From the NCBI GenBank assembly GCA_025617375.2, contig JAMYGW020000001.1:620001-684000 (forward strand): a stretch of DNA of 64,000 nt. The letters run 5' to 3'. Origin of the DNA: Acarospora socialis. Lineage: Eukaryota; Ascomycota; Lecanoromycetes; Acarosporales; Acarosporaceae. The position numbers and the translations under genes were made by a program. Below the pieces are notes generated by a model. The model did no database searches. It was not told the DNA's origin and worked only from the letters and a program-made list of their open reading frames with translations. Within the stretch, counting starts at the first letter, position 1. Every line of letters starts with the position of its first letter. Of the stretch, positions 1-64,000 are shown in pieces.

Positions 1-3000
1 TTCTCTTTAATCATTCTTTTCTTTAAATGTTCTTAACTTTGTATTCTTTATCAGATTCAACAGATGTTTCAGTGACTTGAAGTAATATGAATTGATTGCA
101 GTGCTGTAACATGAATGCATAAAATACTGAGTGTATTTTCATCTTCTTGAGTAAGTTTAACTCATAACTTAATTTCTTGATATCTCATATGATCTTAAAT
201 AATTCAATGCTCTTATTCTTCAGCTTCTTGCTTCTTTCTTTTGTTTTTATTTTGTTTATTTTTAAATATATCTTTTCTTCTTTCTTAAATAATTTCATCT
301 TTATCATTTGTCTCATCTGCTGTTCAATTCATCTCATTAGATCTCAATGCAGTTTTTTCAGTTGAGTAATGTTCAAAATTGCTTTTTGACTTTGTGATTT
401 ATATCTCTGTGAATCTTATCACATCTTTGAATTGTAGTTATAGTTCATGAAGAAAGATGTTTTTTTTGTGATCTCATTCTTTGCATTATTGTACACAAAC
501 TGTATCATTAACAACAGTTGTACTCAGTTGTTCTGATTCTCATTGATGTAGTGTTTTAAGTATGTTTTTACTGTTTAATTCATTCATTTGCTTTGTTCAT
601 TTATCTGTGAATAATATATCATTAATATTTTGTGTCTTACTTCAAGTTTTGCTGTGAATGTTTCTCAAAACTTGCTTGTGAACAGCTTGTCTTTATTGAT
701 GATAAACTCTTTTGATAATTTATGATTACTAATCAATTCTTACAATATAATATACATCAATACTGATGCTGTCACAGTTTCTCTAAATGAAATGAATATT
801 GTGTACTTAATTAATTTGTTCACTATAATCAATATACTGTTAAATTTCATTCTTCATGCTAAATCTTTTAATGATGATAACTTCATGATGAAGTTCATAA
901 TAATTAACTTTCATGATGCATCTAATGCATTTAGTTGTATTACTTCATTGTATTATTTATCTCAGTTAATTTTATTTCTTCAGCATGAGTTGTACACAGC
1001 AATCATTTTAATGATTTAATTTTTAAAATTGTTAATGTTGTATCTTCTTTACACTAAATTCTCAGTGCATTTAACTTTTAGATGTTCTCTGACTTTATTG
1101 TAGTGATATATTTTAATAAGTTTTTTGTTTGTCAAGAAAGCTTATTCTATCTTGTGTGTTGCTGCTAAATTCTTTGTGAGAATTTCATTTTTGTTTTTGC
1201 TGAAAATTTCAACATATATTGTCTGTACATTTTTATGATCAGATTATCTACTTAAGATATTTGCTTCATCATTTTTATTATTTTTCTTGTAATAAATCTA
1301 AAATTCATAGTCTGTCAACTGCTCTGCTCAATGAATCTGTCATTAGTTAAGTTATTTAGTTGTTGTGAAGTTTCTCAGATTCTTATGATTCATATAGATT
1401 TAAATTGACTTGTTTGTTTTTGTGAGATAAAATCTTCAATCTTATAGTACTTTCACTATTGCAAGAAGTTTCTTATTGTGAATCTCATATCTTTTCTTGA
1501 ATTCTGATAGTTTTTTAAATTGATATGTTATGAGTTTTTGTTGTTCATTTTCAATTTAATATAAACATACTTTTACTGCAAAATTTGAAGTGTTGATCTT
1601 CAGTATTTTCTTGCATACTGAATTGAGTATTCTCAAATGCACTGTTTCACTAAGACTTTTCTTTAATATGTGAAATGCATTTTTCTGATCTTTTTCTCAA
1701 TGTTATTCTTTGCTCTTGTGTGTTAAACACATTAGCAGTTTTGCAATCTTTGTGTATTCAGATACAAACTTTCAATAGTAATTCATTAATTTCAGAAAGA
1801 CTTGTACTTTCTTAATTCATTTTAATGTTAATTAGTTTCTGACTGCTTCTGTCTTTTTTAAATTCTTTTTAATTTGTTCAGATTGAATTATATAGTCTAG
1901 AAACTTAATTTTCTTGATCTTGAATCTGTTTTTTGACTTTTTTCATGTACAAGACTTTCTCATTGAGTCTTGTCAATATCTTGTGTACATACTCTCAATG
2001 CTCTTCAAGATTCTCTAAATATATTAAAATATTATTAAAATACATGATCACAAAATCATCAAGATATTCTTTCAGTGTGTCATTGATCAATCTTTAAAAG
2101 ATAATGAAAACATTCTTTAGTTCAAACAACATAACAGTGTATTCATATTGTTCATATTGCATTCAGAATGCTGTTTTTCATTCTTTATCTTTTTTCATTC
2201 TGACTCAGTAGTAAATCTTCTTGAGATCTAAGTTCATAAATTACTTCATCTTACTTAATTAATCTTGTAACTCTTCTATTAACAGTAAAGAATAATTATT
2301 TCTATGAATTATTTCATTGAGTTGTCTGTAGTCAACACATAATTATTTTTTTTCATTTTTCTTTGATATAAATAGAATCAGATATTCTGTCAGTGATTTT
2401 GATGATTTTATAAGTTTTCTTTTGAGATTCTTGTTAAGATAAGCTCTAACTTTCTTGAGTTGATTTTCACTTATTGAGTATAATAACATTCACTTAAATT
2501 GCTTTTTATTCAATAGCAGTATCTCATGATTTCATGACTTAAACTCTGATAAGCTCATTTCTAATTATTTAGAAATCTCATATGCATCTTTGACTGCACA
2601 TATCTTCTTTATAATTTAATCAATCTTTGAGTTTCTTTTGCATAATCAAGACATCTCTAGTACTGCATTGTATCTCATTGACTCTATAATGTCAAATGTT
2701 ATCTCTTGTGAATTTTCAAGAATTAAGACTTTTACACAGATTTTCTCTTTTATTCTTTTCATGACTCTGTTAATCATTTATATGTTGAATAAACAGTGTA
2801 CTCATTGTGTCTTTAACTTCAACATCTTAATGATTTTGTGATTCACAACATTACTGTTCACTTTAAAATTCATTAATGCATTGATCTGATGTTTGTTGAT
2901 CATGATTTAAGTTTAAATTTAATGATTATTGTTGTTTCTTTGAGATATCATTAGCTTCTTGTTCTTTAGTCTTGTTGAAAGAGCTTTTCATTTTTTGACT

Positions 3001-5210
3001 TCTTTGATTGTTCAGCTTGTCTTTAAAGTTCTTAAAATTATTTGAGTTTTTTCTGATCATAAAATTTGTATATTTTAGATTGTATCACTCAATGCATCTT
3101 TCTGAGTGTAGTCAGAATTCATACTGATTGTATTTCATTTGCAACTGATTCTTTAAAACTCTTACTCTTTGCAGAAATTTGAATGATATATATTTTCTGC
3201 TGAAAATTCATCTGTTTTTATTCTGTGTGATATATTTTCTAAGTAAGTGTATTTTAATTTTATGACTTTTTATTTTTCACACAAGAGATCTAAACAATGT
3301 TGCATCATTACTGCTGAAATATTCATCTTTAACAGCTGTCATCAGCTTCTTTAGTTGATTGAGTGTCTTTTGTTCTTTTACACTTTTGTGTTGCACTTTT
3401 CATTTCATAGTTTACATCTTTTGTTCAAGCTCTTACTTCTTAAATTGAAGCTTTTCTTCTCTCAATATTCTGCATTGATTCTCTGAATGCTGATATGTCA
3501 TTTTTAATTGTATATTGACTTTTTATTCATTGATTTCTTTCTGATTTGCATTTAAATTCAGTGCTTATTAAATATTATTGCTGTAATCTTCTTCTATCTG
3601 AGTTACTTAAGCATTGATTTCTTCAATCTCAGCATCAAGATTTTCTTTCTTAATAAGAATAGCTAATTCTTTCTTGCAAATCAGTCTGTTGCATTTATTT
3701 TTGTCTTTCTTTCTTAACTTCTGTGAGTATCATTCAGCTTTATTTTTATTACTTATGTACACTCAGCACAGATTATTGTAACAGACTGTTCAGTTTAGAA
3801 CATTATGTATTATGTTTAGTTTTTTTGCTTTTGTTTCAGTCATTATTGTTGTGATATCTTTTCTATTCATTCAAGATCTGTTGCACTCTTAAGCAAGATG
3901 TTTAGATTTTCTACAGTTATAATACATTTACTTTTTATTTTGCAGTGTTATCTGAGACTTATTAAATCACTCTGTTCAACATTCAAACTCTGTTTATTTG
4001 ATTTTTTATGATTTCTAATGACATTTCTTGATTGCATTAAGATTCATAGAATTTATCTTTCTATGTCATATCAGTAAAATATATCTCTTCATTCACAATC
4101 AGAAACTTTTCTCTTAATCTTTTATCATAAATAACATTCAATATCTCTTGTGCTTTATCTGACACTTTTATTGATAACTGTCAATGTAAATACTCAGATT
4201 AATTATTTTCTGAAGATTGTCTGATCATTTTACTTAAGCTATCTTGTTTTTGATGAACTTTCTTAACTTACAATAATACTAATAAATAAGTGCTTTGTCA
4301 TTTCATCTGATAAGTACTATTAGTCACTGAAACTTTATAATGTATATTGTCACTAATTCATTCTGTCACAAAATATAAATCTGTTTCTCAGCTGTTCTTT
4401 TTTTGTTGATTACTTTGAAGATTTTTTTCAGTTTCTTCTTAAACTGATCATAGTTGTTGAACATGAACTCTGTATCTTTGTTGCATTCTTTGTACTTTTT
4501 TTTAGAAACTCATGTAGTCTGAAATTAACTTAATCAAAAACTGTGTTCATTAAATAAATCATTGCAAACAGTATTTTCTCTTGATTGATCTGAAACTTCA
4601 GTTGATTGAATTCAATATATAGATTAAGTTTAATTACAAAGATTTACAGCTTTTCTTATTCTTCATCAAAGATATCTAATATCTGTATCTTAAATGCACT
4701 CAGAGATAGTTGTATGACTTGAATTAACATTGTCATCAATAATGTCATCATTCTATCTGAAGTAAATAATAAAGATGAGTTTATTAAGATCTGTCTTACA
4801 AACAAGATTGAGATATTCTTTTGTGTGTCAGACATTGTACTTTTTATATTGTAAGAGTGTTCAAAGTGTAATGTTCTCATGAAAGATTTCTCTCATATAA
4901 GAACTAAAAGTTTGTACTTGTTAATATAAAAGCTGATCTAAAATAGTTCTGATCTTTAATTCTTAGATTATTATTTAAGTTGAATATGACTCTTTTCATA
5001 AGAAAAATAACTGTGACTATATACTGAGTCTGCTTGCTGATCTCATTGTTAAGCTTATTAAGTTAACTTGTTCATGCAATCTGTCAAGCTTGCTCATCAA
5101 ACTTATTATTGAGCATATTAAGATGTCACATGACTTCTGTCTTGACAGACAATCTATTAAATGTTCTTTCTGTATATAAGTCAGTCTGTGCTTTATTTCT
5201 TCAGATATGA
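1..5210 (-). mobile_element. Ty3/gypsy LTR retrotransposon relic, runs off left edge
   Basis: Minus-strand remains of a Ty3/gypsy-type element. Reverse transcriptase signatures are still legible on the minus strand: VDYRQLN at about 2316-2340 and a YLDD catalytic box at about 2041-2075. A Gag-type zinc-knuckle remnant lies near 3890-3935. The order is therefore gag (about 4900-3900) then pol (below about 2500), with integrase expected towards the left edge but not resolved. A probable LTR/leader occupies roughly 4900-5210, with a TATA-like box on the minus strand near 5014-5028; its ends could not be fixed. The right edge abuts the interior of a plus-strand copia polyprotein, so this element appears to have inserted into that one. 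It is a fossil: dozens of breaks, no intact gene. Age cannot be given; both elements share the same mutational signature. Confidence 0.75.
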
Positions 5211-6529
5211 CTGTAATACTGAGTAGTTAAGAACTACAAATAGCAATTTGATGTCAACTATAATCAAATCTTTGCATCTGTTGTCAAGTCACAAATCTAC
5301 AAAGCTCTCTTTATCTTAATCATTTATTTTGATCTAAAGACTGAGCAAATGAACATGACAACTGTATTTCTTTATGATTCTATCAATTAAATCATCTATA
5401 TGAAGCTTTTTCATGAATATGAGCTTTCTGACATGATTGTCTTGCTTAATAAAATCTTATATGATTTAAAGCAGACATCTCATCTTTAATATAAGACTCT
5501 ATGTAATCATCTTATCTTGCTTGATTTTCATTATCTTAACTCTGATCATAGTGTCTATTTTTGAATCAATGACAGTGTTATCATCACTATCTACATTGAT
5601 GATCTTCTTCTTATAGAAAAGAATAAATCAATCATTCAAGATGTCAAAATACATCTTATTAACATCTTTAAGATGTCAGATCTTGATCTTATGTTTTACT
5701 ATTTAAATATAAAGATTGAGCACAACTGTTCTGAACACACTATTTATTTTATTCAGACAGTTTACATTAATAAGATTCTTAAGATATTTCAACAGTTATA
5801 GACAGTTTCTGTTAACATATTTATGAATTTTGATGCAGTACTCATGAAAAAGTTCATCACTCAAACTGACATTATCACTATTTGATGTTATCAAAAGACA
5901 GTAAAATCACTAATGTACATCATGTTACAAATACATTCTAATATTGTCTTTACTGTCTTTACTGTTAGTCAGTTTGATCAGAACTCAAATGTCTCACATT
6001 ATAATGTTGTTAAGTGAGTCTTTAAATATCTCACTGACACTACAGACTTAAGTGTCATTTATGACATCACTGATGTGAATCTCATTGACTATATTGATGC
6101 TGATTGAAATGAATATTGTAATATTTAAAAGTTCATTGACACTTATTTCTTTCTTTTCTTCAAAGATTCTATTAATTGATGTTTAAAATATCAACAGACT
6201 GTTGTTTTATTATTCACTGAGTCTGAATACATGATTAAAATGCAAGCAACAAAGAAAGTCATATGTCTTCACTGTTTTCTTACAGAAATTAACTTTCTTG
6301 ATAATGATGATTCTATCATTATTTGTGCTGATAATTGTGATGTTATAAATCTAACTTAAAACTCTGAGTTTTATGTCTGCATCAAGCACATTGATATTCA
6401 GTATCACTTCATTTGTAAAACTGTTAATTGCAATCTTATCAATCTTAAGTTTGTCTCTACATCTGAATAAGCAGCTGACAAACTTATAAAATCTTTATTT
6501 ATCATTAAGTTTCATTACTTTCTTAGTCA

Positions 6530-6925
6530 GCTAGATCTTCTAGTCACAATGATTTTATAAATTAAATCAATAAACATCAATTAATTGCAATCTGAATAAT
6601 TGATTTACTTATTTATAAAGTATGACAGATCATAATCTACATCATAACAATTAAGTCAACTTCTCAAATTGTTAACTGATTTTTTAATCACACATTTGAG
6701 TTTTAATCTCATCATCACTTTCTTTGTTGACTAGAACTTATGTCAACAACATTATAAATTGAATTGATGAAACATTCATTAATAATGATCAAAATAACTG
6801 ATTTAACAAACTTGTGAAGTATAACAGATCATAATTTACATCACAAAATTGTTAAGTCAGTTCTTTTCAATTATTCACTCTTTTTATCACATATTCAAGT
6901 TCTAATCTCATTATTGCTTCATTTT
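6530..6925 (+). repeat. two-copy tandem repeat, unit about 200 bp, in copia 3' UTR
   Basis: Two diverged direct copies, about 6530-6730 and 6731-6925. Shared landmarks in each are CTAGAxCTT near the start, then AGTATRACAGATCATAAT, then a stretch around GTTAAGTCA, then TCAAGTTCTAATCTCAT-like sequence. It lies between the RNase H end and the 3' LTR of the copia relic. Read as an internal duplication of the 3' untranslated region. Confidence 0.6.
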
Positions 6926-7121
6926 TTGCATCTTTGTTACATTTTTTTCTTTTTATCTCATTCTCACTTTCTCATCTCACTGTCATCTCAATCTTTTTTA
7001 TATTTTCTTTGTCATTTCACTATCAAATCTATCTCTTAATAGAATTGAAGAATCTATACTGATTAATGAATGAATATCTAGATTGTCTAGAATGTCTAAA
7101 TCAGTTAGATTTGAGAGAAAG

Positions 7122-7295
7122 TGTTGAAATTAGAAGACTCTTTAGAAGTTCAACTCTATTCAGTCTAGTGTTGAAATCTTCTGTGTCATGTGATATTGCT
7201 TAGTCATCACACACAAAGTTATTCTTTGTGTATTCTAGTCTTCTAGATAATTAAGACATCTAATATCAAGCAATAGAAATGTTTCAATTCCAACA
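7122..7295 (+). repeat. 3' LTR of the copia relic
   Basis: 174-bp LTR. The ends are an imperfect inverted repeat, starting TGTTGAAATT and ending AATTCCAACA. A purine-rich tract (GAGAGAAAG, 7113-7121) lies immediately upstream, as expected of a polypurine tract priming plus-strand synthesis, so this is a 3' LTR rather than a solo LTR. The flanking 5 bp downstream are ATTTT; the matching target-site copy would lie outside the window. The last few bases escape the base-composition change that affects everything to the left. Confidence 0.8.
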
Positions 7296-7744
7296 ATTTT
7301 GAAATCAGATATTGTACCTTACAATAAGTATAAGTGGTATAGGAAAGAGATATCCACATCTTGCATGTTGATCCCCAGTGTACTCGTAGTATCCATGTCA
7401 ATCCTACGAATCTCCAAGATAACAGCAATTGTTGTATCAGGGTAACTTGCATGTCCGGTAATCAGAGTTCTATGATCCCAGGTACTTTGCCTTCACAGAA
7501 CGGCGTCCATCCCTAATCCAGTTGCTCAGTCTATATGCAGGAGCGAATCGAGATGAGAGGAGTGTGGAGATACGCTAAACTGCTTCGAGCCTTATTCGCT
7601 AAACCAGAGGATAACGTCAACTCCGTCGCGTCGACCATCAAAAGACATCCCACCACCACCACATCACGGATATGTTCCCTGTACCCGGACATTGAACACG
7701 ACTTTCGAAAGCATTACAGAGCTCGGCCCACCGTAACTATCAAG

Positions 7745-9775
7745 ATGCCGCGCCTCAAGCGCACGAAAGTCGCCTCCTCGGCACCAACATCACGCGTCGC
7801 AAACACCGCTCCTACCACCACTCATCCTTCCCAAGAGCGCAACATCCAAAATCAATCCACCGGACGCGTCGCGACCACCAGTGATGACAGCGAAGGCATC
7901 GTCACCACCAGCGCCACATTGCGAAATCGCCGGGGCGTGGAAAAGCGCGACGTCTTCATGAGCGGAGGACTAGGGACGGGTGACGCACAAGATGCGCATC
8001 GCAAGCCTGGCGCGACGCGGCGGAAGGCGGCTACGGTGGACACGGCAAGAGCGCTGGAGCAGGCGAAAGCGATTGAAGGGTTGAAGAAGAGGAGGGAGGC
8101 GGCTTTGGCGAAGCAGAAGGTTTCGGTCGTGGAAGTGCCGTCTTCGATCCCGGCGTCTGGCGCTGAGGATGAGGGGTTTCCTACAGGAGGGAAGAATTCC
8201 GAGGTGATGAGAAGAGAGGATAGAGTTAGTCCGGAGAACAGATTCAGAGCCCGGGAAACACCAAGAGCGGAGACGTCCATTCTGGCGCTGGCCAATTTCA
8301 AGCGGAGACCGAGGCAGCCCAGCATACTGCAGGTCCCCGTCCAGCAGGGCGTCGACGCTGTTGATGACGATTTATACGACGCCACAGACGCGGAAGAGGA
8401 CAAGAAAAATGCTGCTAATCAGATTGGGCATCTTCAGCCAGAGGACGAGACTGAATTGGAGGGGCCAGGAGCCCCAGGAGCGGAGGTATCAATTTTGGCG
8501 CTGGCCAACTTTAAGCGCAGACCCAGGCAGCCGAGTATACTGCAGGTCGCTGTTCAGCAGGGCGTCAGTAACGCCGACGATCGGGATCTTTACGACGACG
8601 ACGACGATGTCGAGCAGATAGGAGCTTTTCAGCCAGAAGACGAGTCGACACCACTCATTGTATCAAAGACCAAACCCCAGGCCGAAGCCATCCTCTCACC
8701 CTCACCGTCATCACCAACACCGGAATCGCTACCGGGATCGAGCTCGAAGAAGCGCAAATTGACACCAGTCGAGGTACAAGTCCCGCGTTCTTCACCGCCC
8801 GAAGCACGATCTCCCCCGTCCGCAGAATTTCAACACAACGAGAACTACAACTCTCCTGATCTTCACGATGACGAGCAAGAACCCCCTTCAGAGCAACCCG
8901 ACGCACACTCCATCCGAGAACCGACACCTCAGATCTGGAGTGACACCATGGCGCCACCTCTGAGCAGCAGCCCGTCTCAACCAACCCCACACTCTCCATA
9001 TGGACTAGAACACTCCGTCCGCCCCACAACAGCCCTAATGAAGCGCAAACAACCATCGAGAAACAACCACCAATCAAATCGCAATAACTCCCCCACCAAA
9101 CCCTCAAACCTTGCCGCAAAACCCCACACTGGTACACGCCAACCCCTCTCAACAGCCGCGCTACAAATGCTCCTCCCCCGCCGCCGCACCCTTGCCCGCG
9201 CCAGACCATCGACCTTCGACATTTCAAGCAGCGACTCCGTCGACGCCGAAAACGAAGAAGCTGACCCCTCCAATCCCGTCGTCAACAATGACGACGACGA
9301 CGATGACGAACTCTCTCATCCACCCGCCAAGAGACCCGGCGCTAGGAGACGAGCCGCGAACATCGCGCCCGCGGCAGCAGGCGGTAGCAAGAAACCCTCG
9401 CCCGTCAAGAAACAGCGCGCCGCGGCCGCTGCAAAGAAAGCAGCAGCAGCAGCAGCAGGAGGTAAGGGAAGAGGCACGGAAGGTCCGAGCGCGAAGACGA
9501 AGGCGAAAAGGACGTATACGCGGCGCGTCGTGTCGGACAAGGATAAGGATAAGGACAAAGAGAATGCTGATCCTGACCCGGAGGCCTCGCACGACGGCTC
9601 TCAAGACGAAGTCGATACAGAGGATGGAGGAGGAAAAGGAGGGGACGGGAGGATTCGGATCGGCGGCCCGGAGCTGGAGAGGGCGGCGAGGTGGTTTCGG
9701 GAGGTGGAGAAGTGGGAGCTGGAGTTTGAGGAGGTGACGGCGAGTAGTGATTCGATGATGCGGGATGCGCGGTGA
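7745..9775 (+). CDS. disordered basic/acidic protein with duplicated SILALANFKRRPRQPS motif
   Basis: Single-exon reading frame, 676 residues from the ATG at 7745. An in-frame ATG at 7535 would add 70 residues, but those are not protein-like and 7745 has the better context. Function not recognised. The outstanding feature is a repeated segment: SILALANFKRRPRQPSILQ occurs twice (about residues 175-195 and 255-275), each copy followed by a QQGV and an acidic run. The rest is low-complexity: Ser/Pro-rich middle, Asp runs, a Lys/Ala-rich segment encoded partly by a CAG-type repeat near 9440-9462, and basic patches with KR/RRR clusters suggesting nuclear localisation. A better folded C-terminus (ERAARWFREVEKWELEFEEV) could be a helix for protein contact. 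A chromatin or spindle role is possible but only inferred. First normal gene to the right of the repeat block. Confidence 0.72.
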   Translation: MPRLKRTKVASSAPTSRVANTAPTTTHPSQERNIQNQSTGRVATTSDDSEGIVTTSATLRNRRGVEKRDVFMSGGLGTGDAQDAHRKPGATRRKAATVDTARALEQAKAIEGLKKRREAALAKQKVSVVEVPSSIPASGAEDEGFPTGGKNSEVMRREDRVSPENRFRARETPRAETSILALANFKRRPRQPSILQVPVQQGVDAVDDDLYDATDAEEDKKNAANQIGHLQPEDETELEGPGAPGAEVSILALANFKRRPRQPSILQVAVQQGVSNADDRDLYDDDDDVEQIGAFQPEDESTPLIVSKTKPQAEAILSPSPSSPTPESLPGSSSKKRKLTPVEVQVPRSSPPEARSPPSAEFQHNENYNSPDLHDDEQEPPSEQPDAHSIREPTPQIWSDTMAPPLSSSPSQPTPHSPYGLEHSVRPTTALMKRKQPSRNNHQSNRNNSPTKPSNLAAKPHTGTRQPLSTAALQMLLPRRRTLARARPSTFDISSSDSVDAENEEADPSNPVVNNDDDDDDELSHPPAKRPGARRRAANIAPAAAGGSKKPSPVKKQRAAAAAKKAAAAAAGGKGRGTEGPSAKTKAKRTYTRRVVSDKDKDKDKENADPDPEASHDGSQDEVDTEDGGGKGGDGRIRIGGPELERAARWFREVEKWELEFEEVTASSDSMMRDAR

Positions 9776-10458
9776 GGTATGGGCATGGGGAGGTGTGGGG
9801 TTTGGGGAAATGAGTACTCGGCAGTTGGGTACGGTGGGGGAGAGTCTGAGTATGTCGGAACGGGAAGGGAAGGAAAGGAAAGGAAGGAAAGGGCAGGGGA
9901 TGTGGTGGGACTGGATGGATTTGCAGGGATGGATTTGCAGAGTTTTGGCCAGAAGATAGATGTGGTGATCTATGGCTTTTGCCTTGTTGCTTACAGTTGC
10001 ATTTGTTGGCTTGTGTGGTTGCGGACCGGAGTTCAAGGGATGGGATGAGGTCGTGGTGGTGGTCAGTTGGGCTATACTTGTCGTGCCAGGATGCGAGTTG
10101 CTTGCTCGTGCTTCGGGCAATGGGATGTTTATCGAGTCGTGGCTCCAGCTTCCATATCGTGGCGGATCTGCATGCGCGGACCACCTGATTGTGTACCTTG
10201 CCACAGCGCCCCTACTCACCTGTCGGTCCTGCAGATTGTGACTCTTCTGACCCCAGGATCAGTAGGCATTGGTTTTTGGAGAGAACACGTTTTCCGACCG
10301 ACGTGAAATATCAGACATGTCCCGAGCATGAACATCACCTTGCAGCAAGACTCGACTTTTATTGAACGCCATCTATGTAAGATCGATCAAACATCAACAC
10401 CGACTTCTATTCCTTTGTACCAAGTACGCAATATTTACAACCCCATCTCAGAAACCAA
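9776..10458. other. intergenic, convergent 3' ends; no gene seen
   Basis: Between the 3' ends of the basic protein and PRO1. Contains a purine-rich run of AAGG-type repeats near 9868-9900. Open frames here on either strand are low-complexity and match no family I know. Confidence 0.6.
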
Positions 10459-12066
10459 TCATGTGGAATCAACGACGCCATTCTCCGCACCAGCCCCCAA
10501 ACTCGGCGTTCCCGCCCGACTCCCCTTTTCCCTCTTCGAAAGACTGATATTTTCCCTGAGCGCCACATACTCCGAGTCCGCATACCCCAGCACGCTCTGA
10601 ATCTCCGTACTCCGGAGTCCTCGGATGCGCAATATTTCCGCAGCCGAGTAGTTGACCAACGCCCTACCCACCTCGACGGGTTGCGATTTGCTCTTCTCGG
10701 AGGTGGGGGTTTGGCCTCCGTTGATTGTTTCTGTGTTGGAGGAGGAGTGGGGACGTTTGACGACGAGGAGCCGGACGGCTTCTTGTTGGGAGAAGGAGCC
10801 TTCGACGTCGACGACGCCGACGGGGAGGAGGCCGGCTTTGGCGACGAGAGCGCGGTGGGCGCCTTCGTCGATGTAGACGGTGCCGTGCGGGGCGAGGCCG
10901 TGGAGGAGCCAGAAGGAGCGGTCGCGGATCGGGTGCGGGTCCGGGAGGAAGCGGGTGTGGAGGAGTGGTTTGGGGAGGCCGTCGAGGTAGAGGGAGGAGA
11001 TGGAGCGGGAGAGGTGGACGCCGTCGGTGGGCGTTGGTGGGAGGGACGGCGATTCGGATTGTTGCTGTTTGGTGCCTTGGATGTAGCGGACGATGTTCGC
11101 TATGTTGCCCGGGTTGAATGAGCGCGTTATAACGGTGGTGATGCCGGCGGACGTGGCGAGGCGTGCGGCGACGATTTTGGTCGACATGCCGCCCGTGCCG
11201 AGGCTCGAGCCGGCTGTGGAGACGTCTGCTTCGAGGGTGGAGATGTCTTCGACGACTTCAATCGCCTGTGCGTCATGGTTCGTCCTGGGGTTCTTGTCGT
11301 AGAGACAGTCGACGTCGGTCATGAGAAATAGGTAATCTGCTTGAACCATTGCCGCTGTTATAGCTGAAAGGGTGTCGTTGTCGCCAAATTTGATTTCCTG
11401 GCTCAGTCAGTATGTGAGTTGAGCAATGTGTGTGAGCTACTTACAGAGACGGCTAGGGTATCGTTTTCATTGACAATGGGGATGACTCCCATGTTGAGCA
11501 ACTCGACGAATGTATTTTGTGCGTTGATATATTGCGTTCGCTGCAAATCTCCATCAACATGAATCCCACATCTTCCTCCATATCTTGGGTCCACTTACGT
11601 CGGCGATATCGTTCCTCGTTAGCAAGATCTGGGCGACAGGCTGCCGCAGGTGCCCGAACAAGCTGTCCCATAGCAACATAAGCCGGCACTGTCCCACGGC
11701 CGCAAGGGCCTATGTATCACTCAATCAGCTTCCCTGTCTCTTATATCTAGGTAGCTTCGTAAATAGTCCAAGGCATACCTGGATTTGCGGTAGATACTTC
11801 GGTTTCTTTTCGACGTCCATCCTCCGTAAGCCCACCGCGATGGCACCTGAGGAGACAATAACAACTTTGTGCCCATCCTTGCGTAAGTTGACCGCTGTTT
11901 CCACAATAAGACTGAGCGTGGATAGGATTGGTTGGTGAGTTTTCTCGTCAACGATGGAACTGGTACCTGCATCAAGCCCAGGGAATTAGCGACAGCTCAC
12001 GGAGATTTTGGTAGTCTCTCCCATACCGAGCTTTATGACGATGGTGAGATGCTTAGGCCCCTTCAT
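10459..12066 (-). CDS. PRO1: glutamate 5-kinase (proline biosynthesis)
   Basis: Phosphorylates the gamma-carboxyl of glutamate, the first step of proline synthesis in the cytosol. Five exons, all closing in frame to 457 residues: 12066-12027, 11965-11778, 11709-11599, 11540-11445, 11397-10459. Introns are 47-68 nt. The amino-acid kinase fold is clear: [14 protein letters not shown] (P-loop-like Gly/Ser), [15 protein letters not shown], the substrate loop [30 protein letters not shown], and [14 protein letters not shown]. The C-terminal third contains a PUA-type segment ([16 protein letters not shown]) as in fungal and bacterial long forms. Length matches the family. The start is at MKGPKHLT, upstream of the kinase strand. 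It is divergent from ATP23 with about 260 bp between starts, so promoter elements may be shared. Confidence 0.95.
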
Positions 12067-12323
12067 GCTTACCTGTCAAGCTGTAGTCCTCTTAGCTATG
12101 TAAAATTCATAAGCGCAATAACCACTGCCGACAGGAAGTAAAGCTTTGAGAAATATCAGGGAATCTGGGAGCACTTTTATGTCCAAGCTACGTGTCACAC
12201 CCCCGGATTTTCGGGCGTTAAAGTTGCCCTACGGCTCTCACCGCCTTCGCTTCTACCCGCCGCGCCGCCCGGTTGATATTGTTCGAGCATGGGTCGCATC
12301 ATCCTGTCGCATCTCCGTCACCA
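12067..12323. promoter_or_regulatory. shared upstream region PRO1/ATP23
   Basis: 257 bp separates the two divergent start codons. It must hold both 5' untranslated regions and core promoters. No clear TATA box seen on either strand. Confidence 0.6.
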
Positions 12324-13145
12324 ATGTCTGAAGCCGAGCCATCGTCAAAGCCACCGTCCAAGGACACAGGATACACGCCCGGTGACGGCACGTTCACGAA
12401 ATGGCGAAACATCTTCGCCGTCCTTTCCGGCTCGATGACCGACGAAGGCCAAGAGCAATTCCGCCTCGATCGCGATGAGCGCAACGAAGCATCTGACTGC
12501 AAACGCTGTGAGAAGCAGCGAGATTATCTACTACAATACAGTATGTCTCTATGCTTCTGTAACAGAGGTCACGGCTCACAAAGGCGTACCCCGCAGGTCC
12601 AATCATCCGCTTCATGCGAGAAAACATCGCACAACTAAATGGGGATATGAATAGCAGCAACATACGGTGCAGACGATGTACGACCCGGCAATCGGGAGGG
12701 TTTGATCCCGACTATGGGATACGGATCTGTGCGAATGAGCTGCGTAATCAGGGACATCTGGAGGATACATTGGCGCATGAGATGGTGCATGCTTATGATC
12801 ATCTAAGATTCAAGACCGAGTGGAGGGACAATCTGAAACACGCTGCTTGCACAGAGGTTCGTATAACAGCCTCTGGTTCCAATTGCAAAGGAGGTGCTGA
12901 GATGGCGTTCTGCGCAGATTCGAGCTTCTTCACTGAGCGGCGAGTGCCGGTGGACGCGCGAGTTCTTCACTCGAGGGCAGTGGAAGCTTACCCAGCAACA
13001 CCAGGAATGCGTCCGTCGACGAGCGGTTCTTTCGTTACGGGGTAGACCGACTTGCAAAGATGATGTTCAAGCGGCGAAGATAGTGAACGAAGTGTGGGAT
13101 AGTTGTTATGCAGATACTAGACCCTTTGACGAGATATATAGATAA
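12324..13145 (+). CDS. ATP23: mitochondrial inner membrane protease ATP23
   Basis: Metalloprotease of the intermembrane space that processes subunit 6 of ATP synthase and assists Fo assembly. Three exons: 12324-12540, 12597-12856, 12918-13145; 234 residues, the usual family length. The zinc site HEMVH is preceded by EDTLA and followed by [11 protein letters not shown], all characteristic. Conserved cysteines ([53 protein letters not shown]) match the family's intramolecular disulphides. The second intron uses a GTTCGT donor, required to join ACTE to IRASS. Start chosen at MSEAEPSS, the first ATG of the exon in a good context; an upstream in-frame residue run lacks homology. Confidence 0.93.
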
Positions 13146-13374
13146 AGCAAGTACGGCACTACCTTGCCAAGGACAGTGAAGCACTGGTTTTGTGACAACA
13201 CTGAAGGCTTAACCGAATTATGTTTGCTGTGTCTCTGGCGCCTGCCGTAACCCCCTTGAACTCCTAAGTCCATACCCGGTCATGTCCAATCCATGTACTG
13301 CATGCGTAACATATACGAAAGGATATCGTCAGCACACTACCTTGAAACTCGGGGCGGGGGCATTCGACGTTCAG

Positions 13375-14686
13375 CTATGGTTTCTCGGCCTTGCTCCCCG
13401 AACCTCGTTGAGCCGGCTTCTCGCCTTTCGGGCAATGCTTGACTATCCACGGATGTCGTTGGACGTCTGCCAGAGGGATGCGCTTCTCGGGATCCAGGAC
13501 CAAAAGCTATGTTTTCAATCAGTATTAACTGAGAATACTAGTCCGGAGGGTCATCCTACTCTCTTAATCAAATCCTTTGCCTCAGGGCTCACAAACGATG
13601 GCACTGTCATCTCGGCCCTGGCTATTCGCCTCTGTGTCATAACGGGTGTATCCTCAAAAGGCGCCTCCCCGACCAGGAATTCATAAGTCAACACACCCAA
13701 GCTCCATAAATCGACCTTTTCGCTGTAGAAGTTGTCTGAATTGCCCGGTTTGATCATCTCCGGCGGCAGGTAGTCTAGTGTCCCACACATGGTATTCCTC
13801 CTGTTGTTCGGTGCATGCACACTCCATCCGAAATCGGAGATCTTGATCTCTCCATGGATGCCCACCAAGATATTCTCCGGCTTGATATCGCGATGCATGA
13901 CATGCTTCTTGTGTAGATACCTCAAAGCAGCCGCCATTTGGGCAATATACTGTGAAGCCTTCCATTCCGGGAAGCGCGTCTCCCGGCGCAAGTGCTTGTA
14001 GAGTTCCCCTTTGCCGGCAAACTCGAGGACGAGGAAGACCCTCTTGGCGTCATGGAAATGCCCGTAAAGTTGAAGGATGTTCGGATGGCGCAAGTTACTC
14101 TGGATCTCAATCTCCCGACGGACCTGTTTCTCCACCTTCCCTTGCTGAAGTTCACTTTTGTGAAGAACCTTGAGCGCGCATACAAAGCCGGTGCTTTTTT
14201 CCTTGGCCAGGTACACCCGTCCGAATTTGCCCTTTCCGAGCGGCCTCCCGACCTCGAACATGCCCAGGTGCCCTTTGCTTGGTAGTGACGGCTGCTCCCA
14301 GAGGGGGTGTGATGTGCGCTGCAGCACTTTCTCTTGTGAATTGCGAGTGGATGCGGACATGTCGGCAGCTCTCTGTGCTGCTTGCGAGGGTAGAGTGACG
14401 GTTGTGATGGTAGCAGTCATCGACTTGGCTTCGATATTGTTTTCCATCGCCAGCTTGAGCAAATTCGACCGATTAGGGTGGGAGGACAGTTGTGTGGAAG
14501 CACCGAGGCCTGAGATTGACATCGCTGTCGATAGTGATCCCTGGACTCTGGTCAATCGCTGCAACCCCAGTCTGTGTATTGTTGACTTACTTTGAGCTTG
14601 TGATACGTTGGAACGGCATTGACAGGCTCATTTTCATCGTTGACGGACATGCGCTCAAAGTGCGCTTCTAGAGTACGAGCTGCCAT
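13375..14686 (-). CDS. IPL1: Aurora serine/threonine kinase (chromosomal passenger complex)
   Basis: Mitotic kinase that corrects kinetochore-microtubule attachment, working with INCENP, survivin and borealin homologues. Three exons: 14686-14591, 14540-13560, 13506-13375; 402 residues. Kinase motifs in order: Gly loop [19 protein letters not shown]-type [17 protein letters not shown] catalytic loop, DFGWSVHAP magnesium loop, activation loop [16 protein letters not shown] with the Aurora RRxT context, [15 protein letters not shown], and a C-terminal [18 protein letters not shown]. The short N-terminus is disordered and Ser-rich, as in fungal Aurora. The first intron is placed with its acceptor at 14541 (50 nt); an acceptor at 14559 would give only 32 nt. 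Divergent from TIP41. Confidence 0.95.
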
Positions 14687-14970
14687 GGTTGTGAGGAGTA
14701 AAAAGGTACGTTATAGTCGTTGTCGAGGAAGATGTCGGATCACTTTCGGATTGATTTAGTCCAGCAAAGGGAATTTGGCCAAAACACGGCCGTTGCTCGG
14801 GCGATGACATAGCGCGTAATCTATCAGCCCTGTGCGGGAAAGCCCGACGTAACTTAAGGTTCGCTGGCGTATTCGCTCTTGGAGGGGGCATCTCAAGTTA
14901 ACAATCTCAGGTTGAAGCGCTTCGAAAACCTAACAGATTGAAGAAGCTGCACGTTGTCAAACTTGACGCC
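14687..14970. promoter_or_regulatory. shared upstream region Aurora/TIP41
   Basis: 284 bp between divergent start codons. No recognised factor site; holds both leaders. Confidence 0.5.
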
Positions 14971-15904
14971 ATGGCAGCTAACAGCAATGGAGTTGATACG
15001 CACTATCCTTCTCCAGTCGACGCTGGCAACTCAATCACACAGAACGGGTTCAGAATAACCACGCGCAAGCTACCGATTTTGAAGTCTGGCCCTATCGACG
15101 AGATGACCTCCAAGCTACGCATAACCCCTCCGGAGATGATTTTTGGGGACAATTTGGTGTCGGTCGAACATCCAGCGAGCGGGTGGGGTATTACATTCAA
15201 CGCTTTCGACGCACTGGATCGGGTAGACAAGACTGGGCAATCCATGCTCAAAGTCGCATACTCACGAGAATGGCAGAAGAGCAGGTCCGCACATCAGAGC
15301 GGGAGCTGGGGAAGCTGAAGCTCGAAGCTAATCCGTTGTAGAGAAAAGACTCATGAGGGGATCAAGGAGATTGTGAAGCCGTTCGACTGGTCGTACACCA
15401 CCGATTACAAGGGAACATTAAGGACCGGCTCCCCATCATTTGAACCCTCGACAAAGCCTATACCTCTGGAACTTCTCAAGAAGCCTGATCCGATCCTGTT
15501 CTTTGACGAGGTGATGCTGTACGAGGACGAGCTGGCCGATAATGGCATTGCGATGCTGTCGTGCAAGATACGAGTCATGCCTGCGCGGATGCTACTGCTT
15601 TGTCGCTTCTTCATGCGCTTGGATGATGTCATCTTCCGGATAAGAGATACTCGGATATACGTTGATTTCGGGACTGGAGAGGTGATTAGAGAATATGTCG
15701 CAAAGGAGGATGAGTTTGAAAACGTTAGGATGGTATGCTGTATTCTGCTTTTCCATGGTTGAGGAGCGCGGCTGATTGCGACTGTAGAAGCTTGCAAGCA
15801 CACGAGAAGATGTGCCTGCCTTGATGCGAAATGCAAATAAGTTGGCAGATCTTCTGCCTGTTGTTGACAAGTTTCTGGATCGGGTACTTGTCAAGGAAGC
15901 ATAG
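14971..15904 (+). CDS. TIP41: TIP41-type TOR pathway protein
   Basis: Partner of TAP42 and type 2A phosphatases in TOR signalling. Three exons: 14971-15284, 15342-15732, 15788-15904; 273 residues. Family signatures are unmistakable: SKLRITPPEMIFGDN, GWGITFNAFDALDRVD, VKPFDWSYTTDYKGT, ILFFDEVMLYEDELADNGIAMLSCKIRVMP, LLCRFFMRLDDVIFRIRDTR. The first intron has donor GTCCGC, a poor match to the fungal GTANGT consensus, but it is needed to join REWQKSR to EKTHEGIKE. Start taken at MAANSNGVD (strong context); an in-frame ATG at 14938 would add 11 residues. Confidence 0.93.
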
Positions 15905-16189
15905 CTACGTTGCTGTTTCTGTTACCTCTACTTCACTGAATGGTGTTCCGAATGCAAGTATTGGCAATGTCGCATCTGAATGGCGCACTGGAGTTTGAGA
16001 GCGGGCCCGATGTGGAGCTGACTGTATGTATTCGTATTTATTTACTGATGTCGTCTCTTATTCTGTAGGACGCGCTTAAGATAGTGTAAATAGATGCGCT
16101 CAAGTAATGACGTCTAGAACATACCTTACACTTTCCAAATATGACCCTCAGAGATTGGGAACAGTAATTCGACAACGAACACCTCGTCA

Positions 16190-17312
16190 ATGGCTTCCAA
16201 ACGAGTATGCACCGCATGTCAGCGGTACTGTCAGGTAAGAGTCAGTTAATGACCCTTCAATGGCTTCTGCTAACCTCCAAAGTCCAACAGCGCTCGCCTT
16301 TCTATCTCACAGCCATTATCAACATATCGCACTCTCTCCACCACCCCTCACAGCTCCGCAGCCCACGCGACCGCATCCAAGACACATACACCGGCTGAAC
16401 TGGGACCACTCAAGGCTCCTGCACCCTCTCATGACGCCAAGACCAAAAGCAAGCCTCAGCCCCCTCCAGAAGCGAGCCCCACCTCCATCATTGCGCAGCG
16501 GCTCCGAAAACGAGCCAGCAGCGTGACGGAAACATACATCGCATACGGCGCCAGCGAACAGCTGATCAGAGAATGCGCGCGGCCGGCCGAATACTCGATC
16601 CCGCAAAGCAAGGAGAAGGGCGCGGAGACGCCCAAGACGAAGGATGGCGAAGATCTCGGCGTGGGTGAGGGATGGTGGTATACCGGTACAGCCCTCCTCT
16701 CCACATCACACTGCTATTCACATTGACTCTACGACCTACGCCCTGCGCACAAGCTGACGATCTCTCTATCCGCACCCGCCAGAGCTCGGCCTGGCCCCAA
16801 CCTTCAACACCTGGGCGCAAATCACCTTCCTGCACATGTACCTGCTGACGACGCGGATCCGGTGCTTTCCCGCCGAGCACGCGCCCACCTGGCACCAGCA
16901 CCTGCTCGACCACTTCTTCTACGAGGCCGAGAAGCGCATGACGGAGCTGCACGCGCTGCACGCGCGCGGCGTGCGCAACCGCTACCTGAAGGACCTGTTC
17001 GTCCAGTGGCGCGGCCTGATGGCGGGGTACGACGAGGGCCTGATGAAGGGCGATGCGGTGCTGGCGGCGGCGGTGTGGCGGAATGTGTTCAAGGCGGATG
17101 AGGATGTCGATTTAAGGGGCCTGGGCTTGGTGGTGAGTTATATGCGGAGGGTGCTGCGGACGTTGGAGATAGTGGAGGATGAGGTGATTGCGAGTGGGAG
17201 GATCAGGTTTGGGGATCCGTCGAGTGAGGTGGGGGTGGTGCAGGTGAGGAGTAAGATGATGGATGTGCCGGTTACGGAGGAAGAGATTCGGCCTGTGGAG
17301 GGCAGAGCCTAG
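16190..17312 (+). CDS. CBP3: ubiquinol-cytochrome c reductase chaperone CBP3
   Basis: Mitochondrial assembly factor for cytochrome b and complex III. Three exons: 16190-16234, 16283-16685, 16783-17312; 325 residues. The C-terminal chaperone domain is recognisable: TFNTWAQITFLHMYLLTTRIRCFP, HLLDHFFYEAEKRM, RYLKDLFVQWRGL, YDEGLMKGDAVLAAAVWRNVF and the LVVSYMRRVL helix. The N-terminus (MASKRVCTACQRYCQ, then Ser/Arg/Ala-rich sequence to about residue 60) suits a mitochondrial targeting peptide. The first intron uses an AAG acceptor at 16282 after a CTAAC branch point; the nearer CAG would break the frame. The middle exon is GC-rich, as is the third. Confidence 0.88.
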
Positions 17313-17820
17313 GTGTAGTGTTTTCCATTGGGGGCTGGCTAGGTCTTGTATGTTTTGCTGCAGGGCTATATATATATATATGCTATATCCAGACTCCACG
17401 ACCTTACGTGCTATCGTACCTTCCCTAACTTGCGCATAAAGCACCAAGGGTCACGCATCAAGACCAAAGGGCAAGCAATGACGACTAGATAGTGTAGCCA
17501 TTGACCTCCTCATGTTGTGCATACTAGCAATTCTCACTCTTTTGAAGCCGGAGCTTCTCTCTCGAGTCTCGTACACTCTTCACTCTCCATGCAAAAGCTT
17601 CTCAGACTACACCATCCTTTTCCCTTGTGCTGCTATTCGTGGCTTACTTTCTCACTAGCTTGGTCAGCATAAAACTCCCTTACAACTTCAAGTAGCTGTA
17701 AAGTCATATTCTTCCATGACAATGCCCTGGAGTAGTCCATAGGTTTCAAACGACGTACGAAGTTATTATAGCCCGGACTCCACTCAACAGACAACAACTC
17801 CTACACATCCTTTCCAACCC
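17313..17820. other. intergenic, convergent 3' ends; short TA repeat
   Basis: Holds the 3' regions of CBP3 and the aminopeptidase. A short TA microsatellite lies near 17366-17382. Nothing else recognised. Confidence 0.6.
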
Positions 17821-20276
17821 TTATCCTTTACCGAATAGATTTTTCTCAACCATAGCCCTACAAATCGGATGATAGAAATCTCGGTTCTTCTCAAACGTCC
17901 TGACAGCGAGATCTCGATCTACGGCATTTAGCTCCTTATACCTACGTGTCATCCAGCGGTCAGTTCCACCCTTCCCAGAAAGCGAAGGTTAAGCAACTTA
18001 CAGCGGTCTCACGAACTTCATCCTCCCAACCCTCCCCAGCAACTCCGCCGTGGGCCCATACACGCCCGGGTCTTGCGCCTTCAGCCCCACCACGAAATAT
18101 CTGCTGACGACCTCGACGTTCTGGCTTTTCGCAAACCCGTACCTTTCGCCCATGCGCTCGACGTCGTCTTTCTGCAGCGAATGGGCAAAATCCTGTACTT
18201 TTTCTAGGAACACGACTACTTGGTTTGCGGTCCAGCCGTCAATATCGCTCTTCTGTGGTTCGAAGCCCGCTTTGCCGCCATTCTTGGAAAGGACTTCCCA
18301 TTGGTCAGCGAGCTTGTAGCAGATGTCGACTAGGGAGGTGTCGAAGCTGGGTTTGGGCGGGAAGCCGGGTTTGTAGAACCAAGAGTCCCAGTCGAGGTCT
18401 TGGAGGAGTTTTGTGGCTGCGGAATCGGAGGCGAAGAATTCGAGGACGGTCGATTTGAAGTCATAGGAGTCGAGCGACTTTTGTTTGTATTTCGTAAAGT
18501 ACTAGGTCATACGTGTCAGCCGTGGACATGAAACAGGCTGATGTGCGTGCATACATGCGGAATGAACTTGTCCCACTTCTCTTTTCCCAATAGCTTTTCA
18601 AGATGGTAGAGGAACGTGAATCCCTTCTCGTATGGAACACTCGAGAAGGCGTCATCAGGGTCCTTGCCCTTTAGGTCGACAATCATCTTCGTGAACTCAT
18701 GCTCTTCTCCAAAGTTCGCTATCGAGTCAGACAATGCTTTCCATCCGATGATGGCGGAGAAGTCACGGTGAGGTTCACCATGTCTACCTTACGTTAGCAT
18801 GAGGCTGAAGTATGTTCTATCCAGGTGAATCGTACACCGTAGCTTGGATCTGAGAGCTGTCAGTAGTGCTACTGATATAATGGGTTACTCCTACTTACTC
18901 GACGCTCAAGGTAGGTGGTCCACCCTTCGTTTAGCCAGAAGTGTTCCCAGGAAGCGTTACTGACAAGGTTACCAGACCAACTGTGTGATAACTCATGTGC
19001 GATAACGTCGACATTCTCGCGATCCTATTTATATTACCGTTAGCAACGCCCGTTGAAATTTCCAATGACAGACTCGGATCCAGCAGAGCCTTCGGAGAAG
19101 TCAGGTGGAAACCCGGACGAAGCTCAATTTCCCAGGGTGCTCGGGTACGAAAGCGACCAGCTTTACAACGACTTACGCCAGAGATAATTGTCGGAGTAGC
19201 AAAGGTGAAGACCGGGTTTTCCATGCCCCCATAAGGAAAACTCGGCGGCAATACGAGAACATTGTAGGTCGTCCATGCGTACGGGTAAACAATGCTCTGC
19301 CTCGATAATCAGTACGGGAACCGCATGTCTACCTCTCAAGTCAACCCTCACCTCAGCAGTTTGGATGAATTTCTCGGTGTCTGCCTCAAGCTCCCACTTC
19401 GAAGCCTGGATCTCTTCTGGCCCAGTAGCTACTGTGCTGCGTGGGCCTATGGATGCAGTAGCAATGTCACTGGGAGACAGTGAGCGTAGAACTGTCATTC
19501 AAAAGACTGCGTCAGCTTACCCGCTTGCGATGGCAAAGAGATAGCTCGGAATTGGGGTGGCCTGCTTGAAGGTGTAGAGCAGAGTTCCAGGTCCGCCCCC
19601 TTTTCCTGGTACGAAGTCTCTCACGCCGGTAGACAGACCACTAGCAATAACGGGTAGAGGTGATCGTATGTTAAAGTCAAACGTGGACTTGACGTCGGGC
19701 GTGTCCTGGCAAGGGAACAGAGAGCGCGCGTGGATAGCTTGACATTGGGAGACTTGCTCGGCGTCAATACAACCCGAAAGAAAATCTCCAAACAGTGTAA
19801 AGCTCACACATGTAGGGATGCTTCTTGTTTGAAGTTTGGGCAGGTGTCAGCCATTGCAGAGCTGTACATCCTTCTGTAGTCTGAACTTGTATCTAAATAT
19901 GCCATTAGCCGGTAATAGTTGCAGCACAGAACCCACGGAGCCTTGGACTTACATCAACCTGGACAGTTTTGCCGTTTTCGACGCCTCTATCGAGTTTGAT
20001 TGAGAGTGCATTGCCATAGGGTTCAAGTCGGGACGACAGATCCCACTTCGGGGACGTTCCGTCAATCTTGATATTCTCGATATCGAGGTTGCTGGTGTCC
20101 AATAGTATCTCTTTTGCTTCAGCATTGGTGATAGACTTCATTTCAAGGACAACGTTTCCGGCCAGTCGTTCACGCTCGAAGTCAATATTGAAGTTGGTAG
20201 TCGTGTGAGTAGTGAGGAAGTTGTTGTAGTTCGATAGGGTATTGGGATCCCGCGGGGTATGTATGATGGTCTCCAT
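17821..20276 (-). CDS. leukotriene A4 hydrolase-type M1 aminopeptidase
   Basis: Zinc aminopeptidase/epoxide hydrolase of family M1. Ten exons were traced, all in phase, to 622 residues: 20276-19953, 19892-19808, 19752-19521, 19469-19352, 19296-19177, 19024-18899, 18849-18836, 18783-18555, 18501-18002, 17941-17821. Hallmarks: [23 protein letters not shown], the substrate motif PYGGMENP, the zinc site [10 protein letters not shown] with the third ligand in HFWLNEGWT, and a C-terminal helical domain ([13 protein letters not shown]). Exon 7 is only 14 nt and encodes IQATV with its flanks (LERR-IQATV-HGEP), which fits the family exactly. Start taken at [12 protein letters not shown]; an in-frame ATG at 20378 would add 34 residues of basic, possibly mitochondrial leader sequence. 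One intron uses an AAG acceptor. Confidence 0.94.
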
Positions 20277-20518
20277 TTTACGAATTACCATGCCTTGAGA
20301 TGGATTTTTTCCTGGTAGAAGCAACTGCGCCAGTGCTCCGATACTTCTATGGCGGAAGAGCCTATGCGTTACATTCATTCGTTGTTGATGTGACTCGACG
20401 AATGTTTGGTGGGGCGGATAATCACAAGGCGACGCCCGCTCTTACTCTCAGAACTTATATCACAGCAAATACGCATCGCCGCACCGTCAACTATGTATCT
20501 TGAAGCTAGCATACTGGG
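20277..20518. promoter_or_regulatory. shared upstream region aminopeptidase/kinase-like gene
   Basis: 242 bp between divergent starts (140 bp if the longer aminopeptidase form at 20378 is used). No TATA or factor site recognised. Confidence 0.5.
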
Positions 20519-21379
20519 ATGAAAGATAGCAATGAGCCAGTGCTTGATGGCGACCCTGTACTGCAAGACATGAAGACACTCGTGCCGCTCCAACATGGCG
20601 GTCATGCTTATGTGTTCAGAACCTTAGAAAACATGGTGCTGAAGATAGTAGGTTTGGTTTGATATGGTATACTCATACAAGACTGAGGTTCTCAGTTCAG
20701 GTTTCCAATGGCTGCAGTCAACGGCGTTCCCCCAGAGCAACTGAATCCCTACATCTACTTTGACCGCGAAGTACAGGCTTACAACCGCTTGGCTGCAGCC
20801 ATGGAGGGCCGTATTCCAGAGACGAAACTCAATTTCTCCATCACACCGGAGCAGGAACACGAGCTGCTTGGCTCACACATGAAATCCTACCAGCCCGGCA
20901 GGTACAGGCGCAAGGTGGGGAAGAGTGCGAAGGAACTGCCTCTTAAGGCCATCCTGATGGAGTATGTCGAGGGTCCGAGACTGACCAGAGAAGCTCTCCT
21001 TTCGAGTCAAAGCATGAAATCTGAGCTGCTGGATGCATTGAGCAAGATGCACGCACGCGGCGTGTTGTGGGGGGATGTCAAGTGGAGGAATGTTATTGTT
21101 CGAGGTCGATCGAGCCCCTCTGAGTCGGCTGAGCTACCATCAGTCGAAGAGAACTCGAAAGAGGCAGCTGAAGGTCAGAGAGCTCTCGTGATATTGGACT
21201 TCAGCAATGCACGCCTTCTGCCGTTGAACAACCCAACAGACGCACAGACCAATGTCGAATCGAGTATGTTAAGCACAACAGAATGGGAGTATAGAAGGCA
21301 ACAGGAGCTGGAGATAGTGGATAACATGATCAGTCATGGTCGGCTGACTGATAGTCAAGACAGCTTTCTTGCAGAATAA
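20519..21379 (+). CDS. small protein-kinase-like protein
   Basis: Two exons, 20519-20647 and 20696-21379, joined by a 48-nt intron; 270 residues. The first exon supplies PLQHGGHAYVFRTLENMVLKI, which looks like a kinase Gly-rich loop followed by the VLK lysine. The second supplies a candidate helix C glutamate (DREVQAYNRL), hinge-like ILMEYVEGP, a catalytic loop HARGVLWGDVKWRNVIV (Asp-x-Lys-x-x-Asn retained, classic HRD lost) and ILDFSNAR in place of DFG. The C-lobe is much reduced, so this resembles the atypical fungal kinase/aminoglycoside-phosphotransferase-like group rather than a eukaryotic protein kinase. Substrate unknown. Taking only the second exon from its ATG at 20708 would lose the nucleotide-binding half, so the two-exon model is preferred. 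Confidence 0.75.
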
Positions 21380-22037
21380 TCCACGAAAAAGCCTACCTGC
21401 TTCGTTTGATGCGGTTACCTAGAGGTACTGTAGACTGCTTCAGCCTATGCCCTCCATGGAGAGCAATGTCCCACGAGAGGCGTTGTATTGACAGCGGTGA
21501 CCATGTCACCACGGTGTTGATATGGCCAAGGAGCTAGTGCGTCAATCTTCACAACTTTCCATCCATGGTAGTGGAAGTGATCAAGTCGCGCGTCGGCGCT
21601 GATGGACTCTGTCGTTGAGATATCATACCTAAGGTGGGTACCTACCACCTCACTGGGGATCCAAGTGCACGGTCATGTGAGTGAGCCAAACCCCTGCAGC
21701 TTCCCGCAATGGCCCGTGCACCTAGTCAGGAACAGCAACCGCAAATCAGCGAGGCTGGTGCTCAAAGCTACCTTACCTTATTACTGGACCTCATCCTCCA
21801 CTTCGTACTCCGCTCACCCCGTGTCTGACTGCTACTGTCCATCGTGTTCCGTTCCTGTCATTCGTTTTGCCGACCATTGAGACGACAACGACTTTTCTTG
21901 AACTTTCCTCCCTTCAATTGTCACCAATCTCTCAGACTTCGAAGCAAGCTTCTGTACCCGCACAAGCGCAGCCCTAGTAGCGAAGCTCTACCTCCAACCA
22001 TCATCCACCTTCGAGGACTCCGTCTTCCTCGCACACA
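21380..22037. other. intergenic; likely promoter and leader of BTB gene
   Basis: About 660 bp between tail-to-head genes. The last 200 bp before the BTB start are pyrimidine-rich, typical of fungal 5' leaders. No other gene seen. Confidence 0.5.
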
Positions 22038-23119
22038 ATGGCCGATCCGGAAGTCCGAGTATCCGGCATTGCAGTCGCGGAGGATCTAACGGGCGACGAC
22101 GTGGAAATGGCCGGAGCGGAGGTCACCGAAGTCATCGAGATCGACACGGCCACAGCGGACGGCGACGACGCCGCCAACGGCACCGCAGAGGCAGAGGAGA
22201 CTAGACAACCTGAAGCGCGACTCACCTTCGTAGAGTACGTTTCTATGGACCTCTTCGTCGTCTCAGCGTAGTTCTGATGCTCGTGAACAGCTACCTGAAA
22301 TCGCCAATTGTCGAACTACTCATAGGATCAGACGACGATGCAACGCTGCTGACGGCGCATCAAGCACTTCTCGTACAAAGTCCGTTCTTTGCAGAAGCCG
22401 TCGCGCAGTTCAGCGAAGATGCAACGGTATGAACCTTGGTTTAGGCTCCGCTTACACTTGTGCTGATGCTCGGACCACTAGACCCGGAGGATAGAAATGC
22501 CCAACGAGCATATTGACGCCATCGGCTGCTTCCTACAATACCTGTACACGGGCGAATACTTCCCAAAACGCATGGAGTCCAAAGGCGGTGCGCAAGGCGG
22601 GCTGGAGGACGACCCGTCGGCGCCAAGCGTCGACGACACCGGCGAACAACTACTGAAACACGCGAGGATCTACACCCTAGCTGACAAGCTGGGAATACAA
22701 GTACGTCCTCTCTCTCTCAGTCTTTGCTCCAACAACCCCTCCCCTTCCCTTTTGCAGCTAACGCCCCTCCCCCTTTGCAGGCACTCAAGACCCTCGCGCA
22801 CTCCAAGATACACCGCATAAACAGTACAGCCCGTGGCGAGATCGCATACGCGCGCTTCGTCTACGCGCACACCCCGCGCGAAGACACGACGATCCGACGG
22901 CCGGTGGCCACATTCTGGGCTCAACGGTCGCACGTTCTGCGGCACGAGGCCGAGGAAGATTTCAAACGGATGTGTTTGGAGTTCCCGCAGTTTGGCTTCG
23001 ATGTGTTGAGCTTGGTGCTTGATGCGAAGGAGAAGAAGGGTGGTGGTGACAAGGAGAGGGAGAGAGAGGAAGCGGGGAGTAAGAGTGCGAGGAAGAGGGC
23101 GAGGATGGGGGATCGGTAG
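22038..23119 (+). CDS. BTB/POZ domain protein
   Basis: Four exons: 22038-22234, 22291-22426, 22482-22700, 22781-23119; 296 residues. An acidic Asp/Glu/Ala-rich N-terminus of about 60 residues precedes a BTB fold: YLKSPIVELLIGSDDDATLLTAHQALLVQSPFFAEAV, then RRIEMPNEHIDAIGCFLQYLYTGEYFP, then the KHARIYTLADKLGIQALKTLA helix pair. After the domain there is an Ala/Arg-rich helical region and a highly basic C-terminal tail (KSARKRARMGDR) that could be a nuclear signal. BTB proteins of this fungal type are dimerisation or cullin-3 adaptors; the partner here is unknown. The third and fourth exons are separated by an 80-nt pyrimidine-rich intron. Confidence 0.86.
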
Positions 23120-23387
23120 GGTGAGGTCAGCTTGCGAGGGCTTGGGGAGGGCTTGGGGAGGGAGCTGTATACTATGTTTCGAGGTCTGCTGTATGATATC
23201 GGTCTGTCGTGGTGATCGCGGCTGGCTAAGGTGCTGCCATCTACACAACCCCACGATGGCCTAGCGTTGTTATACGAGTGTAATCGGGACCAAAAGTGGG
23301 AAAGTCTCCGCGAGACATTGAAAAATCAATTAGGGCTCATCGGATCAGCCAACTCGGCGTCCCTCCGAATGTCATTAAGCCCTCCGA

Positions 23388-25043
23388 TCACAACTCGCCT
23401 CTGATTCTCTTCTCCATCTCATCAACGTCCTTGACCGCCGTCGTTAAGTTCTCGTATCCATTCTCTGTTATCAGGATATTATCTAGCCTCTGTTGTCAGC
23501 TACGCCCTACTGTAAAAGCAGCGATTGTTCTTCCACAAGCAAGGGAAGCACCAGAGAAAGAGCGATAGATAAACAGACAGAATGAGGCCATACCTTCAAT
23601 TCTCACACCACCGACGTCCCAATACCGATCCAGGACATGCTTGTCGATGTATTTCGAGTGGACCGGGTCTTGGAGGTAGGGTTCTATGATAAAGCGGCAG
23701 AAGTAAATCTAGCGCATCGTGAGTTGAATATCAATGGTCCTGGAAAAAAGGGAAGGAAAAGAGACTCACGCCCGGCTCAACGGTGATAATGCTGCCTGCC
23801 GGCAACCTCCCGCGAACACGAAGGTACTTGTACATTGAGTCCTTATCCTCATAATTCGGATGGCCACCAGTGTCATGCGTGTCCATGCCCAGATAATGGC
23901 CCAAGCCATGCGGGAAGAACGCCACGCTGGTCCTGCTCTTAAAAATCTCATCCTTCTCGCCCTTCAGGATGCCGATATCCAACAGGCCCTCAATAGCCAC
24001 CTTATGCGCCGTGGCATGCACATCATCCCATAGCACGCCCGCCTTCAACATCCCAATACACACCTCCTGCATCCTCAGCACCACATCATACAACCCCCTA
24101 CTCTCCGCACTGAACCTCCCACTTATCGGGAACGTCCTCGTAATATCCGACGCATAGCATCGATACTCCGCCCCCGCATCCAGCAGCAGATTCTCCCTCC
24201 CTTTCAGCTCTTCATTGTTCTTCTGATAATGCAGCGTCGCCGCATTCCTCCCCGACGCGACAATCGAATGATATGCCTGCTCCCTGCACCCCAGCGCGAT
24301 GCACGCGTACAGGAAGATACCCTCGAGCTCGCGCTCGTTGCCCGCCAACCGCACGGCGCCCAGCACGTCGCGGTGCGCCCGCGTGGAGATGGCGTTGGCT
24401 TTGCGGACGAGGGCGATTTCGTAGGCGTCTTTGACGACGCGGCATTCGTCGATGGCGGGCTTGAGGGCCGTGAAGTCCTTGGCGTCGAAGGGGAGGAAGG
24501 TGATGTGGTCGGAGACTTGGTTCTGGATGGCCCAGATGGTGGAGGAGGGAGAGGCTTGGCTGCTGAGGGAGGCGTTGACGTCGGTGCTGGGGAGGACGGC
24601 GTCGACGTCGTAGAGGGCGAGGGCTTCGGTGGGGGAGAGCGGGAGGCCGGACCAGATGACGGCGTCCGGGTCGATGGGCGGGATGAAGAGTGTTAGGGTG
24701 CGGGTGTGCAGGTTGTAGGTTAGGTAGCTGTCTGGTAAAGCGCAGCCGGAGAGGTAGTAGAAGTAGCGCCGTTGTCTGAGAGGGTGTTTTCGTTACATTG
24801 TTTTTATTGTGAGAAGAGATGATGTGATGTCTACCTGAACGGCTGCGGCTCGTCATTGTCTTCTATCATGCGTGTCTTTTGGCCTTCGAGGTAGATGACT
24901 CCGTCGGCGTTGGGATGTTTGGTTCGTAGGTATGCCGCAACTTTGGCAGCATGAGCTTTTGCAAGATATTTTCCGGCAAGGATATTGTCCACATCGTCCA
25001 TACTGGTAACGAAATTGGTAAACTCATATGTTGGGGCTGGCAA
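23388..25043 (-). CDS. pepP: Xaa-Pro aminopeptidase (PEPP, M24B)
   Basis: Removes N-terminal residues linked to proline; two-metal pita-bread enzyme. Four exons: 25043-24835, 24775-23770, 23708-23594, 23482-23388; 474 residues. The N-terminal creatinase-like domain is followed by the metal site: [18 protein letters not shown] (two Asp), [16 protein letters not shown] (His), ITVEPG (Glu) and VRIEDNILIT (Glu). All five ligands are present. The 3' end lies 268 bp from the convergent BTB gene. No secretion signal is visible, so a cytosolic enzyme is expected. Confidence 0.95.
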
Positions 25044-25732
25044 TTGACGTTGACGCTCTGACTGTGGAGAAGATGGGGGTCTGTTTACATGTGCATATCC
25101 TTATCGGTAAGGTAACATAGCGATTGAGGGTTTGCTGTCATGTGACTGAAAACATTCATCAAATTGATTCACAACAGATTATTTTACAATTGTACTAATT
25201 GGTTTTTTCTCTCTTACATACAAGGAGCTTCAGATCATACCAACCCCATTTTCAAGGCTCTAGATATGACACAAGATATGAAGGAGAAAGAGGCGGTTTT
25301 AGAGTGGAGTTTGAGAACTAGATTGGAGGCGTGAGGGTATTGGGTCTTGAGTGAGGTGTGGGGGCAAATGAAGGAGATTGAAGCTGAATCAATCATTCTG
25401 GACCCAACAGTTATGCCACCGAGGACAACGGCTTTACTTGATTCGATAGTCGTCCTCTGTGCACAGAAAGCCTTGCATATGCTGTGTTGATTCTGCTCTA
25501 AATATACCTTTATCTCCTTTTGGCTGTGTCACAGAGCGCTTGAAGAGACAGTACGATAACCATGTCAAAGGATGGGCGTGTTTTCCACTTGCTCTGGACG
25601 CTTACCGTATACACCTGCTGTTGAGCTATAATGGGATATTTCTGTCCTTGTATTCGTTTCCTTTTCTTACTGAATTCCAAGTCCTTGATCGCGGTTGTTC
25701 AATAGGCCCTAAACACTCCGTTGTTCTCGACA
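25044..25732. other. intergenic between divergent genes; nothing specific seen
   Basis: About 690 bp. An open frame from 25459 has no signal peptide or family match and is not called. A missing signal-peptide exon of the downstream glycoprotein could lie here, but I could not identify one. Confidence 0.4.
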
Positions 25733-26701
25733 ATGTCCATCAATTATGTTAACAACGGGAGTCTTACCACTGCTTTCACTCCGGCGTCGAGTTGCTTCGC
25801 TACTATCCTGCATGGCTCTCAGTATTTTCTGCCAGGCGCGGAATCCAGTCCAGCATGTTTCCCGTCGCGGATGAATCTTTTCAGCGTTCGTCAGACGGCT
25901 GCCTATTTCTCCCCTGGAAAATGCCCGGCATCATATACGGCTTTTACCGTCACAACGGCACAGATCGCTGCGCCGAGCGAATACGCATACAACTGCTGTC
26001 CACTGTGCGCTTGACTCATGGGCATCCCACAGTTCTGTTCCTGCTAGCTAACCTTTCCTTACCTTAGTAACCTCACCGTCGATGCGGCTGCTGACAAGGG
26101 CTGTAGAAGCTATTGGACAGAGTCGACTAGCTTCGTTTATTCCGTGTATGACTTGATGGTCGGCAGCATCGGGCCTGCGATGACCACAACCCTCACAGAC
26201 AATTTTCCCGTAAGCTTGGACGCCTATTCCATACAGATACGCTTTAGAGATTCAGGCATATCCGCTCTCAACCTCAAGGAGCCGGAATTAAGTGCGTTGG
26301 GGATCAATGTGACGACGACAGCAACCTCAACTGCGATCAGTCTCACATCGGGCAGTTCAGTTACCGGCAGTTCCATAACAAGCAGTCTTACTTCAACACC
26401 TACTACACCCATTGCTACGAGCAGCGGGCTATCGCAGGGCGCAAGAGTGGCAATTGGGGTCATCATTCCTACTGTTCTGATATCCTTGTGCCTTGGCGTT
26501 TTCTTTTACTTCCGTCGAAGAAAAACGAAGTCGATGATCAGTCAAAACCTCCAGCCAAGATTGAAGTCACCTGAGTACCCTGAGAGAGCAGTCGAGTCCG
26601 GTGGAACAGCGAGACATGAAGCAGAAGGAAGGATCATTCATCCACAGTGGTATGAGCTGGACTCAACTCAGCTGCTAGAGGCCAATCAATCTGGCACCTG
26701 A
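25733..26701 (+). CDS. single-span surface glycoprotein, Ser/Thr-rich
   Basis: Two exons, 25733-26004 and 26068-26701, joined by a 63-nt intron with a CTAAC branch point; 301 residues. The N-terminal ectodomain has cysteines in patterns seen in fungal plasma membrane glycoproteins (FSPGKCPASYTAF, YNCCPLNLTVD, GCRSYWTE) and a Ser/Thr-rich stalk (ISLTSGSSVTGSSITSSL). One transmembrane span follows (VAIGVIIPTVLISLCLGVFFYF), then a basic stop-transfer RRRKTK and an approximately 65-residue cytoplasmic tail. No cleavable signal peptide is seen at MSINYVNNG, so an upstream exon may be missing or the protein is a signal-anchor type. Role unknown; wall-sensor function is only a guess. Confidence 0.62.
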
Positions 26702-27167
26702 TGGCTCAAGTATTCTCTCAATAGAAGGCATCCCAAAAGCAGCGCCAGAGGTAGCCAGTTTCGGTGCTCTATGCTGCTGCAACTCTTGTTTTATCGATTA
26801 GAGGGTTAACCCAACTACTCGCGCCGCTCGGAATGGCACGAGTACCGACAAAGAATGCTTTCCCAAGTCCCCCCGAAAAACGTTATATATGCATAACACC
26901 TACGAGTCATAACGTGCTTAGGCTAACCGTCCACGGAGGCGGAAGTAGCGTAGGAATATATATGTATGCTTCTATAAGTATCTTCTTGTGTCTAATTCTG
27001 AGAAAGTATCCATGCTCAACTCCCATTCCACTTCCAGTAGGCGTCACCAACCTGGTACAAGTCCGCTAAAGTATAATACAGACCCTTGAAACCCAACATC
27101 AAGGCGCAGAGAAAGGAGACGCCGGTACTCCATGTACGTTAATTTCGAACGGAAACGGCGAACTAGG
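26702..27167. other. intergenic, convergent 3' ends
   Basis: About 470 bp between the glycoprotein and KRE9. No gene or repeat recognised. Confidence 0.5.
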
Positions 27168-28184
27168 CTAATCCTTCCACCTTGCCAGGAACTTCTGCAT
27201 ATCACCTGTGGGCTTGGAAGCTGGTGCGGCCTGTATCTATTTAGTGTACAATCCGGTATAGTAAACGTAGAGCCCGGAGAATGTGCTCACAGTATTTTCA
27301 CGACTTGATATGCTGTAGGTGGCACTCTGAGTAAACGTGGTGACCTGACTGGGTCTAGGTAGCCAAGTTTGAGCATAAGTGACAGCGCTTGTGGGCCATA
27401 GTGGTGAGGCGTTCTTTGCCGTGATTTTCGTCGGCGGTTGCGGTTGCATAGGTGCGTATTTCGTCAAGCCGGTCTGTAAAGTATACGGAACTGCGAACCC
27501 AGCTCCCTGTGGACCTCCGGCGCCAGCTCCGGGGTTGGCCGCAGCCACGTTGTTCTCAGTGGGAGGCCCAGCCGTACCCGTGACTGTTTTGAGCCCAGTA
27601 AGGACGTTCGGTGGAAAGCTGCCGGTCATGCCAGTAAGGGAGAATCGAGGAGAGTAGTTCGTGATGGTGCCACCGGCGGTAGCAACAGAGATCATTTTTA
27701 GAAAGCTACAATGAGCAGAGTTCCTGGTCAGTTTGGGAGCACTCATCCAAAACCATTCGAGGAGGGATTGATAGGGTTATCATACTATGCATTCTTCACA
27801 TCGGCTCCGATCGTCAACTGTACCGTCCCGGATGCCTTGTTGCCCGTGGTAAAGGCCCCTTGTGTTGATATAGGAGCTAGTTGAATCTGCCGAAAGAGTA
27901 AGCAAGTCAGCAATGGTTCTGTGGACAAAATCCGGATCCATTCAACATGGAGAGGTAGAGTAATTGTCCCATACAAAATTGCTCGCATCGTTGCCGCCCG
28001 CGCACAAGAAAAGCTGATATGATGCGAGGTCTGCGATAGACGGCGCGCTTCCAGAGTCCTTCCACTCCACCGCAAATGTACCTCCCGCTGGTATTGACGC
28101 ACCAGCAGCCGGTGTTGTGAACTTGACATCGCCGAGGGCAGAGGGGGCGAGGGCCGCCAACAGGTAGAGCAAATTAAGAAGCAT
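27168..28184 (-). CDS. KRE9: KRE9/KNH1 cell wall protein (beta-1,6-glucan assembly)
   Basis: Secreted O-glycosylated protein needed for beta-1,6-glucan in the wall. Four exons: 28184-27975, 27886-27786, 27705-27291, 27230-27168; 262 residues. A clear signal peptide (MLLNLLYLLAALAPSALG) precedes an Ig-like domain beginning DVKFTTPAAGASIPAGGTF. The C-terminal KNH1 region is diagnostic: PYTLQTGLTKYAPMQPQPPTKIT, ATYSISSRENT, and the terminal KPTGDMQKFLARWKD encoded by a 63-nt last exon. Length and order match the family. Confidence 0.91.
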
Positions 28185-28880
28185 ACTGTTGAAAGAGGTA
28201 ACGACCGGAAGGAAGGGTGATACCAGAATCCCGACTGAACTGACGGGAAAGAGATTGTGTCAAGGAGATGCTTTTAAAAGTTGGAAGCCGTAGTCGTCAT
28301 TTGGTGATCTTGAAGATGGAAGAAGCAGCTTGCGGACCGTTCTAGGTAAGGTACGTTCAGTTCTAAAAAGGGATAGGTTAGCCGAATTCCGCTGATAGTC
28401 TTCGCTTATCTAAGTCACCAGCAGCACCGACTTCGAACACTCACTCGCAATGATAATACAAAAGCCTACCTTGCAGGAAGTGGTATATATCCTAATATAG
28501 AGTACAACGAGATCTCAATCTTCGGACTGTTATCTCATTGCGTCGGATTCTATTGTTCATAGACAAGAACCGGATAGAACTGTACTGGATGCTCAAACTG
28601 ACACCTCACCATTACGTTCTGGCTGCAGCAGCACCTTCTCAAGCAGTGGCATTACTGCGTTGCCTATCCATGCTACTCCAAACTCACCACGGACGATGCA
28701 GTACTGACAGCAACTGCAGAGGCCAATGAGTGCAGAGAGCTTGAGGAGTTGAAAGTCGGACACGTTGCGGATATACTCGTGCAGCTACAGCCGCTAATGT
28801 ACTCCACAAATGTGGTCTATCTCAGGTGCCGAGACGATGGCATGCAGCCCATCCGCGCATCTCCAACAAGAGCCCAATTT
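28185..28880. other. intergenic upstream of KRE9
   Basis: About 700 bp between two genes on the minus strand; must contain the KRE9 promoter. No gene recognised. Confidence 0.5.
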
Positions 28881-31164
28881 TCAAGTCTGTGGAACCAGGA
28901 TCTCAGAGAAATAATGATCCATATCTGACACATCCTCCAAAGTCCCGATCCACCCCACATACTGATCCGGTCGAGCTATCACGACACACCCTTTCTCCTT
29001 GTCGACTCCGTAGTTCTTGTACGCTTCTCCATGACCCTCGTGATAGGAAACGTCGTCGACGAAGACCTTGTTGTAATCCCAACCCTTCTTTTCATCAAAA
29101 GGATGAAAGATGTCGTGCAAATCCAGAAGCTCCACTTTCGTCCGTGGCGCTGAGTGCAGAGTCAAGACCTCAATGACAGAGTCAATCGTCTTGCCCGTCG
29201 GCGTGAATTTGTGCAGGAAAGAGTTCGGACTGTCCAGACTAGATCCAAATTGTTGCACGCGCCTCATCTGTGCAGCGTCCAGGATATTTCCAGCGAATAG
29301 GATAATCCTGAAGCGACCGTCACTGGTCAAAAATTGCTGGAATTGCCAGGGTCTTGCGTCCGACTGGTTCAGAACTTGAAAGCTGGGGAAGCGCATTCCC
29401 ATTTTGATGTTCTTTGCAAGCTCCTGCTTGCCGACCACCTTTTCAGCACCGTCCTTTAGCGACGGGCCTACATCTGTACCATCGCCTTGGTCTGTCGCAC
29501 TGCCGGCCTTTGCGACAAGTATACTAGCACCGTAGTCGACAGCAATGCCGGAAGCGAACATATTGCCCTTTTCAAATGCATCCTTGAACTCAGCCATAGA
29601 GATGCCGGCTTCGTCGGCTGCATCCTTAGCCGGCCTGCCGGAGAAGAGGCGGGAAAAGCGATGGTCGAATGCAATCAGGTCTTGCGCTATTCTGCGACGC
29701 TCTGATTGATATGTCTTCAAGATAGCTCTATTGGCAGTACCGTTGACGACCGCACCAATCTTCCAGCCAAGGTTGTAGCAATCCTGCATAGAAACATTCA
29801 TGCCTTGCCCCGCTTTCGGAGAGTGAGTGTGTACGGCATCGCCAGCGAGGAAGATACGATCATCGGCGCTGAAGCGATTGCCAACTCGTTGCCCAATCTA
29901 CTTCACACCGTCAGGAAGATGAGTTAGTCGTCTTAATTGAGTTTGGGCGTACCTGATATGCCGTCCACCAATCGCAGTAGTCATAAGTCAGCTTGTAGGG
30001 GGCCATAGTTTTCTGAGCAGCCTTCAGGATTATAGCTGGCGTTATTTTGGAGCGATCGACTTGACCACCGTCTTTGCCCACCTCAGTGAGCTGGATATAT
30101 AGTCGCACAAGCCCTCTTTCCCGCGGGATTACCATCACGCTGCCGGAATTGGCACTGTGAATCGCGCACCGCATGCGGATGTCAGCTAAGTTGAACAGTC
30201 AGCAGATCCGAGCATCATGTTAACTCAATACAGCTACACATACGAAAGTTAGTTATTGGTATGATGTCAAGGACTCCCCAGATGAAGTCAGTCTGCTCTC
30301 CCTCCATTGTGAAGCCTAGCTGTCTTCTTGTCCAACTGTGCGCTCCGTCACATCCAACCATATACTTGGCTTTGATAACCTCCATCGAACCATTCTTGCC
30401 CCGACTTCGACGAATCAGGTCGTCTGTGTCATCCTTGGCCATATTACTTCTGAACAAGCCGTCAGGCACGCTGGTGGTGTTCTGCGCCGGTGTGGCCTCA
30501 TCATCGTCCAGGTGACGGACCTTGACAGTAACTGGGTATGCATCGGTTTCTTCAGCTTTCGAGTGGTTGAGATCCAGCTCCACAGGGAGTACGCCGCGCT
30601 CGACCTCAATGTCTGAATGCTCTTTCAAGGAGTCAAGGAAGAAACGCTCGATACGTCCTTGGTGTAGTACGACTTGCTGGAATCTTGAGATGCCGGGGAT
30701 GGTGTCTGGGATCCTGTCGGTGCGTCTGATGACGCCAGATGGATCAGGGTTCTGGCTTGGCTTTTGAGAAAGCTGTTTCGAGTGACCGTAGGTGATTCTG
30801 ACTGCTTACCCAAAGACAGATCTGAACCGCGTATTAGCGACCCGCAACATCCATATAAAGCCCTCAACATCAACATGCCTCAAGCATATGGTTCGACTCC
30901 TTCCACACTCGGTCTGCAAAGCCAAAGCTGTCAAATATCTCCAACGACCGACATTGAAGACCGTCTGCTTGGCCGTTAAAGATCTTGGTACCCCGTTTAT
31001 CTATAATTCGTGTTTTGATTCCACACCGAGCTGCCCAGGTTGCTGCCATCAACCTGTGAATCATTAACTTTGCGCATACAACAAGCGGACCTTTCAAGTT
31101 CTTACCCTGCCGGACCAGCACCCACAATCAAGAGATCTACATAGGAGTCGCCCATGGAACCCAT
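28881..31164 (-). CDS. phenol 2-monooxygenase (FAD-dependent aromatic hydroxylase)
   Basis: NADPH- and FAD-dependent hydroxylation of phenols to catechols. Seven exons in phase, 667 residues: 31164-31106, 31053-30879, 30821-30810, 30751-30244, 30185-29953, 29897-28881 (six junction blocks listed; the third is a 12-nt microexon ICLW). Flavoprotein motifs: dinucleotide fold LLIVGAGPAGLMAA, DG motif VGCDGAHSWTRRQLG, GD motif AGDAVHTHSPKAGQGMN. The C-terminal thioredoxin-like dimer domain is present (FRIILFAGNILDA to VVIARPDQYVGW). The intron before the microexon starts with GC (GC-AG type), which is the only way to join NHMLE to ICLW in frame. Six exons in total by my count. Two start codons (31164, 31155) are possible. 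Typical of catabolic or secondary-metabolite gene regions. Confidence 0.92.
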
Positions 31165-32795
31165 GGTGTTCAACAGCGTAAGTCTATGGCAGAACGAAAC
31201 CAGTTTCAGCAGCAAGAGATCGAAAGGAGTATCTGATAGGAAGAATATATATAGATACACGGTTTCAACAGGATTCAGAACGCGATATACTGCTTATACT
31301 ATATACACTCAACACAGTCTCCACCTCCATGACCGGAAAGAAGCAAATTGCGGCGTAGAAGAGCATGGTGTGGAGGGGACAACGACCAACCCCGCGGTCG
31401 CCCGGCAGTGGCCCTTGGCACCGGACTATGGGGTAGTAACTTGTAGATTATAAGATAAGATTAGATCCGAGACCCTGAAACGTGACCACGACCTCCTTAG
31501 ATAACTTAGTAGGATTTCAGACATGATAACCCTTTTCGGTCTGGAGATAGTTAATGGCCTGTGAGACCACAAATCAATACTCATAGGTCATGAGTTACTA
31601 GTTGTAGACCTCCCTTTGTTGGGTAGAGGTTCCAGGCTTTGGACCCTAAATCCGCACCTAAATTCATGTCTGAACTCACACCCACACTCACCTAAGTCCA
31701 CGCCTGAACTCATATTAGCATGAGGTGTTATGGCATTTCTACACAAACTTTCTTAGGGTTTCAGTCTTAGCAATAGCAGTATCGACATTAAATTATAACC
31801 CTATTCTCTGCAACCTCACTGACTTCACTGTTCATGTTGTCTTAGCTACTTTTGCTACCCTCTTTAAATTTCAGGTGGGTTTTGTCCGTGGATTCAGGCA
31901 TCGGTTTGGGTGTGGGTTTAGGCCTCAAAAGTCTGGAACCTCTAGCACCGGAATCATGCGCCTAGTTAATTTGTCGAACAGCATTGGGCATCAAGGGTTC
32001 TATGAGGCCTCGGTAAATAGGCTTCGACCACCGGGTAGTCCAGAGGTAGGCCGTTATGTCAATGAGGGCACTACCTTAACCTATTCAGCCGACCCACATC
32101 GACGCTCTTATGTTGGAGCTCTAGGTACGAGTAGAGTACTGTACATACAACATGTTAAGTTACACAAATTCGTAACTAACTGTACGTAAGAACTCCAAGC
32201 CAAACAACTAGCCTGCACAAGTTGTTGCACATTGATCTTGCATGACCGTTCAACCAAAGAAAACAGGATTTCCGTGATGAAGCAGCCAATGGGGCTATGC
32301 ACGGCACGGGCGACTATTCTCAATGGCAACAATGAATCAACGTGTTGCTTTTGCCCTTCACAACGTGTCCAGATCCAACAGACCCAACTCAGCTATCTGT
32401 GAGGCCAGGTCATATAAATCCAACAGGTGCAGAGCGGCATCGTTTGCATTTCCATCAAACAATTGTTCATCATTCCTGGAAACAGGAGGTTAACTTCATC
32501 CCTTAGCGATCTTCAAGTGTTTACTACCTAGCCGTCCGCGCCGGAGAAGCTCATCGTCTGTTGCTTGGCAAATGCAGCTTTGGCTTGGCTGAACTTATCC
32601 TTGTTTCACTCCGATAGATTCAAGGTTACGGTTCATCGGTTGTCGTATTAACTACACAGGCCCTGACGGTAATGGTTTGTCACAGCGAGTGAATACCATT
32701 TCATCAAGCACGCGTCTACTTATTCCACCATCGGTCTCAGTAACCTCGCCCAAGACGAGAATCGGAAAAGCAATTACATATCGACGAAGTGCAGC
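31165..32795. other. 1.6-kb intergenic region carrying a MITE-like element
   Basis: Separates divergent phenol monooxygenase and exchanger genes. Apart from the inverted-repeat element at 31624-31944 I see no gene; short open frames lack family features. Confidence 0.55.
31624..31944. mobile_element. MITE-like non-coding inverted-repeat element
   Basis: About 320 bp bounded by imperfect terminal inverted repeats of roughly 50 bp. The left end begins TAGAGGTTCCAGGCTTT and the right end, reverse-complemented, TAGAGGTTCCAGACTTT. Both then continue with CCTAAA..CC.CACC-type sequence and CATGTCTGAA/GATGCCTGAA. Subterminal CCTAAA and CCTGAA motifs recur inside. Terminal TA on both sides would suit a TA target duplication of a Tc1/mariner-driven element; this is inference. 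No coding capacity. Confidence 0.6.
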
Positions 32796-34484
32796 ATGGG
32801 GATGTTTCATAGAAATCAACAGGCCTCAAACGGTCTGCAGCAGCACGACATTGAGCTCACAAGTCCGGCGCCTGCCCATACCACCGCCGGGAGGAACGGC
32901 CATAGTCATCTACCAACATACAACCACAATGGACACAAGGTTACTCGGGGCATCAAGCCAGACGGCGAAAGTGGCCGGAAGGGTATTCATCCTTTCCAGT
33001 TCCTCAAAGTTTGCTTTCGCAGCTCCAGCACGGCGTCGAAATGCTGCAACATCTTCTGGCCTTTCGTACCAGCAGCCATTGCTATCCACTTCGCTCGCCC
33101 TGACCTCCACTTATGGATATTCGCGCTCAACTACATAGCCATGATTCCCACAGCCAATCTCGTCGGCTTTGCGGGTCAAGAACTGGCTCGCAAGTTACCA
33201 AAAGTACTGGGTACGTTTGCGGAACACAGAATCGACATGCCTGATTGAGTACTAATTTCCTTTGTAGGGGTGATACTTGAAACACTCCTTGGAAGTGTCG
33301 TCGAAATCGTCCTGTTCATGGTTCTACTCGCAAAGAGCACCAACAACAACCTCATACCTGTCATCCAGGCTGCAATTCTCGGATCGATCCTTGCAAACCT
33401 GCTGTTATGCCTCGGAATGTGCTTCTTTGTTGGGGGCATGAAGCGAAAAGAGCAAGTTTTTGATGAAGCTATAAGCGAAGTCGGCAGTGGACTGCTGCTC
33501 GTCGCAGGCTTTGGACTGTTGATACCTTCTGCCTTCTTCACAGCCTTGAGGAATACCCCAGCAATCACCGAAGGTGACCTTCGCGAGAAAGTCCTCACAA
33601 TCAGCCGGGCTACGGCAGTCATCCTTCTGGCAGCATTCCTGATGTAAGTGTTGCAACCGCTCCGTTAGCTTGCATCACCACTAAGTCCACTTCAAGCTAT
33701 GTCTGGTTTCAGATGCGGACACATCATAGCGTATACGACACAGTCTTAGAAGAGGACGAGGCAAAAGATGAAGATAGACATAAGGATCTGAAAAAAGACA
33801 AGCTCACCTTGACCGAGTGTGTAATCGCCCTTCTCGTCGCATTGACTTGCGTGTCATTGCATGCCGTCTTCCTGGTAGAGGAGATTCCATTCCTTGTGGA
33901 AGAACAGCACATCAGCGATAACTTTATGGGTCTCATCCTCGTACCCCTGGTGGAGAAATTTGCAGAGCATCTTACGGCTATTGACGAAGCCTGGGACAAC
34001 CAAATGAACTTTGCCCTTGTACACGTTCTTGGAGCGACCATTCAAACAGCACTCCTGAACGCTCCCCTAGTCGTTATAGTAGGCTGGGGTATTGGGAAGG
34101 AGATGTCACTGAACTTTGGTAGGAGACGTTGTTCCTGTTCCCGAATGGTTTCCGAGCTGACTTGAGGGGCTGCAATAGAAATCTTTATGACCGTGGTATT
34201 CTTCCTAGCCATTCTCGTGGTCGGGAATTTCTTGCGGTAAGGTTTACCATCACCGGCTTGACGTTCCTTCCAATGTTTCTACAGTTCAAATTCCTTTGTG
34301 CTCGCTGCCAACGTTGCGGACGCTCAACGATGACTAATCATTGACTGACAGGGACCTAAAGTCAAATTACCTCGAGGGAGCACTCTGCGTGTTGGTATAC
34401 CTTATCATTGCCGTTACTGCGTGGTACTACCCCAACCCGGTGCACGGGGCTACGAACGATGCAGAAAGTGGAGGAGGCCACTAG
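32796..34484 (+). CDS. CaCA-family cation/proton exchanger, vacuolar type
   Basis: Membrane antiporter of the CAX/VCX group. Five exons: 32796-33210, 33268-33643, 33697-34118, 34179-34236, 34352-34484; 467 residues. After a hydrophilic N-terminus, about eleven hydrophobic spans are visible. The two alpha repeats are recognisable: ETLLGSVVEIVLFMVLL followed by AAILGSILANLLLCLGMCFF, and PLVEKFAEHLTAIDEA followed by HVLGATIQTALLNAPLVVIVGW. Both differ from the usual GNxxE motif (GS and EKFAE instead), so ion preference is uncertain. An acidic/basic loop (EEDEAKDEDRHKDLKKDK) sits between the halves. Short C-terminal tail. Confidence 0.9.
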
Positions 34485-34723
34485 TGCGTTGCTGCGCAGA
34501 TGGGTTCCTGGTCGGAATTGGTCCGTTCAGTTTGTTTATCCATGAGCATGTTTCCTTTGGTTGCTACTCTTCGCAGCGATCAGTTATCCATGTCATCAAC
34601 CATTCTAGCAAGCGTGGCGTTTCCACAATGACATATCAGATGTTACAAAGCTTTCATATAGCACGTTTGCTGTTTTGAATTTATATATGATTTTTGTAAT
34701 TGGCGCATAACAATGTGACAACA

Positions 34724-36680
34724 TTATCCCTCTTCACGTCCCACTAGCTTCATAACAACCCTCACAATTGGCGGCACCGATGTCATAGCGACCATCACCG
34801 TGCCGAAAAGACTCATCGACAGACTCGACAATGCCGCCGCCCGAGGATCCGAAACCAGCAGCAACGCCGTCGCGATGGCTGAAGAATTACCACCCAGTGC
34901 TACACCACGCGTGACGTAGTCATCTGGCCGTAGCGAATCAGCTTCAACTACTTCCTAGTGATCATCACGTCTCTGCGCTGCGCATCCTCATAAACCGAAC
35001 GCTCACCTTCAGGGATTGCCAACCACTTCAACATGGCGGGCCCGATCAACACACCCAGGATGCCGCTCATGATACACAGCACGGCAACCAGATTGAGGTC
35101 ACCCCCGAGGTTTGCAGTCGCGGGCGTCGCGAGGGCGAGAGTGAGACTGCGGGCTGCGAACGCGAGGCTGCGCTTGGAGGAGATGCCGACGGCGTAGCAG
35201 AGGGCTGGGTAGCCGAAGAGGGAGGCGATGGAGATGATGAGGTTGGGGATGATGATGGAGAGGAACTGAGGAAGTATTGTTCAGTGCTTCAGGTTTTGGC
35301 ATGGGAGTGGTCGCTCGGTGGAGTGGCGAAAACACTTACGTGACGTTTCAGCTCCTTCCGGTACTGGAACATAGGCAAGGCCAGCGCGACGATACTGACG
35401 TCCAGCACGCTACCGAAGACGTCGCCTGCGCCTGGCTTACGCAGCCCCTTTACGCCGTCCCAGAGCTGCAGGTAGCGCGTTTTCGTCGAGTACGCTCTCA
35501 GGCCGTCGTGCAGCGTGTCGCGTCTGCAGAGGGCGAGGATCCAGATGCCGACGATGGTGATGGCGGAGGAGACGAGGACTGGGTGCAGGACGCGCTTGTA
35601 CCGTGTTGGCAGAGAGAGGGCGGCGAAGTAAGCGAGGACGTTGAGCGTCAGTTGGACGGGCATCTCGTACCCGGTGGCGTAGTAGGTGGGAATGCCGACG
35701 AAGAGGAAGAGAGCACTGTAGGTGAATAAGTCGAGGTTGAAGTTGACGATGGCCGCCCATCTCTGCGCTCGAGTCAAGGGCAGCGGGTCTTGGCGGATCG
35801 GCGTCGATGTGAGGACCGTCTGGGATAGGGTAGCTTCAGCAGGGGGCCCGCCTGTCCCGCGGACTTGCGCTGGGTCTTGGGCACGAGCTGGAGCGACAAG
35901 CTCGTTAATGTGGCTGCTGAAGTGCGACTCGGGTGTGGATGTGGCCCCGGAGGCAGTCGGAGACGAGTCGCTTTGCGTTCGGATGCCCTCCGTGAGGGGA
36001 ATCTCGTCGTTTTCCATCCCCAATTCTTCGGCTCGCTCAGTCAGCCCCTTTTTGGACGTCTGCAGGATGATCTGAAGACCGCGGACAGAGTAAGCCGTCG
36101 CCGCGAGCATCACCACGAAGCCAATTACTGAGGACATCAGTTACTGCGAGTATCAGGAGTGAGGGAGGCGTAGTCTTACAGAAGACTCCTATGATTTTGC
36201 CCACCTCTACTCCACCAACAGCCGGGCTCAGGGGCAGCAGGACGAAAGACGGAGTGAAGAAGATGTTTATATATCGTAGAGCAAAGCCGGCCTATCCCCT
36301 ATGAATACATGATGCCGAATAGTTCTGAATACTTTACTAACGGGTATATCAACAATCTGTACCACTGCTCTTGTCCTTCTATCTCCAACCAATATCTCGC
36401 ACCCAAATAAACCAAAGAACAGAAGTATCATGCAAGCCACCGAAGCTGGAAACGACACGTCACTCAACCCAATCAGGCAATTGACTCCAAAACATGCAAG
36501 TAGAATCAGCACAATCCCCAAAGGAACAAACAGCCATGCGGTCAAGGACCGGCGCCATGAAAGCCGTGCGACCTAGAAGTCTCTGAGCATGTGGTCTCCA
36601 CGGTAGGGCTATAGATATACCGATTGCAATGCCGTGATTACATCTGTGATAGCCTGTTGAGGACCTGAATCTTGAGTCAT
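34724..36680 (-). CDS. LrgA-LrgB fusion membrane protein (plastidial glycolate/glycerate transporter-like)
   Basis: Six exons in phase, 549 residues: 36680-36621, 36572-36342, 36291-36180, 36127-35340, 35265-35007, 34923-34724. The N-terminal third is LrgA-like: LTAWLFVPLGIVLILLACFGVN, SFPASVACMILLFFGLFGCEIL, ALRYINIFFTPSFVLLPLSPAVGG. After a hydrophilic linker the C-terminal half is LrgB-like: NLIISIASLFGYPALCYAVGISSKRSLAFAARSLTLALATP and IMSGILGVLIGPAMLKWLAIPEDDYVTRGVALGGNSSAIATA. Bacterial LrgA/LrgB are holin/antiholin-like proteins; plant fused homologues carry glycolate/glycerate. The fungal substrate is not established as far as I know. Its start lies 138 bp from the divergent HAUS3-like gene. 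Confidence 0.87.
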
Positions 36681-36818
36681 TACAACCTTAGATCTCAATG
36701 TTCTTAATATTCTTCAGGCTTAGATGAGTCCAGAAGGCAGCCACGAGGACAGCGACGGTACGGTCCAGCGGAAAGGTTCTTAGCGCATCTACACCAGTCC
36801 GAAGCTCTACCCAAGACC
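36681..36818. promoter_or_regulatory. very short shared upstream region LrgAB/HAUS3-like
   Basis: Only 138 bp separate the two divergent start codons, so the core promoters must overlap or sit within each other's leaders. Confidence 0.5.
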
Positions 36819-38591
36819 ATGCAACCTCCGGACCCTTTCGAACATCTGCTGTTCGTACTTCGAGAACGCGACATATCGCTTTCTCGGGATGACGTGCAAT
36901 GGGCTTTCGACGCGCCGAATACCAAGGAAACGGTTGTGGGATGGGTGAAGGAGTATCTCAGCCCCGAGACCCTACTATCGAAGGACGAGCTAGAACTGTA
37001 CGCAATTGAGCATACCACCAGCTAAGCTTCGATAGCTGACTGATTGAATATAGTTATGGAAAGCTGAAACGGAATGGGACTGTCAGGGCTATTCAAGCCA
37101 GCAATGATCTTACCACCATCCGGCCTTTCCTTGAAAGTGATATCCGCAGCGCTCTCGACACTTTGAAAGCCTCGACGGCGGCGATCGTGAAACAGACTCA
37201 GGTTTTACAAAGTCAGCAGAAAGCTTTATTGTCGTACGAGAAGGGTCTCGATGATGGGGAGTACCGGCGGAAGCACGCCAGCGAGCAACGTAGGAAGAAA
37301 TATGCCCTGGAAAAGCAGCACGTGCAGATGGCGGTCAGTTGAGTCGATTGGGTTTGGTGATGTCGGGATAGCAGCTACTGAACCGATGCGCTAGGCGGAC
37401 GAGTTATTCGAAGGTCTTACGGATCAGCTGGCTGCGTCTCAACAGCAACTGCAGTCGGCCAATGCCACCCTGACAGCGTCTGTGACCGAGACCTTGAAGG
37501 GGGATGACAGGCTACTAGATAGGCTTCAGGGCCTGGCTGGGGAGCTTCACGAAGACGATGGGCCGGCGAGAGACGCCATCGCCGAGCGCACCAAAAGGTT
37601 GAGTGTCAAGCTCGAAAACTTTCTCGCTGAAGAGATTCGCTGTCGCCTTGACCGGACCTTTCTCGAACGCGGGCTCGAGAGGTCAGAGCCATCAGTGCCT
37701 GTTCATAGCCCGGACGGAGAAGACAGCCCGGAGCGCTTCGTGGAAGAAGACCTTAACTCGCTGTATTCGGAAATACAAGCAGTCGCCCACATGTCCGTAC
37801 AGCAGAGCTTCGTGGTGCCTATCCTAGGACAACTTGAGCAGAAGCAACATCGCGACCAGGCATATTCTGACGCTGTTCTTGATCATGTTTGTGCTACCGA
37901 AGCTATTTCTTCCTGACACGGCTGACGCTGGCAGATCACCTCTACACTAGCATATCTAACGACGAGACTCCATGAGGTTTCCACCCGTGTAAAAGACCAT
38001 CACTCTCACAGGCTAGCGCTCAAAGCAATATCGGACGCTTTGACTTCAGAGTCGCTACAGTCAAGATTCGGTTGTGCTCCGTCTCCATCCAAGCAGCAGA
38101 CCTCGGCTCGCCCCACCCTCCGACATCCTCCGTCAGCATCACCGACCCGCTCTGTAGGTGCAGACGATGGCAAGTCCTCAGCGAGTACAGATGCGCGCTC
38201 CCAATCCGTCCAGCAATTGCTTGGGCTCTGGGGCATCTCCATACCCGAGCACAATGATAGTATGAGCATGAACGAGAGTATATCTGCGGCTTTCGCAAGG
38301 CGTGCGGAAGTCCTAGCAGAACAGGCAACGTCTCTAGATTCGACCGTCCAGAGCCTGTTGAGCACAACTCTGGGTGATTCCAGTAGCTCTCTGCAGTTGA
38401 TACAAGACGCATTATTCGAAGACTCGCACTATGGTCGCTTCCGCTTGGCGGACCAGGGCTTGTCGAGGAACCTTGAAATGCTAGAAAGTGAGATTGATGA
38501 GGTCAAACAAGGCATGGCTAGCCTGGATTTCGAGGCGCTCCATGTGCTTGATGGCAAACGTGATCGTTTTATAGAGCAATGGAATAAATAA
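36819..38591 (+). CDS. coiled-coil protein, possible HAUS augmin subunit 3
   Basis: Four exons: 36819-36997, 37054-37333, 37395-37886, 37935-38591; 535 residues. The N-terminal 75 residues (WAFDAPNTKETVVGWVKEYL then LLSKDELELYGKLKRNG) resemble the HAUS3 N-terminal motif, in which a tryptophan-centred helix is followed by a LSEEEL-type helix. Long Gln/Leu/Glu-rich coiled coil follows (TQVLQSQQKALLSYEKGL, YRRKHASEQRRKKYALEKQ, LAASQQQLQSANATL), and again at the C-terminus. Augmin recruits gamma-tubulin to spindle microtubules; Aspergillus-type fungi have it. The match is by pattern, not proof; a generic spindle or kinetochore coiled-coil protein is the alternative. Confidence 0.55.
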
Positions 38592-39012
38592 TATGCGGCT
38601 GATCGTTCTTACAAGCTGTTTGATTCTACTATTATTTATAATATGCTGTCCTCGAGTCCTAACGCATGCGGTGGTATGAGAATGCGCAGAAATGGGAAAC
38701 GTGCTTGAACCAAGTCTGGGCGACAGTGCAGCTTAATCTAGCAGGAGCCCTAACACGTGCGCCTACCTTTTTAAGCACCCAATCGCGTGAAACAAGCGAG
38801 AACCACGTTCATATCTCGATCTCTGTGGAGCCTCCGTTCTCATATTGTGCTTCCTGTGGGACTACTGGAGGACCCCCAAATAAAGTGAAGTTTTCCAGCC
38901 GTGTGATTCACTTGTGGTCTGAATTGGCAGCTTGGCCTTGCAAGGTTTTCGTCACGCCTTTCTCATGCGTTTTGAGCGTAATACTTAGACGTTCCAGCAG
39001 GGACTCGCGACC
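38592..39012. other. intergenic; promoter of secreted protein gene
   Basis: About 420 bp with no gene recognised. Confidence 0.5.
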
Positions 39013-40744
39013 ATGCACTCTATGTCTCCACTACTGCGTTCGTCAGGTGCTTCCGGTTTCTGGGCCTTGATCCTCATCCTCTCTATCCACGCAACAACAA
39101 CCCTCAGTCAACCATGGTCTCCAATCGTTGTCAAAAACGTCACCCAGCTCGGACCACAACTCACACCAGATGTTACGAACGTGTCTCGTGATGGAGGTCA
39201 TTCCATCCTTCTCAATGGCAACATTCTGTGGCTATACGATGATACCGAGTGCATGGGCTATGCCGGGGAACAGCTTTCTTTCATCTCGAACACGGCAGCG
39301 TATGCGAACACGCCAGACACCGACATCTGCACGGTGCGCGACTTCGGTGTGGTGATGGTTGGAGAGGACCAATATGGTCGCAAGCAATACGCAATCCTAG
39401 CAGATCAGACAGTCGGTACAGGAGGTTGGATTCCGTTTCGCCAGGATGAATTGGATTTCAATAATGGGAACGATCACGGTGAACGAGTCGCTATATGTAC
39501 GAAACCAACACCCTGTCTTTGTCGATTGACTACTCTAGTGCGAATCAAGAAGAATGGATCTTGCTGATAACACGAGCTAAACAGGGCCTGGGACAACGCC
39601 AACGCCCATAAGTACAGACCAAGCTTTCATCTTTGCGCCCCTTGTCTATGTCGACAGCAAGCCACGAGACCCATCTAAGAAATATCAAGCAAGAGGAATG
39701 ACCTTAGTCACAATTACGGCTCCGAATTCGGGACCAGTGGCAGTCCGTCAAGGCGGGCTCATTATTCCTGGGACTGAGGTGCCCTTTGGCGGATTTGCAT
39801 CTTTACTGGGCTTCCCTAGTGTCGAGTCTACTACCAGCAGTCGGTCGACTGATCGTGATCTTTACCTCCTAGGAATGACCGATGCAGGCCTGCAACTAGC
39901 CCGGGTCGATGTGAATGATATCAACGATTATTCGAGATATTCCTATTTCCAGCCCCAGTTCCTAAACTTCTCTGATCAGTCTCCGAATCCCGAGATTACG
40001 GACTACCGAGCAATATATCTTCCCGGCACATTTACATCCGGGACGGTGTTCTACAGCCCTTATTTCCTCACCTTTGTCATGATCTATTTCAATAAGATGG
40101 TAGACTCTACATTCTACATTCGCTTCCTGGACCTAGATAGGAATCTTACAGCAACCACACCATGGGTACGTGGAGGCATACATGGGGCTGGTATTCAGGC
40201 AGAAGACGCTGAAGCGCTTTTGTGGTATGGTTGGTCACCAGAACAGACATTGTATGTGTCACCTTCAGGAAAAGGGGGGTTCAATTACGCAGGCGTGGCA
40301 CACCCTGAGTATTTCAATCGGCACTACTATGCACCGTCGCTGTATCCACAAGACACGCCAGCTGCACACAGACAGAACGACTGGTACGGTGAGGGCTTGG
40401 TAAAGGAATCGGATGCTGGGGCCGATGGACAACATTTTTTGCTCAGCTGGACTTCCCAGATCAAAGGGGGCTTCGATACAGGCATCTACGAAATTCAGCT
40501 GGCAAAGGTCGAGTTTGACGATATTCCACCTAAACCAAACTCAGTTCAGCCTTCCTCGCCGACATCGCCCGGAAACCCCACCCAGGGTAGCACGCCTTCA
40601 CAGCCCACGGGCTGTGGGTATAGATGCCTCGGCTTCCCGAGTGATGGAACCAGCCTGATCTCATTACTCGGACTCAAATTGTTACAAGGCTCGGCAACCT
40701 TGGCGTTCATGTTCGGTGTGGAAGCTCTTGTGGGGGTTTATTGA
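39013..40744 (+). CDS. secreted DUF4185-like beta-propeller protein, possible GPI anchor
   Basis: Two exons, 39013-39496 and 39585-40744; 547 residues. Signal peptide: basic start then GFWALILILSIHATTTLS. The opening motif RDGGHSILLNGNILWLYDDTECM and the later blades resemble DUF4185/glycosidase-like propellers that begin with a sample-display Asp-Thr strand. Several N-glycosylation sequons are present (NVTQL, NVSRD, NFSDQ, NLTAT). A Ser/Pro-rich linker (SVQPSSPTSPGNPTQGSTPSQP) precedes a hydrophobic C-terminus (LISLLGLKLLQGSATLAFMFGVEALVGVY) that fits a GPI-anchor signal. Enzymatic activity unknown. ATG at 39022 is an alternative start. Confidence 0.76.
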
Positions 40745-42765
40745 CTGGCGTGAAGACTGCCGCTATGATTCTGGCATAATTAGAACTCAGCGAGCAGCTT
40801 TGGGGAAGCACAATAGGAATAAAATTGAGTATGTAGTCAGTGGGCAGGACACCGAATGCTCCGTACCATCACCCCGGAGTCAGGTGTGTTTCGTGATTTT
40901 GATGGGTCTTTCACCGTTGGCCTAGCTTTGTTTCTTGTGTCCTCCCTCAGCCTCGCGTGAGATATGATTATAGATGAAACTTCAGCGCGCAATGCTCATA
41001 CAATGGGCTTTTTTCGAAACAGATGGCAAGTCATGGCCGTCAGCTCCGTGCAAAGTTCTTCTCCGTATCTCAGCTGGTGCGAAGGGGAAGGAATGCAAAT
41101 ACGACGAGTTGCCACGCGTCGTATCATCAGGCTGAGGCTCTGCAAACGTAGCTTACTGAAATCGAATCGATACGGAGGTCCATTTGCCACTTGGGGCCGT
41201 TTTGGCCACGTGCCGGAAGGGTTGATGCAGCGGTAGAGGCTGCAGCTGGGTCCGGATTTTAGGAATGTTGTGCGTGCAGAAGAGAGCTCTCACATAAGGT
41301 ATCTATGCTATGTGTGAAGAGTAGTATCATAACTTACCAAGCATAGCATCGGACGCATAATGAATAATGTCAGAGGTTGTGAACTGTGTTCTCTGCATTA
41401 TCCAACCATTTACTATCGGCTTCGGATTGGATTTGACAGCTGTCGCTAGCCGTCCATTCACAACAATGCCCCTGAAGGCGTTCGTGCACATGGGCCGAGC
41501 CGATGAACTACTACCTACTGCACCAGAAGCTGGTTGATGCTGATAATCTGCTGAATGATGATTGGATCCTTTGATCCTTTGATCCTTCCTCTTTCTCAAC
41601 GAGAGACCTGAGCTGAAAAAGCTATGCAGCCTTGCATAGCCGCCACAAGAACATGGGGTCGGCGTCAGTAGCGCCTGACAGAGCCACATGGGGCTTGTGG
41701 GAGTATCATGACCATGAAATGAATACTCATATGATAGCTACAGCATAGCATACTGTCACGTAGCACTACGCTGTAACACTGCCTACAAGCTCATGCAGTA
41801 AATCTCCTACTGATAAGGTACTACTCGTACATACAAGGTACATCTGATGGATTCATAATCACCCCCACCGACACTCTGGGCAAATGCTTTCTTCAACACG
41901 AATAGCCGCCGTTCTATGTACAGATTTCTGTGTATGAGGTGAGGTTTACCATTATGCAAGCCACGGTTTTGGCGACTCATCCTGGCCGTAAGCAGTAATC
42001 GTCTTTCTCCGTTTTTCGTCCCCCTTCGACTCCTCGTCAGCCCCGTTAGACCCGAGCACCATGACATCTGGCAGGTGTTACGGAGCAATAACTCCACGAC
42101 CTACCTTACTCGTACTTCCCCAGCATGTTTTTGCCTGACAGTCTTGCTAAAGGCGTCCACGGTTGCCTGAACGGACGCAGGCTGCGCCTCGCACCTCGTC
42201 CGAGAAAGGCTTCGCACGTCGCCCTTGGGGGTTTGACGGATGACTTGCAGCTCACCGCCAAACGAGCCATCTCGATTAAGTCATGGGGATCCAACACGGT
42301 CGCTTTCTGCAGGCCTCGTCAGGCTGCAGTCTTGCTTTAGTTGATAAAGCACTCGCTGCCCTCCATTCCTCATCCAGCTTGGCTAAAGATCTGTACATCA
42401 ATTCACCACTGTCCTAGTTGAATTGAATCATCCTCCTGTCTTCGTGTTATACTACTTTCCCTCTATTTATAACAAGCACTCCTGTTGTCGTGTCTCAACA
42501 ACACAGTCATTCACTGACTCGCTACCTCTATATCATCCGTGGTGGACGCCAAAATCACATGTCGCCTGTCACGCTAACACTACCGTTGCGCATGATACAT
42601 CTTTGGGAACCTGGTGTAGAGCACCGGTTGCTAAGAGCCAGGCGACTATTCCCCTGACACCTGCTTCCCTCCAGCCCACTACGAAGGCCCGTTCAGGGCT
42701 AATCCAGCCACCGAGACGAGACTTAAGCAGCAGGAGTCTGGTCATATCAGTTCACACACACTAAC
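40745..42765. other. 2-kb gap; no gene supported
   Basis: Contains short direct repeats (for example TTTGATCC repeated near 41567-41590) and a small palindrome around 41098-41128 (ATACGACG/CGTCGTAT arms). A 120-codon minus-strand frame at 41327-41689 has no family features. Could hold a non-coding or lineage-specific transcript. Confidence 0.45.
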
Positions 42766-43983
42766 ATGTGTGTGATCCAGCACTGGATCGCTGTCCACCC
42801 TGACGGTTCTCGAACCCCGAAGAACTCCCTTCTCCCTTGCCCTCAAGGCGATGGTCGGAGCCCATGCGGTAACAGCCAGCAGCGCAACATCGGCGAGCTC
42901 TTTCTAGGGTTTCCTAACAGTCCCGCCGTCCTAACCGTTCATCAACCGTTCCCGCCTGCAATGGGCCCTCCCGCCGGCGTGCAGGCGAGGCCACCCAATA
43001 CGACGCCTAAACCTCCGCCAAAGAAGCCAGCAGAGAAACAGTGGAGGAAAAGTAGGGACTTGGAGATCATCTTTGATCTCCATATACCATTTACTCGCCA
43101 CTGCAGGAGCGACAAAAAGCATCGGAAGGGGGACCGTGTGCCCATCAAGCCAGTCGCACCGTCACCCAGTCCGTGCCCTCCTTCTCCTCCACCTGTTCAG
43201 CCTCCTGTTATCCAACCTCAACCCGTTCCACAAACTCTGGTCTTCTATCCTCCTCCGCCTCCTCCGCGGCCACCACCGCCCGCACCTGCCACCCCACCCC
43301 CACCTCCTCCGCCCCCACCAGTCATCCACCACCACTACTACGATTCAGACTCATGTTCCGCGGCGTCACCCATCCGGCAACACCGTCGTCAGAGACCAGT
43401 GTGGCCTCGGCGGAGAAGGCGTGATAATGCTGAAGTTGAGATCAATCGAGAAAGGGACCAACGCCGGCGAGCCGAACGAGAGGCACGTCATGCCGAGGCC
43501 GCTGCTTGGAGAGCGGATGAAGAACGGAGAGTCGCCGAGGCTGAGGCGGAAAGGGCACGTCGACAGGTGGAGGCGGAGAGGGCGGACGCCGATCGTGCGC
43601 GTGAGATTCGCAACCGGCTGCGTCTCGAGCAGTTCGAGAATCAACAGCGTATCGAATCGGAGAGGAGGCGTGAAGCACACCGTCAGCGACTGGAGGCCGA
43701 GCAACTTGAGGAGCGAATGCGCCTGAGAGAGGGATGGGCTCGTCGTGCGCCGCCCCTCCTACACCACTACCGCGATAACAGTTGGCGCGAACCGGGTGAT
43801 GGCATCCTAGAAGATTCTTTTGAAAACGCAAGGTGGATGGGGTCGGCGAGAAGAGCGTTGAACGAGGAGGGTTTCCGGAGGGTTCTTGTCCCCGAGGGAG
43901 TCCGCAGGCGTAATACAGTTGGAGGTCGAGAGAGGGCGGTCTATGAAGAGGACTATAGACGACGGCGTTTTGCTTGGTTTTAG
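42766..43983 (+). CDS. proline-rich, Arg/Glu coiled-coil protein
   Basis: Single exon, 405 residues. Function not recognised. N-terminus MCVIQHWIAVHPDGSRTPKN with two further Cys (CPQ, PCGN) is a compact conserved-looking segment found at the start of various fungal hypothetical proteins. A middle polyproline region (repeated PPPPPP with RPPPP) ends in a VIHHHYYDSDS tract. Then comes a long charged helix rich in Arg, Glu and Ala (AERARRQVEAERADADRAREIRNR) predicted as a coiled coil, and a C-terminal segment ending RRRRFAWF. Likely cytosolic/nuclear scaffold. High purine bias on the coding strand in the helix part. Confidence 0.7.
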   Translation: MCVIQHWIAVHPDGSRTPKNSLLPCPQGDGRSPCGNSQQRNIGELFLGFPNSPAVLTVHQPFPPAMGPPAGVQARPPNTTPKPPPKKPAEKQWRKSRDLEIIFDLHIPFTRHCRSDKKHRKGDRVPIKPVAPSPSPCPPSPPPVQPPVIQPQPVPQTLVFYPPPPPPRPPPPAPATPPPPPPPPPVIHHHYYDSDSCSAASPIRQHRRQRPVWPRRRRRDNAEVEINRERDQRRRAEREARHAEAAAWRADEERRVAEAEAERARRQVEAERADADRAREIRNRLRLEQFENQQRIESERRREAHRQRLEAEQLEERMRLREGWARRAPPLLHHYRDNSWREPGDGILEDSFENARWMGSARRALNEEGFRRVLVPEGVRRRNTVGGRERAVYEEDYRRRRFAWF

Positions 43984-44828
43984 AAGCACATGGGTCTTTC
44001 ATGGCGTTCCGGCATCGGATACAAGGGATTAAAGAGGGGCATGGGAAAGTGGCGTAAGGGTACTTTTGGATTGATGGTTGGCTTTGGGATGTACTGTAGC
44101 TCGGGGTCATCTGGGGGTTCCTGCTTTGCTATACCCATTGATATTGTTTAGCTTATTCATAGACTTATTCATAGACTTGCTTGGAACAATGTTATGATTT
44201 ACCGCTGCTTAGATCTTCTCGCCATCGGCTGGTCCAAACTCGGATTAATTGCGGGCCCGATTGCTGCACCTTCAGCTTGCAGCTTTGGGCACACGACGCA
44301 AAGTCTCTGCCAACTCACAGTCATATCGGACGATATATGTCGTTGTCGGTCCAATACTCCGTATAGCTGATCGATCGCGCCCCAGTCCACGTCTGAGTGC
44401 ATCATCCTTGCCGAGGTCTGGCTCTCGAGCCTGAGCGTGTCCCGCTCACCGAGGCTTAAGCAGCTCTCTCCAACGATCGCGCAGACCCAATCGAGGCGTT
44501 CATAAAAGGCCGTCAGACTTGTCATTCGTTCTTTGAATCAAAACTCTATGTGATAGCCCACCCCGGCATACAGACGTTGCTTACCCAAATCCCCTGTCGT
44601 TACAACGGTCTTCACATGTGTCAGAACAGGTGAACTTGTCATCGTCATTAGTTTGACCTCAGACACTTGATGCCAGTATCGACGCCCGACTCCACCCTAT
44701 ATTCCAGCTCGAACCATGTGGTGCTCTTCTCGCGAAGTGAATCTAAATCGCCTCGGCCGGCGATGCCCCTTGCATAACTGGCAACTCACCTGTATCCTCG
44801 AAGTGGGATCTTGACATTGCTATACAGT
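43984..44828. other. intergenic; no gene supported
   Basis: About 850 bp. A short tandem (CTTATTCATAGA twice near 44152-44176) is present. Presumably contains the promoter of the cyclin gene. Confidence 0.45.
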
Positions 44829-45857
44829 ATGGGCACACCTGAAGGCACTGTCCTGGCACGAACTCCACCGCGACGGTCATCTTTGCGGGTTGCCACGAAC
44901 GGTGCAGAGCAGCCTGCAACGCCCAAACCCTCTACAGACACGGGCATCAAGCCATCAGACCCGTTGCCATCGGCCGACGACGATACTCCCCTATACGACG
45001 AGGACATCGACATATTCACCCTAAAGCCCGTCGCGGCCTTGAAACTGCTCTGCCAATCCGTCGACGCCCTCGTCCAAATCACCGGCGACGTCCCGCCCAC
45101 ACCCCCAAGCAACCGCTCCCGCAGCCCGAGTCTCCGAACGATACAAGCCGAGAAAGAAGAAGTCCACCACAAACTCGTCGACTGGCAAGGCTGCTCCTAC
45201 ACTTCCCCGGACCGAAGCGCATCCGACGACCTCGACGGCATCCCCTTCAAGAAAACGCCCATCGGCAGCCCCGAAGCCGCCGCGCACGAGGCCTTGCACA
45301 CCATCATCGGCGCCAACGCCGAACCCATCTCCGTCCAGCACTCCGCCATCGCGCGAAAATTCTACTCCAAGCGCCCCCCGCCCATCCCGCTCGAGGAATA
45401 CCTGCTCCGGCTGCACCAGTACTGTCCCATGTCCACGGCCGTGTATCTCGCGACGAGTCTGTATATCCACAAACTTGCTGTCGTCGAACATATTGTGCCC
45501 GTGACGGGTAGGAACGTGCATCGACTCTTGCTCGCCGGGTTGCGGGTCGCGATGAAGGCGCTCGAGGACTTGAGCTATCCGCATCGGAGGTTCGCAAGGG
45601 TGGGCGGCGTCAGTGAGACGGAGCTGAGTAGGTTGGAGGTCAGTTTTTGCTTTTTGACGAATTTCGAGCTGAAGGTGGATGAGGAGATGTTGTGGAGACG
45701 GGCGATGGATATGCGGGATGGGGAGAGTGCGGTTGAGGGGCCGGGGGGGTGTGAGAGTGATAGGGGGATGTTGTCGTCCGGGGTAGTGGATAGGCGGAGG
45801 GCGGAGACGCGGTATGATTTGCCTAGTCGGCCGATGCCCGTGCCAACGTCGTTGTGA
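44829..45857 (+). CDS. PHO80: PHO80-like cyclin (partner of PHO85 kinase)
   Basis: Single exon, 342 residues from the ATG at 44829. The cyclin box is strongly conserved: IARKFYSKRPPPIPLEEYLLRLHQYCPMSTAVYLATSLYIHKL, RNVHRLLLAGLRVAMKALEDLSYPHRRFARVGGVSETELSRLEVSFCFLTNFELKV. The N-terminal region has the ALKLLCQSVDALVQITGDVPPTPPS segment and the HEALHTIIGANAEP spacer typical of filamentous fungal PHO80/PCL7 homologues. Such cyclins direct a CDK that represses phosphate-starvation genes. C-terminus variable and disordered. Confidence 0.86.
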   Translation: MGTPEGTVLARTPPRRSSLRVATNGAEQPATPKPSTDTGIKPSDPLPSADDDTPLYDEDIDIFTLKPVAALKLLCQSVDALVQITGDVPPTPPSNRSRSPSLRTIQAEKEEVHHKLVDWQGCSYTSPDRSASDDLDGIPFKKTPIGSPEAAAHEALHTIIGANAEPISVQHSAIARKFYSKRPPPIPLEEYLLRLHQYCPMSTAVYLATSLYIHKLAVVEHIVPVTGRNVHRLLLAGLRVAMKALEDLSYPHRRFARVGGVSETELSRLEVSFCFLTNFELKVDEEMLWRRAMDMRDGESAVEGPGGCESDRGMLSSGVVDRRRAETRYDLPSRPMPVPTSL

Positions 45858-46587
45858 GTGGCTTAACGATAAGAAAGGAGGGGATCTTTTTGGATAAGAT
45901 GGAAAACGAGGTCTGGGCAAACCTCGGGGGACGGAGTTCTTGGCACGTTGGACAGGAGGCATGTCTCTGATCGAAAAGCGGCAGGTGTTATGTTCTTGGA
46001 TTGGAGAGGGCGTTGGCGGTGTCAACAACCTGGGTTGGATCTGTTCTGATTTACACGCAACATATCGTATCGGGAAAAATCTATACATCTATACCAATTT
46101 GTACTTATGTGTTCGGCTCTGGGTTGCGCGGAAGGTCTTTTCTTCGTTGAAATAGAATGGGTAGTGGAAGTGTCTCTCCGTGGAGAGGAAAGGAATGGGA
46201 TATGAAACTACAGCACGTATGCTCCTTCATCGCAAGATTCGGCATGACTCTCATTCTGACGTCGGTATCTGTTCCGTTTCGTATCTCGCATCCGTCCATC
46301 TCAGAAGCTTTATAACCCTCCCTCAGCTGACGAAGTAGCGAGCGCAATTCCTCCAACTCCCTTATTTGATTCCATTCCACGTTCCAGCACGTTTCAACGC
46401 GAAGAGACAAGCCCTAGACTCCCCACCACCACCAAAGTGAGCGTATGAATACGTGACTCCTACCCACGCCCTGCCTGAACTCCCGCGGCGGGAACCCCAC
46501 GCTGTAGATGTCGCTCTAGCAATCTGACTCAGGAGACGAACTTAGGGTATCCCAACCTTTTTCTTCAACTGTCCGCGCTCGTTGTAA
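45858..46587. other. intergenic, convergent 3' ends
   Basis: About 730 bp between the cyclin and NLR gene 3' ends; nothing recognised. Confidence 0.5.
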
Positions 46588-49500
46588 TCAATCCCAATCC
46601 CACTGATTTTCGCCATGTACTATGTCGAATGCCTTCAAAACCTCGTCCGCTTCATCTCTGCTGTGCCACGTAGGTTGCCAAGATTGATGAAGCAGATACG
46701 GTCGTTCTTGCTTGTTGTCTAGGTATTGTGAGCCCGTAGGGTTCATCTCACCATGGTTGTCGTCCCCATCTGGGCTTTCGCCTCCATTATGCGCCTGTAA
46801 CGACTCCTGTGTTCGTACACGCCGTGTATCAGCGGCTTCACGTCTCTGTGAAGCTTTCTCCAGACACGTCACGACATCGCCATGGTTCCTACGCCTCGCC
46901 AAATCCAGTGCTGTGTGTCCCGCCCAACTTAACATGTCGATCTTTGCTCCATAGTCAAGCAGTAATCTCACCACCGATTCACTCCCTCTATGGGCTGCAA
47001 CATGCAGTGCTGTCCATCCAACACCGTCTTCTATGAGTACGTTTGGTAGCTGAGTCATTCCTGACCTGGCCTGAGAAATAGCCCCGAAAAGTGGTGTCCT
47101 TTGGTAATGAGCTCTCGCATCAATGTTTGCTCCCCTTTCCAGCAGTAGCCTCACGGTTTGCTCACATACTCTTTCGACTATATGATGATGCAGCGGTGTG
47201 CGTCCAAACGCATCTGTTGTGTTAATGTTGGCTTCATTGTCCAGCAGTAGCTGAGCGATATCCATGTCGTAGGCACCGTATAGTGGCGTTCTTCCATGAT
47301 CAGCCCTGGCATTGACATCTGCTCCTCCCTGTAGCAGCAACTGCACCCTTGCTTTATTGCTTTTACGAACTGCTAAGTGCAGTGATGTTTTGAAATAAGC
47401 ATGTTCCGTCATAACACCAGCTCCATTCTCAAGTAACAACTGCACCATCGCTTCGTTTCCAGATGAAACTGCTATATGCATCGCTGTCATCTGGCTCGAA
47501 GCTTTTGCCTCGATATCAACACCATTCTCAAGTAACAACTGCACTAATGCTTCGTTTCCACGTTGAACTGCGGTGTGCAGTGGTGTTTCGTTATCGCTAT
47601 TTTTCACCATAACATCAGCACCCTTTCCAAGTAACAACTGCACCATTGCTTCGTTTTCAGATGAAACTGCTATATGCATCGCTGTCATCCGGTACGAATT
47701 TTTAGCCTCAATATCAGCCCCACTTTCAAGTAACAGTCGCACTATTCCCACATGCCCACCCCAACTAGCCAAGTGTATAGCTATTGAGTGAGCCCTAGAG
47801 GTTTTAAGGGTAACATCAGCCCCTCGGTCGAGCAAGAACCGTACTAATGCCTCATGCCCATGGTAAGTAGCAACATTTAGCGGTGTGCCATATGCTCCAC
47901 CAAGGGCATTTACACTCGCTCCAGAGTCCAGGAGAACCGTGGCACAGCTCAGAACATTGTACTTGGCAGCAATATATAACAGGGACACTTCCCATCCATA
48001 ATATTCCCATCCATCATCTTCCAATCCATAATATCCGATCAACGAGTGCAGGTTGGAACACAACCTCCAGCATTGAAATACGTGGTTCATAGGCCCCATA
48101 AAGCGTTCTACCAAGCCTGTCTGTGCTGTACCTTTGGACTCCGCTATGCTGGCATGATAAGGCCACGTGGTGACTGCGTAATCTAGAAAGGGATATGTAC
48201 TCGACAGTGATGTGCGTTCGTACATACTTGTTTCTGGAATTGGTTCTTTGAGCAAGTCTTCAATGCTTAGGTAATTGATGCAAGACCTTGTGAGCTGGTC
48301 ATGACCCTTGCCAATGGCTGTCTCGTCAAGGGAAGGGTCAAGAATCTGTAAACCCTTCCGGCACTCTAGCAGAGCCCTGACCGACTCATGAATAAATTGG
48401 ACGATTGATCCTGGGTCTCCCCACATATAAGGTGGTCCGCCGCTTTGCTCGCGCCTGGCCTCGAGGAGACCCCTGGACTGACTACATAACAATCTTTCCA
48501 TCTGCTTATCATCTCTCACGAAGTCGTCCGATGCTTGGCACTCGCGTTGTGACTTATATGGGACCGGGGTGTCAAAAGCTAAAGCGAAACGTAGTTCCGT
48601 CACTGTCAGAGGCCTCGTTGCGAGAAGGACCCATTGCATCAGTTTCAGTGCCATCGGTTTCTCCCTGTCTTCGAGCTTTCCCAATATCGTCTTGTAGAGA
48701 TCATCCAGCTCGGGTGGGCACTGCTCCAGAATCTGTCGCATGCGTTTCGTCGTCTCCCCATCATCTTTGGCCTTGACTAGCATGTCAACAACGAGTTTTA
48801 CCCACATGAAGACACCAGAAGCTTTTTCAACTACTTCCCCCTCGAGCTCTTTCTCCTCATCAGACTCGATCGGTAGCTTTGCACGGACAAATTTTGAGAT
48901 ATCGTTATTGTTTTTGCCCTCCATTCGAATCTCCAGTTTTCTCCGGACAGAAATGTTGGGGTAATGGCGACTTGCGAGGCATATGCTGAGCCTTGATCCC
49001 GTAGACTGTGCGGAGTCGAGAGAAGATGTCAGAAAGGATACAATCTGCCTGACACTGCTTTCGTCACATTCGTCAAGAGCATCTATCAGGATATATATTG
49101 GACATCCTTTTGATAGCGTGACTGCGAGACTAAAAAAGCCCTGAAGCTCTTTGAGGTGCCACTCCCAACCGCTGCCATGTGCCCTTCGCTTTTCCTGGAA
49201 CTTGGGAAGAAATTCCCGCAGCAGGGAACGATCTTGCCGCAAAAGCTGATGCAGCAATGAGCGGAAGAGCCCGAGAGGAGTTCTCTCTAGAGCGCTACCC
49301 CGCGCATTGAAAAAGAATCCTAGTATCGCGTAACGTTGACCAGAGAATAATTGTTCGGTGTGTTGAAAAGCCTGCTTCATCAAAGTTGATTTCCCAGCGC
49401 CAGGCTTTCCTTTGATCCATAGCAGTCCAGAATGCTCACTTAGTCTGCTCCGATTGATCCAGTCGAGAAAGTCTGGATGTTCGAATAACCAGGTGCAGGT

Positions 49501-51147
49501 GGTTTCCAGAGCTGTGTCAATGTATTGTCGACGTGAATCAATCTCGGGGAATGACAAAGTCTGGAGACATTCTTCAAGACTACCAGTCAGTTCTAAGGTG
49601 CGTAGATGGGAGGGATTGTCTAACCTTGCTCATCGGTAGTGAAAGAGTTTGTTACTACTAAGATTATACTGGTTAGCGATACTGCTCATAGATTTTGGAG
49701 TTGTTGACATTCTCGCTGTCTCAGCCCAACTTTCAAAACTGCTAGGTAATACCCTCAACAACAGTTTTTTCCTATTGTGGGACTAAGATGAAGTCGCAGT
49801 ACCTTCAGGATACATATGCCGAAGTTTATGTATACACTTTCTCCATTTTTGACGCGTTTCTCCGCTATTAAGATACGCATGTGTTGCATCAGCAATCTCT
49901 CGCCTCTTTTTGTACTCCTCGAGACCCACATCGGCCAGTCCCTGGTCGACGTTGAAACGAAACAGCAAATCCTGATCGACCATACTTTCGTGGTCGTACA
50001 TGAAACCATCAGCGGCACCCTGAGCCTCCGTGACGATCTGCTTCATGGCTTTCACGATTTGCGCAATGTTGCCCTCGAACGATGGGCCAGGAGCACTGCC
50101 AGTACCGATACTGACCAAAAGAGCCGTTGACATCCGTTGCGGCCATAGATTACTTGCCTCACGGTAGACCTGCTGAACAGGATTGTTATATCTGACAGCT
50201 CCGTCTGCAAATCTTTGTCCGTGGGGTCCGATAGTAATAGGTTCGAAGAATGTTGTGGCCGCCGACGTCGCACGACAAGCCTCCCATATCTTGCAGCTGT
50301 CGTATAGAAGCTCCGACTTTTGCGGATTCTCATAGGATCGCAGAACAACCGCGTGTGAGTTACTTGTTAGTATGGCACCTACGAAACTGTGATCGTTGGA
50401 AAAAGTTAGCCTTGAGAGAACGAAATGTACGTAGCGAAATGACATTCACAGAGATACATACACCTTACAAGGCGATTCGGGGTCTTTCAGCAATGACCCC
50501 TCCGGTATTTGATGGTTGATAATGATTTCCTTTATAGCGTCCTCAAGCTCCTCTGAATCGAATCGACCATTTGCCCCCAAGAAGTCACTGCTGTGACCAT
50601 AAAAGTTGTGGGAGGTCCTCTTAGGTTTGAAGATTCTCACCGACATCCTCGTGTAGGCGTCCTCGCACTCGTCAAGGGTCATCCGGAGGCGGCCAAGCAT
50701 GACAGCAATGAGACTACAAATAGGTGTGAGCAGCGAAGTCCATAAGTTTGTCGATGACGAGTAAGCATATTTCGAAAGCCCGTTGAATATGAGCGATATA
50801 CTTGGGCGTGTGACAACTGAGGGTCAACAGATATTATAATGAAGATAGTAGGTAAAAGAAGTTGGAAGTTTAACTCCGTCGTGATAATGGTAGCGCAGAG
50901 CTGCTTGGTACCCACCCGCCAGTGCTTGTCCCACCTATCATATCGAAGACTTGCCAGGGCTGAAGTTTGTCCCTCTCCGGAAGGCCCTCGTTAACGCCTC
51001 TCATAATGTCTCTGAGAATCATAATAGATGATAAACCCCGAACACCGCCCCCGTCTATAAGCTCTATTAGTCCTTATACCTTGTACTATCCTATAGGAGG
51101 GTCTTACCTAGCGAGAGCAGTCGAAGTGGTGGACTTGGGTCTTCCAT
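46588..51147 (-). CDS. patatin-NACHT-ankyrin NOD-like receptor
   Basis: Five exons, all in phase: 51147-51108, 51054-50916, 50713-50462, 50386-49803, 49619-46588; 1348 residues. Domain order: patatin-like phospholipase (residues about 10-330) with oxyanion motif LDGGGVRGLS, nucleophile GGTSTGG and catalytic Asp in ADGAVRYNNP; a linker; NACHT NTPase (about 370-660) with P-loop IKGKPGAGKST and Walker B YILIDALDECDE; then about twelve ankyrin repeats (about 880-1270) and an acidic tail. All patatin and NACHT key residues are intact. Fungal proteins of this architecture act in non-self recognition, including lipase-driven heterokaryon incompatibility. Two ankyrin units are nearly identical at the DNA level. 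Introns 2 and 4 are long (202 and 183 nt) for this genome. Confidence 0.93.
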
Positions 51148-52600
51148 GGTGCAAGTCAACGTCTAAGACCTTTAAAGTTGGCGATCTGGAGCTGAAGATC
51201 CTCCGGGATAGACTGTTGCGTCGACTTTCCCCTTGTAAGTTGACGACACCACACAACTCCTTTACAGGGTAGGGGAAGACTGCGGCATCGCAGCGACACT
51301 GTTGCTAAACCACAATCCAAGACGGAAAGACGGATGACCTGGAGTGAGTGTGAATCAAGGGCAAGGTTAACTGAGGCTGCGAACGTGCTGGCACGGTGCT
51401 GCATTGTGCAAGGCTGGACTCGACCAACCAGAAAATCGATTCGAACGCTTGTACTGTATGTGTACATTTCGGTAACCACGCCTTTTCCTGATCACGAATA
51501 GGAAAATGAAATGAAATATTTGTTGCTAGCATTTTAACGGTAGTTTTAGCTTGAAGAGCTTCGACCATTTGTGTTCTCCGCATCAGGATGTGGCTGTTTC
51601 ATCCCTAAATAAATGATTTCCCTCGTTTCTCCCCCATAATCTACCCCTACCTATTTGCATGTAATTTCAGGGGCTGTCGCGTAGACTACTGCCTAGACTG
51701 ACGCCTAAACTTGGATACACTCATGTCTAAATTCCCACCATCAGGACCCAATTTACGCCTAAACCAAGGCCTAACGCACACCTAGAGTCATCCCTAAATT
51801 CATAACCTACACTCATCTTAGACTTGAGCTTAGACGTGAATTTGGCATTAGTTTAAACATGAATCTAGCGGTCAAGGCCTGAAAGGTATGTGCAAATAGG
51901 GAGGGGTAGACCTATGGGGTACAAAGTACGAGGTAGAAACGAAAAGGGAATGCACATTTGTTGGTAGGTTTTGAATCTTCACCACAATATATGGATAACA
52001 GTCGATCTAGTCGATGGAGCCCATGGCACTACAAGAGTAGGTATTGCTTCATGAGTAGAACCACTCATTGTAGACAACACATCTTACTCAGTCTGCGCCA
52101 TAATCTATCAAGGAGCGGTCACCGTGACACATCTATCTCTCAAGGCTCTCCTCGAACCTGTAAAAAACGATGGGTGGTCCAGCAAACCCAACAGCAACAA
52201 ACCGCAAAACGGAGTTCCCCAGCCCAAACCTAGGTTTCTATACATACATGGACACTCCGGCCAATGGTAGGAGGCTCGCAACAATATTCTGAGCGAGAGT
52301 GGTCGCTTCTAGAGCGCTGGCGGCGTGGACCTCGAACATGGCGACAATGTACAGACGATAGGGAGCTATAGATGGTGATTGCGAGACACGAATCAGCTTG
52401 ACGAGATACAGAAACAAAACAAGCTCAATTGACAATTCAGACAAGTGAGAAGGAAGATTGCTTCTTACAATGCGAGAATTGTCTGGATCCAGACGTGACG
52501 AGACTGCGATTTAGAAACCACACACTTAAGCTCATGAGCAGGTTTGAGAGCATTTCTGTACACATTATCGAAATTATCGAAACTTGGTCACTGCTTGGAT
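51148..52600. other. 1.45-kb gap with MITE-like element between NLR and merA
   Basis: Contains the NLR promoter, the inverted-repeat element at 51632-51919 and the 3' region of merA. No further gene supported. Confidence 0.5.
51632..51919. mobile_element. MITE-like non-coding inverted-repeat element
   Basis: About 288 bp. Left end reads CCCCATAATCTACCCCTACC and then TATTTGCATGTAATTTCAGG; the right end reverse-complemented reads CCCCATAGGTCTACCCCTCC and then TATTTGCACATACCTTTCAGG, giving inverted arms of about 40 bp. The interior is made of repeated CCTAAA/CCTAGA-type motifs and their complements, in the style of the element at 31624-31944, though the ends differ. No coding capacity. Transposition mechanism inferred only. 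Confidence 0.62.
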
Positions 52601-54239
52601 TTAAGTTGCGCAGCAACTCAGCGTCTTTACATCTTTATTGAAGCCCAGCGCAGCAAGTTTCCACGCCTCATTCCATGTGAGATAAGGATGAAACATGGCT
52701 GCCAGATCTTTGGCCTTCATCCTGTAATGCACAGCAAGTGTTGCTTCCATTATCAATTCCCCTCCCTCCTCTGCTAGCACCCGCGCACCCACGATGCAGT
52801 CATTGCTTTTGTCGCGGATTAGCATCACAAAACCCCGCGTGTCTTTTTGTACCAAGGCACGCGGAAGGAAATGGAGAGGGAGGCACGACGCATCAGCATC
52901 AATTCCCTTGGCGCGAGCCTCCGAAAGCCCTAGGCCAACGCCTGCGACAGCCGGAGATGTAAAGATCACCCACGGCACGGCTGAATAGTCCATCTCCCCT
53001 GGCACTCTCCCACAGAGCGTTCCCAGAGAATTCAGCGCAGCGAGCTTCCCTTCTGCCGCGGCAGTGTAAACGTACTGTGGAGAATCGGCAACGCAATCGC
53101 CAGCAGCGTAGACTTCGGGAATGGAGGTTTGCAGAGTGTTCGAAACGACAAATCCGCCATGTGGTGTATTAGCAAGCTTGAGTGGAAGATCAGAGATGTG
53201 ATCAGTATTAGCGCGACGACCAGCGGCGAGAAAGACTCTAGATGCCGTGAATGTTCGCTGTTTGCCTCCAGAGACACCTTTGACGAGAATTCCGTTCCCA
53301 GCAGATACCACTGAAGTCACATCGACCCCTACTTCAATATCAATTCCTTCTTCTTTGAAGTACTTTTCTAGATCGGTGCTTATTTCGTGCTCGAGATTGG
53401 AGACTAGATACTCGGATCGTTGTAGTACCGTAACTTTTGATCCTAGCCGGGCAAACATCTGCGCTGCTTCTAGTGCAATATAACCACCACCAAGTATGAT
53501 GAGTGACTCTGGTCGCTTTGACTCGAAATATGCGGTCTCATTGGTCAAGTAATCGATCTTGGAAAGGTCGTCAACTAGTTGGGTTGGAAGACTGGGGCGG
53601 ACTCCAGAGGCAAGAATCACGCGATCCGCGGGCAGGACCTGAGAAGGCGTTTGATCCTCATGTGCAGAGCGGACTTCAACAGCTAGTTGCCCCGCACTTC
53701 GGACAAGTTTCCCAAGTCCCTCAATATACCTGACATTATCCAGATTGGCGATGACGTTGGCATACTTCTCTTGTCGAAGTCCCTCAACGAGCGCACGATT
53801 CTGTGCTGTGAGCGCCGCGAAGTCGGTCACTCTGTCGGTGACGTTGCGTATGCCATGGAACGGGGGAACGCTATTGTGAGGGCTGGTAATATGCGCCGCT
53901 TGGATGAGGAACTTCGAAGGCACTACAGAGTGTGTTAGCGATATCGCCCTTTGTTGAAACCTTGTTCTATGGGGAGTATTGCACCTACCACAGCCCACAT
54001 TCACGCAGCAACCTCCCAGCGGTAAGCCTTTATTTACTATGGCAATGCTCTTGGCTTCAGGCGCCGCCGCAATCGCCGCTGCAAAAGCAGCTGAGCCGCC
54101 GCCTTGAATCTAACCTTAGCATATGCTTTGCTATAAATTATGTCAAGACGAACGAACCGATAATAACTAGTCGACCACTTCGGCCACTGGCATTTCCGCA
54201 GCTCGAGCTCGCCGATGCGCAATACTCCGCATTGGCCAT
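52601..54239 (-). CDS. merA: mercuric reductase homologue (MerA-type flavoprotein)
   Basis: Reduces Hg(II) to volatile Hg(0) with NADPH. Three exons: 54239-54158, 54102-53989, 53922-52601; 505 residues. FAD motif LVIIGGGSAAFAAAI; redox-active disulphide GGCCVNVGCVPSKFLI; NADPH fold LIILGGGYIALEAAQMFARLGSKV; second FAD motif VYAAGDC; dimer domain FHPYLTWNEAWKLAALGFNKDVKTLSCCAT. The C-terminal SCCxx tail plus the preceding FNKDV and PYLT tyrosine are the features that separate MerA from glutathione and lipoamide reductases. The N-terminal metallochaperone (HMA) domain of many MerA is absent. Spliceosomal introns show it is resident in the fungal genome. Two introns end or begin atypically (GTTCGT donor, AAG acceptor). 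Same strand as, and 381 bp downstream of, the MerB-like sequence. Confidence 0.88.
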
Positions 54240-54620
54240 TGTGTAAAGAGTGATGTTGATAGAAGATCGCAGACGTTCGACTATGGAACCTTGAATTGAG
54301 GCGTATATATAGACAAGCCATTGACTCTGGGCCTGAATGGCTCATCCACTACGGATCACTGTATATCCTGCCATATGAGCATACTCTTCACAGGCCACGC
54401 GTTGCGTAAAAGTCGTAGCGCAAAAGACGATTTGGAATCCAGCGAAACTAGAGGTTGATTCGTCTTCATAGTGTGCCATATAATCACTATCCACTAGCGA
54501 TCTGCACCCGGGCATCCGTTATTGATGATGGAAACTCTTTTGGCCATATGTTGTCTCAAGCTGTCTGGTGTGACGTTTGTCAGAGCTTCACAACGCTGAG
54601 AGTTGTGTCAGCACCAGACT
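54240..54620 (-). promoter_or_regulatory. merB-like to merA spacer; presumed merA promoter
   Basis: 381 bp between the end of the MerB-like frame and the MerA start. No recognised metal-response element or TATA box. Confidence 0.4.
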
Positions 54621-55056
54621 TCAAGGTAGTTTAGTTAGCTCCCCTACCTTACTGAAGCAACCGCCGAAAATCCGGGCACTCAACCGCAAAGCCCTTTGCT
54701 GATCGAGAATCGTTCCCGTCATCTCCGGAAGAGCTTGAACCCAGGCTTCTGTGCTGATTTGGCTAGCAAAAGAATTCACATGTTGACAGCAAACATCCGC
54801 AGCAGCGCCTGTTGGAGACACCGCTCTCAAGCAGACAGTGGCTTCTGCAGGATCCGAGCTGACCTGTCGCTGGCGGAACATAACAGAGATTTTGTCGTTC
54901 TGTACTTGAGTATATAGTCGCATCACTGTGGACCATGGGTGCGATTCCGAGAGCATCTATCGCGCACATGGCAAATACCGCAACGCCGCTTGGCAGCTTG
55001 AGACGATGGCGAGTTGGTCTAATTGAGAATGGATAGGTCTGCCGATGGTGATCTAC
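54621..55056 (-). pseudogene. merB: organomercurial lyase (MerB)-like sequence, frame-split and lacking its N-terminus
   Basis: Minus strand. In one frame (about 55056-54912): TYPFSIRPTRHRLKLPSGV then VFAMCAIDALGIAPMVHSDATI, matching the alkylmercury lyase core in which MCAID supplies the first catalytic Cys and the Asp. In the next frame (about 54914-54621): SSDPAEATVCLRAVSP, then ADVCCQHVNSFAS with the second catalytic Cys pair, then EAWVQALPEMTGTILDQQRA and LSARIFGG. Spacing between halves suits the family only if the frame changes by one base near 54912; no intron of plausible size reproduces it. The usual N-terminal winged-helix part is not visible upstream, where the frame is proline-rich and unlike MerB. 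Either a decaying gene, a sequencing indel, or an unusual splice form. Would cleave C-Hg bonds upstream of MerA. Confidence 0.62.
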
Positions 55057-55703
55057 ACTAGGTACCTTATCACATGGCCGAGGTAGCTTGTGGAGCCTTG
55101 CAGGTATGATTATAGATAGAGCTAGGAAGGGAGGTGGGAGTGGTGGTTTGAGAGTTCTGTTTCGGGGAAAGAAAGAAGGTCGGGTAGGTAAGCTGTGGAG
55201 AGGCATGCGGGTCTGCGTGGAGCGTTCGACGTGCGTTGGCTTAGGTACCCAGCAGTGCAGTCTGAGCCTGGAGAAATCACGGCGATGGCAGATTGTTCAA
55301 AGGAAGATATGACACGCACGAAACACCACACACGTGGCTTACATCTGACTGTAGCTGGAGAAAGGGAGATTCTATCTGCCACGTTCGTGTAAAGGAGAGA
55401 GAAAACACTCGCTACCTGTAAGCGCCGGACGGTACAGAACAGAACGACAGAGGTCTGATGAAAGATTTCCCTCGAAAGTAAACACCCGGCTCCCGACTAC
55501 TGCTGGTTTATTCTTTGTAGAAGAAAGATTCGGAGGAGATGGAGAGGTCTGCTGGGTTCTTCATATGGTGGTATGACCAAGTCTCGTGTCTTGCGTTGGG
55601 GTTGAACTCCCGTGCGTCTCATGTTGCTGTAGTCCATTTGACGCTAAGTCCAAGCCGACCACGCCGAGTCGCCCGTTGGAATTCAAAGACTCGTGTTAGG
55701 CGG
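55057..55703. other. intergenic between merB-like and CDC42
   Basis: About 650 bp. Searched by eye for the missing MerB N-terminal exon; nothing convincing. No repeat noticed. Confidence 0.45.
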
Positions 55704-57501
<1,798 letters not shown>

Positions 57502-59598
57502 TCATCGCCCAAAAATATTCCATGGTCGTTTCGAGCCGGGTATGCGCGTAGTATTATCCTCACGCACTTCGGGTTGGTCGAACAGAGACTCGTTATGCCG
57601 ACTTCGACCGATGACCTTACCTTTGACATGTTGGTCGACCTATGTTGCAGGTGTCAGTATCAACCAGAAACTTCACGAGTGAAAGGTCCCCACCTGATCA
57701 AGTCTGTAATTCTTCATGACCAAACTCAAAGGTATCAAAGGTGCAGCCACGCAGATTGAAATGATCAAGAGAATGTTCATGGTCTCCTGGTATGCCCGAT
57801 TGATCGCAATTCTTTCCGGAGAACCCATCGCATAGGATGTCGCGACCGGAAGGCTTCCGAATATCTTTACCGCGTCACCCTTTGCGTTCGCCGGTAAGTA
57901 CAAGGCGAGTTTCTTCGGGATATTGGCCGTCCAGACCGCGCCCGATATAGCCGAACCGACTGCGCCTCCGATCTCGACGATGGTTAGGAAAATGGCTGTG
58001 ACGGCAGCAACGTCCTGGTGGCTAGCCGAAGCTTGTACGCCCAATTGAGCCGGTACGTTGAGCATACCTCCACCAATGCCGACTGCGATTTGAGTGCCAA
58101 CAATCTGTGAGATTGAGCTGCCTTCTGTCCGGTAACGGATCATCAGTCCAATGCCCATCAGATATATACAAGCTCCCGCGGTGATATAGTATTTATAGTG
58201 CCTAGTGTATTTGATGATGATTCCGATACAAATGGACGCTACGGTCGAAGTGAACGAGAACGTCTGCATGACATGGCCAGCGGCGGTGATGGACTGTCCC
58301 TGGACGACCTGAAGGTAAGAGAAGAAGTATGGCTGCACTGAAGTGTAGAAAACCACTGGGCACCGTCAGTAAATGTACATGCCACCAATCCCGCTGAGGA
58401 ATGCTCACAAAAGTAGAAGAAGCCAATCACACACCCCGCCAGTACCGTTCTGTCACTGAGTAAGTGGAAAGAGAGGAATGGCCTAGGAGCCAGTTTGGGG
58501 TTCATCTCCCATAGTGGGGTCAGGACAAGGCAGACGCATCCGATGACAATCATAGCAATGATGCTGGGGTTATGCCATCCACTTTTGGCTGTAGCCCCAA
58601 GAGTCAATGGGATCAATATCAAGGATATCGCTGCACAGAGCAGTAACAAGCCCATAATATCCAACTCGTACCACAGAGTTTTGAGGACCGACAAGGGTTT
58701 CTGCCCTCGGAAAGGCGAACCTGGAAGGAGTCCAAGCCTCGCGGCCTTACGTCGGTTCAGAAACAGTGCCAGTGCTAATGGCATGAAGGCCACTGGCAGC
58801 ACGATCGTCCAAATGCCGTAGCCCCATCTCCAGGTTGTCCTAGCATAGATGCTCTGTGCGATCGGGGAACCTATCCAGACTGTGATCAAGAATGGAATGT
58901 CGGGCAGGCTGGAGAGCAAGGCACGGTTGAGGAGGTCGCTGGTATCGGCAATGAAAATCTGTTGGAGAATCTGCAGTCCGGTCGATCCAGCAGCGTAAAA
59001 GATCTGTGCGGAAGCAAAGGCTTTGACGTTGTTGGAGCCAGCCATCTGGATGTAGCCAATAACGTAGAGAAAAACGCTGATCGAAAATGCCTCCAGACGT
59101 CCAAAGGCGTTGGCAATCTTGGCCATCGGGGGCTTGATGACGGCTTGATATAGTCAGTTAAGAGCTTGACAAACAGTAATAGATTAATCCGCGTTCGCCA
59201 TACCATAGACAACCCCTTGCACCACAAGTACGGTAGAAACCAAAGAATGTGTACTGAAGGCGCTGGTGGCATATGCTGAGAGTGATGCTACCGTTTGGCC
59301 CTCTAACGAGGTACAGAACGCCATCAGGAAGATCCTAAGTTACGACATCAGCGTTAAGCACAAGAGCAGGCCGGCTACATTCAATCTTCCATTAGGTACA
59401 GACGAAGGAGTCATACCCAAGATATGCGGATACTAAAGCCCACTTCGTCCAGCTCTGACTGATGGCCTCAATCCCCTTGACGCCTGCTTGCGCTTCGTAC
59501 GAGCTCATGGATGAGCGGTCGTCTTCACTCGGTATGTATGCATTGCTTTTGTTCTCTTCAGCCCTTGGGCCATCCAGAGGACGGTCTGCTTGTGCCAT
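57502..59598 (-). CDS. siderophore-iron MFS transporter (SIT/MirB type)
   Basis: Fourteen-span major facilitator that imports ferric siderophores at the plasma membrane. Five exons: 59598-59417, 59334-59204, 59143-58409, 58355-57694, 57639-57502; 615 residues. The N-terminal cytosolic tail is acidic/Ser-rich (SEDDRSSMSSYEAQAGVKGIEA), followed by WALVSAYLGIFLMAFCTSLEGQTVASLSAYATSAF, a typical SIT opening. Other family segments: PPMAKIANAFGRLEAF, GSTGLQILQQIFIADTSDLLNRALLSSLPDIPFLITVWIG, TTWRWGYGIWTI, and a late YQETMNILLIISICVAAPLIPLSLVMKNYRLD. The final 45-residue exon is a charged cytosolic tail. Two GATA-type sites lie upstream, consistent with but not proof of iron regulation. Confidence 0.91.
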
Positions 59599-60222
59599 GC
59601 TTGACCGTGAGCTGCGCGAGGATGAACTGTGTTTTGTGCGTTGCAAGTCTGCCTTGAAAAGAACATGCAGATTGATATTAAGGATTATATAACGTAAATA
59701 TCGGAGCTCAATTAGCTTTAAAGGGCCACGCAAGATGAATAGGCCAAGGGACTCCAGGCGCGCCTGACTCGTCGAGACTTTGATCTTTGACCCATAGCTC
59801 CGAAGCTATGATCAATGACCTCAAGAAAAAGGAATTCAAGACCCAATGATAATGGCCTTCAATCAACCCCCACCGGCGACTGCCGCCAAAGCTACTGGTC
59901 TTGGGCCGGAAAGAAATGCGTAAGTGTAATGATTTTAAGTTATCAATCTCTTGGCATTCTCCATAACCGATATCAGATCCGCAGCCTTTCTTGGCGGCAC
60001 AATAGACCGAGGCAACCGATATCGGAGCGTTTCTTGGGACAAACAATAATGAGGACGGGTGTCAAGGTCCTCGAAGGCAATTATCCAAACACTGTGCCTG
60101 ATGAGTCGAGAAGTAACCTCCCACAGCTCATCAAGAGCCTATCTAATCTTATAGATGAGCGGGGTAGTCTAAAGTAGTGAAGTACTGTGTACAATGACCA
60201 CACTAGGTATGTTCTATCCGGA
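59599..60222 (-). promoter_or_regulatory. SIT gene upstream region with HGATAR sites
   Basis: Contains TGATAA (minus strand, 59945-59940) and AGATAG (minus strand, 60144-60139). Fungal SreA/SREA-type GATA factors repress siderophore transporters through HGATAR sites. Such hexamers are common by chance, so this is suggestive only. Also holds the 3' region of the regulator gene. Confidence 0.3.
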
Positions 60223-62412
60223 CTATACATTAGGAAATGCCTCTGGGTTGTGAACCAGCTGATCCCAGAACGTCCAGTCAAAGTTCTCCACGCCAAAGTC
60301 TTCCATCATCATCGTGCCCGGGAAGGCATCATTGGCGCCTCCCATCTTGGTGAAGTCATACGTCGGCAGATCCGCCGATGCATCTTGCGGACTCCAAGGA
60401 TTCGTAGAGGCGCCCGTATTCAGCGCATTGTCCGTAGTACTGCCTTCCCTATTCGCCACAATAGCCCTGAGCCGAGTGATGAAAGGCAGCTCAGTATTAG
60501 CAGGTTGTGACTCCCAAGTTCTCAGCGTAAGCTTGCAGATAGCGACATTCAGTACGCGATTCCGCGTCATGATTTGCGGTATGGATGTGAACAGTTGCTC
60601 GATCTTTGCCCACAACATGTTGGGCTCTGTGATGACTGGGGAATTACGACGGAGTTCGCTGAGCAGCCAGATCAAAGGGTCGAGTTGGACGAAAGACTGT
60701 AGGTGCCAGGAGTATCTTGACAGCACAGGGTTGGAGAGGACAGAGAGGCAGTAGTCCAGGGCTCTCACGGCCAGGTTGAACAGTTCTATTCGCTCTTCGA
60801 TGGAAGCATTGACCTCTCCTCTCACACGGGGTAGCCTGAGTCGCAGCCTTCCAATAGCCATGGCTCCTCGGCCCATGGCCAGGGTCAGGCAATGAAGAGG
60901 CTTAACGAAGTCGCAGTAGCGGAAGAACTTGCTCTCCAGAGTGTTTTCGAGCTCGTTGAGGTTATGGTCTATGGCCTCCCTTGCCTGGCTATCGCCAGCC
61001 TCAAACAACCGCGCCCACGGCCCTGTGAATGGCTTCGTTTTTTGATGGAAACGGCCGACCTCAGCACGGCAACGACAGAATATCATATCTGTCGCGCCAG
61101 TACGTTCGACAGGCTTTTCGGTCATGTCAGGCCAAATGTCTTTGTCATCTACGTTGAGCGCTTGCTTCGTGTCCCAGGAATAATACGGCACCGCGATGCC
61201 AGTTCCCGAGATTTGCGCGGACATGCCGTCCAGAGGCAGAAGCTGCCAGAACACTCGTCGACGTATCTCCACGTCGAAGGGCTTGAGACCGAGCGCATCG
61301 CCGTCCCTATGGAGGCCCATTCTTTGAGCGATGCGCACAGCGATGCCTGTAAGTATCCAGAATGTGTGAGGGTCATAGCTGCTTCTGACAGAAAGCAGAA
61401 ACATGATGTAAGCTTGCAAGACCATCAATTCACTTGTTCGTAAGAAGGAGGCGTTGACCATTGCCTGCCGAACCGCTTCGTAGTATAGTGATTGGAGCAC
61501 AGAGCGGGTCTGACCAAGCAGCTCTTGACACTCGTTGTCGCTCATCGCCACCACTGCGAGGTGATATATGGCGAATAGCAGACACTCCATGGCTTTCGAT
61601 GCCGTACTTGGATTCGCAGCTGCGCGCTGCACCATTGCGAGGCCAGTCGGGACATGGACCAGCTTCGCAATTGGCTCTACATGAGACACATAGGTGTCCC
61701 AGAGCTTGATGGCGATATCGTATGTTGGATGATAGTCTAGAAGACTTCGGCCAGCTGATGTGCCGCCTCCTAATAGATACGTCGATACGGGATCTCCGCT
61801 GAGGACCGGCTTCCAGACCGCGCCTTCCTGCTCATCGGCATTATCTTCCTCGTCGGATGATGGATTGAAGTCATCTTGACCCAGATTCTTCCAGAGAGTA
61901 CTGTCGATGTACCAAGTCTTTCCTCGACCTGAATACAGCTTTCCCGTTCGATCCTGTGGTTGCGCACTACCATTAGGGAAAGAGAGTTTGGCTTCAGCCA
62001 CGTCAGGCGGCGAGCGCTCAGGTGGTGACTCTTTGGTTGATTGGTCCAGGATACCATGTTCCTTCAGTAAGCGCTCGTAATGCTCCAGCCTCTCGTGAAC
62101 GTCGTCGACTTGTTTTCGTTTCCGTTTCCTAGGAACTGGAGCCTCGTAGTGACATTCCAGACGGCTTTTCCGGCAAGTCGAGCATGGTGGACCAGTCTTG
62201 TCACATTTCAATTTTCGGCGAGCACATGTGACACACTAGTATTAACGATGAACCCTGTCAGCGCAGGTATCACTATAATATACTGCCAACATGTCCCGTA
62301 CTGCGAATGCCATTGTAGGCATAGGAGACGCTTCCTGCTGAGGCGAAGGATTGCCATTGGTCGCGGCCGGAGCAGTGGCAATTGGTCTCGGTTGTGTCGA
62401 GCTCGAGGCCAT
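60223..62412 (-). CDS. Zn2Cys6 transcription factor with fungal_trans domain
   Basis: Two exons: 62412-62302 and 62235-60223; 707 residues. The binuclear zinc cluster CVTCARRKLKCDKTGPPCSTCRKSRLEC (read as two blocks, CVTCARRKLKC and CSTCRKSRLEC) spans the exon junction region and is followed by a basic linker (PRKRKRKQ) and a short coiled coil (ERLEHYERLLKEHG). The middle homology region is present: SLYYEAVRQAMVNASFLRTSELMVLQAYIMFLLSVRSSYDPHTFWILTGIAVRIAQRMGLHRDGD is recognisable in pieces, and FDVEIRRRVFWQLLPLDGMSAQISG follows. No nearby biosynthetic enzyme; it may regulate the neighbouring transporters, which is inference from position. Confidence 0.93.
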
Positions 62413-62934
62413 CTTGGTTATGAAAATGCCGTGAGATGGTCGGTCTTCAGCATTGATACGCGTGTTGATGTCGCGATGTTGGATGAGGTGCAGGAAGTGG
62501 ATGCGTCAGCGGCTCAGCTCAGCACTTTCGGACTTAGCGTCAGAGCCGGGCATGTCTCGGCCCGGGGGACATCTATAATTCTCGAGAGTTTCCTAACATC
62601 ACCTCATCAGGACACTGACAGCCCACACAGACATTGCTTGCAACTGGCATAACCTCGCTTGCCTGTGATGTCCAAGCGATCTGGTCTGGCATGGCCTTTC
62701 TGGATGCGAGTGGCGATGAAGCAGTGGTCATATGAGCACCGCTGCTTCTTATTACGATGTCTACAGATCCGAGGCTTTGACATTACGAAGGGACGAATTA
62801 TTACATGAGTAGGGGTATCATCTACATTACCCTTATCGTACACATCTTCACTCAGAGCTCTATATCCCCGAGAATGAACAAGCGAATATCTCCCAGGCCT
62901 CAGCTTTCGGGTTACCTGTTCTCCAAGCGATCTT
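62413..62934. other. intergenic; regulator promoter
   Basis: About 520 bp between two minus-strand genes. Nothing specific recognised. Confidence 0.45.
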
Positions 62935-64000
62935 CTACGCATGTTTTCCCTCGCTTGGAGTGGCAATATTCGCGGCATCGCTGCTCCCGGTTGAACTCGC
63001 CACGGTTGTGTCCTTACCTTCTTGCTTCTCGCCCGCGTCGTTGACAGCTGATGCTTCTGCCTTGACTTCCTTACCCTGGCCCTTGCCCTCCTCGGCAGCC
63101 TTCTCGCCGCCAGCGCTCTTGCGCGGGGACTTCTCCCTAACGGTGCGCCACTCCATGCAAAGGGCGCCCGGGATCGCGAGGCAAGCCATGCCGAGGGCGA
63201 CCTGGAAGACTCTGCGCAGAGAATAGTTATACGCCACCAGTGCTGATGAGCGGTACTCGCTATCGATGATGTCGAGGATTTCCGTGGCTCCGGTGCTTGT
63301 AATGAGCTCGGAACTAATGCCTGGGATGCTGGCGAGGCGGCTAACCAGCTGGTCGATGAGCACATTCTCCCCGACGGAGACGAAGACAGCGCCGAACAGC
63401 GTCTGCCTAAAATAAAGAGGGTAAAAGAGTCAGCGAACAACGACATACTCGATGAATGGTAATTGCCCCAGACATAGAAAGGCTGGACTCACCCGAAGAA
63501 CATCAGCGATGCCCCAATGGCCACGTCCTCCTTTGGCAGCACCGTCTGTGCGGCCATATTCGGAGCCTGCGCGGCCAAGCCGAGGCCGAAACCGTACAGG
63601 ATCTGGTAGCCGATCCACTTGCCCTCCGAAGTGTGCACGCCGAAGGTGGTGAGCAGGCCGGCGCCGACCGCAGTGAGGCAGACGCCAAGGATCAGAGAGG
63701 GCGTGTAATAGCCAATGCGGGAGATTAGCTGGCCGTTGGCGATTGACACCGCGGCGATGGGCAGCACCATAGGAAGGAGGTCTACGCCGCTTTCGACAGC
63801 CGACTTGCCGTCAATGGCCTGAAACCAGATAGGAAGGTAGTACACTGGTGTTCTGGCGTTAGCACGCGACAGCATTGTCCATTTGAAGTATGGCCTGTAC
63901 TCACGAAACAAAGTCTGGTGTGCACCAATGCATAAGCTCGTCCAAAATCCGGAGGCGATGCTGCGCTGAACGAATAGGCGTGGTGGCAGGATGGCTTGCT
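62935..64000 (-). CDS. MFS drug-efflux transporter, 14-span type (5' part beyond window)
   Basis: C-terminal portion only. Exons: from beyond 64000 to 63905, 63844-63493, 63406-62935. The visible protein starts AILPPRLFVQRSIASGFWTSLCIGAHQTLF and continues YYLPIWFQAIDGKSAVESGVDLLPMVL, GQLISRIGYYTPSLILGVCLTAVGAGLLTTF, GYQILYGFGLGLAAQAPNMAAQ, ending in an amphipathic, Lys/Glu/Ala-rich tail of about 80 residues. This matches the DHA2 (14-TM) family of toxin and drug exporters that includes many secondary-metabolite pumps. The long charged tail is unusual. Substrate unknown. Confidence 0.88.

Follow-up and report, generated by a model that had tools for sequence, protein, structure and literature searches.

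An apparently intact mercuric reductase gene beside an organomercurial lyase relic in the fungus Acarospora socialis

Architecture of the locus

The window, that is, the whole stretch of 64,000 nucleotides from Acarospora socialis analysed here, carries on its minus strand a merA gene and, upstream of it, a stretch related to merB. The MerB-like stretch ends with its stop codon at 54621 and the merA ATG lies at 54239, in agreement with the 381-bp spacing on one strand that had been described from the sequence alone. The gap between them (54240–54620, minus strand) contains TATATATA at 54304–54311, possibly a promoter element of merA.

The splice model of merA spans 52601–54239 on the minus strand and consists of three exons and two introns, both GT...AG as proposed earlier, with a spliced product of 505 residues. 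Exon 1 (54158–54239) starts with the ATG, which agrees with P0014 and P0045, relatives whose sequence is uninterrupted, and is followed by intron 1 (54103–54157, 55 nt) and by exon 2 (53989–54102), the end of which lies within the region of the CVNVGC redox motif in the model and in the alignment of the relatives. Intron 2 (53923–53988, 66 nt) has a length divisible by three and contains no stop codon, and exon 3 (52601–53922), supported like intron 2 by the splice model and the open reading frames, carries PYLT, SCCAT, and the stop codon. The length of the spliced protein equals that of the Friedmanniomyces homologue P0014 (505 residues), and the joins across both introns match the uninterrupted relatives. 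If intron 2 were retained, the frame would stay open and the protein would gain 22 residues behind the redox motif; in the MerA relative P0012, the prediction seems to include such a retained piece.

Among the 25 open reading frames of the window scanned against Pfam, three are pieces of the mer genes, 10 have no family, and the others are of ordinary fungal types, with a patatin-like protein, a NACHT-ankyrin type protein, a Ras-family GTPase, an MFS transporter, and a Zn2Cys6 regulator near the locus. Zn2Cys6 and Fungal_trans domains are encoded in the window, and no mobile-element family was found among the 25 frames.

Family identity of MerA

Analysis of the spliced protein revealed the motifs CVNVGC, DYLTNETAY, PYLT, and a terminal SCCAT, so that all three features by which a MerA homologue had been recognised on the minus strand (CVNVGC, PYLT, and SCC) are present. 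The motifs of P0014 fall on the corresponding segments of the mercuric reductase 1zk7 in an alignment, and the CVNVGC motif, the tyrosine segments, and the C-terminal cysteine pair presumably have the functional roles of these residues in MerA. The best NCBIfam model is TIGR02053 with 431 bits, followed by a second mercuric reductase model (383 bits) and lipoamide dehydrogenase (301 bits). The score is below the curated equivalog cut-off of TIGR02053 (454 bits), as are those of the complete fungal proteins P0014, P0045, and P0046 (408–436 bits). When P0014 was compared with the PDB, the top five solved matches were mercuric reductases (48 of the best PDB matches were set aside), and in the trees, of which the one with 41 rows includes two dehydrogenase-like outgroup rows, the window MerA groups with MerA and apart from other disulphide oxidoreductases. 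The earlier identification as a mercuric reductase and not an ordinary disulphide oxidoreductase is thus borne out by the best model, the PDB matches, and the tree grouping. Comparison of 13 fungal rows revealed that the window MerA is changed at 1 of the 176 columns that are invariant in this set, and at none of the 103 columns that stay invariant when four bacteria are added. Judged by its sequence, merA is apparently an intact, bacterial-derived mercuric reductase gene, whose product is expected to turn Hg(II) into volatile Hg(0).

Decay of merB

The MerB relic is read in two frames of the minus strand. The first frame (54898–55056) contains MCAID and matches positions 1–43 of PF03243 at 54898–55029, while the second frame (54621–54911) contains VCCQHVN and matches positions 42–126 at 54663–54911. 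The two matches (E values of 7e-14 and 4e-11; 52 and 43 bits) exceed the curated cut-off of 27 bits, which places the stretch in the MerB family as suspected, and they are the only PF03243 matches reported in the 31.1-Mb genome. Both signature motifs of the sequence-only reading are present on the same strand, but they sit in different frames and no single open frame holds them, a break that is known from one assembly. The equivalents of Cys96, Asp99, and Cys159 are readable in the relic, where MCAID and VCCQHVN align with the relatives and, via P0125, with 1s6l. Cys117 is absent in the aligned fungal MerB proteins, which corresponds to the 117alt type.

The homology of the relatives to the relic stops at about 55056–55071. 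About 80 N-terminal residues of the relatives were not found in the window or in the rest of the genome (E ≤ 1), and with the complete Cryomyces homologue P0122 as query, only residues 81–212 were found in the genome, at the MerB relic. Near the 3′ end, the typical ending of the relatives (LLQ-stop, compared with P0124) sits in another frame. Of the columns invariant in the other fungal MerB rows, 12/60 are changed in the relic; the same test on six relatives gave 3/54, 4/55, 2/53, 1/52, 3/54, and 5/56 (pooled 18/324; Fisher p = 0.0007, with columns treated as independent). When six proteins of actinobacterial type are included, the relic is changed at 5/31 columns, as against 9/321 for the other twelve taken together (p = 0.004). 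Because of the split frame, the absence of the N-terminal part, the displaced 3′ ending, and the changed conserved columns, we judge merB to be dead: a pseudogene of what was probably an organomercurial lyase without Cys117. A functional MerB was rejected on these features, and the working MerB–MerA pair with its two-step pathway, which the motifs had suggested, is not upheld.

The identity of the relic to three relatives is 63–64%, versus 66–77% among those three. Since the catalytic residues persist and the identity is only slightly below that between intact relatives, the decay appears recent. Repeat-induced point mutation was considered for the relic, which shows no sign of it (TA/AT of 0.59 and (CA+TG)/(AC+GT) of 1.48; window, 0.72 and 1.23). 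The upstream stretch 55071–55799 has ratios of 1.10 and 0.98, respectively, versus the same window values; by the thresholds in use, these point toward repeat-induced point mutation and are possibly an old signal of it.

Relatives in other fungi

In the protein search with MerA, which considered at most 7999 candidates, the best 120 of at least 2351 matches were examined. The first 73 rows range from 92% to 53% identity, and the minority with named organisms come exclusively from fungi or a lichen MAG (Friedmanniomyces, a Pleopsidium MAG, Elasticomyces, 'Exophiala xenobiotica', Rasamsonia, Fusarium oxysporum, Paecilomyces, Verruconis, and Hortaea). The first bacterial row among the matches listed is row 74, from Ruficoccus, with 49% identity. 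According to this search, MerA is not rare in fungi. The MerB search yielded 19 matches among 51 candidates: six at 56–65% identity, including Cryomyces antarcticus and 'Exophiala xenobiotica', and then a bacterial one from Kribbella at 46%. Other fungi have MerB proteins of full length. The 111-aa MerB piece used alone as query gave no match, and the candidates were probably limited by the query length.

Comparison of the contig entries of MerB and MerA proteins suggested that the two genes are apparently linked in other fungi, twice on the same contig. For P0123 (MerB) and P0012 (MerA), from the same source, the longest contig given is 20643 bases in both cases, and for P0124 (MerB) and P0025 (MerA) it is 4517 bases in both. 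P0125 (MerB) and P0018 (MerA) have consecutive locus tags (LTR70_010296 and LTR70_010297), with differing longest contigs (24066 vs 27218). The other three fungal MerB clusters had no MerA of equal contig size among the matches listed. The linkage, regarded earlier as rare in a eukaryote, is apparently not unique to this genome, with two metagenomic cases and one named fungus with consecutive tags beside it. Fungal MerB turned up with just one of the two subclades of fungal MerA, as if the lyase had arrived later or had disappeared from the other subclade.

Bacterial relatives

The MerB tree contained 73 rows: the window, 19 proteins, and 53 of 65 bacterial merB loci, the remaining 12 having been left out because their matches were short or interrupted. 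The seven fungal rows form one clade (support 100/100) inside a set of 54 rows (99/88), the other named members of which are Actinomycetota. Nearest to the fungal MerB proteins are Amycolatopsis sp. WAC 01376 and Fodinicola, without starred support.

For MerA, trees of 93 rows, in which the bootstrap had not settled, and of 41 rows were built, with the rows above the drop in identity taken as fungal. The fungal MerA rows group in a single clade (100/100) with a long stem, which lies apart from actinobacterial MerA, and no sister group was supported in the trees, in which the bacterial sampling is limited. Forcing fungal and actinobacterial MerA together in the 41-row tree was 59 log units worse (AU p = 2e-14), for a grouping chosen after the 93-row tree had been seen and with long branches present.

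Analysis of the 65 bacterial merB loci, with flanks of up to 8 kb and 16 loci shorter than 12 kb, revealed a MerA of more than 200 bits beside MerB in 9 cases, 6 of them from Actinomycetota. In 15 hand-picked genomes with MerB, mostly those with better MerB matches, MerA over the curated cut-off was found in two, and the Amycolatopsis with the closest MerB is not among them; the cut-off serves here as a guide, as the fungal MerA misses it too. On all three Streptomyces plasmids examined (L102, L103, and L104, from 532 matching plasmid records), merB is divergent from a heavy-metal-responsive regulator, with no MerA-like match within 5 kb of merB. In L102, the lone merB lies inside an arsenic-resistance neighbourhood.

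By their tree positions, merB looks derived from Actinomycetota and merA from another bacterial MerA group. As the fungal MerA does not group with the MerA of those actinobacteria, and merB is mostly apart from merA in bacteria, the pair looks joined from different donors and not moved as one operon. The trees and the introns in merA bear out the bacterial ancestry and fungal domestication proposed earlier; the transfer of a ready-made operon finds no such backing, the two genes having different bacterial neighbours.

Discussion

We consider that the locus is probably a half-eroded fungal mercury-detoxification pair, with an intact merA and a pseudogene merB that came from different bacterial donors and were made neighbours in fungi. 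MerA, presumably expressed, would use NADPH to convert Hg(II) into volatile Hg(0), by way of the CVNVGC disulphide and the two C-terminal cysteines. The merB gene would have entered fungi from Actinomycetota and merA from another bacterial MerA group, the two would have become neighbours within fungi, and merB, once an organomercurial lyase lacking Cys117, would have decayed to a pseudogene. With merB a pseudogene, the fungus should therefore handle inorganic but not organic mercury through this locus. The two genes were probably brought together in fungi; an unsampled bacterium as the source of both is possible. A more specific scenario, in which a lone actinobacterial lyase of the merR-merB type (Cys117-lacking and putative) landed beside a merA from another bacterial source, so that a merB-merA cluster of the bacterial kind arose again in a eukaryote and then underwent piecewise loss, with the lyase going first here, is put forward tentatively, with chances somewhat short of even.

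A functional MerB–MerA pair would be conceivable if the frame break were a sequencing error or were spliced out, and an N-terminal exon had gone unrecognised upstream. The retained catalytic Cys, Asp, and Cys and the scores of both pieces above the PF03243 cut-off would fit this explanation, as would seven GT-AG pairs of 47–109 nt that reach across the break and change the frame; however, the relatives align up to a few codons on either side of the break, and such introns would delete aligned residues. A frameshift-tolerant search of 55060–55800 for the N-terminal part gave borderline traces at 55255–55384 (for four relatives, the score was matched or exceeded by 2, 1, 8, and 3 of 60 shuffles), against which stand the absence of this part from the genome at the threshold given above, the second frame change at the 3′ end, and the altered conserved columns. 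We regard a functional pair as improbable. Doubts about the family assignment itself, that is, an ordinary disulphide oxidoreductase beside a chance motif match, could appeal to a MerA score just below the curated mercuric-reductase cut-off. This reading was already refuted by the family matches of MerA and MerB, both significant, and by their each falling in a single clade with relatives; the other matches to the window MerA in the genome, moreover, reach only 22–31% identity, and we give it almost no credence.

Closer to the half-eroded pair is the explanation that merA is intact and merB dead, yet both came from one unsampled bacterium, the neighbourhood being the remnant of a bacterial operon. 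The merB-merA order on one strand, the bacteria that carry such a MerB beside MerA (9/65 loci), and the long stems of both fungal clades, which leave room for unsampled donors, are consistent with a single donor. Against it, the MerA of MerB-carrying actinobacteria was rejected as the fungal sister in the AU test, albeit for a post hoc grouping; no MerA above the cut-off was found in the genome whose MerB is closest; and MerB accompanies only one of the fungal MerA subclades. A single donor is in our view unlikely, though less so than a functional pair.

Among known systems, bacterial mer operons have the same MerA and MerB families as neighbours on the same strand, whereas here no mer-type regulator or transporter was found among the 25 window frames scanned, introns are present, separate promoters must be assumed, and each gene has different bacterial kin. 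The closest fungal parallel is Metarhizium robertsii, for which a 2026 review describes a methylmercury demethylase (Mmd), acquired from bacteria, and a mercury ion reductase (Mir) (PMC13161390). M. robertsii likewise combines a demethylase and a reductase with a bacterial-derived Mmd, but both enzymes work there (PMC13161390), while the lyase is broken in A. socialis. Another review counts merA and merB homologues among fungal mercury responses (PMC12195606). MerB without Cys117 is described as a prokaryotic 117alt variant with putative activity only; the relic resembles these variants in keeping the equivalents of Cys96, Asp99, and Cys159 and in its kin lacking Cys117, but they are described in bacteria and archaea, and the accessible text contains no mention of fungi (PMC8261052). 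The mercuric reductase of Cyanidiales, listed among horizontally acquired genes, is another eukaryotic MerA with such an origin, but in red algae and with no lyase mentioned in the accessible text (PMC6629376). Our literature search found no account of a linked fungal merB-merA pair, a weak result with subscription papers mostly outside its reach. The proposed two-donor history and the lost lyase are new here; bacterial-derived mercury detoxification in fungi is already known from Metarhizium.

If the pair was indeed built in fungi from two donors, it would be a natural example of a functional gene cluster resembling a bacterial one that arose again in a eukaryote. Fungal lyases accompanied by a MerA are good candidates for testing organomercury cleavage by 117alt MerB. 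The signature motifs alone overstated what this fungus can do, as Hg(II) reduction, and not methylmercury demethylation, would be expected through the locus.

Several minor observations concern movement of the genes and the surroundings of the locus. MerA proteins of Paecilomyces and Hortaea (P0046 and P0052) share one small clade; the two genera belong to different fungal classes, and the grouping is a hint of merA transfer from fungus to fungus. DUF3435 (PF11917) is the domain of the captains of Starships, giant transposons of fungi. The nearest PF11917 match is a broken copy with stop codons at 583238–584401 of the source contig, about 36 kb left of the window and about 88 kb from merA, and lends no support to Starship transport of the locus. 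The genome contains ten PF11917 matches, 7 of them with internal stops or more; this mostly broken set suggests old giant-transposon activity. Finally, a patatin-like stretch and a 1013-aa NACHT (NPHP3_N)/ankyrin-repeat open reading frame lie side by side on the same strand at 46588–51073, with an architecture like that of fungal NLR-type proteins.
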